From a virus: a stretch of 64,000 bases of DNA. The position numbers and the translations under genes are program-made. Every line of letters starts with the position of its first letter. Position 1 is the first letter of the stretch. The stretch is from positions 1 to 64,000 of IMG/VR virus record IMGVR_UViG_3300014501_000015; one strand, given 5' to 3'. This document shows, piece after piece, positions 1 to 64,000 of this stretch. The notes under the pieces were generated by a model. It did not search any database. It saw only the letters and a list, made by a program, of their open reading frames with translations, and was not told the origin of the DNA.

Positions 1-65
1 CACCAGGGACGGGCGTGGGTTCGCTTGAGAGGTCGCTGTGGGCGTTTCTAAGCCTTCCGGGGGAG

Positions 66-103
66 GGGTCCGGTGGTAACCACTAGACCTAGGGTCTGGA
101 CCC
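66..103. promoter_or_regulatory. Nested dyad element upstream of the helicase gene
   Basis: An outer 6-bp inverted repeat (GGGTCC at 66-71, GGACCC at 98-103) encloses two smaller dyads: GTGGTAACCAC at 73-83 and AGACCTAGGGTCT at 85-97. Folded as single-stranded nucleic acid this is a compact three-way junction with trinucleotide loops. As duplex DNA it is a cluster of operator-like palindromes. It ends 22 nt before the GTG start at 126. Function is not known. Confidence 0.5.
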
Positions 104-125
104 GGCAGAAAGCGGCGGGTCATCG

Positions 126-1403
126 GTGACCGACGCTAGGTCAAGCCGGGAAGCCGAGGAATGCGCCCTCGGCCTAGCGATGTCGAGTCGGGTTGCCCTC
201 CCGACGCTGGTGGCTGAACTGGCGCCGGGCGACTTCTACTCGGCGGGGTTCGGAACCATCTTCGCCGCGGTGGTCGAGCTTCATCAGACCGGCTCCAGCG
301 TCGACGCGGTCACCGTCGCCGATCTTCTACGGCATCAGAATTCGCTTGACGACGTCGGTGGCATCGGAAGTCTCCTGGCTCTCAGCGCCAATGTCCCGAC
401 CGCGTCCTCAGTGGGTTCGTACGCGTCCATCATCCGGCGGGAGTCGGCGGCTCGGAAGCTCGACCTCGCCGCCCTGGAGGCGCGGACCGCGCTCGCCAAC
501 CAGGCCGACCCGTCCGAAGTTGCTGACTCGCTGGAGGATCGAATCCGCGAACTCGACCGAGGCGGAAGGTTGCCCGACCGGTACTGGCGTTCGTGGGACG
601 ACTACGCCATTGCTGAGCACCGGGGCGTTGGGGTCCCCCTCATCGAAGGCGTCTGTAATCAGCACACGCGTATAATTCTGCTGGCGACTGAGAAATTGGG
701 GAAAAGTTATTTGGCGAGACAGGTGGCGTTCTGTGCCTCGGCGGGCATCCACCCGTTCACCTTGAAACCGATGGACCCTGTCCGAGTATTGGTAGTCGAT
801 GCCGAGAACGACGACGACGAACTCCTGCCGACATCCATCCGATTGCGCAACCTTCTTAGCCGCGTACCGGGAGCGCAGCCCGGACGGCCGGCACTTCTGT
901 CAGCGCCCTACGGGATGAACCTGCGTTCGCGTCGGGACCGGTCCGAGTTGGAAGAAGTGCTCGAAGACGTCCGGCCCCAGCTCATCATCGGCGGCCCGAT
1001 TTACAAAATGCTTCCCCAGGCCGACAGCACCAGTGACCCGCGCCACGCCGAACGCCTACAGCAAATCTTCGACGACATTCGGAAGCGGTGGGGATGTGCG
1101 CTTCTGTTGGAGCACCACGCGCCAGCGGGGAAGTCTGGCGAGCAGCGAGAGATTCGATCAATCGGAGGACAGCGGTGGGCGGCGTGGCCCGAGGTAACGA
1201 TCGCGCTTCACACCAAGAAGAACACAGATCGACCCGACTCTGCCGATGTCCGGTTTCCTCATCCACCCCGCGGGGCGTTCCATTGGCCGAAACGATTTGA
1301 GCGCGGCACTCTCCCCCATGAGTGGCCGTGGATACCCATTCTCCGGTCCGCGTCCGACTTCGCGCCTGCCGAGCCCAAGCTCGATTTAGACCCGGTGTTC
1401 TAG
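126..1403 (+). CDS. DnaB-N / RecA-like ATPase (replicative helicase-like, RepA type)
   Basis: The 425-aa protein starts with a helical region resembling the DnaB helicase N-terminal domain (about residues 5-100) and continues with a RecA-type ATPase core. A Walker A of the form A-x4-GKS (ATEKLGKS, about residue 190) is followed by a hydrophobic strand ending in DAEN (VLVVDAEN, about residue 222), as in AAA_25/RepA-like hexameric helicases. A histidine-containing strand (LLEHH) and a basic C-terminus follow. A role in phage DNA unwinding or recombination fits its early position. The first glycine of the P-loop is alanine, which is permitted. GTG start; only a weak Shine-Dalgarno is visible. 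Confidence 0.75.
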   Translation: MTDARSSREAEECALGLAMSSRVALPTLVAELAPGDFYSAGFGTIFAAVVELHQTGSSVDAVTVADLLRHQNSLDDVGGIGSLLALSANVPTASSVGSYASIIRRESAARKLDLAALEARTALANQADPSEVADSLEDRIRELDRGGRLPDRYWRSWDDYAIAEHRGVGVPLIEGVCNQHTRIILLATEKLGKSYLARQVAFCASAGIHPFTLKPMDPVRVLVVDAENDDDELLPTSIRLRNLLSRVPGAQPGRPALLSAPYGMNLRSRRDRSELEEVLEDVRPQLIIGGPIYKMLPQADSTSDPRHAERLQQIFDDIRKRWGCALLLEHHAPAGKSGEQREIRSIGGQRWAAWPEVTIALHTKKNTDRPDSADVRFPHPPRGAFHWPKRFERGTLPHEWPWIPILRSASDFAPAEPKLDLDPVF

Positions 1404-1405
1404 CC

Positions 1406-1552
1406 ATGCTCTTCGACTGGCAGGCCCAAGTGCCCCACCTCGACCCCCGTTACGACTGCTACCCGAGACTCATCGCCGCGCTTAAGCCCTGGCGCGGGTG
1501 GGACGAGGACGACGACACGACGACGTTCGCAATCGAACCGGAGCGAGCGTGA
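1406..1552 (+). CDS. Hypothetical protein, 48 aa
   Basis: Short acidic-tailed protein (MLFDWQAQVPHLDPRYDCYP...) starting 2 nt after the helicase stop and overlapping the next start by 4 nt (GTGA). The tight coupling supports translation. I do not recognise a family. Confidence 0.5.
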   Translation: MLFDWQAQVPHLDPRYDCYPRLIAALKPWRGWDEDDDTTTFAIEPERA

Positions 1553-1887
1553 AGGTCGGCTCGCTCTGTACGGGGATTCTCGGGGCAGAGCTCGCCCTGG
1601 AGATGATGGGCATGGACCCCGACCTCCGGTGGTACTCGGAGATCGACAAGGACGCCTGCAAGATCCTCGCTGAACGGGTACCGGGTGTTCCCAACCTCGG
1701 CGATCTCAAACTCATCGAGTGGGAACGGGTCGGACCTCAGGACGGCGCTGACGTGTCTCTGATCCCTACACCAACCGCCTGGCTCGGTCGACGGCCCAGT
1801 CAAGGTGACGGCGACGCGGCCCGGTGGGAGAACCCTGAGCGATCGCGTGAGTTGTCCGATTTCGTCGCATGGATGGAACGAGCGTGA
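1549..1887 (+). CDS. Truncated C5-cytosine methyltransferase remnant
   Basis: The first 55 residues match the start of a Dcm/C5 methyltransferase: a motif I loop (SLCTGILGAELALE) followed by a motif II/III-like stretch (YSEIDKDACKIL, then NLGDL). The expected PCQ catalytic motif IV and the whole central region are absent. The sequence jumps directly to a tail (LIPTPTAWLG and onward) that looks like the C-terminal end of phage cytosine methylases. At 112 aa it is about a third of the normal length and should lack catalysis. The simplest reading is an in-frame internal deletion. A complete C5 enzyme is present at 14977-15717. GTG start overlapping the previous stop. Confidence 0.65.
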   Translation: MKVGSLCTGILGAELALEMMGMDPDLRWYSEIDKDACKILAERVPGVPNLGDLKLIEWERVGPQDGADVSLIPTPTAWLGRRPSQGDGDAARWENPERSRELSDFVAWMERA

Positions 1888-2058
1888 AATATTGCTGGTG
1901 GTGCCGCCCGCCGGGAGTTACCGGCCTGGAGACTCCACGAGAGCGCGGGCTCTGTGACGGGTGCCGCGAGCTACTCGCCGACTTCAAAGACTGGCTGAAC
2001 AACCCGGCCCGACGCCGGACAGATAGTGGGCTAGACTCGGGCCGACAAGGAGAATTAC
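1884..2058 (+). other. Zinc-finger-like ORF start with no stop of its own
   Basis: A GTG at 1884 overlaps the preceding stop and opens a frame encoding a Cys-rich start (MKYCWWCRPPG, then LCDGCRELL) typical of small phage zinc-binding proteins. After about 50 codons the composition becomes arginine-rich and shadow-like, and the frame stays open until 2564, running under the better-supported gene at 2059. Stops exist in both other frames near 2024-2034. A one-base indel may therefore have removed the natural terminus. Confidence 0.35.
2009..2037 (+). promoter_or_regulatory. Candidate promoter for the gene at 2059
   Basis: CCGACG (2009-2014) and TAGACT (2032-2037) are 17 bp apart, and the spacer contains GGACAGATAG. 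The same spacer words occur in the promoter at 12316-12342, which suggests a shared phage promoter or operator pattern. A strong AAGGAG ribosome-binding site follows at 2047. Confidence 0.4.
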
Positions 2059-2382
2059 ATGACCGAGAATCGCGCCGAACCACCCGAAGGCTCCGAACCG
2101 GATGGACCGGGGTTCGGCAAGCCGTGGGTGCCGCGTCCCGGCGTGACCTTCCTCGCAAAGGGAGCCGTGGTGCGCTCAGCGCTGGACCTGACCAAAGGAC
2201 GCGTCGACGGCATCGTCGCCATGGACGTGCTGGGAAAATGGAATCACGCCGCTGCAGATACCCTCTCGATTATCTGCCACCCCGGCGTCGCCCGAGAGTG
2301 GGGCCAGTACTTGATCGAAGCAGCCGACGCGGCCGATGCCGATGGACGACTGATGCAAGGCCACCGACCGGAGACATCGTGA
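2059..2382 (+). CDS. Hypothetical protein, 107 aa
   Basis: Starts with ATG after a strong AAGGAG site and its own candidate promoter. The N-terminus is proline- and acid-rich. The body (about 35-95) looks like a small globular domain containing an alternating hydrophobic stretch around GIVAMDVLGKWNHAAADTLS. No recognised family. Its stop overlaps the next GTG start. Confidence 0.55.
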   Translation: MTENRAEPPEGSEPDGPGFGKPWVPRPGVTFLAKGAVVRSALDLTKGRVDGIVAMDVLGKWNHAAADTLSIICHPGVAREWGQYLIEAADAADADGRLMQGHRPETS

Positions 2383-2564
2383 TCGTCAACGGCATCGAGC
2401 AGACGGTCAACTGCCCGAACTGCGGCCCGGTCGTCCATCAGCGGGACAACGGTGATGACTGGCGACATTGCCCTTGCTGGGAAACCTTTGACGACGAGTT
2501 TGGCGCGGGATGGCGTGACGAATGCACGTGCGAGTGTCACGAACGGAGCGATGCAAATGGGTAA
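2379..2564 (+). CDS. Small cysteine-rich protein of the CGPVVHQ type
   Basis: 61-aa protein with a zinc-binding look: CPNCGPVVHQ near residues 11-20, then HCPC and a C-terminal CTCECHE. The same order of motifs (CxxCGPVVHQ ... HCxC ... CxCxCHE) is found in the minus-strand gene at 11102-11305, so these are paralogues within one phage. GTG start overlaps the preceding stop by 4 nt; the 3' end overlaps the DUF5131 gene. Confidence 0.6.
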   Translation: MIVNGIEQTVNCPNCGPVVHQRDNGDDWRHCPCWETFDDEFGAGWRDECTCECHERSDANG

Positions 2565-3540
2565 GACGAGCATAGAGTGGTCGACCCACGTCTGGAATCC
2601 GACTACTGGCTGTGACCGGGTGTCGCCCGGCTGCGACCACTGCTACGCCATGACCCTTGCCAAGCGCCTGAAGGCGATGGGGTCGCCGGGCTACCAGAAC
2701 GACGGAGACCCGCGCACCAGCGGGCCAGGGTTCGCGCTGACGTTGCACCCCGACCGACTCGATCAGCCGCTCCGGTGGACTAAGCCGCGGCGGATATTCG
2801 TCAACTCCATGTCGGACCTGTTCCATGTGGATGTCCCCGACGTGTTCCGGTTGGACATCTGGCAGGTCATGGCCGCCGCGCCGCAGCACGTCTATCAGAT
2901 CCTCACGAAACGACCTCAAGCCATGGCGCGGTTCTGCCGTCGGCTGAGTTGGGTGATGCCGCCCGAAACGAACGTGACAACGGGCGAGCCCTATCTGGGC
3001 GAGGACCCAATCACATGCACTCGTTTCCGGGGACGGGTGCTCGACGCCTGCGAGGAACCGCTGGACCAAGTTTGGTTAGGCACCAGCATCGAGAGCGACC
3101 GCTACACCTTCCGAGCCGACCACCTTCGGGCCACCCCGGCGGCAGTCCGGTTTCTGTCTCTTGAGCCGCTGCTCGGCCCGCTCCCTTCGCTCGACCTAAC
3201 CGGCATCGATTGGGTAATCGTGGGTGGAGAGAGCGGACAGGGAGCACGGCCCATGCACCCGCAGTGGGCGCGGGACATTCGGGACCGGTGCAACGCGGCC
3301 GGTGTTGCCTTCCTGTTCAAACAGAACGGCGCGTGGGTGAATCGAAACGACGGCCCGCCCTCACCAGGCGAAGCGATCTGGATGCACACAGACGGCCGCA
3401 CCGGGACCAACTGGAGCGCCCCCAGTACCGAGCCCGGGTGGGAGGCAATGTTCCGAATGGGCAAACACCAGGCGGGCCGACTGCTCGACGGCCGCACCTG
3501 GGATGAATACCCGGGCGAGCGCCACGAGGGCGACCGATGA
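2557..3540 (+). CDS. DUF5131 (phage Gp37/Gp68) radical-SAM-like protein
   Basis: The 327-aa protein opens with the family signature (KTSIEWSTHVWNPTTGC) and three cysteines spaced C-x5-C-x2-C (C19, C25, C28), as expected for an iron-sulphur site. Downstream blocks IFVNSMSDLFH, LTKRPQAMARF, VWLGTSIES, FLSLEPLLG and WVIVGGESG are all characteristic. Exact chemistry is not established. Its position among DNA-modification genes makes a role in nucleic-acid modification plausible, but that is inference. ATG 2557 is preferred over 2551 because GGAG at 2545 is then 8 nt upstream. Confidence 0.85.
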   Translation: MGKTSIEWSTHVWNPTTGCDRVSPGCDHCYAMTLAKRLKAMGSPGYQNDGDPRTSGPGFALTLHPDRLDQPLRWTKPRRIFVNSMSDLFHVDVPDVFRLDIWQVMAAAPQHVYQILTKRPQAMARFCRRLSWVMPPETNVTTGEPYLGEDPITCTRFRGRVLDACEEPLDQVWLGTSIESDRYTFRADHLRATPAAVRFLSLEPLLGPLPSLDLTGIDWVIVGGESGQGARPMHPQWARDIRDRCNAAGVAFLFKQNGAWVNRNDGPPSPGEAIWMHTDGRTGTNWSAPSTEPGWEAMFRMGKHQAGRLLDGRTWDEYPGERHEGDR

Positions 3541-3902
3541 CCGACACCTCTCACCGGGAACGCAACATCGTGACGGTTCATCGGTTCAATGCGGCGATGG
3601 CCGAGGCCGGGTACCCGCTTGTCCGGCTGGTTGTGGGCACAGCGGATGGGAACATATACCAGGGATGGTCGCAGCCTGCCCCGCCCGCGATCGTGTGGCA
3701 AGCGTTGTGGCTGGCGAAGGCCGGCGAGCCTCACCCGTGCTGGTCGTGTTGGGAAATCGCCAACCGAGCCGACCCGCTGGGACCGGACCACGAACAGGGT
3801 CGGTATGCGAGCGACTGCGTAACCGGGCGCCGGGGTGGTTGCCACTTCCCAGACGGGCCTAGCGTGCCGCCGAAGGAACTGCTGAGAGGGAGGGACCGAT
3901 GA
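3537..3902 (+). CDS. Hypothetical protein with Cys pairs, 121 aa
   Basis: ATGA overlap with the preceding gene. The N-terminal half is an alpha/beta-looking domain (VTVHRFNAAMAEAGYPL). The C-terminal half has CWSCW and a second pair of cysteines (DCVTGRRGGC), possibly binding zinc. Family not recognised. Confidence 0.6.
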   Translation: MTDTSHRERNIVTVHRFNAAMAEAGYPLVRLVVGTADGNIYQGWSQPAPPAIVWQALWLAKAGEPHPCWSCWEIANRADPLGPDHEQGRYASDCVTGRRGGCHFPDGPSVPPKELLRGRDR

Positions 3903-4135
3903 CCAGATCGCAGACGATGGTCGAGCACTATCAGTCACTGCTCCATCTACGAGAGGACGATCTACTGGTAGCGCGGTCGTTGCTTCGCAAGATCAGCAAG
4001 TCGAACTGCGACCTAGAAGAACGCCACAACGCCGTCTGCGATGGCTTCTTCCTCGGGCTGGATTATGGCAGCACTGAAGTTCTGACGGATGCTGAAGTCG
4101 AAATGTGGGAGACGGCGACGAAGGAGGATGCGTGA
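3899..4135 (+). CDS. Hypothetical helical protein, 78 aa
   Basis: Small, charged and mostly helical by composition (HYQSLLHLREDDLLVARSLL). ATGA overlap upstream, and GTGA overlap downstream where its 3' end carries the AAGGAGG site of the next gene. No family recognised. Confidence 0.55.
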   Translation: MTRSQTMVEHYQSLLHLREDDLLVARSLLRKISKSNCDLEERHNAVCDGFFLGLDYGSTEVLTDAEVEMWETATKEDA

Positions 4136-4506
4136 CCTACAAACTGACCGAGGCCGAGTATGAACCGATCCGGGCCGCTCTATTCGGCGGCCCAGGCAGC
4201 CATGACGAGATGATCAAGCAAAAGATCGCCGAGAACCTGGTTGCCGCGGGTCTGCGGATCGTGAAGAACGACCCCCATCACTACGTCTGCTTCACCGAGG
4301 ACACCTGGTTCATCGAGCACTCACTGGACTGCCGGATCGCCGGGACCATCGGAACGTGCGAGTTCAATCACGCCATTCTGGACATCACCGCACAACAGGC
4401 GATGCCTGATCCAAGACAACTGGGACGCTGGCGTATTACGGGTATCGACTCCGAGGGTCTGCCGAGTCTGGAACGTGACGTTCGAGATGGGCTGGATGAA
4501 CCGTGA
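4132..4506 (+). CDS. Hypothetical phage protein, 124 aa
   Basis: GTG start with an ideal AAGGAGG site 5 nt upstream. The protein contains a small histidine/cysteine block (FIEHSLDCRIAG ... TCEFNH) resembling a recurrent actinophage small-protein motif. The N-terminus MTYKLTEAEYEPIRAALFGG resembles the 19-residue product encoded at 12378, suggesting duplication of the gene start. Confidence 0.6.
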   Translation: MTYKLTEAEYEPIRAALFGGPGSHDEMIKQKIAENLVAAGLRIVKNDPHHYVCFTEDTWFIEHSLDCRIAGTIGTCEFNHAILDITAQQAMPDPRQLGRWRITGIDSEGLPSLERDVRDGLDEP

Positions 4507-4670
4507 CCCAAGTCATCCACGCCGTCGTCCGTGGCACGGTCGCCTTCCTCGCTCGCAACCTAGAGACCGAGGAAACCGCCATCATCATCACGGAGCCGGT
4601 GCATAAAGATTGGCGCGACGGTGGCCCGGACGTGCACATCTATTCGCGCGGGAGCAAGCGACCATCATGA
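4503..4670 (+). CDS. Hypothetical protein, 55 aa
   Basis: GTG start overlapping the preceding stop (GTGA) and ATGA overlap with the HNH gene downstream. The sequence (VIHAVVRGTVAFLARNLETE) suggests a small beta-rich fold. Too short to classify. Confidence 0.45.
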   Translation: MTQVIHAVVRGTVAFLARNLETEETAIIITEPVHKDWRDGGPDVHIYSRGSKRPS

Positions 4671-5071
4671 AACGATCCACTCCGTTGAAACGCACGTCAC
4701 CACTCAAGTCCGGAGGCCAATTGCAACGCACGGAGTACCAGCGCAAGCCGAAGCGCAAAACGAAGAAACAGGTCGCCGAGGAACGGGACTCCCGGCTCAT
4801 CGTCGCCTGGCGCTCTCAGGGGCGCTGTGAGGCGCGTTTACCGACCGTTTGCCTCGGCCGGGCATCCGAGTACCACCACCGGGTTCTGAGGTCTCAGAAA
4901 CGAGATGAGCGCCCCGAGAACATCCTTCATCTCTGCGGCCCAGGTGGGTGTCATCATTGGGCGCACCACAACGTGGCCCGCGCCGGCGAACTCGGGCTCC
5001 TGCTCAAGTCGTGGCAAGACCCGAAGACCACGCCTATCGTTCGGGTCGACGGGTCGGAGGTGTGGCTGTGA
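4667..5071 (+). CDS. HNH-type nuclease / NinG-like protein
   Basis: 134 aa. A strongly basic N-terminus (MKRSTPLKRTSPLK) is followed by an HNH-like core: C-x6-C (CEARLPTVC), EYHHRV, an asparagine in PENILHLC, and GCHHWAHHN. The basic leader with a C/C-HH-N-C/HH order is common in phage HNH proteins placed among recombination genes. It most likely acts on DNA junctions or as a packaging-associated nuclease. It overlaps its neighbours by 4 nt on both sides. Confidence 0.7.
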   Translation: MKRSTPLKRTSPLKSGGQLQRTEYQRKPKRKTKKQVAEERDSRLIVAWRSQGRCEARLPTVCLGRASEYHHRVLRSQKRDERPENILHLCGPGGCHHWAHHNVARAGELGLLLKSWQDPKTTPIVRVDGSEVWL

Positions 5072-6369
5072 GCTATGCCGACTTCCTTGCCAACAAGAGA
5101 CGGCATCGGTTGGTCGCTGGCATCGAGATTGACCCGGCCGTCCTTCACCCGTCCCTATTCCCATTTCAACGGGACGCCGTGACGTGGGCATTGGAGACGG
5201 GGCGCGCGGCCATTCTCTACGACACCGGGCTTGGGAAGACTCGCATTCAACTCCAATGGGCGGCTCATGCCGCCGATCGGTCGCTGATCCTGGCCCCCCT
5301 TTCCGTGGCCCGTCAGACGGTCAAGGAAGCCACCCGGGTCGGCATGGAGATTCGCTATGTCCGTTCGCCTGGTGAAGCAACTGGCCCCGGTGTGTGGATC
5401 ACGAACTATGAGATGGCTGACCGGTTCGATGCGGCTGACTTTGGCGCGGTTGTGCTCGACGAGTCATCCATTCTCAAGAACGTTGCGGGCAAGACCCGCG
5501 AGAATCTGACCCGCCAATTCGCGGCGACACCGATGCGACTCGCATGCACGGCAACGCCGGCACCGAACGACGTGGCCGAGCTGACCAATCATTGTGAATT
5601 CCTCGGCATCATGCCCCGCGCCGAGATGCTGGCAGCGTTCTTCATCCACGACGATGATGGCTGGCGGATGAAAGGTCACGCTGCCGATGCCATGTACCGG
5701 TTCATTGGGCTATGGGCATCGGCCATGCGCCGGCCGTCCGATCTCGGCTACTCCGATGAGGGGTACGAACTACCGACCCTGAGCATCGTGCCTGAGATTG
5801 TCATGGCGTCGATCGAAGCTGACGGGCAACTGTTCGCCACCGAGTTAGGTGGGGTCGGCGGTCGGGCCCGGGTGCGCCGGCAGACGATGGACGCTCGGAT
5901 TCTGCGGACTCTCGAACTGGTGGACCACACGGATCAATGGATCGTGTGGTGCGGGCTCAACGATGAGGCCGACGCCGTAGCTCGGCAGATCGACGGATCG
6001 GTCAACGTTCAGGGCAACTGGACCCCCGAGGCGAAGGCCGACGCGCTCGAAGCGTTCCAAGACGGGGACATTCGGGTCCTTATTACAAAATGCTCAATTG
6101 CGGGATTCGGGATGAATTTCCAGAACTGCCACCAGATGGCGTTCCTAGGGCTATCCGACAGTTACGAGTCCTACTACCAGGCAATCCGACGGTGCTGGCG
6201 GTTCGGCCAGGAGCACCCTGTTACAGCTCACGTCATCGTCAGTGAGATCGAACAGCAGATCGTCGCCAACGTCAAGGCGAAGGAACTACAAGCCTCCGTG
6301 CTCACCGAGGCGCTGGTCAATCACATTGCTACTGAGAGGAACATATGCCCGACGACTTCGATTATGTGA
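5068..6369 (+). CDS. SNF2/DEAD-family helicase
   Basis: 433 aa with two RecA-like domains. Domain 1 has DTGLGKT (Walker A), LAPLSV (Ia), a DES-type Walker B (VLDESSIL) and CTATPAPND (III). Domain 2 contains VLITKCSIAGFGMNFQ and a motif VI (QAIRRCWRFGQ). GTG 5068 sits 7 nt after GGAGG. It overlaps the DNA methyltransferase gene by 25 nt. Such helicase/methyltransferase pairs recur in phages, and the two proteins may work together during modification of replicating DNA (inference). Confidence 0.85.
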   Translation: MSYADFLANKRRHRLVAGIEIDPAVLHPSLFPFQRDAVTWALETGRAAILYDTGLGKTRIQLQWAAHAADRSLILAPLSVARQTVKEATRVGMEIRYVRSPGEATGPGVWITNYEMADRFDAADFGAVVLDESSILKNVAGKTRENLTRQFAATPMRLACTATPAPNDVAELTNHCEFLGIMPRAEMLAAFFIHDDDGWRMKGHAADAMYRFIGLWASAMRRPSDLGYSDEGYELPTLSIVPEIVMASIEADGQLFATELGGVGGRARVRRQTMDARILRTLELVDHTDQWIVWCGLNDEADAVARQIDGSVNVQGNWTPEAKADALEAFQDGDIRVLITKCSIAGFGMNFQNCHQMAFLGLSDSYESYYQAIRRCWRFGQEHPVTAHVIVSEIEQQIVANVKAKELQASVLTEALVNHIATERNICPTTSIM

Positions 6370-7265
6370 CCGGCGATGAGTCGGGCGAAGGTTGGAATCT
6401 CATGCTCGGCGACTCCTGCGAGCGGCTGGCCGAGATTGAGGACGAGTCGATCGACCTGTCCATCTACTCGCCGCCATTCGCCAGCCTGTACGTCTACAGC
6501 CCAAGCGACCGCGACCTCGGTAACAACTCCACCCGCGACGGATTCATCGAGCACTACGGGTTCATCCTTCGGGAGATGTATCGGGTGACCAAGCCGGGCC
6601 GTCTGTCTTGCGTTCACGTCCAACAGATCACCACCACCAAGGTGCAGCACGGGATGATGAGCCTGACCGACTTCCGGGGCCAGGTAATCCAAGCCCACCA
6701 GGATGCCGGGTGGATATTCCACGGCGAGACCACCGTGGACAAGGACCCGCAGATGCAGGCGATCCGGACCAAGACGGCCAGCCTTCTATTCGTCCAGCTC
6801 TACCGGGACTCCACCGTCTCGCGGCCAGCATTGACCGACTACGTGCTGATGTTCCGTAAGCCAGGGGAGAACGCCGTCCCGGTCGTACCCGATATCGACC
6901 AAAAGACGTGGATCCAGTGGGCGCACGGCGTCTGGTACGACATTCGGGAGACGGCCACGCTCAACACGGTCACGGCCAAAGAGGACGCGGACGAGCGCCA
7001 CATCGTCCCATTGCAACTCCCGCTGATTGAGCGGTGCGTTCGGTTGTGGTCGAACCCCGGCGAGTTGATCCTGTCCCCGTTCGCCGGCATCGGCTCCGAG
7101 GGGTACGTGTCCCTGCTCCACAACCGGCGGTTTGTCGGGTGCGAATTGAAGCCGTCCTATTGGTCGACGGCTGTGACGAACCTCAAGCGCGCCGAGGCCG
7201 AGATGGCACTCCCCTCGCTATTCGATGAGGCCGCGGCATCGGTAGCATCATCGACGCCGACATGA
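6345..7265 (+). CDS. Site-specific DNA methyltransferase (N4/N6 amino type)
   Basis: 306 aa. Motif IV is SPPF (about residue 45), a form favoured by N4-cytosine enzymes. The SAM-binding motif I lies near the C-terminus (LSPFAGIGSEG, about 245), followed by FVGCELKPSYW. The order IV-then-I is that of beta-class enzymes. It is likely to protect phage DNA from restriction or change its expression. ATG start within the helicase 3' end. Confidence 0.85.
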   Translation: MPDDFDYVTGDESGEGWNLMLGDSCERLAEIEDESIDLSIYSPPFASLYVYSPSDRDLGNNSTRDGFIEHYGFILREMYRVTKPGRLSCVHVQQITTTKVQHGMMSLTDFRGQVIQAHQDAGWIFHGETTVDKDPQMQAIRTKTASLLFVQLYRDSTVSRPALTDYVLMFRKPGENAVPVVPDIDQKTWIQWAHGVWYDIRETATLNTVTAKEDADERHIVPLQLPLIERCVRLWSNPGELILSPFAGIGSEGYVSLLHNRRFVGCELKPSYWSTAVTNLKRAEAEMALPSLFDEAAASVASSTPT

Positions 7266-7744
7266 TTGAACTCAACGTCGTCGGGACGCCATTCCCTCAG
7301 GGATCAAAGTCGGCATTCATCCGCGGCGGTCGAGCTATCGTCACCGAGGGAGCTAGCAAGACCGGGCGCGCCGGACACGCGGCATGGAGACAATCAGTTG
7401 CAACGGCCACGCGGGACTACCTCGGCGAGCACCCGCGCCCGGCGATTGACGAACCCATCTTCGTGGCGATGCATTTCCGTTTCGCACTTACCTCCGATCG
7501 GTACAGATCGCGCCACCGTTCCCGCCCGGATTTGAGCAAGCTGATCCGCGCTACCGAAGACGCGATGGTCGACGGAGGACTCCTGAAGGATGACTCGTGC
7601 ATCTTCGCGATGTCGGCGTCGAAGGTCTACGCCCACGACGAACCTCCCGGCTGTCGAATTGGAATCGAGTTGTGTGGCGACGCCGAGGCTGCCGACCGGG
7701 AGATTCTCAAAGCTCAAGCCAAGCGCCGACGGGCGACGGGATAG
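7262..7744 (+). CDS. rusA: RusA-family Holliday junction resolvase
   Basis: 160 aa. Family landmarks are visible in order: GTPFPQGSKSAF near the N-terminus, RSRPDLSKLIRATEDAM with the catalytic aspartates, and LLKDDSCIF followed by a conserved lysine (SASKVYA). RusA proteins are dimeric endonucleases that cut four-way DNA junctions before packaging. ATGA overlap with the methyltransferase. It closes the first early operon, since a hairpin and a leader follow. Confidence 0.85.
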   Translation: MIELNVVGTPFPQGSKSAFIRGGRAIVTEGASKTGRAGHAAWRQSVATATRDYLGEHPRPAIDEPIFVAMHFRFALTSDRYRSRHRSRPDLSKLIRATEDAMVDGGLLKDDSCIFAMSASKVYAHDEPPGCRIGIELCGDAEAADREILKAQAKRRRATG

Positions 7745-7797
7745 GGGACAGCAGGCTAAACGTCCATGGGGTAGGGTATTGACCTGTCCCCCGTATC
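7740..7797 (+). promoter_or_regulatory. Inverted repeat and leader between rusA and the gene at 7817
   Basis: A perfect 8-bp inverted repeat (GGGGACAG at 7744-7751, CTGTCCCC at 7784-7791) is extended by GATA/TATC after a 2-nt bulge. The enclosed 32 nt contain TTGACC and GGCTAAACG. It could be a terminator for the upstream operon, an operator, or both. An AAGGAG site follows at 7805. Confidence 0.45.
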
Positions 7798-7816
7798 ATC
7801 TAGCAAGGAGCACTAC

Positions 7817-8248
7817 ATGAGCCCGGAAGTCACCGACGAAAACCCCCTCGGCCTGGAGTCGTATCAAGGGTGCCCGGTCACCAAGGTCGGAGTCACCATC
7901 GGCAATGCCGGCGGCGGACTCCATGAGCCACTGAAGGTAGACAAGGCGATGGTCGAAGCGGTCGCCAAAACGCAGATCGGCGACACCCGGTATTTCCTCA
8001 TCCGCGCCGACTGCAACGGGACGGGCTACAAACCCGTGAAGGGAGATGAGGATCAGGTTCGTTACATCCCCAGCTTCCACGCCACCGACACCACCATCAT
8101 CGACGCGGCCTGGGCCGTCGATGCGATTAACGAACAGCGCGACAAGATCGCCAGGATGCAAGAGGACGCTGAGCGCGATGCCGGTGTCGGGCGCCTGGTT
8201 GACCTCGACGGCCAGCCGACCTCCGAAGCCCTGGGGGAGACTGAGTGA
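7817..8248 (+). CDS. Hypothetical conserved phage protein, 143 aa
   Basis: ATG start 7 nt after CAAGGAGC and preceded by a regulatory leader, so it begins a transcript. The body (YQGCPVTKVGVTIGNAGGGL) is beta-rich, followed by a helical segment (about 95-125) and an acidic tail. It resembles a hypothetical family seen in actinophage early regions, but I cannot name a function. Confidence 0.6.
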   Translation: MSPEVTDENPLGLESYQGCPVTKVGVTIGNAGGGLHEPLKVDKAMVEAVAKTQIGDTRYFLIRADCNGTGYKPVKGDEDQVRYIPSFHATDTTIIDAAWAVDAINEQRDKIARMQEDAERDAGVGRLVDLDGQPTSEALGETE

Positions 8249-8487
8249 AGGGAATAACCGCGTTGCCCCGAGAGAAAGACGACGTCCTCGCCGAGCTTGC
8301 GCACACGGCCCACGAGCTAGAGCACGAGGTCGCCACAACGAAGGTTCTTTATGAGCGCCGATCACTGCTGTACGAGGAAGCGCAACAGGCCGGCGCGACC
8401 TTGGCTGAGATAGCGGAGATGGCGGGGGTCACGGTGTACGCTGTGAAGCTCTCGATGGGGCAGGCGCGGAAGCGGCGAATGGCGTGA
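8245..8487 (+). CDS. Small helix-turn-helix protein
   Basis: 80 aa. An N-terminal helical hairpin (LAHTAHELEHEVATTKVLYE) precedes a clear HTH (ATLAEIAEMAGVTVYAVKLS). Probably DNA-binding. GTG start overlaps the previous stop, and its own stop overlaps the ParB-like gene, so the three genes are translationally coupled. Confidence 0.6.
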   Translation: MKGITALPREKDDVLAELAHTAHELEHEVATTKVLYERRSLLYEEAQQAGATLAEIAEMAGVTVYAVKLSMGQARKRRMA

Positions 8488-9128
8488 CCGACGCGGCACC
8501 CGACGACGACGCCGTAACCGTCGATGGGGGCGAGCGCACGCTGGTCTACATGGACCTCGGCGACCTCGTGAGTCGGTTCCACCCGTCCAATCCAAAGTTG
8601 CATTCACTCGAAGAGATTCGTCGGTCGATGTCGCGGTTTGGGTACACGGAATCCATCCTGCTCGATGAGCGCACCGGACTTCTGGCCGCGGGTCACGGGC
8701 GCGTCTCGGTCCTGTTCGCCGATGCCAAAGCTGGGGCCGAACCACCCGAGGGAATCACCGTCGTTCACGGCAACTGGCACGTTCCGGTGCAGCGCGGCTG
8801 GGCGTCGAAGGACGACGAAGAGGCGATGGCATATCTCGTGGCCTCAAACCGGTTGGTGGAGATTGGCGGGTGGGATGACGCGGGCCTGGCGTCGATGTTG
8901 CAGTCCATCTCCCAGACAGACCTCGGCCTCGCGGGGGTGGGCTACGACGACAGCCAACTGGCCGACTTGCTGGCGCATCTGAATGGTCCGTCTCTCGCCG
9001 ACGATCAGAGCGGCGAACTCACGAGTAGTTGGAGTGTGATCGTCTCCTGTAAGGACGAGTTTCAACAGATCGATCTCATCCGCCGCATGGCCGAAGAGGG
9101 GTACGAATGCCGCGCTCTACTTGGGTGA
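8484..9128 (+). CDS. ParB/Srx-like nuclease-fold protein
   Basis: 214 aa. The first 120 residues follow the ParB N-terminal pattern: MDLGDLVSRFHPSNPKLH, EEIRRSMSRFGY, LAAGHGR, then a strand/helix segment ending in AMAYLVASNRL. In phages, stand-alone ParB-like proteins of this kind lie next to COG2401 ATPase-acetyltransferase fusions, exactly as here. This supports a shared role in DNA base modification rather than partitioning. GTG start. Confidence 0.75.
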   Translation: MTDAAPDDDAVTVDGGERTLVYMDLGDLVSRFHPSNPKLHSLEEIRRSMSRFGYTESILLDERTGLLAAGHGRVSVLFADAKAGAEPPEGITVVHGNWHVPVQRGWASKDDEEAMAYLVASNRLVEIGGWDDAGLASMLQSISQTDLGLAGVGYDDSQLADLLAHLNGPSLADDQSGELTSSWSVIVSCKDEFQQIDLIRRMAEEGYECRALLG

Positions 9129-10213
9129 GATCGACGGTCATCGACCGGACTCCCCGGGTCATCCAGCTCGAAGGTTTATTCGACGTCCCGCCAGCCGAGC
9201 GGGCCGAGCTGTCCTGGGACGTCGATCTCCCTCTCGATGAGAAGCCGTGGAAAATCGGGCTGGTCGTCGGCCCGTCGGGGTCGGGCAAGTCGACGCTACT
9301 CACCGAGATGTTCGGCAAGCCCGTGAACCCCACGTGGCCGACGGACAAGGCGGTGGTGGACGGGTTCCCCGCAGCGATGAGCGTGAAGGACGTAACCGGC
9401 GCGCTGTCGGCGGTCGGGTTCAGTTCCCCTCCCTCGTGGATGCGCCCGTATGCCACGCTCTCAAACGGCGAACAGTTCCGAGCCGACCTCGCCCGTGTGC
9501 TGGCCCAGACTCCCAACCTGGCGATCGTGGACGAGTTCACATCGGTCGTAGATCGAACAGTGGCGAAGATCGCGTCCGCGGCGGTGGCGAAGCACATTCG
9601 CCGATCGGAGAAGCAATTGGTGGTCGCGTCGTGCCACTACGACATCATCGACTGGCTGACGCCGGATTGGGTCTACGACACTGGAGCTGCGTCGTTTCGA
9701 TGGGAGTGTCTTCAACGACCCTCAATCGAACTTGAGATCTATCGCACGACCACCGCAGCGTGGGGGCAGTTCCATCGTTATCACTATCTGAGCGCCGACA
9801 TTCACAAAGGCGCGGCGTGTTTCGTGGCCCTGGTGGAGGGACGGCCGGCGGCGTTCGTCGCAGCCCTGCACTTCCCGCACCCGCGTACTAAGAATCTCAC
9901 GAAGGGGCATCGAACGGTCTGCCTGCCCGACTTCCAGGGGGTGGGGATCGGCAACGCTACGTCTGAGTTCGTCGCCTCGATCTATCTGACGAGCGGGCAG
10001 CGATATCGGTCGGTCACCAGTTCGCCAGCGATGATCCGTCACCGCGCCCGTTCTTCGCTGTGGTCCATGAGTCGCAAGCCATCGATGGTTAGCTCTGCCA
10101 GCCGGACGACCGGCAGAGTCGGCATAGTCGGCTCTTCATCTCGTCTGACTGCCAGCTTTGAATACGTAGGCCCCAAAGCCTCAGAGGCTCAGGCGACGGC
10201 GCTTCTGGACTGA
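9107..10213 (+). CDS. ABC ATPase fused to a GNAT-like acyltransferase domain (COG2401 type)
   Basis: 368 aa. The ATPase half has Walker A GPSGSGKST (about residue 55), signature LSNGEQFRADLARVL (about 119) and Walker B LAIVDEFTS. From about residue 205 a GNAT-like domain follows (FHRYHYLSADIHKGAACFVAL ... FQGVGIGNATSEFVASIY). Proteins of this architecture have been linked by comparative genomics to Mom-type adenine modification. It overlaps the ParB-like gene by 22 nt, and its stop lies just inside the end of a convergent ASCH gene. Confidence 0.8.
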   Translation: MPRSTWVRSTVIDRTPRVIQLEGLFDVPPAERAELSWDVDLPLDEKPWKIGLVVGPSGSGKSTLLTEMFGKPVNPTWPTDKAVVDGFPAAMSVKDVTGALSAVGFSSPPSWMRPYATLSNGEQFRADLARVLAQTPNLAIVDEFTSVVDRTVAKIASAAVAKHIRRSEKQLVVASCHYDIIDWLTPDWVYDTGAASFRWECLQRPSIELEIYRTTTAAWGQFHRYHYLSADIHKGAACFVALVEGRPAAFVAALHFPHPRTKNLTKGHRTVCLPDFQGVGIGNATSEFVASIYLTSGQRYRSVTSSPAMIRHRARSSLWSMSRKPSMVSSASRTTGRVGIVGSSSRLTASFEYVGPKASEAQATALLD

Positions 10214-10608
10214 CGAGTGCGGCGGACCCACGCCCATTCGGTCTCAGACAGGCTCCAGAAGCCCTGAGACCCTTTGGCAGGACGTGGGCGGCAGGGACGT
10301 GGGTCGGAGAGGATCCAATGCCACTGGCCGGGGATGGCCCACTCACTGTCCGAATCTTGAACGCAGTCGACGACCCGGACGGTGCCGATGATCGCTCCAG
10401 TGGGTCCGTCGGTCGGGTGGGGAGCCTCGGAGTCGATTTGTGACCCGGCATGGATGACAAGAACGCCCCGGTAGTTGGTCGACCAGGTTCTGTTCTCAAC
10501 GTTCTTCTCGCCATCCACTACGAGAGATGCCCAAGGTTGGCGAATCGTAAGTGCTTTCAGAAGTCCATCGTATCCATATCCGAGATCGAAATTCTGCTGG
10601 TCTCCCAT
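10189..10608 (-). CDS. ASCH-domain protein
   Basis: 139 aa with the ASCH core: KALTIRQPWASLVVDGEKNV, NRTWSTNYRGVLVIHAG, GAIIGTVRVVDCV and a terminal HWILSDPR strand. ASCH domains have a PUA-like RNA- or nucleotide-binding fold. It is the last gene of a leftward operon and overlaps the upstream gene by 52 nt from ATG 10608. Homology begins at KALT, so a CTG at 10560 overlapping the upstream stop is an alternative start. A second ASCH protein lies at 23747-24265. Confidence 0.75.
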   Translation of the reverse strand: MGDQQNFDLGYGYDGLLKALTIRQPWASLVVDGEKNVENRTWSTNYRGVLVIHAGSQIDSEAPHPTDGPTGAIIGTVRVVDCVQDSDSEWAIPGQWHWILSDPRPCRPRPAKGSQGFWSLSETEWAWVRRTRQSRSAVA

Positions 10609-11105
10609 GTCGCCTCCTCTCGGGTCTCATCCTCGTTTGCGCTGACCTCAGCTAGATACCAGACGCACGATGGCTGTGGTGAGAACAATTCTGTCAACTG
10701 ATAGATCGGGTGCGGGAACAAGTCGTCGATGTCCCCACCGAGACTGGCCGAACCCGGCACGTACCCGCCGCCGGACTTGCGAATCTGCATGGAGCGGGCG
10801 GCGTCGATGATCCGGGTGCAGCGAAGCCACTCGGCCATTGCCTCATCGACGGGGAGATGGAACCGGTCAGCGATGAGATCGGGGCCGTCGGCTGTGTCGC
10901 TCATCCACCCCTTACGGAGTCGATTCCGCTCGGGTCGGGTGAGATGCCAGTACCAGTCCCACTCACCCCCGATGAGAGCTGCTGGCGGGCGAATACGGTA
11001 GGCGTCGTGTGCTTCGAGAATGCCGGACGCCTCGTCGACGCTCCGCATGATGTCGGCGAGGATCTCCCGACGAACTGATTTCACGATCTCAAAGGTGGCG
11101 GTCAT
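10557..11105 (-). CDS. Hypothetical protein, 182 aa
   Basis: Leftward operon member with ATGA overlap to the gene upstream. Trp-rich central segment (GGEWDWYWHLTRPERNRLRKGW) and a D/E-rich tail. The length and ordered composition argue for a real globular protein, but no family is recognised. Confidence 0.6.
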   Translation of the reverse strand: MTATFEIVKSVRREILADIMRSVDEASGILEAHDAYRIRPPAALIGGEWDWYWHLTRPERNRLRKGWMSDTADGPDLIADRFHLPVDEAMAEWLRCTRIIDAARSMQIRKSGGGYVPGSASLGGDIDDLFPHPIYQLTELFSPQPSCVWYLAEVSANEDETREEATWETSRISISDMDTMDF

Positions 11106-11305
11106 GATGTCGACTCGTGGCAGTCACAGTCACACCGGCCGCTACAGCCACAATGCGATTCATCTTCGGGTATGGGCTGATGAACAACCGGCCCGCACTT
11201 CTCGCAATCGAACGCCGGCGCGAGGTCAAGCGTCGACTCGACCCACATCGTCTGCCCGTCATAGCCGAACAGGGCGCCTTTGTCGTGAGTGTTCGAGGTT
11301 CTCAT
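11102..11305 (-). CDS. Small cysteine-rich protein, second CGPVVHQ paralogue
   Basis: 67 aa. The C-terminal half has CEKCGPVVHQ, HCGCSGRC and CDCDCHE, matching the order in the plus-strand protein at 2379-2564. Probably zinc-binding. ATG 11305 overlaps the upstream stop by 4 nt and has GAGG 8 nt upstream, so it is preferred over a GTG at 11314. Confidence 0.6.
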   Translation of the reverse strand: MRTSNTHDKGALFGYDGQTMWVESTLDLAPAFDCEKCGPVVHQPIPEDESHCGCSGRCDCDCHESTS

Positions 11306-11664
11306 GCTGACCACCTCGCGACCCGTGAGTGCGACGTTTCAACGTGACAGGTCGGCTTGCGATCTGTCGGGTACGTTGCGGTCCCCTCCCGGTAGCTGGC
11401 GGTCAGAGTCTCCACGATCCCGACGCGGTGGCCGCGCTGGCCGTAGCCTTTGATCGTATAGACGACCCCGTCCGACCGATCGACCAGGAAGCGCCCGGAG
11501 CGATGCACGTAGGGCGGGTGATCGCCCTCGTCTGTCTCGTCAATGGCGATGTACTTGCGACGATCCTCCGCGATGATCTGGTATCGCCACCCGGTGAGAT
11601 TGCGATTCTCCTGATAGGCGGAGCAGAGTTCGCGGATGACTGGGCTGTCGGCGGACAACGTCAT
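11302..11664 (-). CDS. Hypothetical protein, 120 aa
   Basis: Leftward operon, ATGA overlaps on both sides. Beta-rich sequence in the middle (WRYQIIAEDRRKYIAIDETD, then VDRSDGVVYTIKGYG). No recognised family. Confidence 0.55.
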   Translation of the reverse strand: MTLSADSPVIRELCSAYQENRNLTGWRYQIIAEDRRKYIAIDETDEGDHPPYVHRSGRFLVDRSDGVVYTIKGYGQRGHRVGIVETLTASYREGTATYPTDRKPTCHVETSHSRVARWSA

Positions 11665-12170
11665 GACTGCACCGCCTGACGCTGCAATCCCTCAAGCCGC
11701 TTGCGGGTGTTGCTGATGACTCCCGAGAGGTTCGTGCCGACGTAGGCACGGTGGGGCATCGCCTGGTCACGCTGGTAGGGGGTCAGCAGCTTGAGTTCGG
11801 CCCGGTGAGTCTTGCGAAAGGCGGCATTCTCGAACTTGACTTGCTCACGCTCGGCTTCCAAGCGGGCCAGCTTCTCGGTCAGTCGCTCAATGGCGTCGGG
11901 GTCGTCCGAGTAGATGGATCTCGCGGCGGCAGCTTCGATGCTGTCGGCCCGATCGCTCATCTCCCGGGCCTTGGCCAGACTCTCGAAGGCCCGGTCATCC
12001 TGGGCGATCACCCGAGCTCGCAACGGGATATGTCCGGGTTGCGTGTTGAAAGCGGTGTCTCCTCGGTAGATCTCGTGCGCTGCAAGTACCGCAGATGCGG
12101 ACACTTCACGCTTGCCGGCCCATTCTCTGAGTCGATCCGCTTTCGCTTCTCGACGGTCACGGTAGGTCAT
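11661..12170 (-). CDS. DUF3560-like protein
   Basis: 169 aa, first gene of the leftward operon. Highly charged helical protein beginning RDRREAKADRLREWAG, with a central PGHIPLRARVIAQDDRAFES block and a run of A/R/E helices. This pattern matches DUF3560 proteins of phages and plasmids (usually GQPILVGHHSE in the block; here divergent). Function unknown. Start ATG chosen because an in-frame AAGGAG lies 10 nt upstream and a nearby ATG terminates immediately. Confidence 0.6.
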   Translation of the reverse strand: MTYRDRREAKADRLREWAGKREVSASAVLAAHEIYRGDTAFNTQPGHIPLRARVIAQDDRAFESLAKAREMSDRADSIEAAAARSIYSDDPDAIERLTEKLARLEAEREQVKFENAAFRKTHRAELKLLTPYQRDQAMPHRAYVGTNLSGVISNTRKRLEGLQRQAVQS

Positions 12171-12208
12171 GTCATGTTCTCCTTGTTTGGTGCTTCCTTC
12201 TACTAATA

Positions 12209-12236
12209 AGTATAGCCCTATGTCCCTCTAGGTCAA
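12209..12236 (-). promoter_or_regulatory. Leftward sigma70-type promoter
   Basis: On the minus strand TTGACC (12236-12231) and TATACT (12214-12209) are separated by 16 bp; the spacer contains GGGACATAGGG. The promoter reads into the DUF3560 operon. The same GGGACA word occurs in the opposite-facing promoter about 85 bp away. Confidence 0.7.
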
Positions 12237-12315
12237 GGCTCCTACCAGGGATAATGCCCCGGTATTGAACTAGGGCTAGCCAAAGGCTAACTATCGCGAA
12301 CTCTCGGTTTGACCC

Positions 12316-12342
12316 TTGACGGGACAGATAGGGTGCTATACC
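12316..12342 (+). promoter_or_regulatory. Rightward promoter for the small-gene operon
   Basis: TTGACG (12316-12321) and TATACC (12337-12342) with a 15-bp spacer carrying GGACAGATAGGG. The short spacer suggests activation or regulation. An 8-bp palindrome GGCTAGCC (12274-12281) lies between the two divergent promoters. AAGGAG at 12366 serves the ATG at 12378. Confidence 0.6.
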
Positions 12343-12377
12343 ATGGACCTTGTAGACATCCAGCAAGGAGAACCCAC

Positions 12378-12437
12378 ATGACCTACATACTTAAGACCGA
12401 GCGGGCCGAACTGCGCGCTGCGCTGGTGCAGGCATGA
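12378..12437 (+). CDS. Short leader peptide, 19 aa
   Basis: First ATG after the rightward promoter, with an AAGGAG site, encoding MTYILKTERAELRAALVQA and ending in an ATGA overlap with the next gene. It resembles the first 19 residues of the protein at 4132. Either a coupling leader or the stub of a lost paralogue. Confidence 0.4.
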   Translation: MTYILKTERAELRAALVQA

Positions 12438-12790
12438 ACACCCGAAGCGAAACCATCACCATCCGCACCTACGAGAACTTCCGAATTCGCTGGGATCGCG
12501 GCTCGACCTGGAGCGGCTACGACACCGCCGAGCAGGCGCAGCACGTCATCGACTATGCGACCTCTGATGGCCACGTCGAACGCCACGAATGGGACGCGGT
12601 CATCCGGCCCGAGCATCTCCACCTCTACCAGCCCGGCATCGCTGAGCGGACCTACACCCACTGCCTCGACTGCGGGACGAACGGAGATCACTACTGCCCG
12701 TCGAGTGTCTGCCGCCCGACCTGCGATGACCTTGATGTGTGCCTGCTGCCCGAAGATCCCGACCATGAATGCCCGCTGGTGGCGTCGTGA
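12434..12790 (+). CDS. Hypothetical protein with C-terminal Cys cluster, 118 aa
   Basis: N-terminal beta-rich segment (ETITIRTYENFRIRWDRGST) resembling a small single-domain fold, followed by a cysteine-rich tail (CLDCGTNGDHYC, CRPTCDDLDVC). Probable metal-binding C-terminus. Translation coupled upstream and downstream by ATGA overlaps. Confidence 0.6.
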   Translation: MNTRSETITIRTYENFRIRWDRGSTWSGYDTAEQAQHVIDYATSDGHVERHEWDAVIRPEHLHLYQPGIAERTYTHCLDCGTNGDHYCPSSVCRPTCDDLDVCLLPEDPDHECPLVAS

Positions 12791-12894
12791 TGGACGACTA
12801 CTGCGACTACTGCGAGCAGGAGGGCCATACCTTCCGGTCGTGCCCGAAGCGCGACGACAATCCTGACTATGGCGATGAAGGGGAGTACGAATGA
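12790..12894 (+). CDS. Single zinc-knuckle (CCHC) miniprotein, 34 aa
   Basis: The frame reads MDDYCDYCEQEGHTFRSC and an acidic tail. The spacing C-x2-C-x4-H-x4-C is exactly that of retroviral-type zinc knuckles, which bind single-stranded nucleic acid. ATG overlaps the upstream stop by 1 nt and the next ATG by 4 nt. Almost the entire protein is the knuckle. Confidence 0.6.
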   Translation: MDDYCDYCEQEGHTFRSCPKRDDNPDYGDEGEYE

Positions 12895-13067
12895 ATCCCG
12901 AGGTCACCGGGGAGCCGGAATCGATGACTTCGGTCCCGACCCACGTGCTGACCGAGCTGGTCGCCGCGCTGGATAAGGCACTCACCATCGACTTCAATGC
13001 TGACGCCCTCGCAGGTGCCTGGCGTGCGGTCGGTCGGTTGGAATTCTGGATCGAAGCCCAGCCATGA
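12891..13067 (+). CDS. Hypothetical protein, 58 aa
   Basis: Predicted two-helix protein (VLTELVAALDKALTIDFNAD, then GAWRAVGRLEFWIEA). GGGGAG precedes the ATG. ATGA overlaps on both sides support translation. No family. Confidence 0.45.
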   Translation: MNPEVTGEPESMTSVPTHVLTELVAALDKALTIDFNADALAGAWRAVGRLEFWIEAQP

Positions 13068-13105
13068 ACGGGCTATCGAACCTGCCTCCGGGGTGCTCAG
13101 GATGA
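13064..13105 (+). CDS. Tiny coupled ORF, 13 aa
   Basis: Encodes MNGLSNLPPGCSG between two ATGA overlaps. The LPPGC motif is typical of the first residues of small actinophage proteins, so this may be a truncated gene kept for translational coupling. Confidence 0.25.
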   Translation: MNGLSNLPPGCSG

Positions 13106-13434
13106 CCGAGCCGATCACCGACGAAGAACTGCACGGGTATCGAGACCGCATTGACGCACAGATGGAGTTCTACGGCCACCTGCGGGGTCAGGACGAAGTG
13201 AACGCTCGGTTCATTGCTCGCATCGACAGCAGAGAGTCGGTACTGCGTGAGATTCGGAAGGCAGGCCACCACTGGTGCCGGTGGGGTCATGGGCCGGAAC
13301 ATGACCTGGATACACGCCGAGGAGATGGATTGTGCTCCTGCGGGAAGGTTCAACGGGACGCCGCCATCGACCGAGTGTTGGGAGAGCCAGAGTACAGCGA
13401 CAAATATCCGTTTCGGCAGGAGGATGTTCAGTGA
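13102..13434 (+). CDS. Hypothetical protein with Cys/His cluster, 110 aa
   Basis: Acidic helical N-terminus (ITDEELHGYRDRIDAQMEFY), then HHWCRWGHG and GLCSCGK, a possible zinc site. ATGA overlap upstream and GTGA overlap downstream. Confidence 0.55.
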   Translation: MTEPITDEELHGYRDRIDAQMEFYGHLRGQDEVNARFIARIDSRESVLREIRKAGHHWCRWGHGPEHDLDTRRGDGLCSCGKVQRDAAIDRVLGEPEYSDKYPFRQEDVQ

Positions 13435-13631
13435 GTGACCAACCGACCCCGACGTGCGCTCCCCGCCCGTGGAGTCTGCCGATGCCCGGTAGTCAGTTCG
13501 GTGACCGTGCCCGTTGCGTCTGCGGGCGGGAGTACGTCGTCCGTCACGGAGACGGGATGTTGACCCCGCCGCGCCCCTATTGGAAGCCCCGTCGTCGTCT
13601 ACACATTCGGAGGTATCGCAGCCATGAGTGA
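13431..13631 (+). CDS. Small basic Cys protein starting MSDQPTP
   Basis: 66 aa with CVCGREYVVRHGDG, a zinc-ribbon-like half site. GTG start follows GGAGGA. The first 21 nt after the start base (13432-13452) are repeated exactly at 13625-13645, the start of the next gene. Confidence 0.5.
   Translation: MSDQPTPTCAPRPWSLPMPGSQFGDRARCVCGREYVVRHGDGMLTPPRPYWKPRRRLHIRRYRSHE
13432..13452 (+). repeat. 21-bp start-spanning direct repeat, copy 1
   Basis: Identical to 13625-13645. Each copy spans a start codon and encodes SDQPTP, giving two adjacent genes the same N-terminus. Confidence 0.7.
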
Positions 13632-13794
13632 CCAACCGACCCCGAGCCCGGCTTGTGCAACTTGCGGGAACCTCCACCGATACGACTGGTGTCCCTGCCG
13701 ACCAGAGAACTACCGGGGTGTCCCAGTAGTGACCGACCCCGAAGTTCCGCCAGGGGACATCTACCTAACCGATCAATCCCCGGAGGCGTCGTGA
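13624..13794 (+). CDS. Small Cys-rich protein starting MSDQPTP, 56 aa
   Basis: Contains CATCGNLHRYDWCPC (C-x2-C ... C-x-C), a likely zinc-binding unit, and an acidic proline-rich tail. Shares its first seven residues and the underlying DNA with the preceding gene. Confidence 0.5.
   Translation: MSDQPTPSPACATCGNLHRYDWCPCRPENYRGVPVVTDPEVPPGDIYLTDQSPEAS
13625..13645 (+). repeat. 21-bp start-spanning direct repeat, copy 2
   Basis: Exact second copy of 13432-13452, beginning at base 2 of the ATG at 13624. Confidence 0.7.
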
Positions 13795-13835
13795 TCCAGT
13801 CCACCGACGCAGGCCGTAAAGCGGCAAAGTCGTGA
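13791..13835 (+). CDS. Tiny coupled ORF, 14 aa
   Basis: GTG start overlapping the previous stop; encodes MIQSTDAGRKAAKS and ends in a GTGA overlap with the Ead-like gene. Probably mainly a coupling ORF. Confidence 0.25.
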   Translation: MIQSTDAGRKAAKS

Positions 13836-14188
13836 CTCAACCTGAATCACTAGACCTACAACAGCTAAGAGAGGTCGCGGAGACAGCCACGCTCGGTCCT
13901 TGGTTCACCGAGACTGATGGCATCTACGACTCCTGGCGGTCCTACATGATCACGCCTACGGGTGACTCTGAGGCAGATCGCCACGACGCCGCCTTCATCG
14001 CCGCCGCTAATCCTGAAACCATCCTGGCGCTGGTGGAGGTATGCCAAGCGGCGCAGGAAGTGGGTGATTCCAACTTCCGCAAGTTGTTGGAGTTGTTGGG
14101 TCGTGAGGGGCACGATGAGGCTGCGCTCCGAGTGTTGAACTTTCGCAAAGCCCTCGCCAAGCTCGACAACCTGGGAGGGACCGAATGA
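13832..14188 (+). CDS. Ead/Ea22-like protein
   Basis: 118 aa. The N-terminal block LREVAETATLGPWFTETDG and the later DAAFIAAANPETILALVEV are the hallmarks of phage Ead/Ea22-like proteins, accessory early genes without an assigned activity. GTG start. Confidence 0.7.
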   Translation: MTQPESLDLQQLREVAETATLGPWFTETDGIYDSWRSYMITPTGDSEADRHDAAFIAAANPETILALVEVCQAAQEVGDSNFRKLLELLGREGHDEAALRVLNFRKALAKLDNLGGTE

Positions 14189-14604
14189 AGTTCTGCCCTG
14201 ACCACTGGGATCGACTGCGCAAGGCCATCGCCCTACGGAAGCTCGACTCGCTGATCGCTGAGGATGGCCAGAAAGCCCTGAGCAACCTCTTGTCGGAGAT
14301 GAACGAGGGATCGAGCTTTGACAACTTCGATCCGCTCATGGGCGCTCACAACGCCATCTGGTCCCAAGCCATGTCGATCATTAAAGACCGGTACACGCAG
14401 AACCCGCTGATGCTGATGGCCGACGATGCCGAGCATCCAGAGTGGGCGTGCCCCATCTGTGCCCTCAACTGGTGCCACGACGAGCACACCAGGCTCTGCA
14501 CCCAGGAAGGGTGCGACTGGCCGAAGTCCTACGACTGGACCGACGAGATGGTGACCGGTGCCGCCGACCACATGCTCGCCACTTGGAAGGAAATGCAGTT
14601 ATGA
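14185..14604 (+). CDS. Conserved phage zinc-binding protein, 139 aa
   Basis: Begins MKFCPDHWDRLRKAI and contains the block NFDPLMGAHNAIW, a combination recurrent in actinophage and proteobacterial phage hypotheticals, followed by CPICALNWCHDEH and a second cysteine pair. Likely structural zinc. Function unknown. ATGA overlap upstream. Confidence 0.6.
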   Translation: MKFCPDHWDRLRKAIALRKLDSLIAEDGQKALSNLLSEMNEGSSFDNFDPLMGAHNAIWSQAMSIIKDRYTQNPLMLMADDAEHPEWACPICALNWCHDEHTRLCTQEGCDWPKSYDWTDEMVTGAADHMLATWKEMQL

Positions 14605-14628
14605 CCACCCCCATCTCCCCCGAAGACC
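14601..14628 (+). repeat. 28-bp start-spanning direct repeat, copy 1
   Basis: Identical to 16337-16364. Begins exactly at an ATG and encodes MTTPISPED in both genes. Confidence 0.75.
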
Positions 14629-14984
14629 AGACAGAGGGGGAAGTGACAACGACCATGCTGTGCGAATGCGGTCACCCCGCGCATGACCATGATGAGAAGG
14701 GCACACTCTGCCTATCCTGCGACAAATGCGGCGGGTTCACTGATTACGAACCGGACTGGATCGGCAGGTTGCAGGTTCTGGCCGGGGAAGCGAGATTCAG
14801 AACAGCGAACGGGGGTCCGGTTGGCGAGGAGTTTTCCGACACCTTCTCTCCTTCAACGGTGGCCGCAATGCTGAACGTGGTGAGGGCGGCCGACACCTTC
14901 GACTACGACGAATGGGGGATCATCGGGGATGACCAACTGTCGGCGACCGTCGGCGCACTTGAGAATCTGGTATGTGATGAGTAG
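14601..14984 (+). CDS. Cys-rich hypothetical protein starting MTTPISPED, 127 aa
   Basis: After the shared N-terminus it has a compact zinc-binding region (CECGHPAHDHDEKGTLC ... CDKC) and a C-terminal helical domain (VAAMLNVVRAADTFDY). Overlaps the C5 methyltransferase start by 8 nt. Confidence 0.55.
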   Translation: MTTPISPEDQTEGEVTTTMLCECGHPAHDHDEKGTLCLSCDKCGGFTDYEPDWIGRLQVLAGEARFRTANGGPVGEEFSDTFSPSTVAAMLNVVRAADTFDYDEWGIIGDDQLSATVGALENLVCDE

Positions 14985-15717
14985 GCCCCGACTCCTCGAT
15001 CTGTTCTGCGGTGCTGGTGGGGCGGCGATGGGCTATCACCGCGCCGGGTTCGAGGTGGTGGGGGTGGACATCGAGCCGCAGCCGAACTACCCGTTCGAGT
15101 TCCACCAGTGCGACGCCATCTCCACGCTAAACAGGCTGGACCTGTTCGCTGCGGTGACTGATTCTGGCGAGCCCTTCGATGCCATCCACGCCAGCCCGCC
15201 GTGCCAGGGCTACTCCCGTATGCGGCATCTTCCGTGGTTGAAAGACCGGGAATACCCGATGCTAATTGAGCCGGTACGAGAACTCCTGCTCGCTACGGGG
15301 CTGCCCTACGTCATCGAGAACGTCATGGACTCCCCACTGATCGAGCCGTTCATGCTCTGCGGGCTGGACTTTGGGCTCCGCATGTACCGGCACCGTCTGT
15401 TCGAGGCCAACTTCATGGTGATGGTTCATCCCCACCAGCGCCACACTGTGACCATCGGGTCGGGTCGGATGCTGGGATCTCGCTACTCGAAGGGGTCCGC
15501 TGGCGTCACCGGCATTCTCCCTGACCCTGCGGGCCACACGGCGGGAGCGAGCACGAACGCCGCCAAGGCGGTCATGGGCGTCGAGTGGATGACCCGCGAC
15601 GAGATGACCCAGGCCATCCCCCCCGCCTACACCGAGTTCATAGGCTCTCAGTTGTTGCAGTATTTGTCGGTCGCTGCCCTCGCTGCTCCCCCTGACCCGG
15701 AGGAGCCGAGCGAATGA
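14977..15717 (+). CDS. dcm: C5-cytosine DNA methyltransferase
   Basis: 246 aa and apparently complete. Motif I LLDLFCGAGGAAMGY, motif II VVGVDIEP, catalytic motif IV SPPCQGYS with the nucleophilic cysteine, motif VI IENV, motif VIII MYRHRLFEA, and a C-terminal motif IX/X region with AIPPAYTEFIGSQLL. It transfers a methyl group to C5 of cytosine, protecting phage DNA from restriction. ATG 14977 chosen because the motif I strand begins six residues later. Confidence 0.9.
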   Translation: MSRPRLLDLFCGAGGAAMGYHRAGFEVVGVDIEPQPNYPFEFHQCDAISTLNRLDLFAAVTDSGEPFDAIHASPPCQGYSRMRHLPWLKDREYPMLIEPVRELLLATGLPYVIENVMDSPLIEPFMLCGLDFGLRMYRHRLFEANFMVMVHPHQRHTVTIGSGRMLGSRYSKGSAGVTGILPDPAGHTAGASTNAAKAVMGVEWMTRDEMTQAIPPAYTEFIGSQLLQYLSVAALAAPPDPEEPSE

Positions 15718-15758
15718 GCATCTACCCGCCTGGCCGATACCGAAGGAGCGACGAATGA
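15714..15758 (+). CDS. Tiny coupled ORF, 14 aa
   Basis: ATGA-coupled reading MSIYPPGRYRRSDE, largely encoded by the 32-bp repeat in an alternative frame. Possibly only a translational bridge. Confidence 0.2.
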   Translation: MSIYPPGRYRRSDE

Positions 15759-15760
15759 GT
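15729..15760 (+). repeat. 32-bp start-associated repeat, copy 1
   Basis: Carries GAAGGAG and the ATG (15755) of the next gene. Identical in all 32 positions to 16063-16094 and 17121-17152. Confidence 0.85.
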
Positions 15761-16096
15761 GAAGGTGCCCCCCCCGACCCCGATGTCCCGGTCCTCCGAC
15801 TCCGCATAGCGGAGCTAGAAGCACAGGTAGAGCGGCTGCGAAACGACCATTTCTTCTCGCTTGAGGCGTCCGAGATTCGGGCGGCTGAGTTGGAGAATGC
15901 GCTGGTCGAAATCGACACCTACCTCGCCAACGATCCAGACGTATGGCGAATCGTCAGTGTGTGCAAGGCGGGGGAAGTTCTCTGCGACGTACTCGGTCCC
16001 GAGACAATCGCTGCAATCAATGCGGGGGTGGAAGCGAACCTCTGCGCCAAGTGTTCAGACGCCCTGGCCGATACCGAAGGAGCGACGAATGAGTAG
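15755..16096 (+). CDS. Coiled-coil protein, 113 aa
   Basis: Residues 10-60 form a heptad-rich coiled coil (VLRLRIAELEAQVERLRND). The C-terminus has C-x2-C (LCAKCSDAL) and ends ALADTEGATNE, the residues encoded by repeat copy 2. The start lies inside repeat copy 1. Confidence 0.6.
   Translation: MSEGAPPDPDVPVLRLRIAELEAQVERLRNDHFFSLEASEIRAAELENALVEIDTYLANDPDVWRIVSVCKAGEVLCDVLGPETIAAINAGVEANLCAKCSDALADTEGATNE
16063..16094 (+). repeat. 32-bp start-associated repeat, copy 2
   Basis: Encodes the C-terminal residues of the coiled-coil protein and carries the ribosome-binding site and ATG (16089) of the next gene. Confidence 0.85.
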
Positions 16097-16340
16097 GTGG
16101 TGGCAGACAGAGCACTTCACTCTCGATGACGGGGCGATTGTCGATGTGAGGTGGTGGGATCGAGTCACCACCCACCGACGTATCTCGCCCATCGTCCTCT
16201 GGTGGTACTACAACGTGCTCCGATATCCCAAGCCGCCACCGTTTGCCAAAGATCGGATCGCCCAGCACTTTGGGTTCGTTGACGGCATCCCGGCGTGCAA
16301 GGGGCCGATCTGTGAGGCCCACGAATGGAAGGTGCCATGA
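16089..16340 (+). CDS. Hypothetical Trp-rich protein, 83 aa
   Basis: Sequence MSRWWQTEHFTLDDGAIVDV followed by a tryptophan/tyrosine-rich middle (IVLWWYYNVLRYP) that could be a membrane-associated segment. The start is inside repeat copy 2. No family. Confidence 0.5.
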   Translation: MSRWWQTEHFTLDDGAIVDVRWWDRVTTHRRISPIVLWWYYNVLRYPKPPPFAKDRIAQHFGFVDGIPACKGPICEAHEWKVP

Positions 16341-16364
16341 CCACCCCCATCTCCCCCGAAGACC
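16337..16364 (+). repeat. 28-bp start-spanning direct repeat, copy 2
   Basis: Exact copy of 14601-14628, beginning at the ATG of the following gene. Confidence 0.75.
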
Positions 16365-16600
16365 TGGAGGCAACTGTGCCCGAACACGAAACAGACGTAA
16401 CGGTAGGCCGGTTCATGGTGTTTGACATCGGCTGTCTGGAATGCGGTGAGCCATCGGACATCGTTGGGTTCTTCACCACCACAGATGAGGCGGTTCTTCG
16501 GGCCACAGACGCCGAAAAGGAACAAAAGGAAGACTGGCACGGCCAACACGCTTTCGTCATCTTCGACCTCTCGGACGGGAGCAGGGTGGATTATGACTGA
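16337..16600 (+). CDS. Hypothetical protein starting MTTPISPED, 87 aa
   Basis: Shares its first nine residues with the protein at 14601 but is otherwise different (VTVGRFMVFDIGCLECGEPS). CxxC pair present. ATG 16337 has GGAAGG upstream and is preferred to ATG 16325. Confidence 0.5.
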   Translation: MTTPISPEDLEATVPEHETDVTVGRFMVFDIGCLECGEPSDIVGFFTTTDEAVLRATDAEKEQKEDWHGQHAFVIFDLSDGSRVDYD

Positions 16601-16637
16601 TTCAATCAAGCGCAACGTGATCCCGGTGAAGTCGTGA
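16593..16637 (+). CDS. Tiny coupled ORF, 14 aa
   Basis: Encodes MTDSIKRNVIPVKS between overlapping genes and ends in a GTGA overlap with the XF1762 gene. Comparable in position and length to the 14-aa ORF at 13791. Confidence 0.25.
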   Translation: MTDSIKRNVIPVKS

Positions 16638-17080
16638 GCCTTCATCTCGTGCCCGTTGATTTCCCCACCGCGAGCGGGTTCGTGGCGGAATGGCACCGCC
16701 ACCATCGCCCTCCCGTGGGTCACAAGTTCTCCCTCGGCGTGGCTGACGAGGAAGGCGTGCTCCGAGGCGTAGCGATGGTCGGTCGTCCAGTAGCTCGGCA
16801 CTACGCCGATGGGCTGACGCTGGAAGTCAACCGCACGGCGACGGATGGCACGCCAAATGCCAACTCAATGCTCTACGGAGCCGCCTGGCGGGCAACAAAG
16901 GCGCTCGGCTACTCGCGGCTCATCACATACACCCAGGCGGGAGAATCCGGTTCATCCTTACGGGCAGCTGGCTGGATCGTGCTGGCCGAACTCCAAGCCC
17001 GGAGAGGGTGGGACACGCCGAGCCGCCGACGTGACGCACATGGGGTCGATGCGATCCCCCGCACGCTGTGGGAGGCGTAG
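16634..17080 (+). CDS. XF1762-family (Mom-like GNAT) protein
   Basis: 148 aa. Family blocks are all present: EWHRHHRPPVGHKFSLGVAD, GVAMVGRPVARHYADG, LEVNRTATDGTPNANSMLYG, LITYTQAGESGSSLRAAGW. These proteins share the acyltransferase-like fold proposed for phage Mu Mom, which modifies adenines. With the ParB-like and ATPase-acyltransferase genes at 8.5-10.2 kb it completes a plausible Mom-type set. GTG start. Confidence 0.8.
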   Translation: MSLHLVPVDFPTASGFVAEWHRHHRPPVGHKFSLGVADEEGVLRGVAMVGRPVARHYADGLTLEVNRTATDGTPNANSMLYGAAWRATKALGYSRLITYTQAGESGSSLRAAGWIVLAELQARRGWDTPSRRRDAHGVDAIPRTLWEA

Positions 17081-17154
17081 TGAGCGATGACGGGATGGAT
17101 AAGTGTGCCGACTGCGGCCACCTGGCCGATACCGAAGGAGCGACGAATGAGTAA
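17080..17154 (+). CDS. Small Cys protein, 24 aa
   Basis: GTG start overlapping the preceding TAG; encodes MSDDGMDKCADCGHLADTEG and three more residues before NE. A CxxCGH zinc half-site is followed by residues specified by repeat copy 3. Its C-terminus is identical to that of the coiled-coil protein ending at 16096. Confidence 0.4.
   Translation: MSDDGMDKCADCGHLADTEGATNE
17121..17152 (+). repeat. 32-bp start-associated repeat, copy 3
   Basis: Third identical copy; carries the ribosome-binding site and ATG (17147) of the pentapeptide-repeat gene. Confidence 0.85.
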
Positions 17155-17929
17155 GCCACTGGTTACCATGACCGTTCACACGATTGACGAGGCCCTATCC
17201 AAGTTCGACCTGGTATCCGGTGTGGGGTCCGAGGCAGACGGTAAGGCGTGCGCCATGACCCTGCTGGCGTGGATGGCAGGCAAGCCGTGGACCGATCGCC
17301 CCGACTGCGCCCACCCGATCATCGCCGACGGCGTGATCCGGGCCAACGATGCCCCCGACACCACGCCCACCATGCGCGAGGAACTGGTCCGAGCGGGACA
17401 GACCGGCATCCTCGACACTTGGTGGATACCCGGTGTGGTCATCGCCTGGGCACTGTCGGGCGAGCGGGGCAAGGAGCCACCGAGCCAGTACGAGCGGGCG
17501 CTAACGGCGGTCAAGCGGCTTGGAGAGTGGAAAGTGGACAAGCCGCGTCCCGACCTCCGGGGTGCCAACCTCGGGAGTGCCAACCTCGGGAGTGCCGACC
17601 TCGGGAGTGCCGACCTCGGGAGTGCCAACCTCCGGGGTGCCGACCTCCGGAGTGCCAACCTCCGGAGTGCCAACCTCGCGGGTGCCAACCTCGCGGGTGC
17701 CAACCTCGGGGGTGCCAACCTCCGGGGTGCCAACCTCCGGGGTGCCAACCTCGGGGGTGCCGACCTCGGGGGTGCCGACCTCGGGAGTGCCGACCTCGGG
17801 AGTGCCAACCTCGCGGGTGCCGACCTCCGGAGTGCCAACCTCCTGGGTGCCTACGCGAACAGCTATACGATCTTCCCCGAAGGCGCACCCTGGACGGTCC
17901 CCGAGTCGGGCCTGGTGGTGCCGAAGTGA
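17147..17929 (+). CDS. Pentapeptide-repeat protein
   Basis: 260 aa. Residues 1-135 form a mixed alpha/beta N-terminal domain found on phage pentapeptide proteins (FDLVSGVGSEADGKACAM ...). Residues 136-235 are 20 consecutive A(D/N)LxG/S quintets, predicted to form a right-handed quadrilateral beta-helix, and a short aromatic tail follows. Qnr/MfpA-type members mimic DNA and bind gyrase; whether this one does is unknown. The start lies within repeat copy 3. Confidence 0.8.
   Translation: MSKPLVTMTVHTIDEALSKFDLVSGVGSEADGKACAMTLLAWMAGKPWTDRPDCAHPIIADGVIRANDAPDTTPTMREELVRAGQTGILDTWWIPGVVIAWALSGERGKEPPSQYERALTAVKRLGEWKVDKPRPDLRGANLGSANLGSADLGSADLGSANLRGADLRSANLRSANLAGANLAGANLGGANLRGANLRGANLGGADLGGADLGSADLGSANLAGADLRSANLLGAYANSYTIFPEGAPWTVPESGLVVPK
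17552..17851 (+). repeat. Minisatellite of twenty 15-bp units
   Basis: Twenty units of the form (G/A)ACCTCxGGxGTGCC encode the pentapeptides. Variation is almost confined to a few codon positions per unit. The near-identity at silent positions indicates recent unit duplication or conversion rather than old divergence. Confidence 0.9.
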
Positions 17930-18813
17930 CCCCCATGCTCGACATCCAGCGCCGCTGGTCCGAGACCTTCCGCATCCGACTGGGCGAGAAGAAGGTCAAC
18001 GCCAAGGGCAAGGAGTACCCGTCGTCGCTCGACAATCAGATCAGAGTCACCAGCCAGTCGCCCGATGTGATCGACGCCATCGTGAAGGTCTACGGCGGCA
18101 CCACGTCGGACTGGGGCGACCAGCGCCAGGCGTACCTCCCGACCGACCATCTGAGGATCATGGTCCTGCCCGGCGAGGCGTGCGTCGGATGGTGGGAACA
18201 GTGGCGGAAGAAGGACGGCGGGATGCCGGTCTGCACCAAGAGGTGCGACGGTGAGCACGACACCCTGACCGGCGAGGCGTGTTCCTGCCCCTCGATCACC
18301 CAGCGACTGGCGAGCAAGGACACCTACTGCCAGCCGACCACCCGCCTTTGGGTCATGCTCCCCGACGTGGAGGTCATCGGCACGGGTCGCCTGGAGACTC
18401 ATGGCATCATCGCCGCCGAGACTCTGCCCCAGTCGGTCGATGTGCTCAAGCACGCCCTCAAGCGGGGAGAGATGGTGCCCGCCATTCTCCGCATCGTGCG
18501 GGTCGAGTCATCCGGCAAATCGTTTGTCGTGCCGAAGATCGAGGTAACCGGACTGTCGCTCGATCAAGTTCTGGCCGGGGAGGTCGTATGGCGTTCCCCA
18601 CGTGCGCTCTCCCCGGTCGGCCTTCCGTCCCTGCCTAGCCCGTCTCCATCGGGAGAAGGGGGGCCTGCTACGTCGGAAGTCTCACGAACCGCCCAAGGCT
18701 CCCCGGCAGGGCCGGACCCCAGAGCCTCAGAACCCGTTGTGAGCGCCCAACCACCACGCGAACCCGTAGAACGCTCCAAATCGGCCCCCAGCGGGCTCTC
18801 AAAGAGAACCTGA
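17926..18813 (+). CDS. phiC31 gp3-like recombination directionality factor homologue
   Basis: 295 aa. Matches the actinophage gp3-like family: RIRLGEKKVNAKGKEYPSSL, VYGGTTSDWGD, a cysteine cluster (CTKRCDGEHDTLTGEACSC), TTRLWVMLPDVEVIGTGRL and HGIIAAETLP. In phiC31 gp3 switches the serine integrase to excision; homologues also occur in phages without integrases, where the role is unclear. From about residue 220 the tail is proline/serine-rich and disordered. GTG start overlaps the previous stop. Confidence 0.75.
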   Translation: MTPMLDIQRRWSETFRIRLGEKKVNAKGKEYPSSLDNQIRVTSQSPDVIDAIVKVYGGTTSDWGDQRQAYLPTDHLRIMVLPGEACVGWWEQWRKKDGGMPVCTKRCDGEHDTLTGEACSCPSITQRLASKDTYCQPTTRLWVMLPDVEVIGTGRLETHGIIAAETLPQSVDVLKHALKRGEMVPAILRIVRVESSGKSFVVPKIEVTGLSLDQVLAGEVVWRSPRALSPVGLPSLPSPSPSGEGGPATSEVSRTAQGSPAGPDPRASEPVVSAQPPREPVERSKSAPSGLSKRT

Positions 18814-18854
18814 GCCGAACCGGACGACTCGATGAGAGTTTCACGTGGCGCAAG

Positions 18855-18863
18855 TTATCCACA
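18855..18863 (+). promoter_or_regulatory. Perfect DnaA box
   Basis: TTATCCACA lies in the 93-bp gap between the early module and the packaging module. It matches the bacterial DnaA 9-mer consensus exactly. A single box is weak evidence for an origin but could bind host DnaA. Confidence 0.45.
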
Positions 18864-18906
18864 GGATCAAGCGAGCGATCCGTATACGCGGGTACGATGA
18901 CAGATC

Positions 18907-19203
18907 ATGGCAACCGTTCGCTTCTCCCAGCCCGCCGGTAGGCATGAGACGTTCGTCCGGAATCTCCCGGTTGGTTTTCGAGGGGCCAACGTGGTGGATG
19001 ACGTCGGCGCCATCGTGGGTACCGTGACCAGCGCCTATATCGACGCCGACGGGAAGAATATCGAGGTCACGGCCGAGATCGAAGATGAGTTCTTCGGCGC
19101 CCTCGACCACGTAATGGTAAGCGCAGCACTCACCGAGGACGCACGCCCACCACTGACCTTCAGCCCCTTCGACCTAGAGGATGGTGCCGATGCCGACGAC
19201 TGA
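18907..19203 (+). CDS. Hypothetical beta-rich protein, 98 aa
   Basis: First gene of the rightward packaging module. Sequence VRFSQPAGRHETFVRNLPVG with alternating strands and an acidic tail. A TACGAT box ends 8 nt before the ATG, so a very short leader is possible. No family. Confidence 0.55.
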   Translation: MATVRFSQPAGRHETFVRNLPVGFRGANVVDDVGAIVGTVTSAYIDADGKNIEVTAEIEDEFFGALDHVMVSAALTEDARPPLTFSPFDLEDGADADD

Positions 19204-19366
19204 GCGAGAGACACACGACCCGATTGTCAAAGGCCGAGGCGATGACAGCTACGCCATCTGCGATGTCTGTGTCCGCAAGACGTTCCGGTGCGTGCCCCTA
19301 GTGACCGGCTCCCGTAAGCACGTCAACCGGGTAGTGCGGGAGCACCGGGATAGGGGCCTGTCATGA
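19190..19366 (+). CDS. Hypothetical protein, 58 aa
   Basis: Contains ICDVCVRKTFRCVP, a possible zinc site, then a basic helix. ATG 19190 has AGAGG about 9 nt upstream and is preferred over ATG 19181. Overlaps the next GTG/ATG by 4 nt. Confidence 0.5.
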   Translation: MPTTERETHDPIVKGRGDDSYAICDVCVRKTFRCVPLVTGSRKHVNRVVREHRDRGLS

Positions 19367-19935
19367 CGGTCACCGAAGGTGTTGGTAGAGCGAGTGTTGA
19401 TCATTTGCCCATCCGGACCAGGGCCGCAGCCAAAGCGCAGCAGCACGCCGAACGTAAATTGCTCTGCGTCGAATTGCGACGGAGCGGTAACACCTTTGAC
19501 CAGATCGGCGCCCGAATTGGGATCAGCCAACAGCACGCCACCCGGCTCTACAAAGCCGCCCTGCTCGACACCTACCGAAGGCCGGCCGAAGAGGAGCGTG
19601 AACTGGAACTTTCGAGGGTCGACGGGCTGCTGAGACGCTGGTGGCCGGACCTGCTCCAAGCCGACACCGCAATCGCCGAACGGGCGTCCAACCAAATCCG
19701 CTGGATCCTCCACTACCGCGCCGAGCTGCTCGGGCTCAAAATCAACAAAGTCGACCTAACCGTGACCCAGGGCGGCGTGACAATCCCGGCGGACAATGAC
19801 GTATGGCAGCAGCTCCAAGCCATGCGAGCGCAGCACTTAGCGGGCGAATCACCAGGTCAGGCGGTTATCGATGTGGAAGCGTTGCCGGCGAGCCCGAACG
19901 GGCATGCACCAGAAACGAACGGCAAAACGCCATGA
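19363..19935 (+). CDS. terS: Small terminase subunit (HTH, candidate)
   Basis: 190 aa. An N-terminal HTH (NTFDQIGARIGISQQHATRL) is followed by a helical oligomerisation-type region (SRVDGLLRRWWPDLLQADTA ... RAELLGL) and a disordered tail. This matches the architecture of actinophage TerS proteins, which recognise the packaging site and stimulate TerL. TerL lies four genes downstream. Confidence 0.65.
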   Translation: MTVTEGVGRASVDHLPIRTRAAAKAQQHAERKLLCVELRRSGNTFDQIGARIGISQQHATRLYKAALLDTYRRPAEEERELELSRVDGLLRRWWPDLLQADTAIAERASNQIRWILHYRAELLGLKINKVDLTVTQGGVTIPADNDVWQQLQAMRAQHLAGESPGQAVIDVEALPASPNGHAPETNGKTP

Positions 19936-20180
19936 GGGTGCTATCGGTCAGGCTCGACGACGTCACCTATGCCCAAGCGGAACGAGCACGTCTGGACGCC
20001 GGTCTGACTCGCACCGTCTGGCTCCGTAGCGCCGTAGAAGACGCCGTGACGGCATCGTCGCAGCCCAGGCCACCCGATGAAATGGCCACTCGATTCTGTA
20101 CCCACCCGAGCGCCAAGCGACTCGATGACGGGCTCTGCGTAGCCTGCGGGTCAGCCGTCGGCGTGGTTGAGACCGTCTGA
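19932..20180 (+). CDS. Ribbon-helix-helix protein with zinc-ribbon tail (A)
   Basis: 82 aa. N-terminal RHH (VLSVRLDDVTYAQAERARLD ... TRTVWLRSAV) and a C-terminal CTHPSAKRLDDGLCVAC unit. The gene at 20222 has the same two parts, so the pair are tandem paralogues. Likely a dimeric DNA-binding regulator. Confidence 0.65.
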   Translation: MRVLSVRLDDVTYAQAERARLDAGLTRTVWLRSAVEDAVTASSQPRPPDEMATRFCTHPSAKRLDDGLCVACGSAVGVVETV

Positions 20181-20182
20181 AA

Positions 20183-20200
20183 GGTATTACCGGTATTACC
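20183..20200 (+). promoter_or_regulatory. Tandem 9-bp operator-like repeat
   Basis: GGTATTACC occurs twice back to back, with a TACCGGTA palindrome at the junction. It precedes a TAGGAT box (20209-20214) and the second RHH gene. Tandem direct repeats are the usual operator type for RHH dimers. Confidence 0.55.
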
Positions 20201-20221
20201 AACCGCGCTAGGATGAGGGCC

Positions 20222-20590
20222 ATGCCGATCGTCACTCTGAAAGCAACCCCGGAGTTCATCGTTCGGGTCGACCAAGCCGCCGATGCCGCGGGCGAGTCCC
20301 GGTCTGAGTACCTGCGATCCGCCGCCGAGATCCGGATGAACCCGCCAGTGATCGGCGCCGACCCTCAGCCCGTATTCAACGCCCGAGCCGAAGCTCGCTC
20401 GCGGCCACCCAAGTCGTCGAGGCAGGGGGTGGACACTCATAACGAAAGCTCGCCACGACCAGCGCGTTCGGTCAGAGCCTCTTCTCGGGGTGCAACGCGG
20501 CCCTCTGTCTCGACGAAAGCGAAGTGTCCTCATCCGCCGGCCCGAATCCAAAAGGGCCAGTGCCAAGCCTGCTCGGAGTACGTGGGGTGA
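20222..20590 (+). CDS. Ribbon-helix-helix protein with zinc-ribbon tail (B)
   Basis: 122 aa. RHH at the N-terminus (IVTLKATPEFIVRVDQAADA ... SRSEYLRSAAE), a long disordered basic linker, and a C-terminal CPHPPARIQKGQCQAC unit paralogous to gene A. ATG 20222 chosen over 20213 because GAGGG lies 4 nt upstream. Confidence 0.65.
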   Translation: MPIVTLKATPEFIVRVDQAADAAGESRSEYLRSAAEIRMNPPVIGADPQPVFNARAEARSRPPKSSRQGVDTHNESSPRPARSVRASSRGATRPSVSTKAKCPHPPARIQKGQCQACSEYVG

Positions 20591-20694
20591 GCCTCTTCTG
20601 GCTAATCCCCGTTCTTCTCGGCGCCTTCTCACTCGGCTTCACCGTCACTCTTTCGATTCTCCGGTACGCCGATCGCCGGCAGATACGGTCGTGA
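20587..20694 (+). CDS. Single-pass membrane miniprotein, 35 aa
   Basis: GTG start overlapping the previous stop. One hydrophobic helix (SLFWLIPVLLGAFSLGFTVT) followed by a basic tail (RYADRRQIRS). Positive-inside orientation suggests N-out/C-in. Function unknown. Confidence 0.45.
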   Translation: MSLFWLIPVLLGAFSLGFTVTLSILRYADRRQIRS

Positions 20695-20828
20695 CCCCTG
20701 ACCGACCACCGACTCTCTCCGAGGCAATGGATGAGTGTCGGCAAGCCTTCCGGGACTTCTGGCACCTGTGGCAAGAGAAGGTAACGCGGCCCATCTTCGA
20801 CATCGTTGTGCGGCGGCGGGTGCGGTGA
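20691..20828 (+). CDS. Hypothetical protein, 45 aa
   Basis: GTG start coupled to the membrane miniprotein and to TerL. Helical, aromatic-rich (AFRDFWHLWQEKVTRPIFDI). No family. Confidence 0.4.
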   Translation: MTPDRPPTLSEAMDECRQAFRDFWHLWQEKVTRPIFDIVVRRRVR

Positions 20829-23542
20829 CCGCCACCCTCGGCTTCGACCCGTCCTCGCTCCTCGGCCTAGAGCGTCCCGAATTCGACAGGGCATGGAAGA
20901 AGCTCTCACCGAAGGTGCGCGCGGCCTGGTGGCTGTGGTTCGAGGAGGAGCACTCCACGCCCTGGCGCGCCACCCCTTCGACGATGAGTTGCCACCTGGC
21001 GCCGGGGCTTTGGAAGCCCTACAAGTATTGGATGCTGCTCGGCCAGAAATTCAGGGACGCGGTAACTGGGGTATCACCTCGTCAGCTCTGGGCTGTGCCC
21101 CCACGTCTTGGTAAGAGCAGCCTGGCGAGTCGTTGGGGTCCGGCATGGAGCCTCGACCGAGATCCGACCCAGAAGATCATCCTCGTGTCCTACGGCGATG
21201 ACCTGGCCGACGAGAACGCCCGGTCTGTGCGGGACATCCTGGTCGAGCATTCATCCGTTCTCCGAGCCCAACTCCGGCCCGACGTGAAGCGGCGCGACAG
21301 GTTCATGACCGAGCAGGGCGGCGGCATTGTCGGGGCGGGTATCGGGTCAGCGCTGACAGGATTCGGAGCCACGGGAGTTTGCCTGGATGACCCCTTCAAA
21401 AGCTGGGTAGAGGCTCATAGCGAGGCACAACGAGATCGTGTCGACTTCGCCTATAGGGCGGTGGTGCGAACCAGGCTGGAGGACGACAACCCCTGGCAAA
21501 TTCTGCCAGCCACGAGATGGCATGAAGATGATTTGACCGGACGCCTGCTCGACCGGATGCAGGACGGCACAGGCGAAGAATGGGAGTTGGTCCGCATCCC
21601 CGCCATAGCTGAGCGGTACGACCCCGAGAGCATTGACCCGTGGACCCGCATGCGCGATCCACTAGGGCGCGCCGAGGGCGAGGTCATCGAACCGGAGAAG
21701 TTCTCAATCGAGTTCGAGCGCGAGCGTGCCCGCAGCCTCGGGTCTTTCCTCTCCGCCGCACTCCTCCAGCAACGGCCGGCGCCCGCCGAGGGGGGGGAGT
21801 TCAAGAGGTCATGGTGGCAGATCGAATCGACGATGCCCGAGAAATACCAGCAGATGCTCTCATCGTGGGACATGAAACTGAAGGAACGGGACTCGGGAGA
21901 CTTCACCGTCGGTCAGGTGTGGGGTCGTATCGGGAAGGACTGCTGGTTGGTCGATCAGTTCCGGGGCCGATGGACCCAAGCAACTACTGCCTGTGCGATG
22001 GCACTGGTCACCGTTCGCCACCCGGAGTGCCGACGTCACCTGGTCGAATCCGCCGGGTATGGGCCAGAGGTGATGCAAGCCCTGCGCACCGCCTCACCGG
22101 GTTACGTGGTCAGCGATGACATCGCCGCTCAACTCGGGATGACCACGGACGAACGGGACGCGGTGAGTCGCATTCGTAGCCGAGGATTGGCAGGTCTCAT
22201 CCCCGTCACGCCCAAGGGATCCAAGGTCGTGCGAGCGCGCGCCATCATTCCTTACGTGGAAGCCGGCGACGTTCATTTGCCCTCCCGTGCTCCATGGCTC
22301 CCCGAGTTCCTCGAAGAGTTGTCTGCGTTCCCACAGGGCAATCACGACGACATGTGCCTTCCCGCTGGGACTCAGATCGTTATGCCAGACGGCCCGGTGT
22401 CTATCGAAGCGGTAACTCCCGGTGATCAAGTGCTTGGCGCTTCCGGTTGGGTGACTGTCGAAGATGCGGGGCAGACGGGGATATCGCCGGTACTCGATCA
22501 GTTTGGTTTGCGTGCTACGGCCAAGCATCCGTTCGCTACGGATCGGGGGTGGATTCCTTTCCGTGAGTTACGCCACGATGATATGCTGTGGACGTGCGAT
22601 GTAAGTACCCAGGATGTGACCGAGAAGCGGTGGCGAAGGGTTTATGCCATCGATGCTGGAAGCGTCGTGCGACTGGTGCCACGCCACGAAACACCCCACG
22701 CCAGTGCCGGGTGTTTGGTTGCAGCAGGGGCGGGAAGATCACCCGCGGGTATTGCCAACTTCACTATTCCCGGTTCCGTCGTCATGGCGACCCCCTCATT
22801 GTCAAAGCCACTGAGCGCGGGAGTGTCCGAGTCGAGTCTGTCGAGTTCGGTGGCATCACGTACCGGCGCTATCCCGACTCTGCCCAGGTGGCCCACCGCC
22901 GGTACTACAAGCCTGGCGGTCAATGGATCAAGCAAGGGGTCCAGGCGCTTCACCAAGAGGTATGGAAAGCGAGCAACGGGCCGATCCCCAAGGGCTGGCA
23001 CGTCCATCATCGGAACGAAGATTTCAGCGACAATCGGCCAGAGAATCTGGAATGTCTTCCACGGGGTAAGCACGAGGACAAGCATTCTGCTCAGCGTTCT
23101 GCGACCGGACGATCTCCGAAGCATCTCGCCCTCCTTGCGCGCATCAGGCCGCTCACCGTGGCGTGGCACCAGTCGCCCGAAGGCAGAGAATGGCACCGGG
23201 AACATGCCCAGATTGTTGGAGCGGCTATCCGCGAGCGGACCACTCATTGCCCACAGAATCACGAATACACCGAGGAGAACACACGGTGGAGTAAGACTGG
23301 CGGTCGCCAATGCAAGGAATGCCACCGTATACGAGAGCGTGAGTCATACCACCGACGCAAGCGAGCCCGTATTCAACCTGAGAACAAGTGATGGCACATA
23401 CTTCGCTGATGGAGTACTCGTCCACAACTGCGACACGTTGAGCCAGGCCCTCGCGAAGATCCACAACTTGGGGGTCCACAAAACCCGCACCTTTGGCGAA
23501 GAGATGCGAGCCACCACAACCGGCAGTCGGATGGCAGGATGA
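20825..23542 (+). CDS. terL: Large terminase subunit precursor interrupted by an intein
   Basis: 905 aa precursor. The ATPase domain has VPPRLGKSS (Walker A, about residue 92), GVCLDDP (Walker B) and PATRWHEDDLTGRLL, typical of the psiM2 ORF9-like TerL group. The nuclease domain has SSWDMKLKERDSGD, LVESAGYGPEVMQAL and NHDDM/CDTLSQAL. The last motif is split by an intein (residues 511-868); without it TerL would be 547 aa, a normal size. TerL translocates DNA into the prohead and cuts it. Intein insertion at the nuclease active-site motif should make packaging depend on splicing. GTG start overlaps the previous stop. Confidence 0.9.
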   Translation: MTATLGFDPSSLLGLERPEFDRAWKKLSPKVRAAWWLWFEEEHSTPWRATPSTMSCHLAPGLWKPYKYWMLLGQKFRDAVTGVSPRQLWAVPPRLGKSSLASRWGPAWSLDRDPTQKIILVSYGDDLADENARSVRDILVEHSSVLRAQLRPDVKRRDRFMTEQGGGIVGAGIGSALTGFGATGVCLDDPFKSWVEAHSEAQRDRVDFAYRAVVRTRLEDDNPWQILPATRWHEDDLTGRLLDRMQDGTGEEWELVRIPAIAERYDPESIDPWTRMRDPLGRAEGEVIEPEKFSIEFERERARSLGSFLSAALLQQRPAPAEGGEFKRSWWQIESTMPEKYQQMLSSWDMKLKERDSGDFTVGQVWGRIGKDCWLVDQFRGRWTQATTACAMALVTVRHPECRRHLVESAGYGPEVMQALRTASPGYVVSDDIAAQLGMTTDERDAVSRIRSRGLAGLIPVTPKGSKVVRARAIIPYVEAGDVHLPSRAPWLPEFLEELSAFPQGNHDDMCLPAGTQIVMPDGPVSIEAVTPGDQVLGASGWVTVEDAGQTGISPVLDQFGLRATAKHPFATDRGWIPFRELRHDDMLWTCDVSTQDVTEKRWRRVYAIDAGSVVRLVPRHETPHASAGCLVAAGAGRSPAGIANFTIPGSVVMATPSLSKPLSAGVSESSLSSSVASRTGAIPTLPRWPTAGTTSLAVNGSSKGSRRFTKRYGKRATGRSPRAGTSIIGTKISATIGQRIWNVFHGVSTRTSILLSVLRPDDLRSISPSLRASGRSPWRGTSRPKAENGTGNMPRLLERLSASGPLIAHRITNTPRRTHGGVRLAVANARNATVYESVSHTTDASEPVFNLRTSDGTYFADGVLVHNCDTLSQALAKIHNLGVHKTRTFGEEMRATTTGSRMAG
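22355..23428 (+). other. Intein within TerL (358 residues)
   Basis: Begins with Cys1 (CLPAGTQIVMPDGPVSIEAV, block A), has a block B (ATAKHPFAT ... GWIPFRELRHDD) and ends with block F/G (VFNLRTSDGTYFADGVLVHN) followed by extein Cys+1. All splicing residues (Cys1, block B His, terminal His-Asn, Cys+1) are present. Between the splicing halves the TerL frame is low-complexity filler, because that DNA encodes an HNH protein in another frame. Confidence 0.88.
22588..23391 (+). CDS. HNH homing endonuclease nested out of frame in the TerL intein
   Basis: 267 aa from GTG 22588, in the -1 frame relative to TerL. Two zinc fingers (CKYPGCDREAVAKGLCHRC and CRVFGCSRGGKITRGYCQLH), an HNH core (HVHHRNEDFSDNRPENLECL) and a C-terminal Cys/His unit (CPQNHEY ... 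CKECHR). This is the architecture of free-standing phage HNH homing enzymes. The gene is intact with its own stop, and its 3' end overlaps codons of intein block F. No clear Shine-Dalgarno was found, so expression may be low or coupled. Confidence 0.85.
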   Translation: MDVRCKYPGCDREAVAKGLCHRCWKRRATGATPRNTPRQCRVFGCSRGGKITRGYCQLHYSRFRRHGDPLIVKATERGSVRVESVEFGGITYRRYPDSAQVAHRRYYKPGGQWIKQGVQALHQEVWKASNGPIPKGWHVHHRNEDFSDNRPENLECLPRGKHEDKHSAQRSATGRSPKHLALLARIRPLTVAWHQSPEGREWHREHAQIVGAAIRERTTHCPQNHEYTEENTRWSKTGGRQCKECHRIRERESYHRRKRARIQPENK

Positions 23543-23760
23543 CCGAAAAATGGCGACCGTTTTGGCACGAGGAGGACAACCGACTCGTGGCGTTCAAACC
23601 TGGCAGACGGTTTGACCAAACGATGATAGGAGGCTGGCGAGGGCATCCTCAATCGGAGAGGGCCATAGCTCGGGCCATCAGGAAGTGCCAGAAGTGGTGT
23701 GACGGCCAGAACGCCACCGACGATCGGATCAAGCAGGAGCTGAGCAATGCCCGGAAGTGA
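23539..23760 (+). CDS. Hypothetical basic protein, 73 aa
   Basis: ATGA overlap with terL. Sequence MTEKWRPFWHEEDNRLVAFK, then a basic helical stretch (SERAIARAIRKCQKWCDGQ). No family. Confidence 0.5.
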   Translation: MTEKWRPFWHEEDNRLVAFKPGRRFDQTMIGGWRGHPQSERAIARAIRKCQKWCDGQNATDDRIKQELSNARK

Positions 23761-24265
23761 CCGCTCCCCGCAAGTTCGAGATGGACCTGCTGGGAGACCA
23801 CGCATCGAGACCCGCTCGTGGTCAACCCGGTATCGGGGACCACTGGCGATCCACGCCGCCAAGCGCCCGGCCAAGTTTGCTGACATGAAGGCACTCGTGG
23901 GAGACCAGCCCGAGGCGTGGGACGCCTGGTACACCGCCGGGCTGGTGGCACCGGACGGGAGCACCGATGAGATGCCCTACGGCGCCATCGTGGCCACCTG
24001 CACGCTGACCGACGTGATCCCGATGGTAGATGAGATCCCGCCCCAAGATGAGTGGCGAGAGCCATGGGGCTGCATGACCATTGAGCCGTGGCCGATCGAG
24101 TTCTGGTGGCCGGGATTCGGGTCAGCCGAGGGCAAGTACCGGGGCGACCAGCGCCCCTACGGCGACTTCGCTCCCGGCCGCTTCGCCTGGCTGCTCGACA
24201 ACATCGAACGGATCGAACCGAGGCCGACCCCGGGCCGACAGGGATTGTGGGAGGTGAGCGACTGA
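23747..24265 (+). CDS. ASCH-domain protein lacking the usual first strand
   Basis: 172 aa. Clear ASCH features from residue 18: RIETRSWSTRYRGPLAIHA, YGAIVATCTLTDVIPM, and a C-terminal FAPGRFAWLLDNIERI with QGLWE. The canonical N-terminal strand (ALTxxQPWA) seen in the paralogue at 10189 is replaced by an unrelated polar stretch. AGGAG is 10 nt upstream of the ATG. The 5' end may have been lost and re-started. Confidence 0.7.
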   Translation: MPGSDRSPQVRDGPAGRPRIETRSWSTRYRGPLAIHAAKRPAKFADMKALVGDQPEAWDAWYTAGLVAPDGSTDEMPYGAIVATCTLTDVIPMVDEIPPQDEWREPWGCMTIEPWPIEFWWPGFGSAEGKYRGDQRPYGDFAPGRFAWLLDNIERIEPRPTPGRQGLWEVSD

Positions 24266-24287
24266 CCCGACACCCCGGACACGACAA

Positions 24288-24372
24288 TCCCGCGGCATAG
24301 CTCAAGGCGTAAAGCCCAGGGCGGGCCACCCTTCCCGGTGGCCGCACCGGAGCCGTAAATGCGATCACGGGA
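24288..24372 (+). ncRNA. Possible structured RNA / terminator hairpin
   Basis: An 85-nt segment is closed by TCCCG (24288-24292) and CGGGA (24368-24372) and contains a perfect 7-bp hairpin GGCCACC/GGTGGCC with loop CTTCCC (24324-24343). A tRNA-like D-arm is suggested but no T-arm or matching acceptor exists. It lies between genes and could end the terminase transcript. Confidence 0.35.
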
Positions 24373-24417
24373 GTCCACCGACAGACAAGCGCAAGCCAAC
24401 TGAAGGAGACACCCGAG

Positions 24418-25038
24418 ATGTACCGCAGAATCGCCACTACCGCTGCATTCCTATTGACCGCGACCGCCCTCACGATTGGAACCACTACATGGCAGACGAC
24501 GTCACAATCACCATCCCAGGCAACCTCGCTGACAAGATCATCGGCACTGACTTCCTGGACAAAACCTACCTTCGGGAGACCGTGGCTAATCTCATCATCG
24601 AGGCCCGACGCGACACTCTCCCCGGCGCCGAAGCCAGCCCTGCCACCCCCGCCAACGACCACGACGACCACGACCCCATCACCGGCGTCCGCATCAGTGA
24701 CCAACTCGCCTGCGGCAACTGCACCACCGGCTTCACCAACCCCATCTGCCCCTATCACGGCATCGGCGCCACCGCCTTCGACGGCACCGACCCCCGCTCC
24801 GGCCGTGGTGCAGGGAGGCGACTATGACCACCGATGGGACCTGGTGGCTGCGTGTGAGGAGGGCGGATGGATCGGGTACGCCAGTCCCGAGTACCCCGAC
24901 AGCCTCGGGATCAACTCGACCAACTGGTACGCCAACGGCGGCGGTTCCGATCTTTCGCCAGCGGCGCAGGTGGCCGTGGCCCAGCGGATCGAGGGGACTT
25001 CCTACGTCCCTGACCAAAACGGATGTGCCTCCTGGTAG
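24418..25038 (+). CDS. Secreted Rpf-like (transglycosylase-fold) protein
   Basis: 206 aa. N-terminal signal-peptide-like segment (MYRRIATTAAFLLTATALTI), a Pro/Thr/Ser-rich linker (about 25-130), then an Rpf-type domain: WDLVAACEEGGWIGYA, LGINSTNWYANGGG, AAQVAVAQRIEG, and a terminal CASW. Resuscitation-promoting-factor domains cleave peptidoglycan. GAAGGAG precedes the ATG. The linker is overprinted by another ORF (24489-24827). It may aid cell-wall penetration or lysis. Confidence 0.75.
   Translation: MYRRIATTAAFLLTATALTIGTTTWQTTSQSPSQATSLTRSSALTSWTKPTFGRPWLISSSRPDATLSPAPKPALPPPPTTTTTTTPSPASASVTNSPAATAPPASPTPSAPITASAPPPSTAPTPAPAVVQGGDYDHRWDLVAACEEGGWIGYASPEYPDSLGINSTNWYANGGGSDLSPAAQVAVAQRIEGTSYVPDQNGCASW
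24489..24827 (+). CDS. Overprinting ORF inside the Rpf-like gene, 112 aa
   Basis: In another frame the linker region encodes MADDVTITIPGNLADKIIGT, followed by FLDKTYLRETVANLIIEARRD and a zinc-like ACGNCTTGF ... CPYHG. The sequence is varied and structured, unlike a shadow frame, whereas the Rpf frame here is P/T/S repeats. This suggests the ORF is genuine and that the Rpf linker was made by overprinting. Weak ribosome-binding site. Confidence 0.55.
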   Translation: MADDVTITIPGNLADKIIGTDFLDKTYLRETVANLIIEARRDTLPGAEASPATPANDHDDHDPITGVRISDQLACGNCTTGFTNPICPYHGIGATAFDGTDPRSGRGAGRRL

Positions 25039-25047
25039 GGAGCAGCC

Positions 25048-25152
25048 GTGAGCGACCAACCGGCAACACTGACGATCACGGTTGCCATTCCTGCCGACGA
25101 TGACCACCTGCTCGACTACGGCGAATGGCTCCTAGAGGACGCCATCGACTAG
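25048..25152 (+). CDS. Small acidic protein starting MSDQPAT, 34 aa
   Basis: GTG start after GGGAGC. Encodes TLTITVAIPADDDHLLDYGE and an acidic tail. Start resembles the MSDQPTP proteins at 13.4-13.8 kb. No family. Confidence 0.45.
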   Translation: MSDQPATLTITVAIPADDDHLLDYGEWLLEDAID

Positions 25153-25328
25153 CACTCTGGCAGCAGGCAACCGCCGAGAATCCCAACTCCAATCACAAGC
25201 GAGCCCTGCGATATCAGGAGCTGCTCCGGTCCTGGGTCCACTGCCCCCACTGCGATGGCTGGAAGAGATCACCCCACCACTGCACGCGAGGCCGGATAAC
25301 GGTGGTGGTTCGGTCCTCCATGGCATGA
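25125..25328 (+). CDS. Small zinc-finger-like protein, 67 aa
   Basis: Basic N-terminus, then HCPHCDGWKRSPHHC, which could bind one zinc. The start is uncertain: ATG 25125 overlaps the preceding gene and lacks a good ribosome-binding site. Confidence 0.4.
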   Translation: MAPRGRHRLALWQQATAENPNSNHKRALRYQELLRSWVHCPHCDGWKRSPHHCTRGRITVVVRSSMA

Positions 25329-25663
25329 TGGAGCGCATGACCGACGAAATCTGGGAGGGCGACGACGAGGGCGACGACGAGGGCGACGTTCTCCCGGTCC
25401 TCGGCCCAGACGCCTCAGAGCCGCCCCTCAGTGCCGCCAGGAGCCGTTCTAGGGCCAGAAGGCGCCCATTCCCTCGGGGAGGCATCCCAACGTCCCTGGC
25501 GGCTGAGGCTCGCCGGCAAGTACTCGCGGAGGCCACCGGCAAGGACTTCGCCGAACCCGATGAGTGGCGCGAGGATCTCGCCGTGGGCAACCGGGGCCGG
25601 GCATCGTCCGACATTCAGCGGGGCGGGGACCATAACTCAGCATCCGGCTTCGGATTGGCATAG
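25325..25663 (+). CDS. Hypothetical protein, 112 aa
   Basis: ATGA overlap. Acidic tandem (GDDEGDDEGD) near the N-terminus, then an arginine-rich stretch (SRSRARRRPFPRGGIP) and a charged helix. Likely disordered. No family. Confidence 0.45.
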   Translation: MMERMTDEIWEGDDEGDDEGDVLPVLGPDASEPPLSAARSRSRARRRPFPRGGIPTSLAAEARRQVLAEATGKDFAEPDEWREDLAVGNRGRASSDIQRGGDHNSASGFGLA

Positions 25664-25762
25664 GCTGCTGTCCACGGGAGATGGTCCGATCCGTGAGGAC
25701 GGACTCGGCACCGCTTGTGGTCGATACAGCATCTCCCCCAATCGCCAACCAGAGGAGCCACC

Positions 25763-26107
25763 GTGGCTGAGCAACCCTATGAGACCGTGAGAATGAACGT
25801 CGAAGAGGTTGCTGCACCCCTCGACCCCTCATCGCTACAGGGCGAGTTTGCGCGTCTCGGCGAGAATCTGGAAGGCCTGGACGACGCCGTCGAGCGTCTC
25901 AACCAGCGCATCACCTCCGTCCTGCACGACGACGATACCGCTCGGATCGAAGAGAAGCCCGACGACTCCGGCCCACAGGTGACGTTGCGGGTTCGGTGGG
26001 TCGCCGACCGTATCGCGCGGACGAGCTCCAGTCCATCGCCGACCGAGTGGATCTGTAGCGCGTATACGTGGTGGCGCATGTCAGCGTTGAAGGCAGATCC
26101 CAGTTAG
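25763..26107 (+). CDS. Hypothetical coiled-coil protein, 114 aa
   Basis: GTG start with GAGGAG. Residues 15-55 form a coiled coil (LGENLEGLDDAVERLNQRIT). After about residue 80 the composition changes to Ser/Trp-rich, whereas the neighbouring frame reads YRADELQSIADRVDL and stops. A frameshift near 26010 may have altered the C-terminus. Confidence 0.45.
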   Translation: MAEQPYETVRMNVEEVAAPLDPSSLQGEFARLGENLEGLDDAVERLNQRITSVLHDDDTARIEEKPDDSGPQVTLRVRWVADRIARTSSSPSPTEWICSAYTWWRMSALKADPS

Positions 26108-26138
26108 CGCGGTGACCGGCAGGTAGCATCCCTGGTCA

Positions 26139-26249
26139 ATGGCCAAAGTCTCTAAGCCGAAGAAGCCAAAAACCTACAAAGCGAAACGGCCGAAGAAGAT
26201 GACCGGCGTTAAGAAGGTCAAGCCCAGGACCGTCGTTCTCGGGCAGTGA
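26139..26249 (+). CDS. Lysine-rich basic miniprotein, 36 aa
   Basis: MAKVSKPKKPKTYKAKRPKK followed by another basic stretch; about 17 of 36 residues are Lys or Arg. No Shine-Dalgarno, but a TAGCAT box ends 9 nt upstream, so a very short leader is possible. It ends in a GTGA overlap with the next gene. Could bind nucleic acid during packaging. Confidence 0.45.
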   Translation: MAKVSKPKKPKTYKAKRPKKMTGVKKVKPRTVVLGQ

Positions 26250-26554
26250 CCACCTTCCCTCACTCATTCTGGTGGTTCGTCGTTGACGCCCTGGCCGTCG
26301 CGCGGCTCTCCCGTCTCATCGCGTACGACACCATTACCCGTTCGTTGCGCCTGTGGGCCGCGGGTGCGCGACCGAGCGGGAACCCGCAACGTCCACGGCT
26401 GGCGGCTTGGCTGTCATGCCCTTGGTGTCTATCGCCCTATCTAGCCGCTGGCGTTCTCGCCGCTACCGCGTATATCGCCGGCGTCTGGCAATGGGTCGCC
26501 GCCGGGCTCGCGTTCTCCGAAGTGGCCGGGTTCCTCGCGGAGTATGACGGCTGA
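26246..26554 (+). CDS. DUF1360-like membrane protein
   Basis: 102 aa. Pattern WWFVVDALAVARLSRLIAYD, then CPWCLSPYLAAGVLAATAYI and a second hydrophobic segment, matching the small phage/bacterial DUF1360 membrane family. Two predicted helices. GTG start overlaps the lysine-rich gene; its stop shares a base with the portal start. Confidence 0.65.
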   Translation: MTTFPHSFWWFVVDALAVARLSRLIAYDTITRSLRLWAAGARPSGNPQRPRLAAWLSCPWCLSPYLAAGVLAATAYIAGVWQWVAAGLAFSEVAGFLAEYDG

Positions 26555-28614
26555 TGGCCCGCCGACACGCGCCCGTCCTTGAGCCTCCCCCTGCTGACAT
26601 CCCGATCGAGCTGGCCGCGGTGCCGCGGGTGAACCGGGACAAGCAGACGTTGTGGACCCGACGCCGACAGATACGCGAGCGCGGCTTGTCCGCTCGGTCG
26701 AAAGAACTCTCGCGAATCAACGAGGGGCTAGTCGCTGCGGCGATGGTGATGGACCCAAACTCGTACAACGCGCCGTCGCCCAACGCGATAACGAGGACTT
26801 GGCAGCACGCGGCATTCGGCTACCGGGCCAGCGTGGGAGAACTCAACGCCGCGACGATGTACGTCGGTAACGCTCTCTCTCAATGCAGTCTGACCGTAGG
26901 CAAGCGCAACCCTGATGGCTCGGTTGAGCAGGGCTACGACGGCGAAGAGCCGGTTGACGGGCTGGAGACGGCCGTGGCTGAGGAAGCCAGCGATCTCATC
27001 TCGGTCATTCGGTCGAAGCGCGGCGGGCAGAGCGAGTTACTCCGGTCATCGGGCGAAAAGCTATTCGTGGCCGGTGAGTTGTACTACGTCCCCGAGGACA
27101 CCCCACAAGGAATCCAGTTCGATATCCTCTCTACCCAGGAGCTTCTCCGCGACGGCAACACCTGGACGAAGTACCTCGGCCCTGGCTATGGCGCCGTCCC
27201 CTTGCCACCCGGTGTTAACCCGGTACGGGTGTGGCGATCCGATGGGCAGTGGTCGATGCTGGCGACATCCTCAGTGCGCTCGTGCCTTGAGTTGCTCGAA
27301 GAGCTGGTCGTGCTCACCCGACTTGTTCGGTCATCAGCTATCAGCCGCATGGCACTTGCAGGTGTACTTGCCATCCCCGACGAACTCGACACTCCTGATG
27401 ATGAGGAAGGCCCGGACGGTCAGCAATCCGAGGCTATGAACCCTCTCGCGGTCGACATGATTAACACCGGGGCCAAGGCCATTGACGACCCAGCCAACGC
27501 CAGCGCGTGGATGCCGTTCATCATCCAAGGGCCAGCGGAGTACCTCCAGCACATCAAGCATATCCCCTTCGAGGCGGCGAGCCAGGAGCAGGTCATCCAA
27601 CGGACGGAGGCGTTGCAACGGTTGGCACAGGGACTTGATATGCCCGTCGAGGTAATTCTTGGCCATATGAGCACGACCTTCACCAACGCCCAACAAATAA
27701 GCATCGATACGTTCCGAATTCACTTGGAACCCACCCTGCAACTCATCTGCGACGCGCTCACCGTGGCCTACCTCTGGCCGGCGATGGCGAAGAACCGTGG
27801 GATCGACCCCGAACACCTCGCGGCCGGCGAGCCGTACCCCGACGACATCCTCAGCGTGGCGGTGACCTACGACGCCCACCATCTCGTCTCCCAGCCCGAC
27901 CGCAGCAAGGACATGCTGGAGCTCTACGTTCACGACACCACGCAATCCTCAGTCAAGATCGCCGAGATACGCGACACGCTCGGACTCGACCCGAACGAAG
28001 TCGTAGACCCGCTGGAGATCGCCGCCCGGGTCGACGCCATCCGGCTCACCAAGATCCGAGAGACCATCGTCGCTCCGGCTTCGGACGCCGCAGTTGGTGT
28101 GTCGCAGATCGATGACGCGGTCGTCCCGGGCGAGTCGGGAGGTTCACAGATCATCGAGAAGAAAGTCGGCACCGCGGGAATCACGGCCTCAGCCAGCATC
28201 GCCGGACATTCGGAGCCCGAAGCCGTGCTGGCATGGAAGGTGCAAGCGGCATGTGATCTCACCGTGGCGCGGGCTGTCGAGCGCCTCGGCGCCAAGCTTC
28301 GTACCAAGTTCAAGCAACCCGAGCGCGAGAAGTGGGCAGCCATCTCCAACGCCGACCTCGCCTCCCACCTGGGCATCGACGAGACCACCCGATTCCTCGG
28401 CGGCGATACGGACGAAGCGGTCAGAGCCGAAGTCTCCACGCTGGTCACCCACGTATCCGAATGGGCCTCTGCGGCCGGGCACACTCACCCGAGCGACGTC
28501 GCGGCCGCGGTCGGTGTGCTGGCAGTCGATACCGTGCAGCTCCACATCACCATCGGCGCGCCTATGACGGTTGACCACGGCGTCGTCTGCGGGATGCTCG
28601 ATGGCGCCACGTAG
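26554..28614 (+). CDS. Portal protein
   Basis: 686 aa, the expected size for large actinophage portals. Recognisable blocks include YRASVGELNAATMYVGNALS at the N-terminus, GELYYVPED, the stem/crown region with LRLLRSSAISRMALAGVLAI-like sequence around residue 260, and VILGHMSTTFTNAQQISIDT. The portal forms the dodecameric vertex for DNA entry and docks TerL. It directly precedes the MuF-like gene. Confidence 0.85.
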   Translation: MARRHAPVLEPPPADIPIELAAVPRVNRDKQTLWTRRRQIRERGLSARSKELSRINEGLVAAAMVMDPNSYNAPSPNAITRTWQHAAFGYRASVGELNAATMYVGNALSQCSLTVGKRNPDGSVEQGYDGEEPVDGLETAVAEEASDLISVIRSKRGGQSELLRSSGEKLFVAGELYYVPEDTPQGIQFDILSTQELLRDGNTWTKYLGPGYGAVPLPPGVNPVRVWRSDGQWSMLATSSVRSCLELLEELVVLTRLVRSSAISRMALAGVLAIPDELDTPDDEEGPDGQQSEAMNPLAVDMINTGAKAIDDPANASAWMPFIIQGPAEYLQHIKHIPFEAASQEQVIQRTEALQRLAQGLDMPVEVILGHMSTTFTNAQQISIDTFRIHLEPTLQLICDALTVAYLWPAMAKNRGIDPEHLAAGEPYPDDILSVAVTYDAHHLVSQPDRSKDMLELYVHDTTQSSVKIAEIRDTLGLDPNEVVDPLEIAARVDAIRLTKIRETIVAPASDAAVGVSQIDDAVVPGESGGSQIIEKKVGTAGITASASIAGHSEPEAVLAWKVQAACDLTVARAVERLGAKLRTKFKQPEREKWAAISNADLASHLGIDETTRFLGGDTDEAVRAEVSTLVTHVSEWASAAGHTHPSDVAAAVGVLAVDTVQLHITIGAPMTVDHGVVCGMLDGAT

Positions 28615-29461
28615 GCTCATCCCCAAATCCACGGTCGAAGACTGGGAGGTCCGCCTCCACGACGCGGCCAGCGCGGCAGTCGCCGAGATGCACGCCCATG
28701 TCAAGTCCACCCTGGCCGCGCACGGGATCCAACTCTCAGCCCTGACCGCCGCGGGTGAAGGGGTGAAGGCATGGAGTGCGGCCGTCTGGGCTGCGGCTAT
28801 CGCCAAGCACGTCACCCCCGTTGCCAATCAAATCGCCACCGAGGCTCAGAGCGCGGCACAGGATGCGGTCCCCGCGGATGCTACGTGGGGGATGCCGTCG
28901 AGCGCGCCGGCCATCTCCGCGACACTCGTGGCATCGGTAGTGGCCGCGGGTACCTATCTCGGGTCGCGACTAAACGCCAATATCAGTTCCGCGACAGATC
29001 CGGCACAGGCTGCCGATGACGTCTTTGCCACCGCGGGCGACATCATCGGTGGGCAGCTCGGGGCCTCGGCAGAAATGGTAAGCAACTGGGCGACTCAGGA
29101 CGTCTCCAGCTATCTGCAATCGGCCATGGGTAATACCTACGATGCGGCAACAAAGGTTTGGGGGACAGCCGGAGACGACCACGTAAGACCAGATCACCAG
29201 GATGCCGAGGGCCAAGAGGTTCCCATTAACGCCACGTTCTCCGTCGGTGGCGAGGACCTTTTGTATCCAGGCGATCCTGACGGTAGCGATGAACAGACGG
29301 CCGGATGCCGTTGTTTTACAACCACTACAGGAATTGAACCGGGGCAAGCGATCTACGGAACGCCAGAGGACCAGGACGCCTCACAGGGGCTCGAAACTAT
29401 CCTCAATCGCGCCGGCCGACAGACCTCATTGCCGACTAGTCCCCGCGACTACCCGAACTGA
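28601..29461 (+). CDS. MuF-like minor head protein
   Basis: 286 aa. The helical body is followed by a Mu F-type C-terminal block: VWGTAGDDHVRPDHQDAEGQ, FSVGGEDLLYPGDPDGS and a CRC pair. Such proteins bind the portal and are carried in the capsid. ATG 28601, inside the portal 3' end, is preferred to an upstream TTG. Confidence 0.75.
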   Translation: MAPRRLIPKSTVEDWEVRLHDAASAAVAEMHAHVKSTLAAHGIQLSALTAAGEGVKAWSAAVWAAAIAKHVTPVANQIATEAQSAAQDAVPADATWGMPSSAPAISATLVASVVAAGTYLGSRLNANISSATDPAQAADDVFATAGDIIGGQLGASAEMVSNWATQDVSSYLQSAMGNTYDAATKVWGTAGDDHVRPDHQDAEGQEVPINATFSVGGEDLLYPGDPDGSDEQTAGCRCFTTTTGIEPGQAIYGTPEDQDASQGLETILNRAGRQTSLPTSPRDYPN

Positions 29462-29820
29462 TGAGCGTCTCCGTCGGTGAACTGGCGGCAGCTACCACCC
29501 TGGCGGTGTTCGGCGGTGGCGGGTTGAAGTGGTTCTACGACCGATGGCGCCGGGACATGCTCAGGGCAGAAGACCGGCCGATCAAAGAGATCGCCACTAC
29601 CACTCAGGCAGCCGACGCTATCGCCAAGGCGGCAGCATCGTTGGTTGAGATGCTTCAGAACCAGTTGGTAACCACTGCTGGTCAACTGGCTGAAGTGTTG
29701 AAGCAGTTGACCATTGCGAATGAGGCATTAGCAGTAATCAAAGAAGCAGAGGCTGAATGCCAAAGACGACTCGATGTTGTTGAGTCTGAACTTGCTGCAT
29801 TGAAAGAGAGCCATGGCTGA
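29461..29820 (+). CDS. Membrane-anchored coiled-coil protein, 119 aa
   Basis: An N-terminal hydrophobic segment (LAAATTLAVFGGGGLKWF) is followed by an alpha-helical coiled coil to the end. A/T-richer codon use than neighbours. Could be a holin- or spanin-like accessory, but no family is recognised. Confidence 0.5.
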   Translation: MSVSVGELAAATTLAVFGGGGLKWFYDRWRRDMLRAEDRPIKEIATTTQAADAIAKAAASLVEMLQNQLVTTAGQLAEVLKQLTIANEALAVIKEAEAECQRRLDVVESELAALKESHG

Positions 29821-30250
29821 TTCCCGAATCCCCGACCGTCGAGCTTCTGACAAAGCTGTCGAGACTATTCAGACGCTGAATGCTGAACTTCTGCCTAGTA
29901 TTGACAAGATCAATAAGCAGTTGGAGCAAGTCCAAAAACTGGTCCGCCATCGTATCTATCTCGGGGTGGGCTTGCTGGTGGTGCTGGTAATAGTGCTTTG
30001 GTGGGTCAAGGGTACGGCTGACACTGCCAATCGGATTGCCAGTAAAGCCGAGACTAATCAGCAAGTGGCTTACCAAGCCTGTCTGGGGACCAACGTGGAG
30101 AGAGCCAATAACACGATCTTGTGGACGGCAGCCATCGACTCATTCGTGACGCCAACCAACGATTCACAGACGGAAGCCGCCATTGCCAAAATCCGCCAAC
30201 TGGTAGTCGTAACCGATGCGCCCCGCGACTGTGCCAAGTTGGCTCACTGA
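29813..30250 (+). CDS. Membrane protein with internal TM helix, 145 aa
   Basis: Coiled-coil N-terminus (ETIQTLNAELLPSIDKINKQ), one transmembrane helix (IYLGVGLLVVLVIVLWWV, about 48-65), and a C-terminal domain with two cysteines. Overlaps the previous gene by 8 nt. Candidate lysis or superinfection-exclusion function; not assigned. Confidence 0.5.
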   Translation: MADSRIPDRRASDKAVETIQTLNAELLPSIDKINKQLEQVQKLVRHRIYLGVGLLVVLVIVLWWVKGTADTANRIASKAETNQQVAYQACLGTNVERANNTILWTAAIDSFVTPTNDSQTEAAIAKIRQLVVVTDAPRDCAKLAH

Positions 30251-30261
30251 GAGGAGAACCC

Positions 30262-30333
30262 GTGCTCCGTCTAATTGGCGCCGTCGTAGTCGTCCTCGTT
30301 GTCGTGTGGCTGTTCGTCGCCCTCGTCCACTAG
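30262..30333 (+). CDS. Membrane miniprotein, 23 aa
   Basis: GTG start 6 nt after GAGGAGAA. Nearly the whole protein (LRLIGAVVVVLVVVWLFVAL) is a single transmembrane helix. It ends immediately before a strong inverted repeat. Confidence 0.45.
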   Translation: MLRLIGAVVVVLVVVWLFVALVH

Positions 30334-30422
30334 GGTGGGCTCGCGCTTTGGGCTGAGGGCTGGACTTGGCGCACCTGGGCGTTCCTTCCGACAGGGGACG
30401 CTCCCCGTACCCTCAGCCCACC
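30334..30422. terminator. Nested inverted-repeat terminator-like structure
   Basis: GGGCTGAGGG (30350-30359) and CCCTCAGCCC (30410-30419) form a perfect 10-bp stem whose loop contains a further 7-bp hairpin (GCGTTCC/GGGACGC). An alternative stem GGTGGGCT/AGCCCACC (30334-30341, 30415-30422) uses the same right arm. It separates a plus-strand gene end from the end of a minus-strand HNH remnant. Confidence 0.6.
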
Positions 30423-30424
30423 TA

Positions 30425-30628
30425 TCACTCTCTGTGTCGCCCGTAGAGGCCCGCAAACGACAGAGGCACCCACGTAGCCGCTCGTTTCGCTCGGTTGCAC
30501 CGCTCACAGGCCACCACCAGATTCGACATCTCGTCGTACCCGCCGACAGAGACCGGCGTCACATGGTCGACGGCGGCTCGTACCTTGAGCCTGCTGGACA
30601 ACCTTGGTACCGTCCGCTCGGGTGACCG
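30425..30628 (-). pseudogene. HNH endonuclease remnant (antisense)
   Basis: The minus strand has an open frame of 67 codons without a start codon, encoding an intact HNH core: VDHVTPVSVGGYDEMSNLVV then ACERCNRAKRAATW. Upstream, in another frame, MMPRASKVTVTRADGTK looks like the missing N-terminus, so one frameshift near 30610 would restore a gene of roughly 80 residues. Confidence 0.65.
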
Positions 30629-30686
30629 TTACCTTGCTCGCTCTTGGCATCATCTAGACCACTCTACTACCTAACTCAGCACTCGC

Positions 30687-30707
30687 ATATCGAATGTATA
30701 CCGATAT
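30687..30707. promoter_or_regulatory. Inverted repeat ATATCG-N9-CGATAT
   Basis: A 6-bp inverted repeat flanks a GTATAC core in an A/T-rich patch of otherwise G/C-rich DNA, 130-150 bp upstream of the capsid protease gene. TATACC and TATAGA boxes overlap it. It could be an operator or promoter. Nothing else was seen between 30708 and the element at 30771. Confidence 0.35.
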
Positions 30708-30770
30708 AGAGACACTTTCGTCCCATCATCCGTCAACCCGTCTACGCGGTGTGGTTGACTAAGACGCAAC

Positions 30771-30808
30771 GAGCGCAGCTCGGCGATTGACCTCAGCGCA
30801 GCTGACGG
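30771..30808 (+). promoter_or_regulatory. Two-dyad late element, copy 1
   Basis: GAGCGCAGCTC (30771-30781), a conserved GGCGATT spacer, and TCAGCGCAGCTGA (30793-30805) followed by CGG. Both dyads have a GCA centre. TTGACC (30787-30792) lies between them. A diverged copy with compensating base changes is at 41140-41177. The capsid protease gene starts 29 nt downstream. Confidence 0.65.
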
Positions 30809-30836
30809 ACCTGTTGTCTAGTCTCGGAGGTTCGCT

Positions 30837-32738
30837 GTGCCCGCTCCCGCCGCTTACGGCCCATTCAAACGCCATTCCGGTCCCACCGGCGTTCCCGGCG
30901 ATCACTTCCTGCCCGCCACCCGCCGGCACATGGCCGTCGACCACCGAGGTCGCATCACTGCGATGGTGGCTGACGGCGAGCCCGAGACCCCGCCTTCCGG
31001 TTCTGCTCCCTCAGGTGAGGAGCCAAATCAGGAAGTCCTGGCCACCGCCAATCACGACCCGATGACCGGCACGCACTCGCACTCGCATTCTGCCTATCAA
31101 GAGCAGGGTGGGGACCTGATGCACCAACATGAGCATTCGCATAATGGCGACTCGGCTCATGGGCATATCCACCCCGCGGCAGCCGAACCGGACCCACCGC
31201 TGACCGCCGAGGAGGCGGAGGTTCTGTCGAGCCTCACCGCCGAGGAAGCACTCGCTCTGATGAGGGCGGCGGCAGACGGTTCCCTGACCTCTCCCGACCT
31301 TGCAGCCCTCACCTCGGACAGCGGGGCAGACATCCCCCAAATCGTCACCAACCCCGGCGGCGCCTGGCACGCGTATACGCACGTAGAGGGGATTCGCACG
31401 GACGATGGTCGAGAGATTTGCATGGGAGCCACACAGTTCCCCGACCTGCCTGTCTCCCTGCGATTCCTCAAAAAGGACGAAGGCGGGCACTACGGCGCCG
31501 AGACTTGTGGCCGCATCGACACGATGGAAATGGTGGTCGAGGGCGGCGTCACCGCCTGCTTGGCGACCGGCGTGTTCGGTACCGACGAGATGGGGCAACT
31601 CGCCCAGCTATCAGTCGAAGAGCAGACTCAGCGATTCATCTCCATTGACCCGCGTGATATCGTTGGCGAATACATCGAGGTCCAAATCTCCACTTCGTCC
31701 AGCATCTTCGACGACTGTGACGACTCGGACTACGACGGTTGGTTCCGCATGACGAGCTTCGTCGTCGGCGCGGCCACCATCGTGCCCATCCCGGCGTTGC
31801 AGCAGGCGGTCATCACCATGGCCGACCAGCCGTTGCCGATGGCTCCCCTTGCCACTGAGCGGGCACAGAACAACATCGTCGTGGTTGCTTCCGGCGCCCC
31901 GATGGCGTGGCCGGACAACCCGCCGGCTGAATGGTTCTCGACACCGCCTCCCACCGTTGGCGATGCTCGCCTTGTGCGCCAGCCCGATGGCAAGTACGCC
32001 GTGCCATTCACAGTGACGGACGAAGGCCGGGTCTACGGGCACGCTTGCTACTGGGGCCAAGAACACACCGGGTTGCCGGGCCAGAAGGTGAAGCCGCCCA
32101 GGTCAGCGACTTATGCCCACTACATGACCGGCGAACGGGTAGTCACTGTCGGTGAGAAAGAGGACGGCTCTCTCGACCTCGACCGGATCGCGGTCGGCAA
32201 GGTCACGATGGGCTGCGGACACCCCGGCGTCAATGGCGTCAACGCGGCGGCGGCCAAGGCCCACTACGACGGGGGCTACGGCGTTGTCCAGGTGTTCGAC
32301 GTGCGAGCCATCGAGGACGACTTCGGCGTCTGGCTGTGCGGCGCGGTATGCCCGGCGCACTCCGACGACAACCCTGGTGGCCCGACCGCGGCTCAGATCC
32401 AGCAGGCGATGTCGCTCGACCTCTCCCCCGACTGGCGCAAGGTCGCCGGCAAGCTGCACATGATCGCGGTGCTGTCGGTGCCCGTCGGTGGGTTCCCGAT
32501 TGCTCGTGAGTCCCTGGTGGCCTCCGGCCTATCCGGCTTGAGCGAAGAGGACGCGGCTGCGGTGGCACGGGCAGGCTTCGACGGTGACGAGATGGTGGCC
32601 ATTGTGGCTGCCGGCCGGGTACATCGCACCCCCCTCGCCAAGCGGATCGCCAGTTTGGAAGCGGTAGTGGACGAGTTGGCTGCCGATCACACGGCTCGCA
32701 AGCGTGAGGCTGCTCGGGCCACCCTCGCTGCCCTGTAG
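30837..32738 (+). CDS. Capsid maturation protease
   Basis: 633 aa, GTG start 6 nt after GGAGG. The protease-type domain (about 175-300) follows the actinophage prohead protease pattern: HVEGIRTDDGREICMGA, LPVSLRFLK, GRIDTMEM. The C-terminal part is long and includes a CGHPGVNG ... CGAVCPAHSDD cysteine region and a terminal charged helix (about 600-633). A histidine-rich run at about 77-112 (HSHSHS, HQHEHSHNGDSAHGHIH) may bind metal. Processes the scaffold and capsid proteins. Confidence 0.7.
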   Translation: MPAPAAYGPFKRHSGPTGVPGDHFLPATRRHMAVDHRGRITAMVADGEPETPPSGSAPSGEEPNQEVLATANHDPMTGTHSHSHSAYQEQGGDLMHQHEHSHNGDSAHGHIHPAAAEPDPPLTAEEAEVLSSLTAEEALALMRAAADGSLTSPDLAALTSDSGADIPQIVTNPGGAWHAYTHVEGIRTDDGREICMGATQFPDLPVSLRFLKKDEGGHYGAETCGRIDTMEMVVEGGVTACLATGVFGTDEMGQLAQLSVEEQTQRFISIDPRDIVGEYIEVQISTSSSIFDDCDDSDYDGWFRMTSFVVGAATIVPIPALQQAVITMADQPLPMAPLATERAQNNIVVVASGAPMAWPDNPPAEWFSTPPPTVGDARLVRQPDGKYAVPFTVTDEGRVYGHACYWGQEHTGLPGQKVKPPRSATYAHYMTGERVVTVGEKEDGSLDLDRIAVGKVTMGCGHPGVNGVNAAAAKAHYDGGYGVVQVFDVRAIEDDFGVWLCGAVCPAHSDDNPGGPTAAQIQQAMSLDLSPDWRKVAGKLHMIAVLSVPVGGFPIARESLVASGLSGLSEEDAAAVARAGFDGDEMVAIVAAGRVHRTPLAKRIASLEAVVDELAADHTARKREAARATLAAL

Positions 32739-32740
32739 CC

Positions 32741-33034
32741 GTGGACGACACCCTTGAGCAGGTGCTGATGGATGATGTCTCGCCGGAGATCCTCGTCAAC
32801 GGCAAGCCGCTCGACCGCTCGCCCAAGCCGTGCGGGCATCGGACGTTTGGTGTCGACAGTCTCAGCGCGCTCATCAATGACGCCGAAGGCAATCTGGTGA
32901 GCCGAGAGGTTCGCATCCGCGTGCGGTGTATGGAGTGCGGCGTTCCCTGTGTCGTGAACCTCGACGCCCGTCGTCCGAGGAACGGCGAGCAGCACGGCGT
33001 CGTGTTCACGATCACACCCATGGAGGATGAGTGA
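32741..33034 (+). CDS. Hypothetical Cys protein, 97 aa
   Basis: GTG start 2 nt after the protease stop. Mixed alpha/beta with CGHRTFG and VRCMECGVPCVV, a probable zinc-binding cluster. Structural-region hypothetical. Confidence 0.55.
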   Translation: MDDTLEQVLMDDVSPEILVNGKPLDRSPKPCGHRTFGVDSLSALINDAEGNLVSREVRIRVRCMECGVPCVVNLDARRPRNGEQHGVVFTITPMEDE

Positions 33035-33396
33035 CCGCCGGCTGTGCTGACCTGGTTGTCGATGCCGGGGCGGGGTTCTCGACCCCGTTCATCTACTGCG
33101 AGCCAGGCTCGGCACCGGGAGTAGCTGGCCCGCCCATCGACGTCACCGGCTGGCATGCCGCCCTCGCGGTTCGGTCGTCCTACGGCGACGGCATTTCGGT
33201 CATGCTCGATGACGAGTCAATGGGCGGTATCACCGTCGGGACCACAGACGGATCGTTCATCATCTCCATGACCGCCGAGCAGACGTCATTGCTCCCGAAC
33301 CGCGGCGTCTACGACTTGCTGGTGACCCCGACAGTCGGTGAGCCAATCCGCTTAGTGCAAGGCAGTATTACCGCGACCCCGGCGGTGACGCCGTGA
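33031..33396 (+). CDS. Small beta-sandwich phage protein, 121 aa
   Basis: The order PPIDVTGWHAALAVRSSYGD, GITVGTTDGSFIISMTAEQT, LPNRGVYDLLVT, RLVQGSITATPAVT matches a common small phage beta-domain placed beside tail-fibre genes. GTG start. Probably a virion or fibre accessory. Confidence 0.6.
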   Translation: MTAGCADLVVDAGAGFSTPFIYCEPGSAPGVAGPPIDVTGWHAALAVRSSYGDGISVMLDDESMGGITVGTTDGSFIISMTAEQTSLLPNRGVYDLLVTPTVGEPIRLVQGSITATPAVTP

Positions 33397-33758
33397 GTGA
33401 CACCATGGTCGTTGTCCGCGATGTCAACAACTTCGTGGTGATCTCCGCGCCGCCTGCTCCCAAGGTGGTTCTGGCTCCTGGCGAACAGGGACCGCCGGGT
33501 GGTCCCGGTGGACTCGGACCTCAAGGGCCAGCTGGCCCCGACGGGCCTCCCGGCCCCGCGGGCGGCGCGGGCTTTGTGTTCAGCCAGATAACGCCCTCGA
33601 CCGTCTGGACGATCAACCACGACCTCGGGCGATACCCCGCCGTGACGCTGGTGGACAGCGCCGGGGACGCCATGATGACCGATTACGACTACGTCGACGC
33701 CAACACCATCATCGTTACATTCAGCGCGGCTACCGCGGGCACCGCGTACCTTGCCTGA
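33393..33758 (+). CDS. Short collagen-like fibre protein
   Basis: 121 aa. N-terminal strand (MVVVRDVNNFVVIS), a short Gly-X-Y segment (about 30-60, GEQGPPGGPGGLGPQGPAG), and a C-terminal domain (WTINHDLGRYPAVTLVDSAG ... TVTFSAA-like end) found at fibre tips. Likely forms a trimeric fibre. Confidence 0.65.
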   Translation: MSDTMVVVRDVNNFVVISAPPAPKVVLAPGEQGPPGGPGGLGPQGPAGPDGPPGPAGGAGFVFSQITPSTVWTINHDLGRYPAVTLVDSAGDAMMTDYDYVDANTIIVTFSAATAGTAYLA

Positions 33759-33773
33759 CCAAAGGAGATTCAC

Positions 33774-35336
33774 ATGAAGTTCGGCACCTTTATCGACCTA
33801 CAGCAGAACGCATTTAACAATGCACAGATCCAGAACCTCAGCAGCGCGCCGGTGTCGCCGGTCACTGGGCAGGTGTACTTCGACACGACCCTGCACGAGT
33901 TCGGTTGCTGGACGGGCAGCGCATGGAGTTACTCGATTGCCGGGCCGCAGGGCGCCCAAGGAGCCACCGGGGCGACTGGCACCCAAGGTGCCACCGGCTC
34001 AACTGGACCGCAAGGTTCTCAAGGCGCTACGGGAGCCGCTGGGCCGCAAGGTTCACAGGGCGCCACTGGCGCAACTGGGGCGCAAGGGGCAACCGGGGCA
34101 GCTGGGCCTCAAGGCACGCAGGGGCCGGCTGGCTCGACGGGCGCTCAGGGCGCCACGGGGTCAACGGGGTCACAGGGGTCGCAAGGGGCTACGGGTTCGG
34201 CTGGCACCCAAGGCACCCAAGGTGCCACTGGCGCCACGGGGTCACAGGGGGCAACTGGTTCGACAGGGCCGCAAGGCAGCCAGGGAGCGACCGGAGCACA
34301 GGCGGGCATGACCCTCTCGGCGGCGGACACGTCGGTTGTCGTGAACAACACAGTTCCTACCGCGCCGACCATTCGTACCAACACCCTCGACGTGATCGCT
34401 ACCCAGGAGCCGCCGGTCGCCGCGTGGGGCAATGCCGGGTTCAAGATCACCAACGGAGCCACGCCGACCGCATCGACCGACTTCGCCATCAAGAGCTACG
34501 TGGATGCTGTGGCGCAAGGGTTGAGCGTCAAGCCGTCAGCACAGGAGGCGACGACCGGCGCCGAGACATTCACCATCGTCGCCGGGTCGGTGACGGTGAT
34601 TGCTGGGACCGTCGTTGATGGCATCAGCCCCGCGGTCAACGACCGCATCGCCATCCTGCATGCTCCCGCGGCGACGGGCGCCGGCGCAGGTATTGGCACG
34701 GCACCCACCAGCGAACCAGCCAATGGCATCTACGTCGTCACCGCCAACGTCACCAACCTCACTGTCAGTCGCGCTACCGATATGAACACCGGGACGCAGG
34801 TGCCGGGTGCGTTCGTGTTCGTGGAAGAGGGAACGGAGAACGCCAGCGCTGGGTATGTCGTGGTCGGGGTCGGCCCCTTCACGATCGGCACCACCGCTAT
34901 CCAGTGGACGCAGTTCAGCGGAGCCGGAGAGATCCTGGCCGGGACCGGGATCACAAAGGTCGGCAACACTCTGAGCTTGACCAACCCGGTCACCGTGGCA
35001 CTCGGCGGCACCGGCCAGGCGACGGCCGCCAACGCCAGAGGCACGAGCGGGATCGGCGCGGCCACCGCGCCCACGAGCGGGTCGGGAGGCGTGGTCAGCG
35101 CGGTGGCCGAGGGCATTCCGACAAAGGTGATGGCGGTCATCGGGGACGGGGCAACTACTTCGTTCGTCATCACCCACAACCTGAACACTCGGGATGTGGT
35201 AGTGATGATCTATGCGGCGGCGACTCCATGGGCGGAGATCATCACCGACGTGTCGATGACCTCGGTCAACACGATCACGGTGACCTTTGCGACGGCACCC
35301 AGCGCGTCGCAGTTCAATGTGGTAATCATCGGCTGA
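33774..35336 (+). CDS. Collagen-like tail fibre
   Basis: 520 aa, AAAGGAG upstream. Residues 1-60 resemble a fibre attachment domain ([33 protein letters not shown]). Residues 62-180 are almost perfect Gly-X-Y repeats dominated by [12 protein letters not shown]. The rest is beta-rich, ending in a tip domain ([18 protein letters not shown]) like that of the preceding protein. Probably receptor-contacting. Confidence 0.75.
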
Positions 35337-38278
35337 TGAAGTTCCTGGGCGCCACGCTCGACCTCGGAGGAGTCCGAGCACAAGACAGCGCCGATCCGGT
35401 CAACCCGACGGACCTGGCGACGAAGGAGTACGCCGACGCTACCGGTGCAACGGGCAGTCAAGGTTCAACGGGGGCTCAGGGCGCTACAGGGGCTCAGGGA
35501 TCGCAGGGCGCTACTGGGGTAGGAACCCAGGGGTTCCAAGGGGCCACGGGGTCAACGGGTACCCAAGGCAGCCAAGGCGCTATAGGCAGTACCGGATCTC
35601 AGGGAAGTCAAGGCGCCACCGGGGTAGGGGCGCAAGGCAGCCAAGGCGCGCAGGGAACCTCGGGTGCCGGGTCACAGTCGTCGGTCCCCATTGCCGGGGC
35701 CAAAGTAGTGGGGCTCGGTCATTCGCTGATGTCGGGTTACGGATCGGTTCCTTCCACTCATGGGTTTATGTCCCAGGTGGCCGGGATGATGCGTTCTCGG
35801 TTGTGGAACCAATCAGTAGCCGGGGCCACCCTTGCTGGATGCTTTGCACCATCCAGCATCATCGGCGGCTATGGGGGCATTCCGCAGATTCTCCAGCAGT
35901 ATCTTCCCCCGAATCAACCGATTAACTGGCGCGGTGCCTATTCAGCTACGGCGTATTACAACCAGGACGACGGGGTGACCGAAGCCGTTGCCATGACTAC
36001 CAACTGCACTTGGACTACGACCAATGGCAATATAACCACTACGGGGAGTTTCACCACATCGAACATCGTGGCGGGGATGATGGTGGCGGGAGCAGGCATC
36101 CCGCCGGAGACTTACGTCCTGTCGGTGACTTCGGCTACTGCTCTGGTGCTCAGCAACACTCCAACCGCTGGTGGTGCTGCTGCCACATTGACTTTCACCG
36201 GATGGTATCGGGCATTTCAGACAACTCACGCTGTTGCTCCTGCCGGGGTGGGCAACTTGGTCAATTGGAACTTGGTCCCGGCTGGGCATCCTTCCTATTT
36301 TGGTGGGCCGTACAACTCGCAGAGTGTGCTGCCGGTGATGATGTTCGGCAACAACGACATCAAACAGTCGGCCATGCGAAATCCGCAACCGTTCTTGTCA
36401 GCTTTGCAAGCAGCGTTCGCTCGTATCTCTGCGGCTTACGTATGGGGGAACAATTCACCGTTGGTGACATTGGCTGGGGGCACCTTCACGGCGTTAACCT
36501 ATGCCACGCTGACCATTCCATTCGGGTCGGGGACTCAGTTGGTCCTGGTGCCGAACACGGCGGGAGCCACGATGTCGGCCATGACGCCGCCCGACTGGCC
36601 CGGTGGTTACGTGGATTTCGGGTTCTGCCTGTCCTATGCGGCGTCAAGTTCTACCCCTGCAACCGGGACGTTAGATTTCACCGTGGACGGATCAGCGGTG
36701 AACTGCATCTGCTCGGGGATGGCGAATGGCTCAGCCGTGAACTTCGCCTCGCCCCTCCGTCAGGCGTATGCCTCCTGTGCCCTGGCTACCGCTCTCACCA
36801 GTGGCGTGTCCTCCGGTTCCACCTTGACGATACAAGGGTCAGACTTTGCGATTGGCAGCGGGTCGAGTGTTGTGGTCGGCGGGGTGAACGGTGGGCCGAG
36901 TATGACGTTCGTGACCACAGCATCGGCAGTTGCGGGAGCCACGTCGCTGGCTGTCACGGCGCAGACACCGACCAGCACCTTCCCGGTCGGCACGCCGGTT
37001 TACGATTCGACTTACGCTGACGCCGGGTGGTTGAGTGCCAATGATGTGGTGGTGCGGGTTCCGGTGCCCGCCGGAAGCCACTACGTCACCGCTACGGTGC
37101 CTACCAGCCCTTCGATTGCCAACCTCTACTTCGACTACATCAGTTTGGAAGCCAAGACTCAGCCCATCGGGCTGATGTTCGGATTGTGGAAGGTCATCAA
37201 CTTGCTCGGCATGGGCGGGTCGCTGCCGACCTTCCAAGACATTGACGTATGGAACGCCGACATACAAACTGTTATCGGAGCCGGTAACGAGTGGCCGCAT
37301 GTGTTTGTTGACATCTCCAATGTGTTCCTCAACACGTCGCCGCTTTCGACAGCCCTGACTCTCGGGCAGACCGGCATCACGTCGCTCAGTCTCAGTAGTG
37401 GTCTGGTAGTTAATATTGCTGCTGGCGATACCGTCCAGATCGGGTCGGGGGCGACGTTTCAACGGGTGATTGCCTCGGCGTCTGCGGCTATCGGTGCCAC
37501 CACGGTTAACGTCAACTCGTTCACGTCCACCTATGCCCAACCCACCGGGACACCGATCTTCGACTTCACCGTCGCCTGCCAGTATTTCTACCAGGACGGA
37601 ATCCACCCGAACCCGACCGGTCATGCGCTCATCTCCAGTGTGGTATGGCAGAACCTTTTGAGTTCTCTTCCTAATACCATCCCCCAATTGGCTGTCATGT
37701 CCGAGGAAGCGGGTAGGCCGACTGCTCTTGTAAATCTGGCAACGGGGACCGATCTAGTGATCGGTTCAGCTACGACGGCGGGTGCGTGGGCGTCGGTGGC
37801 AGGACTATATGCCACCGTCCCCGCCGAACCGGGCGACATATTGGAGATCAGCGTAAACGGGTTGTACGACGCACTAGCGGCGGTCGGCTCGCTGGACATC
37901 GTGACCTTTAATCTCCCGGCCTATATCGCTGGAAACAGTGCGGGGGTGGCGTCGGTCATCAACTACCTGAGCGGTGCAGCGGGGGTGGGTGGGCCTCTCA
38001 CCGGCATTGGTCTTGGGTACGCCGCTGTAGGAGCACAGGCAACCGATGGTCTGTCGGCGTTGTATTCGCCCGGCGCATCGACCACCATTCCCGAGGCGAT
38101 CACCGGGACATTCCACTATCCGGTGCAGCCAGCCGACATCATTGACGGCAGCGTAGCGATTGGGATGGTTGGTCGATCCTCTACCACCAGTGTTCGGCAC
38201 ATCAAGAACGCCGCTGGGTATCAGTTCATTATGTCGGTCGTGAACGTCGGGCCATTGTCTTATGCTTCGGAGGCGTAG
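35336..38278 (+). CDS. Collagen-like tail fibre with SGNH/GDSL hydrolase domain
   Basis: 980 aa. Short anchor ([20 protein letters not shown]), Gly-X-Y stretch (about 36-112), then an SGNH hydrolase: GHSLMSGYG (block I), MFGNND (block III), and [10 protein letters not shown] (block V with Asp/His). Beta-modules are inserted at about 225-290 and later. The terminal ~200 residues form a beta-rich tip. Such enzymes can de-acetylate or de-esterify host surface glycans. Coupled to the previous fibre by overlapping stop/start. Confidence 0.8.
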
Positions 38279-38287
38279 GGTGGAGCA

Positions 38288-39100
38288 ATGAGCTTCTCCA
38301 ACCCACCGATCATCGAGGGCGATCCACCCTCGGACGGGGACGCCCCAATCTTCGATGCAGCAACGGGCACCTGGCGCGCAGGCGCGGGAGGGGGAGGCGG
38401 AGGCGGCAACCCGTTCGACAAGGTGCAGCTACTCCGCCAGGACGTGGCGATCCCCGACTACCCCGACGGCCCGGCGGACAGCATGACGCTGGCCTTCCTC
38501 GGTCCCGGGTTCGGCGAGTACCTACTGGCGGGCCTGGTACACGACGACACCGGCACCGTCACCGGCATTGTGGACCTGGCAAGTTCGACCGATGGCATCA
38601 CCTGGACCATCGGCGGCATCCCGCCAGCGATCACGTTCGCCGTGACGATGGGCACGTCTCAGTACCTGGCGTTCCCGGTGGAGATCCGAGCCGTGTCGAG
38701 CGCACCGCTCGGAGGCCCAGCGAGCGGCACCGTCGTAATGCCACCCGAAGTGCTGCCGGTGGCATCGAACGTGATGGTGTGCGAGGCCGACCAGGTGGCG
38801 GTGACCGCGCCCACCGCACCGCTGACGGCGAACTACACGGTGACGGCCACACTTTCGGTGTCGAACGCCGACGGCACCGAGCAGTTGATCCTCACCGCCA
38901 CCGCCGAGTTCCTGGCGGGCACCCAGCCCGCACCCGGCAACATCGACTGGTCTACCGCCACCGTCGTGTCGCAGACCGGGACCGACCTCTCCTGGGCGCC
39001 GGGGAGCTCGGAATACACCGGAGTCACCACCGCCGTTGTTACCAGCGCGGCGGGCGGCGGAGTGTGGACCGCCAGCCTGATCGGCCAGGTGACGCAGTGA
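38288..39100 (+). CDS. Tail-fibre-associated beta protein, 270 aa
   Basis: Starts MSFSNPPIIEGDPPSDGDAP and FDAATGTWRAG, an anchor motif also found at 46082. A Gly-rich hinge is followed by two beta-sandwich-like regions. No enzymatic motif. Probably a fibre or decoration protein. Confidence 0.55.
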   Translation: MSFSNPPIIEGDPPSDGDAPIFDAATGTWRAGAGGGGGGGNPFDKVQLLRQDVAIPDYPDGPADSMTLAFLGPGFGEYLLAGLVHDDTGTVTGIVDLASSTDGITWTIGGIPPAITFAVTMGTSQYLAFPVEIRAVSSAPLGGPASGTVVMPPEVLPVASNVMVCEADQVAVTAPTAPLTANYTVTATLSVSNADGTEQLILTATAEFLAGTQPAPGNIDWSTATVVSQTGTDLSWAPGSSEYTGVTTAVVTSAAGGGVWTASLIGQVTQ

Positions 39101-39125
39101 CCTCCGGCGTGGCTGAGAACTGGGC

Positions 39126-40421
39126 ATGACCACTATTTCTGTTTTCAGTCCGAGCCACAACCCCCGCTTCCTCGACCAATGCTGGGCCTCGCTCAAGGGG
39201 CAGACCATCCAGAGTTTTGAATGGATCGTGGTGCTCAACCAAGGGGCGCGCTGGGCGTGTGACGACCCGCGGGTCAAGGTGGTCATCGCTGACGAGATAC
39301 GGGGTGTGGGAGCGGCCAAGCATCACGCCTGTGCTCTCGCCACCGGCACAGTGCTCGTAGAATTGGACCACGACGACCTGCTGACCTGCGATGCGCTCGG
39401 CATCATTGTTGCTGCCTTCGACGCCCTTCCCGAAGTCGGGTTCGTCTATAGCGATGGGGCGCAGATCACTGAGGACGGCGACGAGGACACGACCACCTGG
39501 GACACCAACAACGGGTGGGAGTACCACCCCGAAGTTGTAGAAGTCTCGGATGGTGACGAGCGGTTCGACACCGATCCGCACAAGAAGGCCGTCCTTGCCG
39601 TCGACGCCTTGGAGCCGACGCCGCACAACCTGAGTTTCGTGTGGTGGGCGCCGAACCATGTCCGAGCTTTTCGCCGGTCGGCTTACGAGAAGGCTGGGGG
39701 CTACGACATCACCCGCGACTTTCTCGACGATCAAGACCTCATGTGCCGCATGTACCAGGTTACCGAGTTCTTCCACATTACCCAGGCCCTTTATCTGCAA
39801 CGCGTTCACCCTGGCAACACCCAGGCCCAAGCCGCCATCAACGCCGCCATCCAAACCGGGACGGTCGAACTCCACGACCAATACATCGAACCAATGACGC
39901 TGGCGTGGGCCAAGCGCAAGAAGTTGAAGGCTCTCGATCTTGGTGGTGCGCACTCCAGCCCTCCGGGGTATCTCTCGGTCGATCTGGTAGAACCGGCGGA
40001 TTACGTCGGTGACGTATTCGACGTGCTTGGTAAGATGGAGGACTCGTCGGCCGGAGTTGTGCGAGCCCAGGACTTTATCGAGCACATCCCCACCGTTGAC
40101 ACCGTGCGCCTAATCAATGAAATCTGGCGGGTGCTAGCGCCCGACGGTATGTTGCTTTCGATGACCCCCTCAGTGGATGGGAGGGGCGCGTTCCAAGATC
40201 CCACTCATCTGTCCTACTGGTCAGACAACAACTGGTGGTACTTCACTGATGTCGCCTATCAGCGGTTCGTGCCGGCAATCACGGCAAGGTTCCAGACGAG
40301 CCGGTGCATCACGTATTTTCCCGACGAATTTCACAAAATTCACGACATCCCCTACGTGCGGTTCGACGGTATCTGTCTCAAGCCCGGCGGCGTTCGCAAT
40401 GGGGGTTATCTTCGGTGGTGA
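39126..40421 (+). CDS. Bifunctional GT2 glycosyltransferase-methyltransferase
   Basis: 431 aa. The N-terminal half is a GT-A glycosyltransferase (TTISVFSPSHNPRFLDQCWA, DHDD metal site at about 79, FRRSAYEKAGGYD). From about residue 265 a class I SAM methyltransferase follows (LDLGGAHSSPPGYLSVDLVE, QDFIEHIPTVDTV, WRVLAPDGMLLSMTPS). Its position after the fibre genes suggests glycosylation of virion proteins or of a host surface component. Confidence 0.8.
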   Translation: MTTISVFSPSHNPRFLDQCWASLKGQTIQSFEWIVVLNQGARWACDDPRVKVVIADEIRGVGAAKHHACALATGTVLVELDHDDLLTCDALGIIVAAFDALPEVGFVYSDGAQITEDGDEDTTTWDTNNGWEYHPEVVEVSDGDERFDTDPHKKAVLAVDALEPTPHNLSFVWWAPNHVRAFRRSAYEKAGGYDITRDFLDDQDLMCRMYQVTEFFHITQALYLQRVHPGNTQAQAAINAAIQTGTVELHDQYIEPMTLAWAKRKKLKALDLGGAHSSPPGYLSVDLVEPADYVGDVFDVLGKMEDSSAGVVRAQDFIEHIPTVDTVRLINEIWRVLAPDGMLLSMTPSVDGRGAFQDPTHLSYWSDNNWWYFTDVAYQRFVPAITARFQTSRCITYFPDEFHKIHDIPYVRFDGICLKPGGVRNGGYLRW

Positions 40422-41094
40422 ATTGACCTCATCCTCTCCCATCTGCATTTACAGCTGTGTCACGGGCCAGTACCACGCTGGCCTCCAGCCTCACCCGATC
40501 ATCCCCGACGTCGAATGGATCTGTTTCAGCGACACACTCACGAACCACCCCGATTGGGAGATCCGGCACATCGACGTACCTGTCGGCGTAAGCCCGCGCC
40601 GGGCGGCGAAGGGTCCGAAGATGCTCCCTCATGTGTTCGTCCCTGAGTTTCGTCGGAGCATTTGGATAGATGGCACCGTCCGCGTGGACTCGCCCGCTTT
40701 CGCTGCTGAGGCAATGGCATGGACGCATGGCAGCGGGATCGCCATGTTCCGCCACCCGCAGCGCCACGACATCTTCTCTGAGGCGGTGGTTTCGCTCACA
40801 ATGGCCAAGTACCAGGACGAGCCCATCGTCGACCAGGCCAACTGGTACCGGGATCGCGGCATCCCGCACGATTCAGGACTATGGGCAGCGGGGATCATCG
40901 CTCGTGATGACGAATCGGACCTGGTCAGGGCACTGGGAGAGGCATGGCTGGCGGAGATAGATCGCTGGTCGGTGCAGGACCAATTGGCATTGCCCTGGGT
41001 GCTTTGGAAGATGGGCGTCGAGCCCGGAGCGTTCCCCGCGAGTCTGTACGAAAACAGATGGCTGAGCGTGATGGGTCATAACCAGGATCGGTGA
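40399..41094 (+). CDS. TOD1/MUCI70-type (DUF616) glycosyltransferase
   Basis: 231 aa from ATG 40399 (TTG 40423 also possible). Family pattern: ICIYSCVTGQYHAGLQPHPI, VEWICFSDTL, RRAAKGPKMLPHVFVPEFRR, SIWIDGTVRV, IAMFRHPQRHDIFSEA. The glycosyltransferase-like DUF616 domain transfers sugars in other systems. It overlaps the bifunctional enzyme and probably acts in the same modification. Confidence 0.7.
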   Translation: MGVIFGGELTSSSPICIYSCVTGQYHAGLQPHPIIPDVEWICFSDTLTNHPDWEIRHIDVPVGVSPRRAAKGPKMLPHVFVPEFRRSIWIDGTVRVDSPAFAAEAMAWTHGSGIAMFRHPQRHDIFSEAVVSLTMAKYQDEPIVDQANWYRDRGIPHDSGLWAAGIIARDDESDLVRALGEAWLAEIDRWSVQDQLALPWVLWKMGVEPGAFPASLYENRWLSVMGHNQDR

Positions 41095-41139
41095 CATCCG
41101 TTACTTTCGACCTAAGACGTGGTTTACTTACCCCCAATC

Positions 41140-41177
41140 GAGTGCAACTCGGCGATTTGCCTCTGCGCAGCAGATGG
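41140..41177 (+). promoter_or_regulatory. Two-dyad late element, copy 2
   Basis: GAGTGCAACTC (41140-41150), GGCGATT, and TCTGCGCAGCAGA (41162-41174) then TGG. Dyad centres are 23 bp apart, as in copy 1. TTTGCC (41156-41161) and TAGCTA (41179-41184) give a plausible promoter with a 17-bp spacer that contains dyad 2. The capsid gene starts at 41215 after GGAGG. Confidence 0.65.
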
Positions 41178-41214
41178 ATAGCTAATCAATCCAACGCTGC
41201 ACGGAGGCCACGTC

Positions 41215-43446
41215 ATGAACAAGATCAGCCGGTTTGCAAGTTTCGATTCCGATGGCGACCTCGTCGCCCTGGTCGCCGAAGGACTCCCCGAGTACCCGGC
41301 TGACAACGATCTCTCCACCCTGACCGACGAGCAGATCGGCGAACTTCACGCCGCCCTCGTCGAGTCCATCCCCACCCTGAGTGAGGACCCCGAGTTCGAC
41401 CCCGCGGATGCCACGGTCCTCGCCGAACGGATCACCGCATTGCGTGACGAGGCCGCTCGCCGGCTGGCCATTGAGCCACCGCCCGCCGCCGACCCGCCCG
41501 AGCCTGACCCCTCCGCCGATGAGCGGGTCGCCGCTCTGGCTGCGCTGGAAGCGTTGAACGCCCCCGTCGATCCGCCCGCTGAAGCCACCGTCACGGGCCT
41601 CAGCATCGCCCCGGCGCCGAGCCTCAGTGCCGAGGACATCGGGGCAGCTGTCACCGCGGGCATCACCGCTGCCGCACCGGCCATCGCCGAGGCAGCACGA
41701 GCAGGCCAGCCCGCCATCGCTCGTCAGCGTCCGACCGCTCGTGACCTCGCCGGGTATCGCCCGGCAGGCATGGAGCCATCCCCCGAGGCACACGCCCCGC
41801 GGCCCCGCCGTGGCCATCTGGTCAGCGCCGGTGACGTGCCGGGTCGCTCGATGGGTTCCGAATTGGAGACCATGGACGACATCGTGGCTGCGTTCCAGGC
41901 CCGCCACCGCACCATCGGCCGCACGTCCTCAGGCGTGGAGGAAGAGCGAGTCGTTGTCGCGACACTGTCGATGGCCGACACCGACATCCCCGAGAGTCGT
42001 GACCTCCGAGGGTTGAATCTCGTCGCCGACCGCGGGGAGATCAAGCGCAAGATCCGCGCGGTAGTCGGACTCGACGCCATCGGCATCGACCCGTGGACCC
42101 GCGAAGCCAAGCCCATCGGCAGGGGCGGCATCGCCATCGCCGACCCCGATGGGTTGGAGGCGTCCGGTGGACTCGCCGCTCCGGTCGAGCCGTACTACCC
42201 ACAGCTCCACGTGGGCCAGGCAGCGATGCCGACCTTCGATGCGATCCCCGGCTTCGTCGCCGAGCGTGGAGGTATCCGTCTGGTGTCCCCGGCGTCGCTC
42301 GCTTCCCTGGCTGCTGCCACGGTGCTCGGCGCGTTCGCTGACGGTGTCACCAACACCGACACCAGCTTCGTGTCGGCCACGGCAGCCTTCACCGGGGATG
42401 ATGTCGGCCAGCCCATCGTCGGAGCGGGCATCCCTCCGGGTGACCGAATCGCCTCGGTCACCAACGGGACCACAGTGGTCTTGGAAGTGGCGACCACGGC
42501 GACGACGACAGGAGTCGCCTTCCGCCTCCCGAGCCGGAACCCGTCCAACCTCGGCCCCGCCGTGGGACTCGTCACTGCCGCGCAAGACGCCGCCGGCCCG
42601 CCGAACACCGTCAAGTTCACCTTCGACGTGCCTCTCGGGACCCAGGTCGAGTTCGACGTGTACTCGGTCTACACCAGCCTCCAGTTCGGCAACCTGACCG
42701 CCCGGACGTTCCCCGAGCAGGTGGAGTTGAACATCCTGCTGGCGAACGACCTCGCGGCCCGGATCTCGGAGCAGGCGGCGCTCGACACCATCACCAACTG
42801 GTCGACGCTGCTGACCGCGGCCAAGACCTTCGGCACCGCTCGTCAGTTGCTCGCCCAGCTTGAGCACCAGGCCGGATACCTGCGGAACAGCCTCCGTATG
42901 GACCCGGCGGCGGTGCTCCGTGTCGGCCTTCCGGCGTGGTCGGTCAACGCCATGCGCGGCGACTACATCTCCTCCTTCATCGGTGGTGGCGATAACTGGG
43001 GGCTGAGCGACGAGGAGCTGACGGCATGGTTCGCCGATCGTCACCTGCTCCCGTTCTTCTATCAGGACGGGCCGAGCGACATCGCCCAGTTGTTCCCAAT
43101 CGTCGGGTCCGGCGCGATCAACGTCGGCTCGCCGGGTGCGACACCGGTGGCGATTCCCGACTACCCCGGCACCGGGGCGACCACATCGTTCCGCACGCAG
43201 GTCGTGTCGTTCATGTGGCCGGAGGGAACGTGGTTGGGGTTGACGACCGGAGAGCTGAACTTGGGACTCGTCCGTGACAGCATCTTGAACAGCCAGAACC
43301 GTTTTCGCAACTTCAGTGAGACGTGGCAGACCCCCGCGTTCGTCGGTTCGATCGGTTCGTCCCTGCGGACGGTTCATACGGTCGCCAGCGATGGCTCCTA
43401 CGGCGCGGCTGCCTCAGTCGTGCTCGGTGTCGGCTCGGGTCTGTAG
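41215..43446 (+). CDS. Major capsid protein (hexamer type) with N-terminal scaffold-like region
   Basis: 743 aa. Residues 1-230 are acidic, Ala/Pro-rich and helical, like a scaffolding or delta domain to be removed on maturation. The remainder resembles actinophage hexamer capsid proteins (IDPWTREAKPIGRGGIAIAD, FGTARQLLAQLEHQAGYLRN, MWPEGTWLGLTTGELNLGLV). A beta-module (about 370-440) is inserted. It has the two-dyad element in its leader. Confidence 0.7.
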   Translation: MNKISRFASFDSDGDLVALVAEGLPEYPADNDLSTLTDEQIGELHAALVESIPTLSEDPEFDPADATVLAERITALRDEAARRLAIEPPPAADPPEPDPSADERVAALAALEALNAPVDPPAEATVTGLSIAPAPSLSAEDIGAAVTAGITAAAPAIAEAARAGQPAIARQRPTARDLAGYRPAGMEPSPEAHAPRPRRGHLVSAGDVPGRSMGSELETMDDIVAAFQARHRTIGRTSSGVEEERVVVATLSMADTDIPESRDLRGLNLVADRGEIKRKIRAVVGLDAIGIDPWTREAKPIGRGGIAIADPDGLEASGGLAAPVEPYYPQLHVGQAAMPTFDAIPGFVAERGGIRLVSPASLASLAAATVLGAFADGVTNTDTSFVSATAAFTGDDVGQPIVGAGIPPGDRIASVTNGTTVVLEVATTATTTGVAFRLPSRNPSNLGPAVGLVTAAQDAAGPPNTVKFTFDVPLGTQVEFDVYSVYTSLQFGNLTARTFPEQVELNILLANDLAARISEQAALDTITNWSTLLTAAKTFGTARQLLAQLEHQAGYLRNSLRMDPAAVLRVGLPAWSVNAMRGDYISSFIGGGDNWGLSDEELTAWFADRHLLPFFYQDGPSDIAQLFPIVGSGAINVGSPGATPVAIPDYPGTGATTSFRTQVVSFMWPEGTWLGLTTGELNLGLVRDSILNSQNRFRNFSETWQTPAFVGSIGSSLRTVHTVASDGSYGAAASVVLGVGSGL

Positions 43447-43486
43447 TCCTCGGTTCACGGGTTAGCGCAGAGAGAGGAGGACTGGG

Positions 43487-44878
43487 ATGGGATTTTCCGC
43501 ATCGGCGGGCATAGATTTCACGCTTCCTGCCGCGCCCCCGCTCACCCAGCCTCCGCTTTCCCTGCTCGATCTCGCCATCCTGCTCATCGACATTCAGGGC
43601 CTCACCGAGAAGCTCCGTATCGTCAACGAGAAGGCTGCCAGCGCCGCTGAGAGGCTCGCTGACCTACCGAGTGGTGATGAGGAGCGGGACCAGGGTGGAG
43701 CGGCTGACAGCGTGGAGGACGCCGCACGCACCATCGCCCAGCTCGCCAGTGAGTACCAGCAGACCATCGTCGAGAATGAGCAGTGGGGGTCCGACCTCGC
43801 CAAGCGCCTCGCCGAGTTGTCCCGGTGGGAGCACGGATTCGTCTACCTCCCCGAGCTGAGCAACGCCGAAGGGCTGGAGACATTCGCCCCTGACTCGGGG
43901 CTGACCAAGAACATCGGGTCGAATCAAGCTCCAGGAGAGGCGCCGTTCTACTGGTATGACCCCTACGTCGTCGTGGCGCGTGATGACCGGTCCCTGTTCG
44001 GGTGGCCGAACGAGGACTTCGCCAGTCGCGCACTCCGCGCTAATCGGGCGCTACTCGCCCACGAGTCCTGGCAGGTCGAGCAAGAGTTCTGGTCCGGCGC
44101 CCGCATCCCGACCAACTACCACCTGACGGCTTCTCCGTCTACGCCCGTGGTGTCGCCCCATCGCACTATCGACGCCTGGCCGAACCCGACCCCCGCGCCG
44201 GGCACGGTGCTCGGTACCGCCCTCGGTATTGCCGGGTCACTCTCCGCGCTCGACCAGGCCATCGCCGACTCCGAAGCCGGGACTGGGTCGATTCACGCGA
44301 CACCGTTCTTGGTGCAGGAGTGGATGGGCCGGTTCAACTACCTGCGCGACTCGGACGGCAAGGTCTACACGGTCAACCACAACCTTCTCGTGCCCGGTTT
44401 CGGCTACGGCGGGACGGGACCGGACGCCGCGGGATTGACGCTGACCGACCTCATCATCTCGGACACCTCGACCACGGCGACCTCGGCGACCGGTGGGTTC
44501 GACTCGACGTACATCGGCAGGCAAGTTGAAGTCACGTCGGGCGGGACAGGCACGCTCAACAGCCCCACGTACATCGAGAGCGTCACCGACACCAATACCG
44601 TCGTCCTCTCGCAACTCCCGGCGACCTCGGGCACCGCGCACGTCACCGTCTCAGGTATGGGTGGTCGCGCTACCGGAGCGTCGACACAGTGGGCGTATGC
44701 CACCGAGCAGGTCTACACACTCCGCGGCGACGTGATGACCTACCCCTACGACCTTCGCGAGGGTTCGCCCCTGGTCACCGTGGACAACTCAGTCGATGTC
44801 CGGGCCGAGCGGTCGTGGGCCACCATCACCAATCGGCTGCTACGCGCCGCGGTTCTCGTGGATACGACAGTCGCATGA
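43487..44878 (+). CDS. Second capsid protein (pentamer type)
   Basis: 463 aa. N-terminal helical segment (LDLAILLIDIQGLTEKLRIV ...), then capsid-like blocks FASRALRANRALLAHESWQV and TPFLVQEWMGRFNYLRDSDG, a beta-module (about 315-390), and TYPYDLREGSPLVTVDNSVD. Phages with paired capsid genes use such a protein for pentons. GAGAGGAGG upstream. Confidence 0.65.
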   Translation: MGFSASAGIDFTLPAAPPLTQPPLSLLDLAILLIDIQGLTEKLRIVNEKAASAAERLADLPSGDEERDQGGAADSVEDAARTIAQLASEYQQTIVENEQWGSDLAKRLAELSRWEHGFVYLPELSNAEGLETFAPDSGLTKNIGSNQAPGEAPFYWYDPYVVVARDDRSLFGWPNEDFASRALRANRALLAHESWQVEQEFWSGARIPTNYHLTASPSTPVVSPHRTIDAWPNPTPAPGTVLGTALGIAGSLSALDQAIADSEAGTGSIHATPFLVQEWMGRFNYLRDSDGKVYTVNHNLLVPGFGYGGTGPDAAGLTLTDLIISDTSTTATSATGGFDSTYIGRQVEVTSGGTGTLNSPTYIESVTDTNTVVLSQLPATSGTAHVTVSGMGGRATGASTQWAYATEQVYTLRGDVMTYPYDLREGSPLVTVDNSVDVRAERSWATITNRLLRAAVLVDTTVA

Positions 44879-44908
44879 TCTATCGCATCACTACAGGAGG
44901 TTTGACCA

Positions 44909-45871
44909 ATGGCAGATAACGGCCCGATCGCGGTTCAAGGGTGTGCCTACAGGCTCACCGCGCTCAATGCCGACGGCTCGATCACCGCGGCCAACACCAC
45001 CGGCATGATCGCCGATGACAAGCCGTTGGTGAAGTTCGAAGCCAAGCCCGTCTACGAGAACGGCGTGGAGATCACGCCCATCTCGGCATGCGGCATCCCG
45101 ATTGCCTCCTACAAGGACTACGACCGGTACAAGCGATGGGACATCACCCTCACGCTGGGTGATTGGGACCCCGAGCAGATGGAGCTCCTGTCCTCGGGCC
45201 AGGGCTCGCTCATCACCGCGTCGGGGACTTCGGGACGGGTGTTCGTCGACGGCGTGGTCGTGGAGAACTCCAACGTCCTGACCTCGGCCGCGGATGCCAC
45301 CTTCCTCGCTTCCGATGTCGGGCGTTCAGTCGCGGGTACGGGCATCTCCGTATCCCCGGTCCCTTATATCTCCGAGTTCATCTCAACCACCGAAGTCCGG
45401 ATGAGCCTCCCCGCTATCTCATCGGAGAGCGCTGAGTCCATCACCCTCGGCGCCCAGCCGGTCGGGACCATCGGGTACAACTTCCCGCGCCTGCTCTGCC
45501 CGGCCCAGCCCAACGGCATCAGCATCGAGATTTGGAGCAAGCTGATTGTGCGTTGCACCGGCTACCAGGGCACGACTCCCTACCCGTCGGCAGGCACGCC
45601 GTCGATCCCCGGTTCCGCCTATCTCCGCACCGGGATCTTCCGTTCCTACCTGTGGCAGGACGCGGTCGGCATCGAGAACAAGGAAGACCAGCAGGTGTGG
45701 CGCGGGTGGGCTATCGAGAACCCGAACTTCGGCACCGGTCCCGAGTTGGACTGGACGGAGACGGGTCTTATCGGTGGCACGCCGATCGATACCCAGTCGT
45801 GGGCCGCGCAGCTTTGCGATATTGCTTTGCCCGCTACACTCCAAAGCGGGTTTCAGACTACCCACGCCTAG
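44909..45871 (+). CDS. Probable major tail protein
   Basis: 320 aa, ATG after CAGGAGG. Start AVQGCAYRLTALNADGS, then VYENGVEITPISACGIPIAS and DITLTLGDWDPEQMELLS, consistent with actinophage tail-tube proteins. A beta-module is inserted at about 100-185. It sits directly behind the capsid genes and before the connectors, an unusual position, so a head-decoration role cannot be excluded. Confidence 0.5.
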   Translation: MADNGPIAVQGCAYRLTALNADGSITAANTTGMIADDKPLVKFEAKPVYENGVEITPISACGIPIASYKDYDRYKRWDITLTLGDWDPEQMELLSSGQGSLITASGTSGRVFVDGVVVENSNVLTSAADATFLASDVGRSVAGTGISVSPVPYISEFISTTEVRMSLPAISSESAESITLGAQPVGTIGYNFPRLLCPAQPNGISIEIWSKLIVRCTGYQGTTPYPSAGTPSIPGSAYLRTGIFRSYLWQDAVGIENKEDQQVWRGWAIENPNFGTGPELDWTETGLIGGTPIDTQSWAAQLCDIALPATLQSGFQTTHA

Positions 45872-45910
45872 TTTGACCTGGACTTCTATATCGCCGAATC
45901 GTTTCATAGG

Positions 45911-45916
45911 TATACT
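45911..45916 (+). promoter_or_regulatory. TATACT -10 box with a 7-nt leader
   Basis: A perfect -10 hexamer ends 7 nt before the ATG at 45924, with GAGAGG between. No convincing -35 is present. Confidence 0.4.
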
Positions 45917-45923
45917 GAGAGGT

Positions 45924-46055
45924 ATGAAGAAGCAGTGTCGCCAGTCCCGGGAATGGTCCGCTGCACACCCCGAGCGTCGCCGGGAAATCTGGCAGGCATC
46001 TCGTGAGCGCCAGCGTGCCCGCATGATCTACAACACCGAGTCCCCGAGCGTCTAG
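45924..46055 (+). CDS. Small basic protein, 43 aa
   Basis: MKKQCRQSREWSAAHPERRR and a further Arg-rich helix. GAGAGG overlaps a -10-like TATACT just upstream, so it may have its own very short-leader transcript. Reminiscent of basic single-helix DNA-binding peptides. Confidence 0.5.
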   Translation: MKKQCRQSREWSAAHPERRREIWQASRERQRARMIYNTESPSV

Positions 46056-46081
46056 GCTCGCCCTAACCGAAAGAGGTCCCC

Positions 46082-46249
46082 ATGGCCGAATTTCCCAATC
46101 CCGCGATCATCGAGGGTGCCGCCCCAAGCGATGGACAGGTCGCGGCATATCAGGCCTCGCTCAATCGTTGGATCGCTGTCACTCCTGCCGGCGCGCAAGG
46201 AGCTACGGGGGCTCAAGGTGCACAGGGACCGCAAGGCGCACAGGGCTAG
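46082..46249 (+). CDS. Orphan collagen-like fibre stub, 55 aa
   Basis: AAGAGG precedes the ATG. MAEFPNPAIIEGAAPSDGQV shares the NPxIIEGxxPSDG anchor with the protein at 38288, followed by seven Gly-X-Y-like triplets, and then stops. Looks like the attachment end of a fibre without shaft or tip. Confidence 0.55.
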   Translation: MAEFPNPAIIEGAAPSDGQVAAYQASLNRWIAVTPAGAQGATGAQGAQGPQGAQG

Positions 46250-46272
46250 TCCGAGGTCTGTAGCCTTAGCCC

Positions 46273-47127
46273 ATGACCGTCGAGCCGCAGAGCCAGCACT
46301 TCCTCGCGGCTTGGTGCTCTGAGGAAGAGATACCGGCCGGGCGTCGGAAGAACCTCGACGATATCTCGGTCGCGTTTGCCATCAGCGTTGCGACCGATTT
46401 GCTGTACGTTCTTTCCGGGCGGCAGTTCAGGTCAGGGCGCTCATTGGTGAGGCCGACGCAAATCGATTCCGCCTACGGACAGCAGAGCTATCTCTACCCG
46501 TACTCAAGTATGAGCGGCTACGGGAGCGCGTGGGGATTTTCGAGTGGCTGGGCATTCTCGGCCATGGGCATGGGGTGGTGGGCAGGAGGCCAGGATCTCA
46601 GCGAGTGTGTACTCCAGGGACCTGTTCAGGAGATCGAATGGGTGATCGTTGACGGCACCGTTCTCGACCCTTCCGATTACACCCTCTACGAAAAACGCCG
46701 GCTGGTCCGCAACGTCGACGCCACTGGTCAGACGACCGGTAGCTGGCCGTGGCTGCAACCGCTTACGCTGCCCTTGACCGAGCCGGGAACCTGGGGAATC
46801 TCATATCGCTGGGGTAAGGACCCACCGCCGGCCGGGAAGGCGGCAGCAATTGAGCTTGCGATCGAAGTCGCTCGATCCTTGTCCGGCGATGACAACGCCC
46901 GACTCCCGGCACGAGTTATCTCGGTAGCGACTCAGGGTGTCTCGACCGCCGTCGGGGACGCACTTTCGTTTGTGAAGGAATCGCTTTCGGGTATCCCCTT
47001 GGTCGATCTGTTTCTACAGGCACAGAACCCGGCGAAGCTCCGTCGTCGGACCGTGATGTTGGGGCCGAATTCGATACTCAAGCGTGAGATGGATAGCTGG
47101 CCCGCTGGCGTCCCCGGACCTCCATGA
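46273..47127 (+). CDS. Head-to-tail adaptor
   Basis: 284 aa. Begins like actinophage gp6/gp15-type adaptors (AFAISVATDLLYVLSGRQF), continues with a Gly/Tyr/Ser-rich insertion (about 60-100), then a beta barrel-like part (VLDPSDYTLYEKRRLVRNVD) and a long C-terminal helix region. Such adaptors bind the portal. Confidence 0.65.
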   Translation: MTVEPQSQHFLAAWCSEEEIPAGRRKNLDDISVAFAISVATDLLYVLSGRQFRSGRSLVRPTQIDSAYGQQSYLYPYSSMSGYGSAWGFSSGWAFSAMGMGWWAGGQDLSECVLQGPVQEIEWVIVDGTVLDPSDYTLYEKRRLVRNVDATGQTTGSWPWLQPLTLPLTEPGTWGISYRWGKDPPPAGKAAAIELAIEVARSLSGDDNARLPARVISVATQGVSTAVGDALSFVKESLSGIPLVDLFLQAQNPAKLRRRTVMLGPNSILKREMDSWPAGVPGPP

Positions 47128-47720
47128 GGATCGTAGGGTTCCCTCTCCAGGCCACGTGGATCCCCGACCTCGATCGTCTAGGGGATGCCGGCGAAATCCT
47201 GCTCGACGTCGCGGGACAGGCTTTGGATTTCTTTCCCCTTGGAGCGGGCACCCGTGGTACCCCCTACGAGAGGCGGGTGCTCACCACCGGCCAGATAGTT
47301 CCTCTCGTCCCTGAGCAAGACGGGCAGCTCTCGGTCAGTCTCATGGAGGTGTTCCTCGGACGCGCGGGCGAGCAACGGTTCCAGCAGGACAAGGGGACGC
47401 TAGGGGCTTACGCCCAACGCAACGTCCGGTTCCAGGCCCAGCTCGCTCGCACGTCCCCGACGATCACCGGAGGCATCTCTCCTCGCATGCAGGAGCCCGA
47501 CGACCTCGAAGACTACGCGCGGACGTTATGGATGGACTCGTATGTGGTTTGGTCAGCGCTACTCGCGATGTCCCTCGGAGGCATCACCGATGCAACCACC
47601 GGCGAGCAGTTGAGCCCGGCGCCGATCTCGCAAGACAATATTCTTGTCGGGCCGATCACTTTCGACCCGCCTGCCGGCGGATTAGCCGTGGCGAAGATCG
47701 AAGTTTCAGTACAGATGTAG
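47124..47720 (+). CDS. Head-tail connector / tail terminator candidate
   Basis: 198 aa, ATGA overlap with the adaptor. Mixed strands (RIVGFPLQATWIPDLDRLGD ... FFPLGAGTRGTPYERRVLTT) and a C-terminal beta segment (ILVGPITFDPPAGGLAVAKI). Position between adaptor and gp10-like protein suggests a connector or terminator. Confidence 0.5.
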   Translation: MRIVGFPLQATWIPDLDRLGDAGEILLDVAGQALDFFPLGAGTRGTPYERRVLTTGQIVPLVPEQDGQLSVSLMEVFLGRAGEQRFQQDKGTLGAYAQRNVRFQAQLARTSPTITGGISPRMQEPDDLEDYARTLWMDSYVVWSALLAMSLGGITDATTGEQLSPAPISQDNILVGPITFDPPAGGLAVAKIEVSVQM

Positions 47721-47737
47721 GGAGGAGGTGAAAGCGT

Positions 47738-47956
47738 ATGTGCAACATCACTGTGGGTCGGTATCCAAAGCCGACCGATGAGGAGCGAGCAGAGATTGAG
47801 GCAGCCAGTCCTGGCTGTCATTGGCCGGCTGACTGTTGGCAGGGATGGATCGAACCCGACGATTTGTCGTGGATTGCATTCATTGACGTCGATGGGAGAC
47901 CGACATTCTTCCTCGATCGTGACCCGGCAACGGGAGCCGTGCTCGAAGCGGCATGA
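47738..47956 (+). CDS. Hypothetical protein, 72 aa
   Basis: GGGAGGAGG upstream. Two cysteines and Trp-rich core (GCHWPADCWQGWIEPDDLSW), then a beta hairpin (IAFIDVDGRPTFFLDRD). No family. Confidence 0.5.
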   Translation: MCNITVGRYPKPTDEERAEIEAASPGCHWPADCWQGWIEPDDLSWIAFIDVDGRPTFFLDRDPATGAVLEAA

Positions 47957-48023
47957 GTGGGCGCAGCCGGGGGATGACCGGCTCTGCGTTATCGCCGGAT
48001 CTTTCCAACGATAGGGAGACACA

Positions 48024-48221
48024 ATGACAGGCATGAACTCAATCGCACTAATCGTGCTCGCGGTCGCCGCGCTCTGCCGCCTGGTGGTGCTGGTGTGGCC
48101 CCCGCCCAAGCTCAAGATACGACGGGTGCTCACGGATCTCGCCTGGTTCCTGTTCGTGACCGGGTTCATTCTCTGGGCGCTCTTCGACTTCTGGATCGTG
48201 GCGCCCGTCGGCCACGGCTAG
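48024..48221 (+). CDS. Two-helix membrane protein (holin candidate)
   Basis: 65 aa with two predicted transmembrane helices (IALIVLAVAALCRLVVLVW and LAWFLFVTGFILWALFDFW) joined by a short basic loop. Size and topology fit class II holins, but it lies in the connector region far from the lysin. Confidence 0.5.
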   Translation: MTGMNSIALIVLAVAALCRLVVLVWPPPKLKIRRVLTDLAWFLFVTGFILWALFDFWIVAPVGHG

Positions 48222-48529
48222 AAACGTTTGCGGTCCCTCTTGGTGGAGATCTTGGTCGCGGCCCAGAGATCTAGGCGAGGATCGCTTCTATGGACGAGAT
48301 GGGCTGCGTCGTGGTGCTTCCGACACAGGGGGATGAGATCCATCAGACGCTCACGACCGAGGTTCTTGTAGGTGCGATGGTGAAGATCGAACTGCTTGTT
48401 TCCACAGACTACGCAATGTTGCGGAAGCCGATTCTGGCGATATCGGGCCTTGACCGCCTTCCAAGCGTCTGAACGGATGTACTCCGCATAACCCCTACGA
48501 TCCACCGTCCTGCGGCCAGGCACGCCCAT
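48218..48529 (-). CDS. HNH endonuclease (antisense)
   Basis: 103 aa. Complete HNH domain: YIRSDAWKAVKARYRQ, CVVCGNKQFDLHHRTYKNLG, DLIPLCRKHHDAAH. Free-standing HNH genes on the opposite strand of structural operons are typical mobile elements. It ends where the membrane protein ends and is followed upstream on the same strand by a DNA-binding protein. Confidence 0.8.
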   Translation of the reverse strand: MGVPGRRTVDRRGYAEYIRSDAWKAVKARYRQNRLPQHCVVCGNKQFDLHHRTYKNLGRERLMDLIPLCRKHHDAAHLVHRSDPRLDLWAATKISTKRDRKRF

Positions 48530-48533
48530 GTCG

Positions 48534-49052
48534 CTATGACCTCGGCAGCAATCCGAGCGAACGACATCGCATGACCCACTTAGCGGCTGCCGACCGGCTC
48601 ACACCCCAACCACGGGCAACGTCGAGCGTGGGGGAGTGCGATCCGTCTTCGACGGTTTTCAGGTAATACCCCGCTACTAGCCGGTAGTGGCCGTTGTCGT
48701 AGAGCAGAGGTCGTCCTTTCTTGTGGGGGCGTAAAGCCGCCGCGGCTTCCCTGACCACGTCAGAGTTCCCAGAGGCGCTCAGAACGGCTCTGAGCGTGTC
48801 CGTGAGGGCTTCTAGCCTTAGTCCTGCGAGGTCGGAGGACCGAAGGGGGAGTGCAGGCCATGGGAGTAGATCGTCAGTCGGATCGCCTGCCGGGCCGAGC
48901 GAGGTCCGAGCCGTACCCGGTTCTTCGGCCCAGCACTCCAATCCCACCAACACTGTCTCGCCAGCTCGCTCGTTGGTATGGAGACCGACCCACAGCGGGC
49001 CGATGTCACGGTCAGGATGTCGAATCCACAGACTCCCTCGTGTATCGGGCAC
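48534..49052 (-). CDS. HTH DNA-binding protein (antisense)
   Basis: 172 aa. The N-terminal 100 residues form an alpha/beta domain (IRHPDRDIGPLWVGLHTNER). The C-terminus is a clear HTH (HSPTLDVARGWGVSRSAAAK, then WVMRCRSLGLLPRS), a type common next to actinobacterial mobile elements. GTG start preceded by a good promoter and almost no leader. May be a regulator expressed independently of the late genes. Confidence 0.6.
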   Translation of the reverse strand: MPDTRGSLWIRHPDRDIGPLWVGLHTNERAGETVLVGLECWAEEPGTARTSLGPAGDPTDDLLPWPALPLRSSDLAGLRLEALTDTLRAVLSASGNSDVVREAAAALRPHKKGRPLLYDNGHYRLVAGYYLKTVEDGSHSPTLDVARGWGVSRSAAAKWVMRCRSLGLLPRS

Positions 49053-49058
49053 GTTTCA

Positions 49059-49087
49059 AGTATACCGCCGTTCCATAAGGGTGTCCC
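49059..49087 (-). promoter_or_regulatory. Minus-strand promoter giving a leaderless transcript
   Basis: GGGACA (49087-49082) and TATACT (49064-49059) are 17 bp apart. Six bases separate the -10 box from the GTG start at 49052, so transcription would begin at the start codon itself. Confidence 0.65.
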
Positions 49088-49143
49088 GAAATAGGGATAC
49101 CGTCCGGCTATCTCGGCCATTCGCCATCGCCCATACTTGCCTC

Positions 49144-49344
49144 ATGCCGCCACCACCCACCGGGCATCTTCGGGTCTACGTCTTCAACAGCGTCGGACCT
49201 TTGCGCGGCCACCGTTGGCAAGATGTCCCCGACACCCCGCGAGTCCGCGGTTGGATCGACGCCGGCCACCTGAGTCTGACCGGCCCGTTCTTCGATGAGC
49301 CTCCGGTCGATCTCCCGGCCCGACGATGCTGTGGTGCGCGATGA
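49144..49344 (+). CDS. Hypothetical connector-region protein, 66 aa
   Basis: RVYVFNSVGPLRGHRWQDVP and GWIDAGHLSLTG; resembles small actinophage proteins between connectors and gp10-like genes. Overlaps the next ATG by 4 nt. Confidence 0.5.
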   Translation: MPPPPTGHLRVYVFNSVGPLRGHRWQDVPDTPRVRGWIDAGHLSLTGPFFDEPPVDLPARRCCGAR

Positions 49345-49793
49345 CCACGGTCGATAGCAGTCGGTATATCGGGGTTCCCGCGCCAGTCATCGCCGCCGCG
49401 CTCGCTGACCTCTCCCAGTGGCACGTCCTCGGGGAACGCATGCTGGCGATGGCGAAGAAGGAATGCCCGGTCGGCAAGAGCCAGGAACTCGGCGCCGGCT
49501 ACGGCAAGGAGTCGGGCGGCGAGCATCTTCGGGATTCGCTCCAGGTTCGCTACGTCTTCTGCCCCGACCCGAGTATCCAGATCGGCTCGACGATGACTCG
49601 CGGCAGCGGCAACGTCTCCGCTCTCGGACTCATCGAGGACGGGACCGACGCGCACGTCATCACCGGTAGCCCGCTGGCGTTCACCTGGGGCGGCAAGCAA
49701 GTGTTCTTCACGACCGTCCATCACCCCGGAACCAAGAAAAACGCGTTCGTTGAACGTGCGATGCGCACTGTGATTCTCGAAGCCGTCACATGA
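49341..49793 (+). CDS. HK97 gp10-like tail completion protein
   Basis: 150 aa. The family pattern is visible: CPVGKSQELGAGYGKESGGE, HLRDSLQV, YVFCPDPSIQIGSTMTRGSG, HVITGSPLAFTWGGKQVFFT, HHPGTKKNAFVERAM. Joins head and tail during assembly. Confidence 0.75.
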   Translation: MTTVDSSRYIGVPAPVIAAALADLSQWHVLGERMLAMAKKECPVGKSQELGAGYGKESGGEHLRDSLQVRYVFCPDPSIQIGSTMTRGSGNVSALGLIEDGTDAHVITGSPLAFTWGGKQVFFTTVHHPGTKKNAFVERAMRTVILEAVT

Positions 49794-50173
49794 CCGATAC
49801 AGAGGGAGCACCTATGACCACTACCAAAGCCCCACCCGCGCCGAAGCCGGTACGCAAGAGTTACCAATCGGCGAAGGATGCCAAGCGCGATACCCCGATG
49901 ATCGTGGAGATCGACGGGACTGAGTTCGAGACACGGCCCGGGCGCGTGCCGGGCACGACGCTCATCGACTTTCAGGGGCTCATGGTCACCCAGGACCCCG
50001 AAGCGATGTGGCAATTCTTTCGGTCGTCATTCGCCACGCCGGAGGAGTATGAGGCGTTCCACGCGTTTCTCCAAGATCCGGTGCGCGAGGTCGATATCAA
50101 TCTCCTGTTCGACATCATCAAGGACATGATCGAATTCGCCGACGGGCTCCCTACCGGGCAGTCCAACTCCTAG
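49790..50173 (+). CDS. Tail assembly chaperone (upstream frame)
   Basis: 127 aa. Pro/Lys-rich N-terminus, then a compact domain (IVEIDGTEFETRPGRVPGTT, QDPEAMWQFFRSSFATPEEY) and ends in the acidic FDIIKDMIEFADG. Immediately upstream of a second ORF and the tape measure gene, the classic position for the lambda G/GT pair. Confidence 0.7.
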   Translation: MTDTEGAPMTTTKAPPAPKPVRKSYQSAKDAKRDTPMIVEIDGTEFETRPGRVPGTTLIDFQGLMVTQDPEAMWQFFRSSFATPEEYEAFHAFLQDPVREVDINLLFDIIKDMIEFADGLPTGQSNS

Positions 50174-50484
50174 CGGGTTGGGCTGCGACCAACTGGCATG
50201 TTCTGGACGCGCGTTGTTTCCCTACCGACCCACTCGATGTTCCCGCGCGCCGGTTGCTCAACCTCGCGCGTCAGATCATCGCCGAGGGCGTGGCATTCGA
50301 TGAGGATGCTCGCACCGCGTTTCACGAAGCCATGTCCTGGCCGGAAGTTGTGGAGGCCGAGCAGATGACCGCGCAAGATCGCTCTGCGCGCCACGCCGCG
50401 CAACTCATCGGCAGTGAGAATGTCGACGCAATGGTGCTTCGGGCGTGGGAGGCCAGGCAGCGCGCTGAGGCAAACGAATCGTGA
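50152..50484 (+). CDS. Tail assembly chaperone frameshift extension
   Basis: In the -1 frame the sequence continues as VQLLAGWAATNWHVLDARCF, PARRLLNLARQIIAEGVAFD and onward with no start codon needed, the usual content of GT-type extensions. The stop of the upstream ORF is at 50171. A candidate slip region is CTCCCT at 50147-50152, where a proline tRNA could move from CCT to CCC. No canonical X-XXY-YYZ heptamer was found. The exact slip point is inferred. Confidence 0.6.
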   Translation, partial: YRAVQLLAGWAATNWHVLDARCFPTDPLDVPARRLLNLARQIIAEGVAFDEDARTAFHEAMSWPEVVEAEQMTAQDRSARHAAQLIGSENVDAMVLRAWEARQRAEANES

Positions 50485-50564
50485 TCATGATCTATACATC
50501 CGAGAAGAACCGGTTGACCGAAGAGGAATACCGTAAGCGAATGTTGGGTGGTGGTTCCCACTGA
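50481..50564 (+). CDS. Small coupled ORF before the tape measure, 27 aa
   Basis: GTGA overlap upstream; reads MIMIYTSEKNRLTEEEYRKR and a short Gly-rich tail, ending 2 nt before the tape measure GTG. Possibly a chaperone-related microprotein. Confidence 0.35.
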   Translation: MIMIYTSEKNRLTEEEYRKRMLGGGSH

Positions 50565-50566
50565 CC

Positions 50567-53500
50567 GTGATCGGGGAACTTTGGGTCGCAGTACGACCTG
50601 ACACCTCCGGCTTCAGCTCTCAGTTAGAAGGTGAACTGGACTCCGTCACCAACAGCGGCGGCATCACCGGAGGATTGGTGAAGATGGGCGCGGTCGTTGC
50701 CGGCGCCGTCGTCGCGGTCGGGGTTGCATCGGTCGTTCTCGCCGAGAAGTTCCAATCGGCCACTGCGTCCATCGCCATCGCCGCGGGCATCCCTATCGCC
50801 GCGGCTCAGAAGATCGGCGCCGCGTTCCAAACCACCATCGGTACTACCGAGTTCAGCGCCATCACTCTCGCCAACGCCTACGCGGGAGTTGCCGGGCAAC
50901 TCGGGGAGATGCAGGGTAAGGCACTCACCGCCAGCCAGGCGCTCGCCTTTATGAAGACGACGTCCGATCTGGCCGAAGCTAGCGGCGAGAGTCTGGGGGC
51001 CGCGACCACCACGCTCACGAACGTCATGCAGGCATTCCAGATCCCGGTGAAGGACGCAAGCTCAGCGTCGAATGAGTTGTTCAACACGTCCCGGCTGACC
51101 GGCGTAGGTCTTGATTCTCTGGGGAGCACCGTTGACAAGTTGAAGGCCAAGCTCGGCGTCGCCGCTCCGACGTTGGGCGACCTCGGCACCCTGCTCGTCG
51201 ACCTCCAAAACCACGGGGTCCAAGGGGCTCGCGGTCTGATGGTGGTGAACACCGCGATGACCACTCTTCTCAAGTCAGCTGACACCGTCGCCCCGGCGGT
51301 AGCTAAGACGGTCGATGCGGCCACAACGAAAGCGACGGCCTCGTCGGCGGCTCTCGCCAAGGCACAGACGTCGCTGTCGCAGAAGCAGGCCGAACTCGCG
51401 GGTAAGACCTCGCTGACCGTCACCCAGCAGATATCCCTCACCAATGCTACGACGGCGGTTACTGACGCCACGCAGAAGAACACTGCGGCCCAGGCGGCGC
51501 TCACCGTGGCACAGAACGGGTTGTCCCCGACCCTCTCCGCCACCGTGGCCGGCGCGCAGCAACTCGGGCTGAATGTATTCGACGCCTCGGGCAAGTTCGT
51601 CGGCATGGGTAGCGTCATCGCTCAACTCCAACCCAAACTCGCCGGGCTAACTCAACAGCAGCAACTCCAAGCCCTCGCCACGGTGTTCGGTACGACTGCG
51701 AACAAGGCGCTACTCGCTACAGTCCTCGCCGGCCCCGCGGCTTACAACGCTGCGGCGGCGGCGGCGAATAAGACGGGCACAGCCCACGCGGCGGCGGCGA
51801 AGCAGGCTGCCACCCTCAAGGTCACCATCGAAACGATGAAGGCCACACTGTCCGACCTCGGGGTGAAGCTCGGCCAGGTGCTGCTCCCGACGATCACGAA
51901 ACTGGCTACTTTCCTCGCCAAACTGGCCAACGAGTTCCTGCACAACAAGACAGCGATGGAGGTCGTAGGTGCCATCATCGGCGGCGTTCTAGTCACCGCG
52001 CTCGGAGCCTTGGCTGTAGCGGTAGGCGGCGTCGTCCTTTCGGTGGCCCCATTCATCATCGCTATCGCCGCGATAGCCCTGGCCGCCATTGAGTTGAAGG
52101 AGCATTGGGCGGAAGTGTGGGGTGAGGTCAAACGGATCTTCGACGACGTGTCGCACTTCCTGACATCAGGGTTCGGCACCCTCGCCCTGTTAATCGTCGG
52201 CGGTCCTCTCATCGGGGGTCTCATCGTTCTCGCCCTCCACTGGCGGGAGGTATGGGACGGGATGCGGGACGTGTTCGATCCCTTGCGGGATGCGGTCGAG
52301 GATACTTGGAACGTCATCAGCGACATCTTCTCCACCGCGTTTGGAGTCATCGACGCCGTCGTCAAGTTCTTCTGGCCGGCTATCGTCGGCTACTTCCGGG
52401 CCTACTTCGACATGATCAAGGGGATCACCACCGCGGCCTTCGACATCATCAAGGCGGTATTCAAGGTGGCGTTCGGCGCCATTACCGTTGTGGTGCGGAC
52501 GGCGTTCGATCTCATCAAGGCGGCGGTCAAGATTCCACTCGACGTCATCGTGGGGATTGTCAAGATATTCCTCGACCTCGTGACTGGCCATTGGAGCAAG
52601 GCGTGGCACGACCTTCTCGGCATCTTCACCGGTATCGGTAAGACCATCGAGGGCGCGGTGCGTAACGTGTTCGCCAACATCGTCGGCTTCGTCCTTGGCT
52701 CGGTGAAGACCCTTCTCGACGCGGGGCTCAAGGCGGGCATGTCCATCATCAACGGAATCGTCAATGGACTCATGGCCGCTTGGCACGGGGTCAACGCATT
52801 CTTCGGTGGGATACCCGGCAAGATCGGGGCCTTCTTCGTGGATGCCGCCAAGTGGCTACTCAATGCCGGCGAGCAGCTCATCATGGGACTCATCAAGGGA
52901 GCGGTCGAAGCGCCGTTGAAGGGGTTAGAGAAGATCGGCAAGTCCATCATCGGCAAGGTATCTGGCATCTTCCACGTCCTCTCCCCGTCGAAGGACACCG
53001 AGTTCATCGGCAAGGGGTTGGTAGACGGGATCACCCAGGGCATGAAAAATACGGCAGCCGATGTGAGTCAGTTCACCAAGGTATTCGACAAGATCATGCC
53101 GGCATTGAAACAGCTAACGACTGACATGGCAACGATCTTGAAGAATGGGATGGGTCCGGCCGGACTGGCAGTTGCTGGCTTCGGTACAGCAGTAGTGCAA
53201 GGGATTGACAAGGCGCTTACCCCAGCCCTGGCCGAGGTCAAGAAGTTCGGTGTGGAACTAACTAATGACATCGAGACGCCGTTGGTCAAGGCGGTCAAGG
53301 CAGTCGGGTCCTTCGGCATCTCATTTCTCAGTGGATTCAAGGCACTTGCTGATGCCCTGGCAATCGCTAAAGCATGGGGTCCACAAATCAAGGGTGCGCT
53401 GGGCAACGTCGAGATAAGTGTCAACGAATGTCTGCTCAAGCTGGAGGTTGACGCCCTAACCGCGGGCAAGGCGATCATGCTGGCCCTGGCCAAGGGAATG

Positions 53501-53992
53501 ACCCAGGGAGCTAGCGCCATCAAAACGGCACTTAGTTCCGTGGCAGTGTCTCTTGCTGTTGTCTCATCGGCGGCAGACAAGAGCGGGACGGGACATGCCG
53601 AAGTGTCCGCGCTGAAGACGTTGGTCGACAACAACAAGCTCGGGTTCACTCAACTGACCACGGTGAGCCGACTGACGCAGATGCAGTTGTCATCGATCCT
53701 TGAGCGCGAGGTCGCTGGGATGACCAGTTTGATTGCCTTGACCCACGGGAGTTTCACCACGCTCACGAACGACATCACCCGCTGCCTTAGCGCGGAGGAT
53801 GCCACGTTGGTGAGTATGTTGTCGGTGGATCGTTTGGCCTTGAACGAGAGTCGGCAGCAGACGGTATTGCTGAAACGCATTGCATTGGACTTGGAGAAAC
53901 CGCAGACGGTGGTCGTGAAGCCGACGCCTGGTACTCCTTCAACCGCGACGCCTAAGGCGGGCGCATCCTCCCTAGCATCGGCCATCCTGTGA
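50567..53992 (+). CDS. Tape measure protein
   Basis: 1141 aa, the longest gene. N-terminus ELWVAVRPDTSGFSSQLEGE is characteristic. The protein is Ala-rich and helical, with hydrophobic segments at about 465-510 and beyond, and a central region of FDLIKAAVKIPLDVIV-type repeats. At about 0.15 nm per residue it predicts a tail near 170 nm. GTG start. Confidence 0.9.
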   Translation: MIGELWVAVRPDTSGFSSQLEGELDSVTNSGGITGGLVKMGAVVAGAVVAVGVASVVLAEKFQSATASIAIAAGIPIAAAQKIGAAFQTTIGTTEFSAITLANAYAGVAGQLGEMQGKALTASQALAFMKTTSDLAEASGESLGAATTTLTNVMQAFQIPVKDASSASNELFNTSRLTGVGLDSLGSTVDKLKAKLGVAAPTLGDLGTLLVDLQNHGVQGARGLMVVNTAMTTLLKSADTVAPAVAKTVDAATTKATASSAALAKAQTSLSQKQAELAGKTSLTVTQQISLTNATTAVTDATQKNTAAQAALTVAQNGLSPTLSATVAGAQQLGLNVFDASGKFVGMGSVIAQLQPKLAGLTQQQQLQALATVFGTTANKALLATVLAGPAAYNAAAAAANKTGTAHAAAAKQAATLKVTIETMKATLSDLGVKLGQVLLPTITKLATFLAKLANEFLHNKTAMEVVGAIIGGVLVTALGALAVAVGGVVLSVAPFIIAIAAIALAAIELKEHWAEVWGEVKRIFDDVSHFLTSGFGTLALLIVGGPLIGGLIVLALHWREVWDGMRDVFDPLRDAVEDTWNVISDIFSTAFGVIDAVVKFFWPAIVGYFRAYFDMIKGITTAAFDIIKAVFKVAFGAITVVVRTAFDLIKAAVKIPLDVIVGIVKIFLDLVTGHWSKAWHDLLGIFTGIGKTIEGAVRNVFANIVGFVLGSVKTLLDAGLKAGMSIINGIVNGLMAAWHGVNAFFGGIPGKIGAFFVDAAKWLLNAGEQLIMGLIKGAVEAPLKGLEKIGKSIIGKVSGIFHVLSPSKDTEFIGKGLVDGITQGMKNTAADVSQFTKVFDKIMPALKQLTTDMATILKNGMGPAGLAVAGFGTAVVQGIDKALTPALAEVKKFGVELTNDIETPLVKAVKAVGSFGISFLSGFKALADALAIAKAWGPQIKGALGNVEISVNECLLKLEVDALTAGKAIMLALAKGMTQGASAIKTALSSVAVSLAVVSSAADKSGTGHAEVSALKTLVDNNKLGFTQLTTVSRLTQMQLSSILEREVAGMTSLIALTHGSFTTLTNDITRCLSAEDATLVSMLSVDRLALNESRQQTVLLKRIALDLEKPQTVVVKPTPGTPSTATPKAGASSLASAIL

Positions 53993-53997
53993 TGAGA

Positions 53998-54105
53998 TCA
54001 GTCGACGTGCGCCCAGGTCTTGCGAGCGAGAACACGCTGCACGGCGGACCACGTCACAGAGAAGTGGTCCGCTACGTCCCAACATTGTACATCGGTGTTG
54101 GGCCG
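53998..54105 (-). pseudogene. HTH tail remnant of a homing endonuclease (antisense)
   Basis: The minus strand reads WDVADHFSVTWSAVQRVLAR, then KTWAHVD and a stop. This is the HTH that commonly terminates phage HNH homing endonucleases. No HNH core or start remains. It fills the 127-bp gap between the tape measure gene and the next gene. Confidence 0.5.
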
Positions 54106-54119
54106 CGTACTGAAAGCAG

Positions 54120-55061
54120 GTGGTTCTAATCAACGCGTTCTCGATGCCGGATTACGTCATCACCGGCACGCCAAGTGGTGGCACCGAAGCCGAGGTGACT
54201 TTCAATAGCAATACCCCTGACATCTTCGGGTCTTACTATTTCCTTGACGGTGATGTAACCGGGCTCGACTCACCAGATATGCGTATGACAATGCTTACGA
54301 AAATCGGCAACGACGTGGACGCCGAAGGCGAGATCCCCGCCGACCTCCACTATCGGGGACGGTCACTGCAATTCAGCCTGTTCGTGGAATGCACTTCGGA
54401 GGCAGAGCGCGAGAACTCCAAGCTCCTGCTCGCCCAGGTGGTCAACACATCAGCGGTTACCTTCGTGGTCAACGGAGATGTCCCTAAACAAATGAACTGC
54501 GTACGAGCCGGCAACACCAACACCGGCAAGCTCACGATGATCGACCAAGGGCGCACGACCAAGCAGTCAGTTACGCAGCCGTCGCCGGGTGTCGAGTGGG
54601 GCGTTCCTGCTGGCACCGACATCTTCCCGTTCCACGCCGATGTCGAGTTGTACGCCCAGGATTCATTCCTCTACGCCGTCACCGCTGTCGTCCTCCCGTT
54701 TGAGGACGGCACGATGGACTTCACCAACCCTGGCACCTACCCGAGCATGAACGCTCTCATCACGTTCCTCGGTACCGCGGGTGCTGGCCCCATTGAAATC
54801 AGCACACCCGAACGGACGATGACCCTTATCGTGCCCGCGGTTCCGGCTGGTGCTCCTGCTCTCGGGCCGATTCCGAACCTGCTCACCATCGACCTCTATG
54901 ACAAGTTGATCTACGACACGAGCCTCGGATCACTGTTCGGCAACAGCTACTACCTTCGAGATTTGAGAACGCCCTGGCTCCGAATCCCTACCGGACTAAC
55001 TGCACTAACGACCTCCCCGCCACAGCCCGGCTCGCTCACCTATCACCCATGCTGGCTCTAG
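54120..55061 (+). CDS. Minor tail protein (distal-tail-like)
   Basis: 313 aa following the tape measure. Beta-rich (DYVITGTPSGGTEAEVTFNS, FLDGDVTGLDSPDMRMTM) with LHYRGRSLQFSLFVECTSEA and a C-terminal ENLLTIDLYDKLIYD-like segment, as in Dit-type proteins. Start GTG 54120 or ATG 54144. A neighbouring HNH remnant may have altered the 5' end. Confidence 0.6.
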   Translation: MVLINAFSMPDYVITGTPSGGTEAEVTFNSNTPDIFGSYYFLDGDVTGLDSPDMRMTMLTKIGNDVDAEGEIPADLHYRGRSLQFSLFVECTSEAERENSKLLLAQVVNTSAVTFVVNGDVPKQMNCVRAGNTNTGKLTMIDQGRTTKQSVTQPSPGVEWGVPAGTDIFPFHADVELYAQDSFLYAVTAVVLPFEDGTMDFTNPGTYPSMNALITFLGTAGAGPIEISTPERTMTLIVPAVPAGAPALGPIPNLLTIDLYDKLIYDTSLGSLFGNSYYLRDLRTPWLRIPTGLTALTTSPPQPGSLTYHPCWL

Positions 55062-55062
55062 C

Positions 55063-55131
55063 ATGGCGAACCCCGGCCCGTGTCTGATCCGTAAACAGTT
55101 GATCTTCGAGGAAGGCGCACGATGGGACTAA
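55063..55131 (+). CDS. Tiny ORF before the fibre-like gene, 22 aa
   Basis: MANPGPCLIRKQLIFEEGAR and two residues, overlapping the next ATG by 10 nt. Carries the GAGGAAGG site of the following gene. May only couple translation. Confidence 0.25.
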   Translation: MANPGPCLIRKQLIFEEGARWD

Positions 55132-55748
55132 TCGCAGCCACTCTTGAATCGCTCACCAAGACGATGACTCAGGACATCGCCTTCTCGGAGGCCGAGTTGT
55201 GGGTCAGCTTGCACAGCGCCGACCCGGCCGGCACCGGAGCGAACGAGGTCACGACTGGGACCGGAGCCAACGCTCGGCAGCAGCCCGCCTACACCGGCTC
55301 AGGGGGGACCGACTCCAACGCGCTCGACACGGTATTCACCCTCGCCGCGGTCACCGTGACGTGGATCGGCTACTGGACGGCGCAGACCGGCGGCACGTTC
55401 CTCGGCGGGTTCCCGTTGGTGGGCGAAGGCTGCGTTCTCGCCACCGCGTCCGGCTCGACGTTGCTGACCTGCCCCACTCACGGGCGCTCGGTCAATGACC
55501 CCGTCCGGCTCTTCACCCTCCCCGGCTCGGCGGTCAGCGCCATCCCTGCGGGGTTCACCGCCGACACGCTCTACTACGTCGTCGCGGTTGCCAGCGCCAA
55601 CGTTCTCGAACTTGGTTCCACCATCGGTGGGTCACCCATCACGGCCAGTGGCCCCGGTGGATGTGGCATCTTCCTCGATGAAGGGGTCTACACGGAGACC
55701 GGAACTCTCACGTTCCCGATGGGCCTCTTGGCTTACGCGACGAGCTAG
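55122..55748 (+). CDS. Phage tail fibre-like protein, 208 aa
   Basis: ELWVSLHSADPAGTGANEVT and ARQQPAYTGSG followed by VTVTWIGYWTAQTGGTFLGG match a widespread small phage tail/fibre family. The C-terminal half includes a beta-module (about 110-185). Located between Dit-like and hub proteins. Confidence 0.65.
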   Translation: MGLIAATLESLTKTMTQDIAFSEAELWVSLHSADPAGTGANEVTTGTGANARQQPAYTGSGGTDSNALDTVFTLAAVTVTWIGYWTAQTGGTFLGGFPLVGEGCVLATASGSTLLTCPTHGRSVNDPVRLFTLPGSAVSAIPAGFTADTLYYVVAVASANVLELGSTIGGSPITASGPGGCGIFLDEGVYTETGTLTFPMGLLAYATS

Positions 55749-55751
55749 CTG

Positions 55752-58532
55752 ATGTTCGCCTACGTCAGCGACAGCACCACGGGCGATGTCTATGTGGTCG
55801 ACCTCAGCAGCGATGAGATGGTCGCCATCATCCCCATCACCGGCGGGGACGCCTTTGGCACCGCTGCGACCCCCGACGGATCCAAGGTCTATGCCAGTTC
55901 ATTGAGCGGAGGCACGGTGACCCCCATTGTCACCGCCACCAATATCGCGGGGACGCCCATCACCGGGTTCACCTACCCAGCCTTTATCGCCGCCAGCCCC
56001 GATGGCTCGACCATGTGGGTGTCAGACTACCTAGCTGGGTCGGTCACGCCCATCGACGTTGCCACCGACATCGCCGGAAGTCCGGTCACCGTGGGCACCC
56101 AGCCGTCCGCGTTGGCCATTACCCCGGACGGGACGAAGTTGTATGTCTGTAACTCGGGCGACGGCACAGTGACCCCGGTTACCTTGCCTGCGACTCCCAG
56201 TTCACCCATCACCGTCGGGTCCACACCATTCGGCATTGCCATTACCCCGGACGGGACGCAGGCATTGGTGTCCAATGGCGATGGCACCGTGACAGTCATC
56301 ACTGTGACCGATGACACCGTGGCCGCCACCTGGACCGTGGGCGGCACCGGGCCAATCACCGCCATCGCCATCACTCCCGATGGGTCAACGGCGTATGTGG
56401 CCTACAGCGGAGGCAACGTCTACCCGGTCGATATCTCTACCGGCACTCCGGGCACCCCCATCGACGTCGCCACTCCGGGCTACGGCATCGCCATCGACCC
56501 GACCGGGACCACGCTGTACGTCCCGAACGGCGGGAGTGGCATCACGCCAATCGACATCGCCACCAACACCGCCGGGACGCCAATTCCGGTGACGGGTTCT
56601 TCTTCGCTGGTAACCATCGCGCTGGCGGTGGCGGCTCCGGTGGCTCTGACCCGTTCACTGACGACGACGGTGGTGGCCGGTCCACCACCCCGGCTCGGTG
56701 CTCGTCTCACACCGACTCGTCCGACTCTCGTCCCTGGCCCGTTCGGCAACCACGAGTACGAGGTCATCTGCTGCGACAAGTACGGTATCGCCACGTCGGT
56801 TATCCCTTCCGCGGTGGTAACGGAAATCGACTACGAACTCGACAGCATCGGCGCGGCGACTATCGACATCGACATCGAGGACGTTCACGCCCAGTTGTAT
56901 CTGCCGATGTCGTCAATCCCCGGCGTGGTCGAGATCCAGATTTGGCGGGACCAGGCGCTCATCTGGTGGGGCTGGCCGACCGGGGCGACATGGGACGCAG
57001 TGCAGGTCCATCTCTCTTGTCAGGGGTTGTTGTGGCCGTTGAGCCGCCGGGAGTTCGGACCCGGCTTCCGGCACTATCTCGTCAATCCACAGTTCGAGAT
57101 GGGACTGGCCGACTGGGTCGCGGTGAACTGCCTCGCCTTCGTCGACCCGATTACCAGATACGTCGGTAAGCAGGCCGCTCGGTTGTTCAACGGCACGGTC
57201 GGCGCCGACGCCTTCTTGGAGCAGGACTTCGTCGTGGACTGCACCGACATCCCCAGTGGGTTGGCCTTTTCCCTCTCCGCCTATTTCTACATCGACGCGA
57301 ACTATCCCTCGACGGGAACCGCGCTCGGTGCCCGAGGCCTGTTTGTTGAAGACAGCAACGGCGTTACCTACGCCATCTCCATTGACACCGATACGCCGTA
57401 CAACACCTGGACTCCGATCGCCATCACTAGCGCTAGTTCCGGTCCCGCCTTCGTAGCTGTCGGCGGTGAGGTGACCACCTACAATGTCCGCCTCTACTGC
57501 CCGGAGGGGTCGATCGTTTGGGACGCGGTCAACCTGAGCGTGTTCGAGAACGTGTCCAGTCCGCCGGCCTCTCCTCCTGCCACCGCTTGGGACGTGGCTG
57601 ACATCATGGAAGCCGTTTTCGCCGCGGCACAGAGTAGTCAGTGGGGACAGAGTGACCTCAACTACTTCTTCTGGGCGGCGCCCACTGGTGTACTCCAGAA
57701 CGTGGTCTACGACGTGACGCAGAGTGAGGTCATTCTCGACGCTCTTAACGTGTTCCCTTCCACGGGTGTGTGCGATTTTGAGATGATCTGGGATGACACC
57801 GGACACTTCCGGGGCATGGTCGTCTCTACCCCATCTCAGGGTTCGGTCAAATACAACAACGTCCTCGACGTCTCCGTCAACACCACGACGACGCTGGCCG
57901 GCGCGGTAGATGGAACGCAGGTCGGCACTAGACAGCGAGTGCTCGGACAGGGGTCCGGGCCTTCCCAGGACACCGGGTATGCAGAGTTTGCCAGCTATCT
58001 CGGCGGGCGCGTGGTCTACGACGCCGCTCTGGTTTCGGGGTCCGCCGTCATCGACAGTGCCACGATCAACTTCACCGCCGACGACGTGGGCGTCAACTGC
58101 TACTCGCTCAATGGTGGACTCCCTCCCAATACCTTTATCGTGTCAGTCACGAGTGCGACGGAAGCCGTGATGAGCAACACCGCTCTACTGACTCTCCCGG
58201 CGGAAACCTTCGGGGTTGGCGGTATCACCCTCGACACGTCGACCTCGGCGATTGCGGGTCAGGAGCTCGGGGTCCTCCAGCAATTCGCAGAAAGTCTCCT
58301 CATCCAACAGATGGCGTCGCAAGTCCTCCCGGCCCCGAAGGTACGGGCCGATGGGCCGAATGGGATGTTCGGGTTGGTGCAGGTGGGCGATGTCATCCCC
58401 GTTAGCGCTGACTACGGGTGGTTGCAGATCCCGCCGACCATGATGAGGATTGCCAAGCTCGCCCTCTACCCGCCGACCGAAGAGTTGGAGTTCACCCTGA
58501 TGCCGCTCAACACTTGGGTGACTCCGTCGTGA
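55752..58532 (+). CDS. Tail hub protein with N-terminal beta-propeller
   Basis: 926 aa. Residues 1-290 are about seven YVTN/YncE-like blades (for example AITPDGTKLYVCNSGDGTVT, GIAITPDGTQALVSNGDGTV). A linker leads to a ReqiPepy6 gp37-like hub (about 315-420 and 590-926; WRDQALIWWGWPTG) interrupted by a carbohydrate-binding-like domain (YLVNPQFEMGLADWVAVN, about 435-600). A beta-module is inserted near 755-835. The propeller probably faces the host surface. Confidence 0.75.
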   Translation: MFAYVSDSTTGDVYVVDLSSDEMVAIIPITGGDAFGTAATPDGSKVYASSLSGGTVTPIVTATNIAGTPITGFTYPAFIAASPDGSTMWVSDYLAGSVTPIDVATDIAGSPVTVGTQPSALAITPDGTKLYVCNSGDGTVTPVTLPATPSSPITVGSTPFGIAITPDGTQALVSNGDGTVTVITVTDDTVAATWTVGGTGPITAIAITPDGSTAYVAYSGGNVYPVDISTGTPGTPIDVATPGYGIAIDPTGTTLYVPNGGSGITPIDIATNTAGTPIPVTGSSSLVTIALAVAAPVALTRSLTTTVVAGPPPRLGARLTPTRPTLVPGPFGNHEYEVICCDKYGIATSVIPSAVVTEIDYELDSIGAATIDIDIEDVHAQLYLPMSSIPGVVEIQIWRDQALIWWGWPTGATWDAVQVHLSCQGLLWPLSRREFGPGFRHYLVNPQFEMGLADWVAVNCLAFVDPITRYVGKQAARLFNGTVGADAFLEQDFVVDCTDIPSGLAFSLSAYFYIDANYPSTGTALGARGLFVEDSNGVTYAISIDTDTPYNTWTPIAITSASSGPAFVAVGGEVTTYNVRLYCPEGSIVWDAVNLSVFENVSSPPASPPATAWDVADIMEAVFAAAQSSQWGQSDLNYFFWAAPTGVLQNVVYDVTQSEVILDALNVFPSTGVCDFEMIWDDTGHFRGMVVSTPSQGSVKYNNVLDVSVNTTTTLAGAVDGTQVGTRQRVLGQGSGPSQDTGYAEFASYLGGRVVYDAALVSGSAVIDSATINFTADDVGVNCYSLNGGLPPNTFIVSVTSATEAVMSNTALLTLPAETFGVGGITLDTSTSAIAGQELGVLQQFAESLLIQQMASQVLPAPKVRADGPNGMFGLVQVGDVIPVSADYGWLQIPPTMMRIAKLALYPPTEELEFTLMPLNTWVTPS

Positions 58533-59116
58533 CGTCGACCGGACCCGCGCCGCCGACAGGACCGCGCAATCTCCCGTCGATCAACCTGGCCGCGATCAAA
58601 GCCCGGCTCCAGAGCTTCGACAAGCGGATCAAGTATATCGAGAAGAACCGCACCCCGGCCCCGATCCCGATGGGCAAGGTTGCTGACGCCTCACAGATGC
58701 AAAGAGCGCAGGCCGGGCACGCCGCCGTCCTCAGCCCGATCAATGACGCGGTCACCGGCAGCTACCAGCCCAGCCCCGTACTCGCCACGTTGCTCTTCAA
58801 CATGCCCGGCGCCCTCACCCTCGCGACCTCGGACCCGATGCATTCCCGGTATGTCGCCAATATCGTCGGGGTAGCGGCGGACCTCACCACGTTCGCATCA
58901 GACGTGACTTTTGAGGTGCTGGTCAACGGATCGTCGATCCAAACCGTGACTATGACGGGCGCAGCGACCGGCCTCGTTCCCATTACCGCGCACACACCGC
59001 TCAATCCCTACACCGATTTGGTCACAGTACAAACCACCGATATCGGCACCGACAACCTTGGCCTGGTGGTGCATGTGGAGTTGGCTGTCGATCCTCAGAA
59101 CCCGCCACCGGGTTAG
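58529..59116 (+). CDS. Minor tail protein, 195 aa
   Basis: GTG start overlapping the hub stop. N-terminal coiled coil (INLAAIKARLQSFDKRIKYI) and a C-terminal beta sandwich (DVTFEVLVNGSSIQTVTMTG). Likely a trimeric tail-tip component. Confidence 0.6.
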   Translation: MTSTGPAPPTGPRNLPSINLAAIKARLQSFDKRIKYIEKNRTPAPIPMGKVADASQMQRAQAGHAAVLSPINDAVTGSYQPSPVLATLLFNMPGALTLATSDPMHSRYVANIVGVAADLTTFASDVTFEVLVNGSSIQTVTMTGAATGLVPITAHTPLNPYTDLVTVQTTDIGTDNLGLVVHVELAVDPQNPPPG

Positions 59117-60078
59117 TGCCGATCTACGCCGTCACTCCCATTGACATCGCCAGCGCCACCGCTGGCCCGCCGATCACTGGGTTTACTTATCCCCTCAACA
59201 TTCGGATTACCCCGGACGGAAGCCGTGCCTACATCTCCGACTCCCCTGGCGTCACGCCAATGGAGTTGCCTTCCCATGCCCTGGATTCCCCCGTGTCTCC
59301 TGTCTCTACCCCAGTCAACGGCATCGCCATCGCACCAGATGGGAGCCGCGCCTATGTCGGGGGCAACGCTTACTATAACGAAGTCGATGTCGCCATCCCA
59401 GCTGACACGACTAACTCGGTTCCTGGGTTCATACAGGCAGTCGGGCCCGTTGCTTTCACCCCGGACAGTTCCAAGGCTTACGTCTGTATCCCTAGCGCTG
59501 AGTCAGTGCAGCCCGTCGATGTCGCCACCCGGACGCCCGGAGCACAGATCATTCTCCCCGGTGCAGACCCGAACCCTATTGCCGTGGCTGTTGAGCCGAC
59601 TGGGACCACTGCCTATGTCCTCGACTACAACAGCGGGACGCTCGACCCCATTGACATCGCCACCGACACGCTCGGGACCGCGATCAACGTGGGCAGCTAC
59701 CCCGTTTACTTCGTCATCACGCCGGATGGGACGACCGCCTGGGTGATGAATGTGCCGCCAGGGTTTCTCACCACGTCACTGGTGCCCGTTGACCTCGGCA
59801 CCACTACGGTCGGTACTCCGATCCCGTTCACTTTCGGGGAGCCGAGTAATAGCTGGGCCATCACCCCGGACGGCGCTCACCTCTACATCGGGGATCAGAC
59901 GAATGGGAGAGTCGTGCCCTTCGACATTGCATCGAGCACTTACGGAACCCCAATCCTCGTTACTGGGTACCCCTTTGATGTCGCCATCACCCCGGACGGC
60001 GCCACCGCTTACGTGACCCGCACCGTCGTCCCGACGGCCACCGCCCCGCCGTGGGTGCTCGGGCACGTGGCGTGGTGA
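59116..60078 (+). CDS. Free beta-propeller tail protein A
   Basis: 320 aa consisting almost entirely of YVTN-type blades with the repeat ITPDGxxAYV (GSRAYISDS, GTTAYVLDY, GAHLYIGDQ, GATAYVTRT). About seven blades. Related to the propeller fused to the hub protein. GTG start directly after the previous stop. Confidence 0.8.
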   Translation: MPIYAVTPIDIASATAGPPITGFTYPLNIRITPDGSRAYISDSPGVTPMELPSHALDSPVSPVSTPVNGIAIAPDGSRAYVGGNAYYNEVDVAIPADTTNSVPGFIQAVGPVAFTPDSSKAYVCIPSAESVQPVDVATRTPGAQIILPGADPNPIAVAVEPTGTTAYVLDYNSGTLDPIDIATDTLGTAINVGSYPVYFVITPDGTTAWVMNVPPGFLTTSLVPVDLGTTTVGTPIPFTFGEPSNSWAITPDGAHLYIGDQTNGRVVPFDIASSTYGTPILVTGYPFDVAITPDGATAYVTRTVVPTATAPPWVLGHVAW

Positions 60079-60087
60079 GCTAGAGCC

Positions 60088-61311
60088 ATGCCCATCTATG
60101 GCGGCATCACCCCCATCTCGATCCCCGGCGAGGTCGTGGCCAATCCGGTCGCGGTCACGTTGGCCTACACCTACGGCGCCATCGCCATCAGCCCGGACGG
60201 GACTACCGCCTACGTTGTGGCCTACGGGACGGGCGGCTCTTACGTGATCCCGGTCGCCCTTCCCAGTGGGGTTGCTGAGCCACCGATCTTCATTTCCGAG
60301 CCGGGCGGCGACATTGGAGACATTGCAATCTCCCCTGACGGGTCGACGCTTTATATAACAGCGCCTGGGGTCTATCCCGGCATCATCGTCGTGCTCCATC
60401 TCCTTCTGGATGCGGTGTCCTCATTCACGGTAGCGGGTGCAACCTCGACCGAATCCATTGTTATCACTCCCGACGGGGGCACGGCCTACATAACGGACTC
60501 AGGAGGCGGGGCCATAATCGCCGTCGACCTTGCCACGACTATCGGAACGTCGCTGGCGGTGGACGGTCAGGCTCTCGTTATCAGCCCCGACGGATCCACG
60601 CTGTACGTGGCATCTGCCAACAACGTGGCGGTGGTGGACATCGCCACTGACACCGTGACGACCACCATTGATGTCTACGATGGCGGGGTTTACATCACCG
60701 CCATCGCCATCACTCCCGACGGGAGCACGGCGTATGTGACTCCCAGCACCGGGGGAGGCGCAGAAGCCATAGACTTGGGTACCAACACCATCATTGGCCC
60801 GGTCGCAGGAGGGTTCCTCCCTGGCGGTGTCACGGGGTTGCTGTGTAACGACTCCACCCTGTTCGCTTCCACCTCTGGCGACGCCATCCTTCCCACTGCG
60901 GACATATCCACGAACACTGTCGGGGCAACGGTTGATATGGGATCGGGTGCAGCCGTTGGACCGATGGCACTCTCTCTTGACGGGACCACGCTGTACGTCA
61001 TCTGTCAGGCCAGAGTGTTCGTGTCCCCGCTCAGCCCCACCAACGGCCCGACGACGGGAGCTACTGCCGTCACCGTGAATGGGTCCGGGTTCTACCGTGT
61101 GAGCAGCGTCACGTTCGGGGCCGTCCCCGCGGCCTCCTTTACCATTGTCACGCCCGAGACTGAGATCCTCGCGGTGTCCCCGCCGGGGACCGGAGCCGTG
61201 GAAGTGGTCGTGGAAACGCCGTGGGGTCCGAGCGGCCCCGTGGGGACTAACTCCGACGAGTTCACCTACACCGCTCCTCCTGGAGCCTGGACTGTGGGAA
61301 TGATCCCGTGA
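60088..61311 (+). CDS. Free beta-propeller tail protein B with IPT/TIG domain
   Basis: 407 aa. Residues 1-310 are propeller blades (AISPDGTTAYVVAYGTG, VITPDGGTAYITDSGG). Residues 315-395 form an IPT/TIG Ig-like domain (SPTNGPTTGATAVTVNGSGF, VTFGAVPAASFTIV). Likely receptor-binding. Begins 10 nt after protein A. Confidence 0.8.
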   Translation: MPIYGGITPISIPGEVVANPVAVTLAYTYGAIAISPDGTTAYVVAYGTGGSYVIPVALPSGVAEPPIFISEPGGDIGDIAISPDGSTLYITAPGVYPGIIVVLHLLLDAVSSFTVAGATSTESIVITPDGGTAYITDSGGGAIIAVDLATTIGTSLAVDGQALVISPDGSTLYVASANNVAVVDIATDTVTTTIDVYDGGVYITAIAITPDGSTAYVTPSTGGGAEAIDLGTNTIIGPVAGGFLPGGVTGLLCNDSTLFASTSGDAILPTADISTNTVGATVDMGSGAAVGPMALSLDGTTLYVICQARVFVSPLSPTNGPTTGATAVTVNGSGFYRVSSVTFGAVPAASFTIVTPETEILAVSPPGTGAVEVVVETPWGPSGPVGTNSDEFTYTAPPGAWTVGMIP

Positions 61312-61370
61312 ATCGCCTTCCGGCACGGCTAGCATCGCAGCCAACACTCCCACGAGAGAGGATTCCCCCC

Positions 61371-61655
61371 ATGGACGATGACATCGAAACAGCCGAGCCA
61401 GATGATGAGACTCCGGTCGAGGAGACTCCCGACGCTCCCACTCCCGAGCCGGAGCTCGACCAGCCCGCAGGGAGCGACCAGCCCGCCCAACCGGGGCAGA
61501 GCGTTGACGACGACGAGGCCGGCGTGCAACCTGAACCGACGCCTGTCGGGCACGGAATCGTGCAGGATAACGTGACTCAGGAAGGCGTGCAGACTACCAA
61601 GACGGCGGACGGCACGGTCACCGGGGAGACAACCGCGGACGACCTTGCCTCCTAG
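61371..61655 (+). CDS. Acidic proline-rich protein, 94 aa
   Basis: MDDDIETAEPDDETPVEETP and a Pro/Glu/Asp-rich body, predicted disordered. ATG 61371 has GAGAGAGG 9 nt upstream; a longer form from GTG 61308 is possible. Confidence 0.5.
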   Translation: MDDDIETAEPDDETPVEETPDAPTPEPELDQPAGSDQPAQPGQSVDDDEAGVQPEPTPVGHGIVQDNVTQEGVQTTKTADGTVTGETTADDLAS

Positions 61656-61965
61656 CCTGGTCACAGTCACCCACGCCTGGGAGTTGGCCGACGGCAGTAC
61701 GCCCAATGGGTCCGTTCAATTCTCCCTGAACATCCAGTCGGAGGGCGCACAAGGAACGACGGTCGACACTGGCCCGATCATCGCCGAGTTGGTCAATGGC
61801 GCCATCTCTCAACCGCTGGTAGCCAATGTCGATGAAAACGCCGACCCCGATGGGAGTTGGTATTGGGTTGAGGAATCGGTCATCGGCTCGGTGCCGGTCG
61901 CCTATCCAGTGACGATCACGCCCGATGGCCCGACGGATCTTCACGCGCTCCGCGAGATTTCCTGA
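61645..61965 (+). CDS. Small beta-rich phage protein, 106 aa
   Basis: TTG start overlapping the previous stop. LVTVTHAWELADGSTPNGSV, VQFSLNIQSEG, then SVPVAYPVTITPDGPTDLHA; similar in layout to small actinophage fibre-accessory beta domains. Confidence 0.5.
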   Translation: MPPSLVTVTHAWELADGSTPNGSVQFSLNIQSEGAQGTTVDTGPIIAELVNGAISQPLVANVDENADPDGSWYWVEESVIGSVPVAYPVTITPDGPTDLHALREIS

Positions 61966-62021
61966 TCGGACGGGCCAGGTCATCCACGATTGCTGAGAGT
62001 GTGCTATGTAGGCTACGGCGC

Positions 62022-62948
62022 ATGACCGACACCTCTACCCCGGCCCGCGTCCCAGGTTTACGAGGACGGCTGCCCGCGGTCTTCCCCCCCGAGTTGCAGA
62101 CGATGGCTGCGTACCTGGTCACGCCACTCCCGACGCCGAAATACCCGATCGACGTTTCGGGCGGCGCCACATTTGCGATGGACGGTAACGGCCCAGATCC
62201 AACCTTGACGGTCAACGGTGGCAACCCGTGCGGTGACTGTGGATTCGCCGGCATGAGTCACAAGCGCACCGCCGACGCGGCCTGCGGCCACGAAGCCTCG
62301 TTCGTACCCGACACTTCTGATGAGGTCGTGACTGAGTACCTGGCCTTTGACAACGGACAGGATCAGGGCGTGGTCGTGAGCGCCATGATGAACGCTTGGT
62401 TCTCGTCAGGGTTCTTCGGTCAGAAGATCGCCGGATACGTGCCGATCCGTGTGTCGGACATCGACGCGGCGCTCGGTGTATTCGGCGCCATCATCTGTGG
62501 CGTCAATCTCACTGACGATGCCGACCAACTGTTCAGCGAGGGCCTGCCGTGGACGGTAGCGAACGGCGAAGTCCCCGACCCGAACGAAGGGCATGTGATC
62601 GTCAAGGTTCGCTCAACCGTTGACGAGGACACATATGTCACCTGGGGCGCGCTTCAACCGGCCACGAAGGAATGGAGCGCAGCCTGCATCGAGGAAGCGT
62701 GGGGGGTAGTTGACTCGCAGATGGCAGCCAACGCGCAGATGAACTTGACCGCGCTGCTCAACGACATCCGTTCCATCGGTGGCGGACAAGTGCAAGCTCC
62801 GGCTCCGGTGTCGAATGGTGCTCCCCCGGCACCGGGGCCGGTCGTTGCGATTGAAGATGCAATCGAGCACGAGGCCGAGACGGTCATCCACGATGTCGAG
62901 CAGTTCGCCGAGGATGAGATCGCCAAGATCGAGCACAAGCTCCCGTGA
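62022..62948 (+). CDS. Papain-like (C39-type fold) cysteine peptidase, lysis-associated
   Basis: 308 aa. Candidate catalytic Cys in NGGNPCGDCGFAGMSHK, then VTEYLAFDNGQDQGVVVSAM and WFSSGFFGQKIAGYVPIRVS, candidate His in EGHVIVKVRS, and YVTWGALQPATKEWSAACIE, an order matching phage papain-like proteins beside endolysins. The C-terminal 60 residues are Ala/Pro-rich then acidic helical. Possibly a second cell-wall peptidase or a lysin A protease module. Confidence 0.65.
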   Translation: MTDTSTPARVPGLRGRLPAVFPPELQTMAAYLVTPLPTPKYPIDVSGGATFAMDGNGPDPTLTVNGGNPCGDCGFAGMSHKRTADAACGHEASFVPDTSDEVVTEYLAFDNGQDQGVVVSAMMNAWFSSGFFGQKIAGYVPIRVSDIDAALGVFGAIICGVNLTDDADQLFSEGLPWTVANGEVPDPNEGHVIVKVRSTVDEDTYVTWGALQPATKEWSAACIEEAWGVVDSQMAANAQMNLTALLNDIRSIGGGQVQAPAPVSNGAPPAPGPVVAIEDAIEHEAETVIHDVEQFAEDEIAKIEHKLP

Positions 62949-63244
62949 TGCCCGAGGCCGCTTGGCAGTTGGACGCGGCCTGTCGGCACATCGACCCTGA
63001 CGCATTCTTTACGAACCGGGGCGAGCACCCGAGTCCAGTTGCCCTAGAAGCCTGCGCCCACTGCCCTGTCTCTGATCCTTGCTTGGATCACGCCCTTCGC
63101 CACGAAACCCACGGTCTGTGGGCCGGCACGTCCGAGCGAGAACGGCGACGGATGCGACGGGCACTTGGCATCCGAGTTCACAAGCCGAGGTCGTATCTCG
63201 GAACGGTGACGGAGATTCGCAAGGAGCGGGCGCTGTGCTCGTAA
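62948..63244 (+). CDS. WhiB-like iron-sulphur regulator
   Basis: 98 aa. Four cysteines at 12, 36, 39 and 45 (C ... C-x2-C-x5-C) coordinate an Fe-S cluster in this family; GLWAGTSERERRRMRR matches the turn and basic DNA-binding tail. WhiB proteins are essentially restricted to actinobacteria and their phages. It overlaps both lysis genes and may control late or host genes. Confidence 0.85.
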   Translation: MPEAAWQLDAACRHIDPDAFFTNRGEHPSPVALEACAHCPVSDPCLDHALRHETHGLWAGTSERERRRMRRALGIRVHKPRSYLGTVTEIRKERALCS

Positions 63245-64000
63245 CTGCCCTGCCCGGATTCATCGTCGATTTAAGCTCGAACAACACTCACCCAATTGAC
63301 TACGCCGCCGCCAAGGCAGCCGGTGTCATCGCCGCCATCATCAAGGCCACGGACGGGACGGGGTATACCAACCCCTACTTCGCCGAGGACGCTGCGGGCT
63401 TTGAGGCGGTCGGGGTCCCGGTCCTTGCCTACCACTTCGCCGAATTCACCGACGCTGCCGCCGAAGCCACCCACTTTGTCTCGGTCGCCGGCTCACGGGC
63501 CCGGGTGCTCGACAGCGAGACCAACACCGATGTCGCCTGGCAGAACGCCTTCCTGGCCGCGCTCAATCTCCCCGCCGACGAGGAGATGGACTACGGCTCG
63601 GCATCGACTCTCCCGCAGTCGGGCATCCGAGCCCTTCTGTGGCCGGCGAGCTACGGGAAGAACTACGGGTTCGGGGACTGTTGGCAGTTTACCGAAACTC
63701 AGTCAGTGAACGGTATCCACGGCAACGTGGACGCCTCGGAATGGATCGGAAGCCAAGCTGACTTCGATGCCCTGTTCAATATCGCAGCACCGCCCGCGCC
63801 GCAGAAAGTAGGAACCGACATGGCCTTTGAAGACCCGACCGGCGGTATCGCCGTCGTCCGCCCAAACGGAGGGGTGTACAACTTCTTCGGTTCCCAGTAC
63901 CACGGGTCGCTAGGGCAGATCAATCCAGCCCTGCCGCCCGGTGGCACTAACGCCGCGACGCCCGCCGCACCCATCGTGGGAGGTGCCTATACGAAGACGG
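63235..64000 (+). CDS. GH25 endolysin (partial, runs off the right edge)
   Basis: At least 255 residues from GTG 63235, 8 nt after AAGGAG. GH25 landmarks are FIVDLSSNN, AGVIAAIIKATDGTGYTNPY, GVPVLAYHFA, VLDSETN (catalytic Asp/Glu pair) and DCWQFTETQSVNGIHGNVDA. A linker and a possible binding domain begin after about residue 195. Cleaves peptidoglycan glycosidic bonds at lysis. Confidence 0.88.
   Translation, partial: MLVTALPGFIVDLSSNNTHPIDYAAAKAAGVIAAIIKATDGTGYTNPYFAEDAAGFEAVGVPVLAYHFAEFTDAAAEATHFVSVAGSRARVLDSETNTDVAWQNAFLAALNLPADEEMDYGSASTLPQSGIRALLWPASYGKNYGFGDCWQFTETQSVNGIHGNVDASEWIGSQADFDALFNIAAPPAPQKVGTDMAFEDPTGGIAVVRPNGGVYNFFGSQYHGSLGQINPALPPGGTNAATPAAPIVGGAYTKT

What the first reader, a model, noticed from the sequence alone, without database searches (positions are those of the whole stretch)
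15729..17152. Three identical 32-bp start-associated repeats in one gene cluster
Positions 15729-15760, 16063-16094 and 17121-17152 are identical and each contains the Shine-Dalgarno and the first bases of a different gene. The repeat also encodes the C-termini of two upstream proteins (both end LADTEGATNE). Unrelated genes follow each copy. This is reminiscent of the start-associated sequences described in cluster K mycobacteriophages, but it is longer and includes coding sequence. It could be a recombination seam that lets small genes be swapped with expression signals.
Basis: partly seen in the sequence, partly recalled or inferred. Interest (0 to 1): 0.75.

Follow-up and report, generated by a model that had tools for sequence, protein, structure and literature searches.

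The report
Repeated gene junctions for swapping genes
A bacterial virus carries the same 32-base stretch three times, each time exactly where one small gene ends and the next begins; by analogy with well-sampled mycobacterial viruses, where such junctions demonstrably join different neighbours, it is most likely a shared seam at which single genes can be added, lost or exchanged without losing their translation signal.

Summary
Confirmed: CCTGGCCGATACCGAAGGAGCGACGAATGAGT occurs three times exactly (15729, 16063, 17121), each carrying a Shine-Dalgarno and the start of a different gene; nothing like it arises by chance. Two more start repeats lie nearby: 28 bp at 14601/16337 and 21 bp at 13432/13625. 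All seven copies sit on overlapping stop/start junctions, and the genes after them are unrelated. No other record searched has the 32-mer, so recombination cannot be tested on it directly; the principle can be tested elsewhere. L073, a relative, has three consecutive genes opening with another private repeat, which recurs in an otherwise dissimilar contig (L170). Mycobacteriophages share a 37-bp junction repeat of the same anatomy (472 phage records); 14 contexts show four upstream and at least four downstream genes in reassorted pairs, with identity stopping inside the repeat. The window phage encodes RecT, YqaJ exonuclease and a RusA-like protein; its two longer repeats reach the published minimum for Red-beta pairing (23-27 bp). 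Best reading: gene-boundary recombination seams, several bounding a single gene. A role in translation, as proposed for Start-Associated Sequences, is not excluded and may coexist; the canonical SAS motif is absent. New variant of a known kind.

The parts
15729..15760 (+). junction repeat R, copy 1: SD AAGGAG + ATGAGT; starts gene A (15755)
   Evidence: exact 32-mer; longest in-register run among gene starts
16063..16095 (+). junction repeat R, copy 2: codes the end LADTEGATNE of gene A and starts gene B (16089); 8-bp gene overlap
17121..17153 (+). junction repeat R, copy 3: codes the end LADTEGATNE of a 24-aa ORF (17080-17154) and starts gene C (17147)
15755..16096 (+). gene A, 113 aa, coiled-coil-like, no known family; exactly one gene between R copies 1 and 2
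   Evidence: no hit in Pfam, PHROGs or isolated phages:
16089..16340 (+). gene B, 83 aa, no known family
17080..17154 (+). 24-aa ORF MSDDGMDKCADCGHLADTEGATNE between the Mom-like gene and gene C
   Evidence: read from sequence; expression not tested
17147..17929 (+). gene C, pentapeptide-repeat protein, 260 aa
   Evidence: PF00805 E 1.5e-24
14601..14628 (+). 28-bp start repeat, copy 1, begins at ATG of gene 14601-14984 (MTTPISPED...)
16337..16364 (+). 28-bp start repeat, copy 2, begins at ATG of gene 16337-16600 (MTTPISPED...), unrelated after the repeat
13432..13452 (+). 21-bp start repeat, copy 1, from base 2 of GTG start of gene 13431-13631 (MSDQPTP...)
13625..13645 (+). 21-bp start repeat, copy 2, from base 2 of ATG start of gene 13624-13794 (MSDQPTP...)
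14980..15717 (+). cytosine-C5 DNA methyltransferase just upstream of R copy 1 (start codon uncertain)
   Evidence: PF00145 E 8.4e-8, phrog_363 E 4.1e-35
16634..17080 (+). Mom-like DNA modification protein between R copies 2 and 3
   Evidence: phrog_1384 E 1.9e-39; PF25680 below its cut-off
7262..7744 (+). RusA-like Holliday junction resolvase of the same phage (RecT and YqaJ lie at record positions 67558-68874 and 66615-67553, beyond the window)

Best explanation
The repeats are gene-boundary recombination seams. Each is a short stretch of DNA lying on the overlapping stop/start junction of two small genes; in the 32-mer it spans the last codons of the gene before, the Shine-Dalgarno and the first codons of the gene after. 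Because several junctions share it, recombination by short homology (probably annealing by the phage's RecT after resection by YqaJ, or by host enzymes) can join a new gene to the seam, or remove the gene between two seams, while keeping reading frames and the translation signal. In five cases here and in related or unrelated phages the segment between two copies is one whole gene, i.e. a one-gene cassette. Shown: the repeats, their exact placement, unrelated genes behind them, a RecT/YqaJ pair in this phage, and reassortment at an equivalent seam in mycobacteriophages. Inferred: that exchange has happened, or happens, at these particular copies, and that RecT does it.
For: Seven copies of three repeat families, all on overlapping stop/start junctions; bodies of the following genes unrelated (permutation p 0.08 to 0.84). 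Same architecture elsewhere, each with its own sequence: L073 (three consecutive genes), L098, L021, L014; one whole gene between copies in L073 (twice), L021, L098 and window 13431-13631 and 15755-16096. L073's repeat is also in contig L170, which shares only two short stretches with L073 by blastn: one at the repeat and one of 50 bp elsewhere; a different gene lies upstream. Mycobacteriophage 37-bp seam in 472 records; 14 contexts reassort upstream and downstream genes; Phoebus vs ShiLan: 0 mismatches in the seam, downstream 99% over 300 bp, upstream 20-40% by 20-bp bins; Zeeculate vs BobaPhett copy 1: upstream 98%, downstream unrelated. 4 of 36 interspersed repeat families have both copies at starts against 0.09 expected; without the window phage 2 of 32 against 0.085. 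RecT E 1.3e-45 and YqaJ E 9e-27. Published minimal pairing length 23-27 bp for Red-beta, 31-34 bp for RecA (PMC3945230).
Against: No second genome carries the 32-mer or the 28-mer, so no exchange at these copies is documented. The 21-bp repeat is below the published minimum. RecT was found in only 2 of 10 records tested, some of them fragments, and in none of the four mycobacteriophages with the seam, so RecT is not the general agent. In mycobacteriophages the seam is better conserved than the genes beside it (0-1 mismatch of 37 against 69-74% upstream), which also fits selection on the sequence as a signal.
Confidence: 0.66

Rival explanations
1. Regulatory or translation element in the manner of Start-Associated Sequences: the sequence is kept because it sets translation initiation, or binds a protein or RNA, at chosen genes.
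For: Each copy holds a good Shine-Dalgarno and start; all 32 bases are identical. The mycobacteriophage seam is better conserved than either neighbour. SAS-like motifs at starts are described in Cluster K (PMC3203893) and Microbacterium EF phages (PMC7302621).
Against: Only three copies, clustered within 1.4 kb; SAS motif absent beyond chance; no hairpin (z 0.47, 1.08, -0.45); no promoter-like site in the repeats. The other two families begin at or inside the start codon and hold no Shine-Dalgarno, so a translation signal does not explain them. Different phages use different sequences.
Confidence: 0.2
2. Remnant of tandem gene duplication: small genes were duplicated with their start regions and the bodies then diverged, the start or end peptide staying conserved.
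For: Copies lie close together; the proteins before copies 2 and 3 both have a CAxC motif before LADTEGATNE (CAKC and CADC), hinting at common origin of that end.
Against: No residual similarity of the gene bodies beside a perfectly identical 32-mer with sharp edges; at copy 1 the repeat is not read in the LADTEGATNE frame, so peptide conservation cannot hold it.
Confidence: 0.1
3. Assembly artefact: contigs of different phages joined at a short shared sequence.
For: The record is a metagenomic contig; short repeats are where misjoins occur.
Against: Three different repeat families with intact overlapping frames on both sides; the isolated phages BobaPhett and Cabrinians carry a two-copy junction repeat of the same kind.
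Confidence: 0.04

Closest known systems
Short conserved boundary sequences proposed as sites of phage mosaic exchange
   Same: Short shared DNA at gene boundaries, proposed to guide homologous recombination between otherwise unrelated phages (discussed in PMC3029335, which cites the original work)
   Different: Here the seam overlaps coding sequence on both sides and occurs several times in one genome, bounding single genes; [quoted passage not shown]
Start-Associated Sequences of cluster K mycobacteriophages (PMC3203893) and cluster EF Microbacterium phages (PMC7302621)
   Same: Repeated sequence at the Shine-Dalgarno and start of unrelated small genes in the non-structural region
   Different: SAS is a 13-bp motif upstream of the start, 11-19 copies, often with an upstream inverted repeat; here 21-33 bp, includes the start codon and coding bases, 2-3 copies, motif absent
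PeSL promoter/stem-loop cassettes of T4-type phages (mobile regulatory cassettes; from memory, the original paper is not held)
   Same: Repeated expression signals between small genes thought to mediate shuffling of genes by recombination
   Different: PeSLs are intergenic promoter plus stem-loop; here no promoter or hairpin was detected and the seam lies in gene overlaps
37-bp RWVSGWSEA|MSD junction of mycobacteriophages (found here; no published description met in the searches made)
   Same: End codons of the upstream gene + ATGA overlap + first codons of the next gene; two copies in BobaPhett and Cabrinians
   Different: Different sequence; shared by 472 phage records, whereas the window's repeat is so far private

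Membership tests
Start-Associated Sequence (cluster K type) | 13-bp motif GGGATAGGAGCCC | tested here: not met
   2 matches with 2 mismatches against 2.38 expected, neither at the repeats
Start-Associated Sequence (cluster K type) | Located a few bp (typically 3-7) before the start codon | tested here: not met
   Repeat spans -26 to +6 relative to ATG; the 28-mer begins at ATG. The TM4 control gave SAS copies ending at or just past the ATG
Start-Associated Sequence (cluster K type) | Many copies (11-19) over the right half of the genome | tested here: not met
   3 copies in the whole 69.7-kb record
Start-Associated Sequence (cluster K type) | Extended SAS: inverted repeat upstream (about half of sites) | tested here: inconclusive
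   RNA folds of the three sites not better than shuffles; a DNA inverted-repeat search confined to the sites was not run
Gene-boundary recombination seam | Identical sequence at boundaries of otherwise unrelated genes in one genome | tested here: met
Gene-boundary recombination seam | Gene content changes at the repeat between genomes | not testable with these tools
   No second genome with this 32-mer. Met for the mycobacteriophage seam and suggested for the L073/L170 repeat
Gene-boundary recombination seam | A recombination system able to use about 30 bp is present | tested here: met
   RecT and YqaJ domains, RusA-like; activity not tested

The most novel reading that the evidence does not exclude
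Stop/start overlap seams are a widespread way in which phages of one host community exchange single small genes: short coding-embedded sequences act as common joints, so that any gene ending and beginning with the joint can be inserted in frame with its translation signal.
Probability: 0.35. Interest if true: 0.8.

Novelty: new variant of a known kind. Interest (0 to 1): 0.6.

Why it matters
How phage genomes gain and lose their many small genes at gene boundaries is an old question; boundary homologies were proposed but reported as absent at most junctions. A joint placed inside overlapping genes is easily missed because it is short, coding and specific to one phage or one set of phages. The mycobacteriophage seam found here, in hundreds of sequenced phages with laboratory hosts, makes the idea directly testable.

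Tried and rejected
Exact and degenerate searches for the 32-mer in IMG/VR, isolated phages and genome contigs: nothing convincing. 28-mer in IMG/VR and a 40-bp stretch around it in phages: only a 17-bp match in haloviruses, taken as chance. Relatives through the Gp3-like protein and the intein-bearing terminase: none close. RNA hairpins and promoters in the repeat: none. SAS motif: absent. Homologues of genes A and B in phages: none. One search failed because I gave the 24-aa ORF one base off; its tblastn used the same wrong frame and is not used. My gene caller missed the starts at 13431, 13624 and L073:10278, so the enrichment count is a lower bound. The records scanned were those fetched by Mom-like and helicase queries, not a random sample. 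An earlier attempt to submit was incomplete and was not accepted.

Full report
Observation. The window is positions 1-64000 of a 69,709-base virus record. The 32-mer is present three times without mismatch and is not a product of composition. Each copy contains AAGGAG and an ATG six bases later. Copies 2 and 3 also encode the last ten residues, LADTEGATNE, of the preceding protein; copy 1 lies in a 14-codon ORF read in another frame, or is untranslated upstream of the start. Identity at copy 1 therefore cannot be explained by conservation of a peptide.

More of the same. Two further exact repeats in the same small-gene region also lie on gene starts: 28 bp (14601, 16337) beginning at the ATG, and 21 bp (13432, 13625) beginning at the second base of the start codon. 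All seven copies sit on overlapping stop/start junctions of 4 or 8 bp. In-register comparison of 94 starts gives these five pairs as outliers (33, 32, 32, 28, 21 against a next best of 15). The proteins behind each repeat have no detectable similarity to each other. Between two copies lies exactly one gene in two cases (13431-13631; 15755-16096).

Neighbours. Upstream of copy 1 is a cytosine methyltransferase; between copies 2 and 3 are gene B, an unknown gene opening with the 28-mer, and a Mom-like DNA modification protein; after copy 3 a pentapeptide-repeat protein and a Gp3-like protein. The phage encodes RecT and a YqaJ exonuclease next to each other near the end of the record, and a RusA-like protein.

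Elsewhere. No other record searched has the 32-mer. In 120 records (2.0 Mb) fetched through the Mom-like gene and the helicase, repeats of 20 bp or more with both copies on gene starts were 4 of 36 families against 0.09 expected; excluding the window phage, 2 of 32 against 0.085. This is a lower bound since the gene caller missed some starts, and the records are not a random sample. Inspection shows: L073, a relative (about 69% nucleotide identity over 2.1 kb at the helicase), with three consecutive genes all opening GTG/ATG-ACCCCTGACCGCGTAGC(C/T)GAGGC; L098, with a 28-bp repeat holding the end of the upstream gene, a Shine-Dalgarno and the next start; L021, a 20-bp repeat over KRAAA*/ATGAG; and L014, a 26-bp repeat of Shine-Dalgarno plus start. 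L073's repeat recurs once in L170; blastn between the two finds only this place and one other 50-bp stretch, and the upstream gene differs.

Direct evidence for a seam in mycobacteriophages. Cabrinians and BobaPhett carry twice a 37-bp repeat, CCCGCTGGGTGTCGGGATGGAGCGAGGCATGAGCGAC, again end codons (RWVSGWSEA*) plus overlapping start (MSD). It occurs in 472 phage records, including Cheoctovirus, Omegavirus, Kostyavirus, Fromanvirus and Benedictvirus phages. Fourteen contexts show at least four upstream genes (EEQWVPVEESG......GLTRETLPAREGW......GSGRLTGIES..., MMGHQPHYQDD...) joined in different pairings to at least four downstream genes (MSDADTARRNG..., MSDRFYVLDCD..., MSIEQLIAYS..., VMTWEWFTGF...). 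Family assignment rests on reading the translations; the automatic clustering of 300-bp flanks in that call chained some distinct groups together. Identity stops inside the repeat: Phoebus and ShiLan share the seam and everything downstream but not the upstream gene; Zeeculate and BobaPhett copy 1 share everything upstream and part of the seam but not the downstream gene. The seam is also better conserved than the genes beside it in some pairs (MinionDave vs Bluefalcon: 0 of 37 differ, upstream 74%), which can mean repeated homogenisation by exchange or selection on the sequence; these data do not separate the two.

Mechanism. Published minimal pairing lengths are 23-27 bp for Red-beta and 31-34 bp for RecA (PMC3945230). 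The 28- and 32-bp repeats lie in this range; the 21-bp one does not. I infer annealing by RecT in the window phage; L073's record also has a RecT match, but the four seam-bearing mycobacteriophages tested do not, so other recombinases must serve there. Excision between two copies would remove a gene and leave one intact seam; insertion would add one. This is inference for the window phage.

Relation to known kinds. Position and role resemble SAS, but the SAS motif, copy number and limits are not met (PMC3203893). The closest concept is the short conserved boundary sequence (discussed in PMC3029335); the variant here is a coding-embedded joint on a stop/start overlap, repeated in one genome. 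My literature searches found no description of the mycobacteriophage seam, but the library is partial and its absence there proves little.

Noticed in passing
record G000: 1-123 and 69587-69709: The record ends are an exact inverted repeat of 123 bp, unusual for a tailed phage with a terminase; it could be a real terminal inverted repeat or an assembly effect.
   Followed up: no
window 20825-23542: The terminase large subunit appears to contain an intein-like insertion (about C at DDM|C to HN|CDTLSQ), read from the sequence.
   Followed up: no
L073 record (G001) 1612-3117: The RecT match is split in two by about 1 kb within one long open frame, perhaps another intein.
   Followed up: no
L152: 19217-19898 (BobaPhett): The two copies of the mycobacteriophage 37-bp seam flank the mobile element MPME1 plus one gene.
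   Followed up: partly
window 17529-17870: Long array of 15-bp units coding a pentapeptide-repeat protein directly behind the third repeat.
   Followed up: no
window 14980-17080: A cytosine methyltransferase and a Mom-like modification gene lie among the small genes bounded by the repeats, suggesting counter-defence genes may be among the cargo.
   Followed up: partly
L155: 9553 and 21149 (Gordonia phage BrutonGaster): Two genes share their first 18 bases, ATGTCTGACCCATTCCAG.
   Followed up: no
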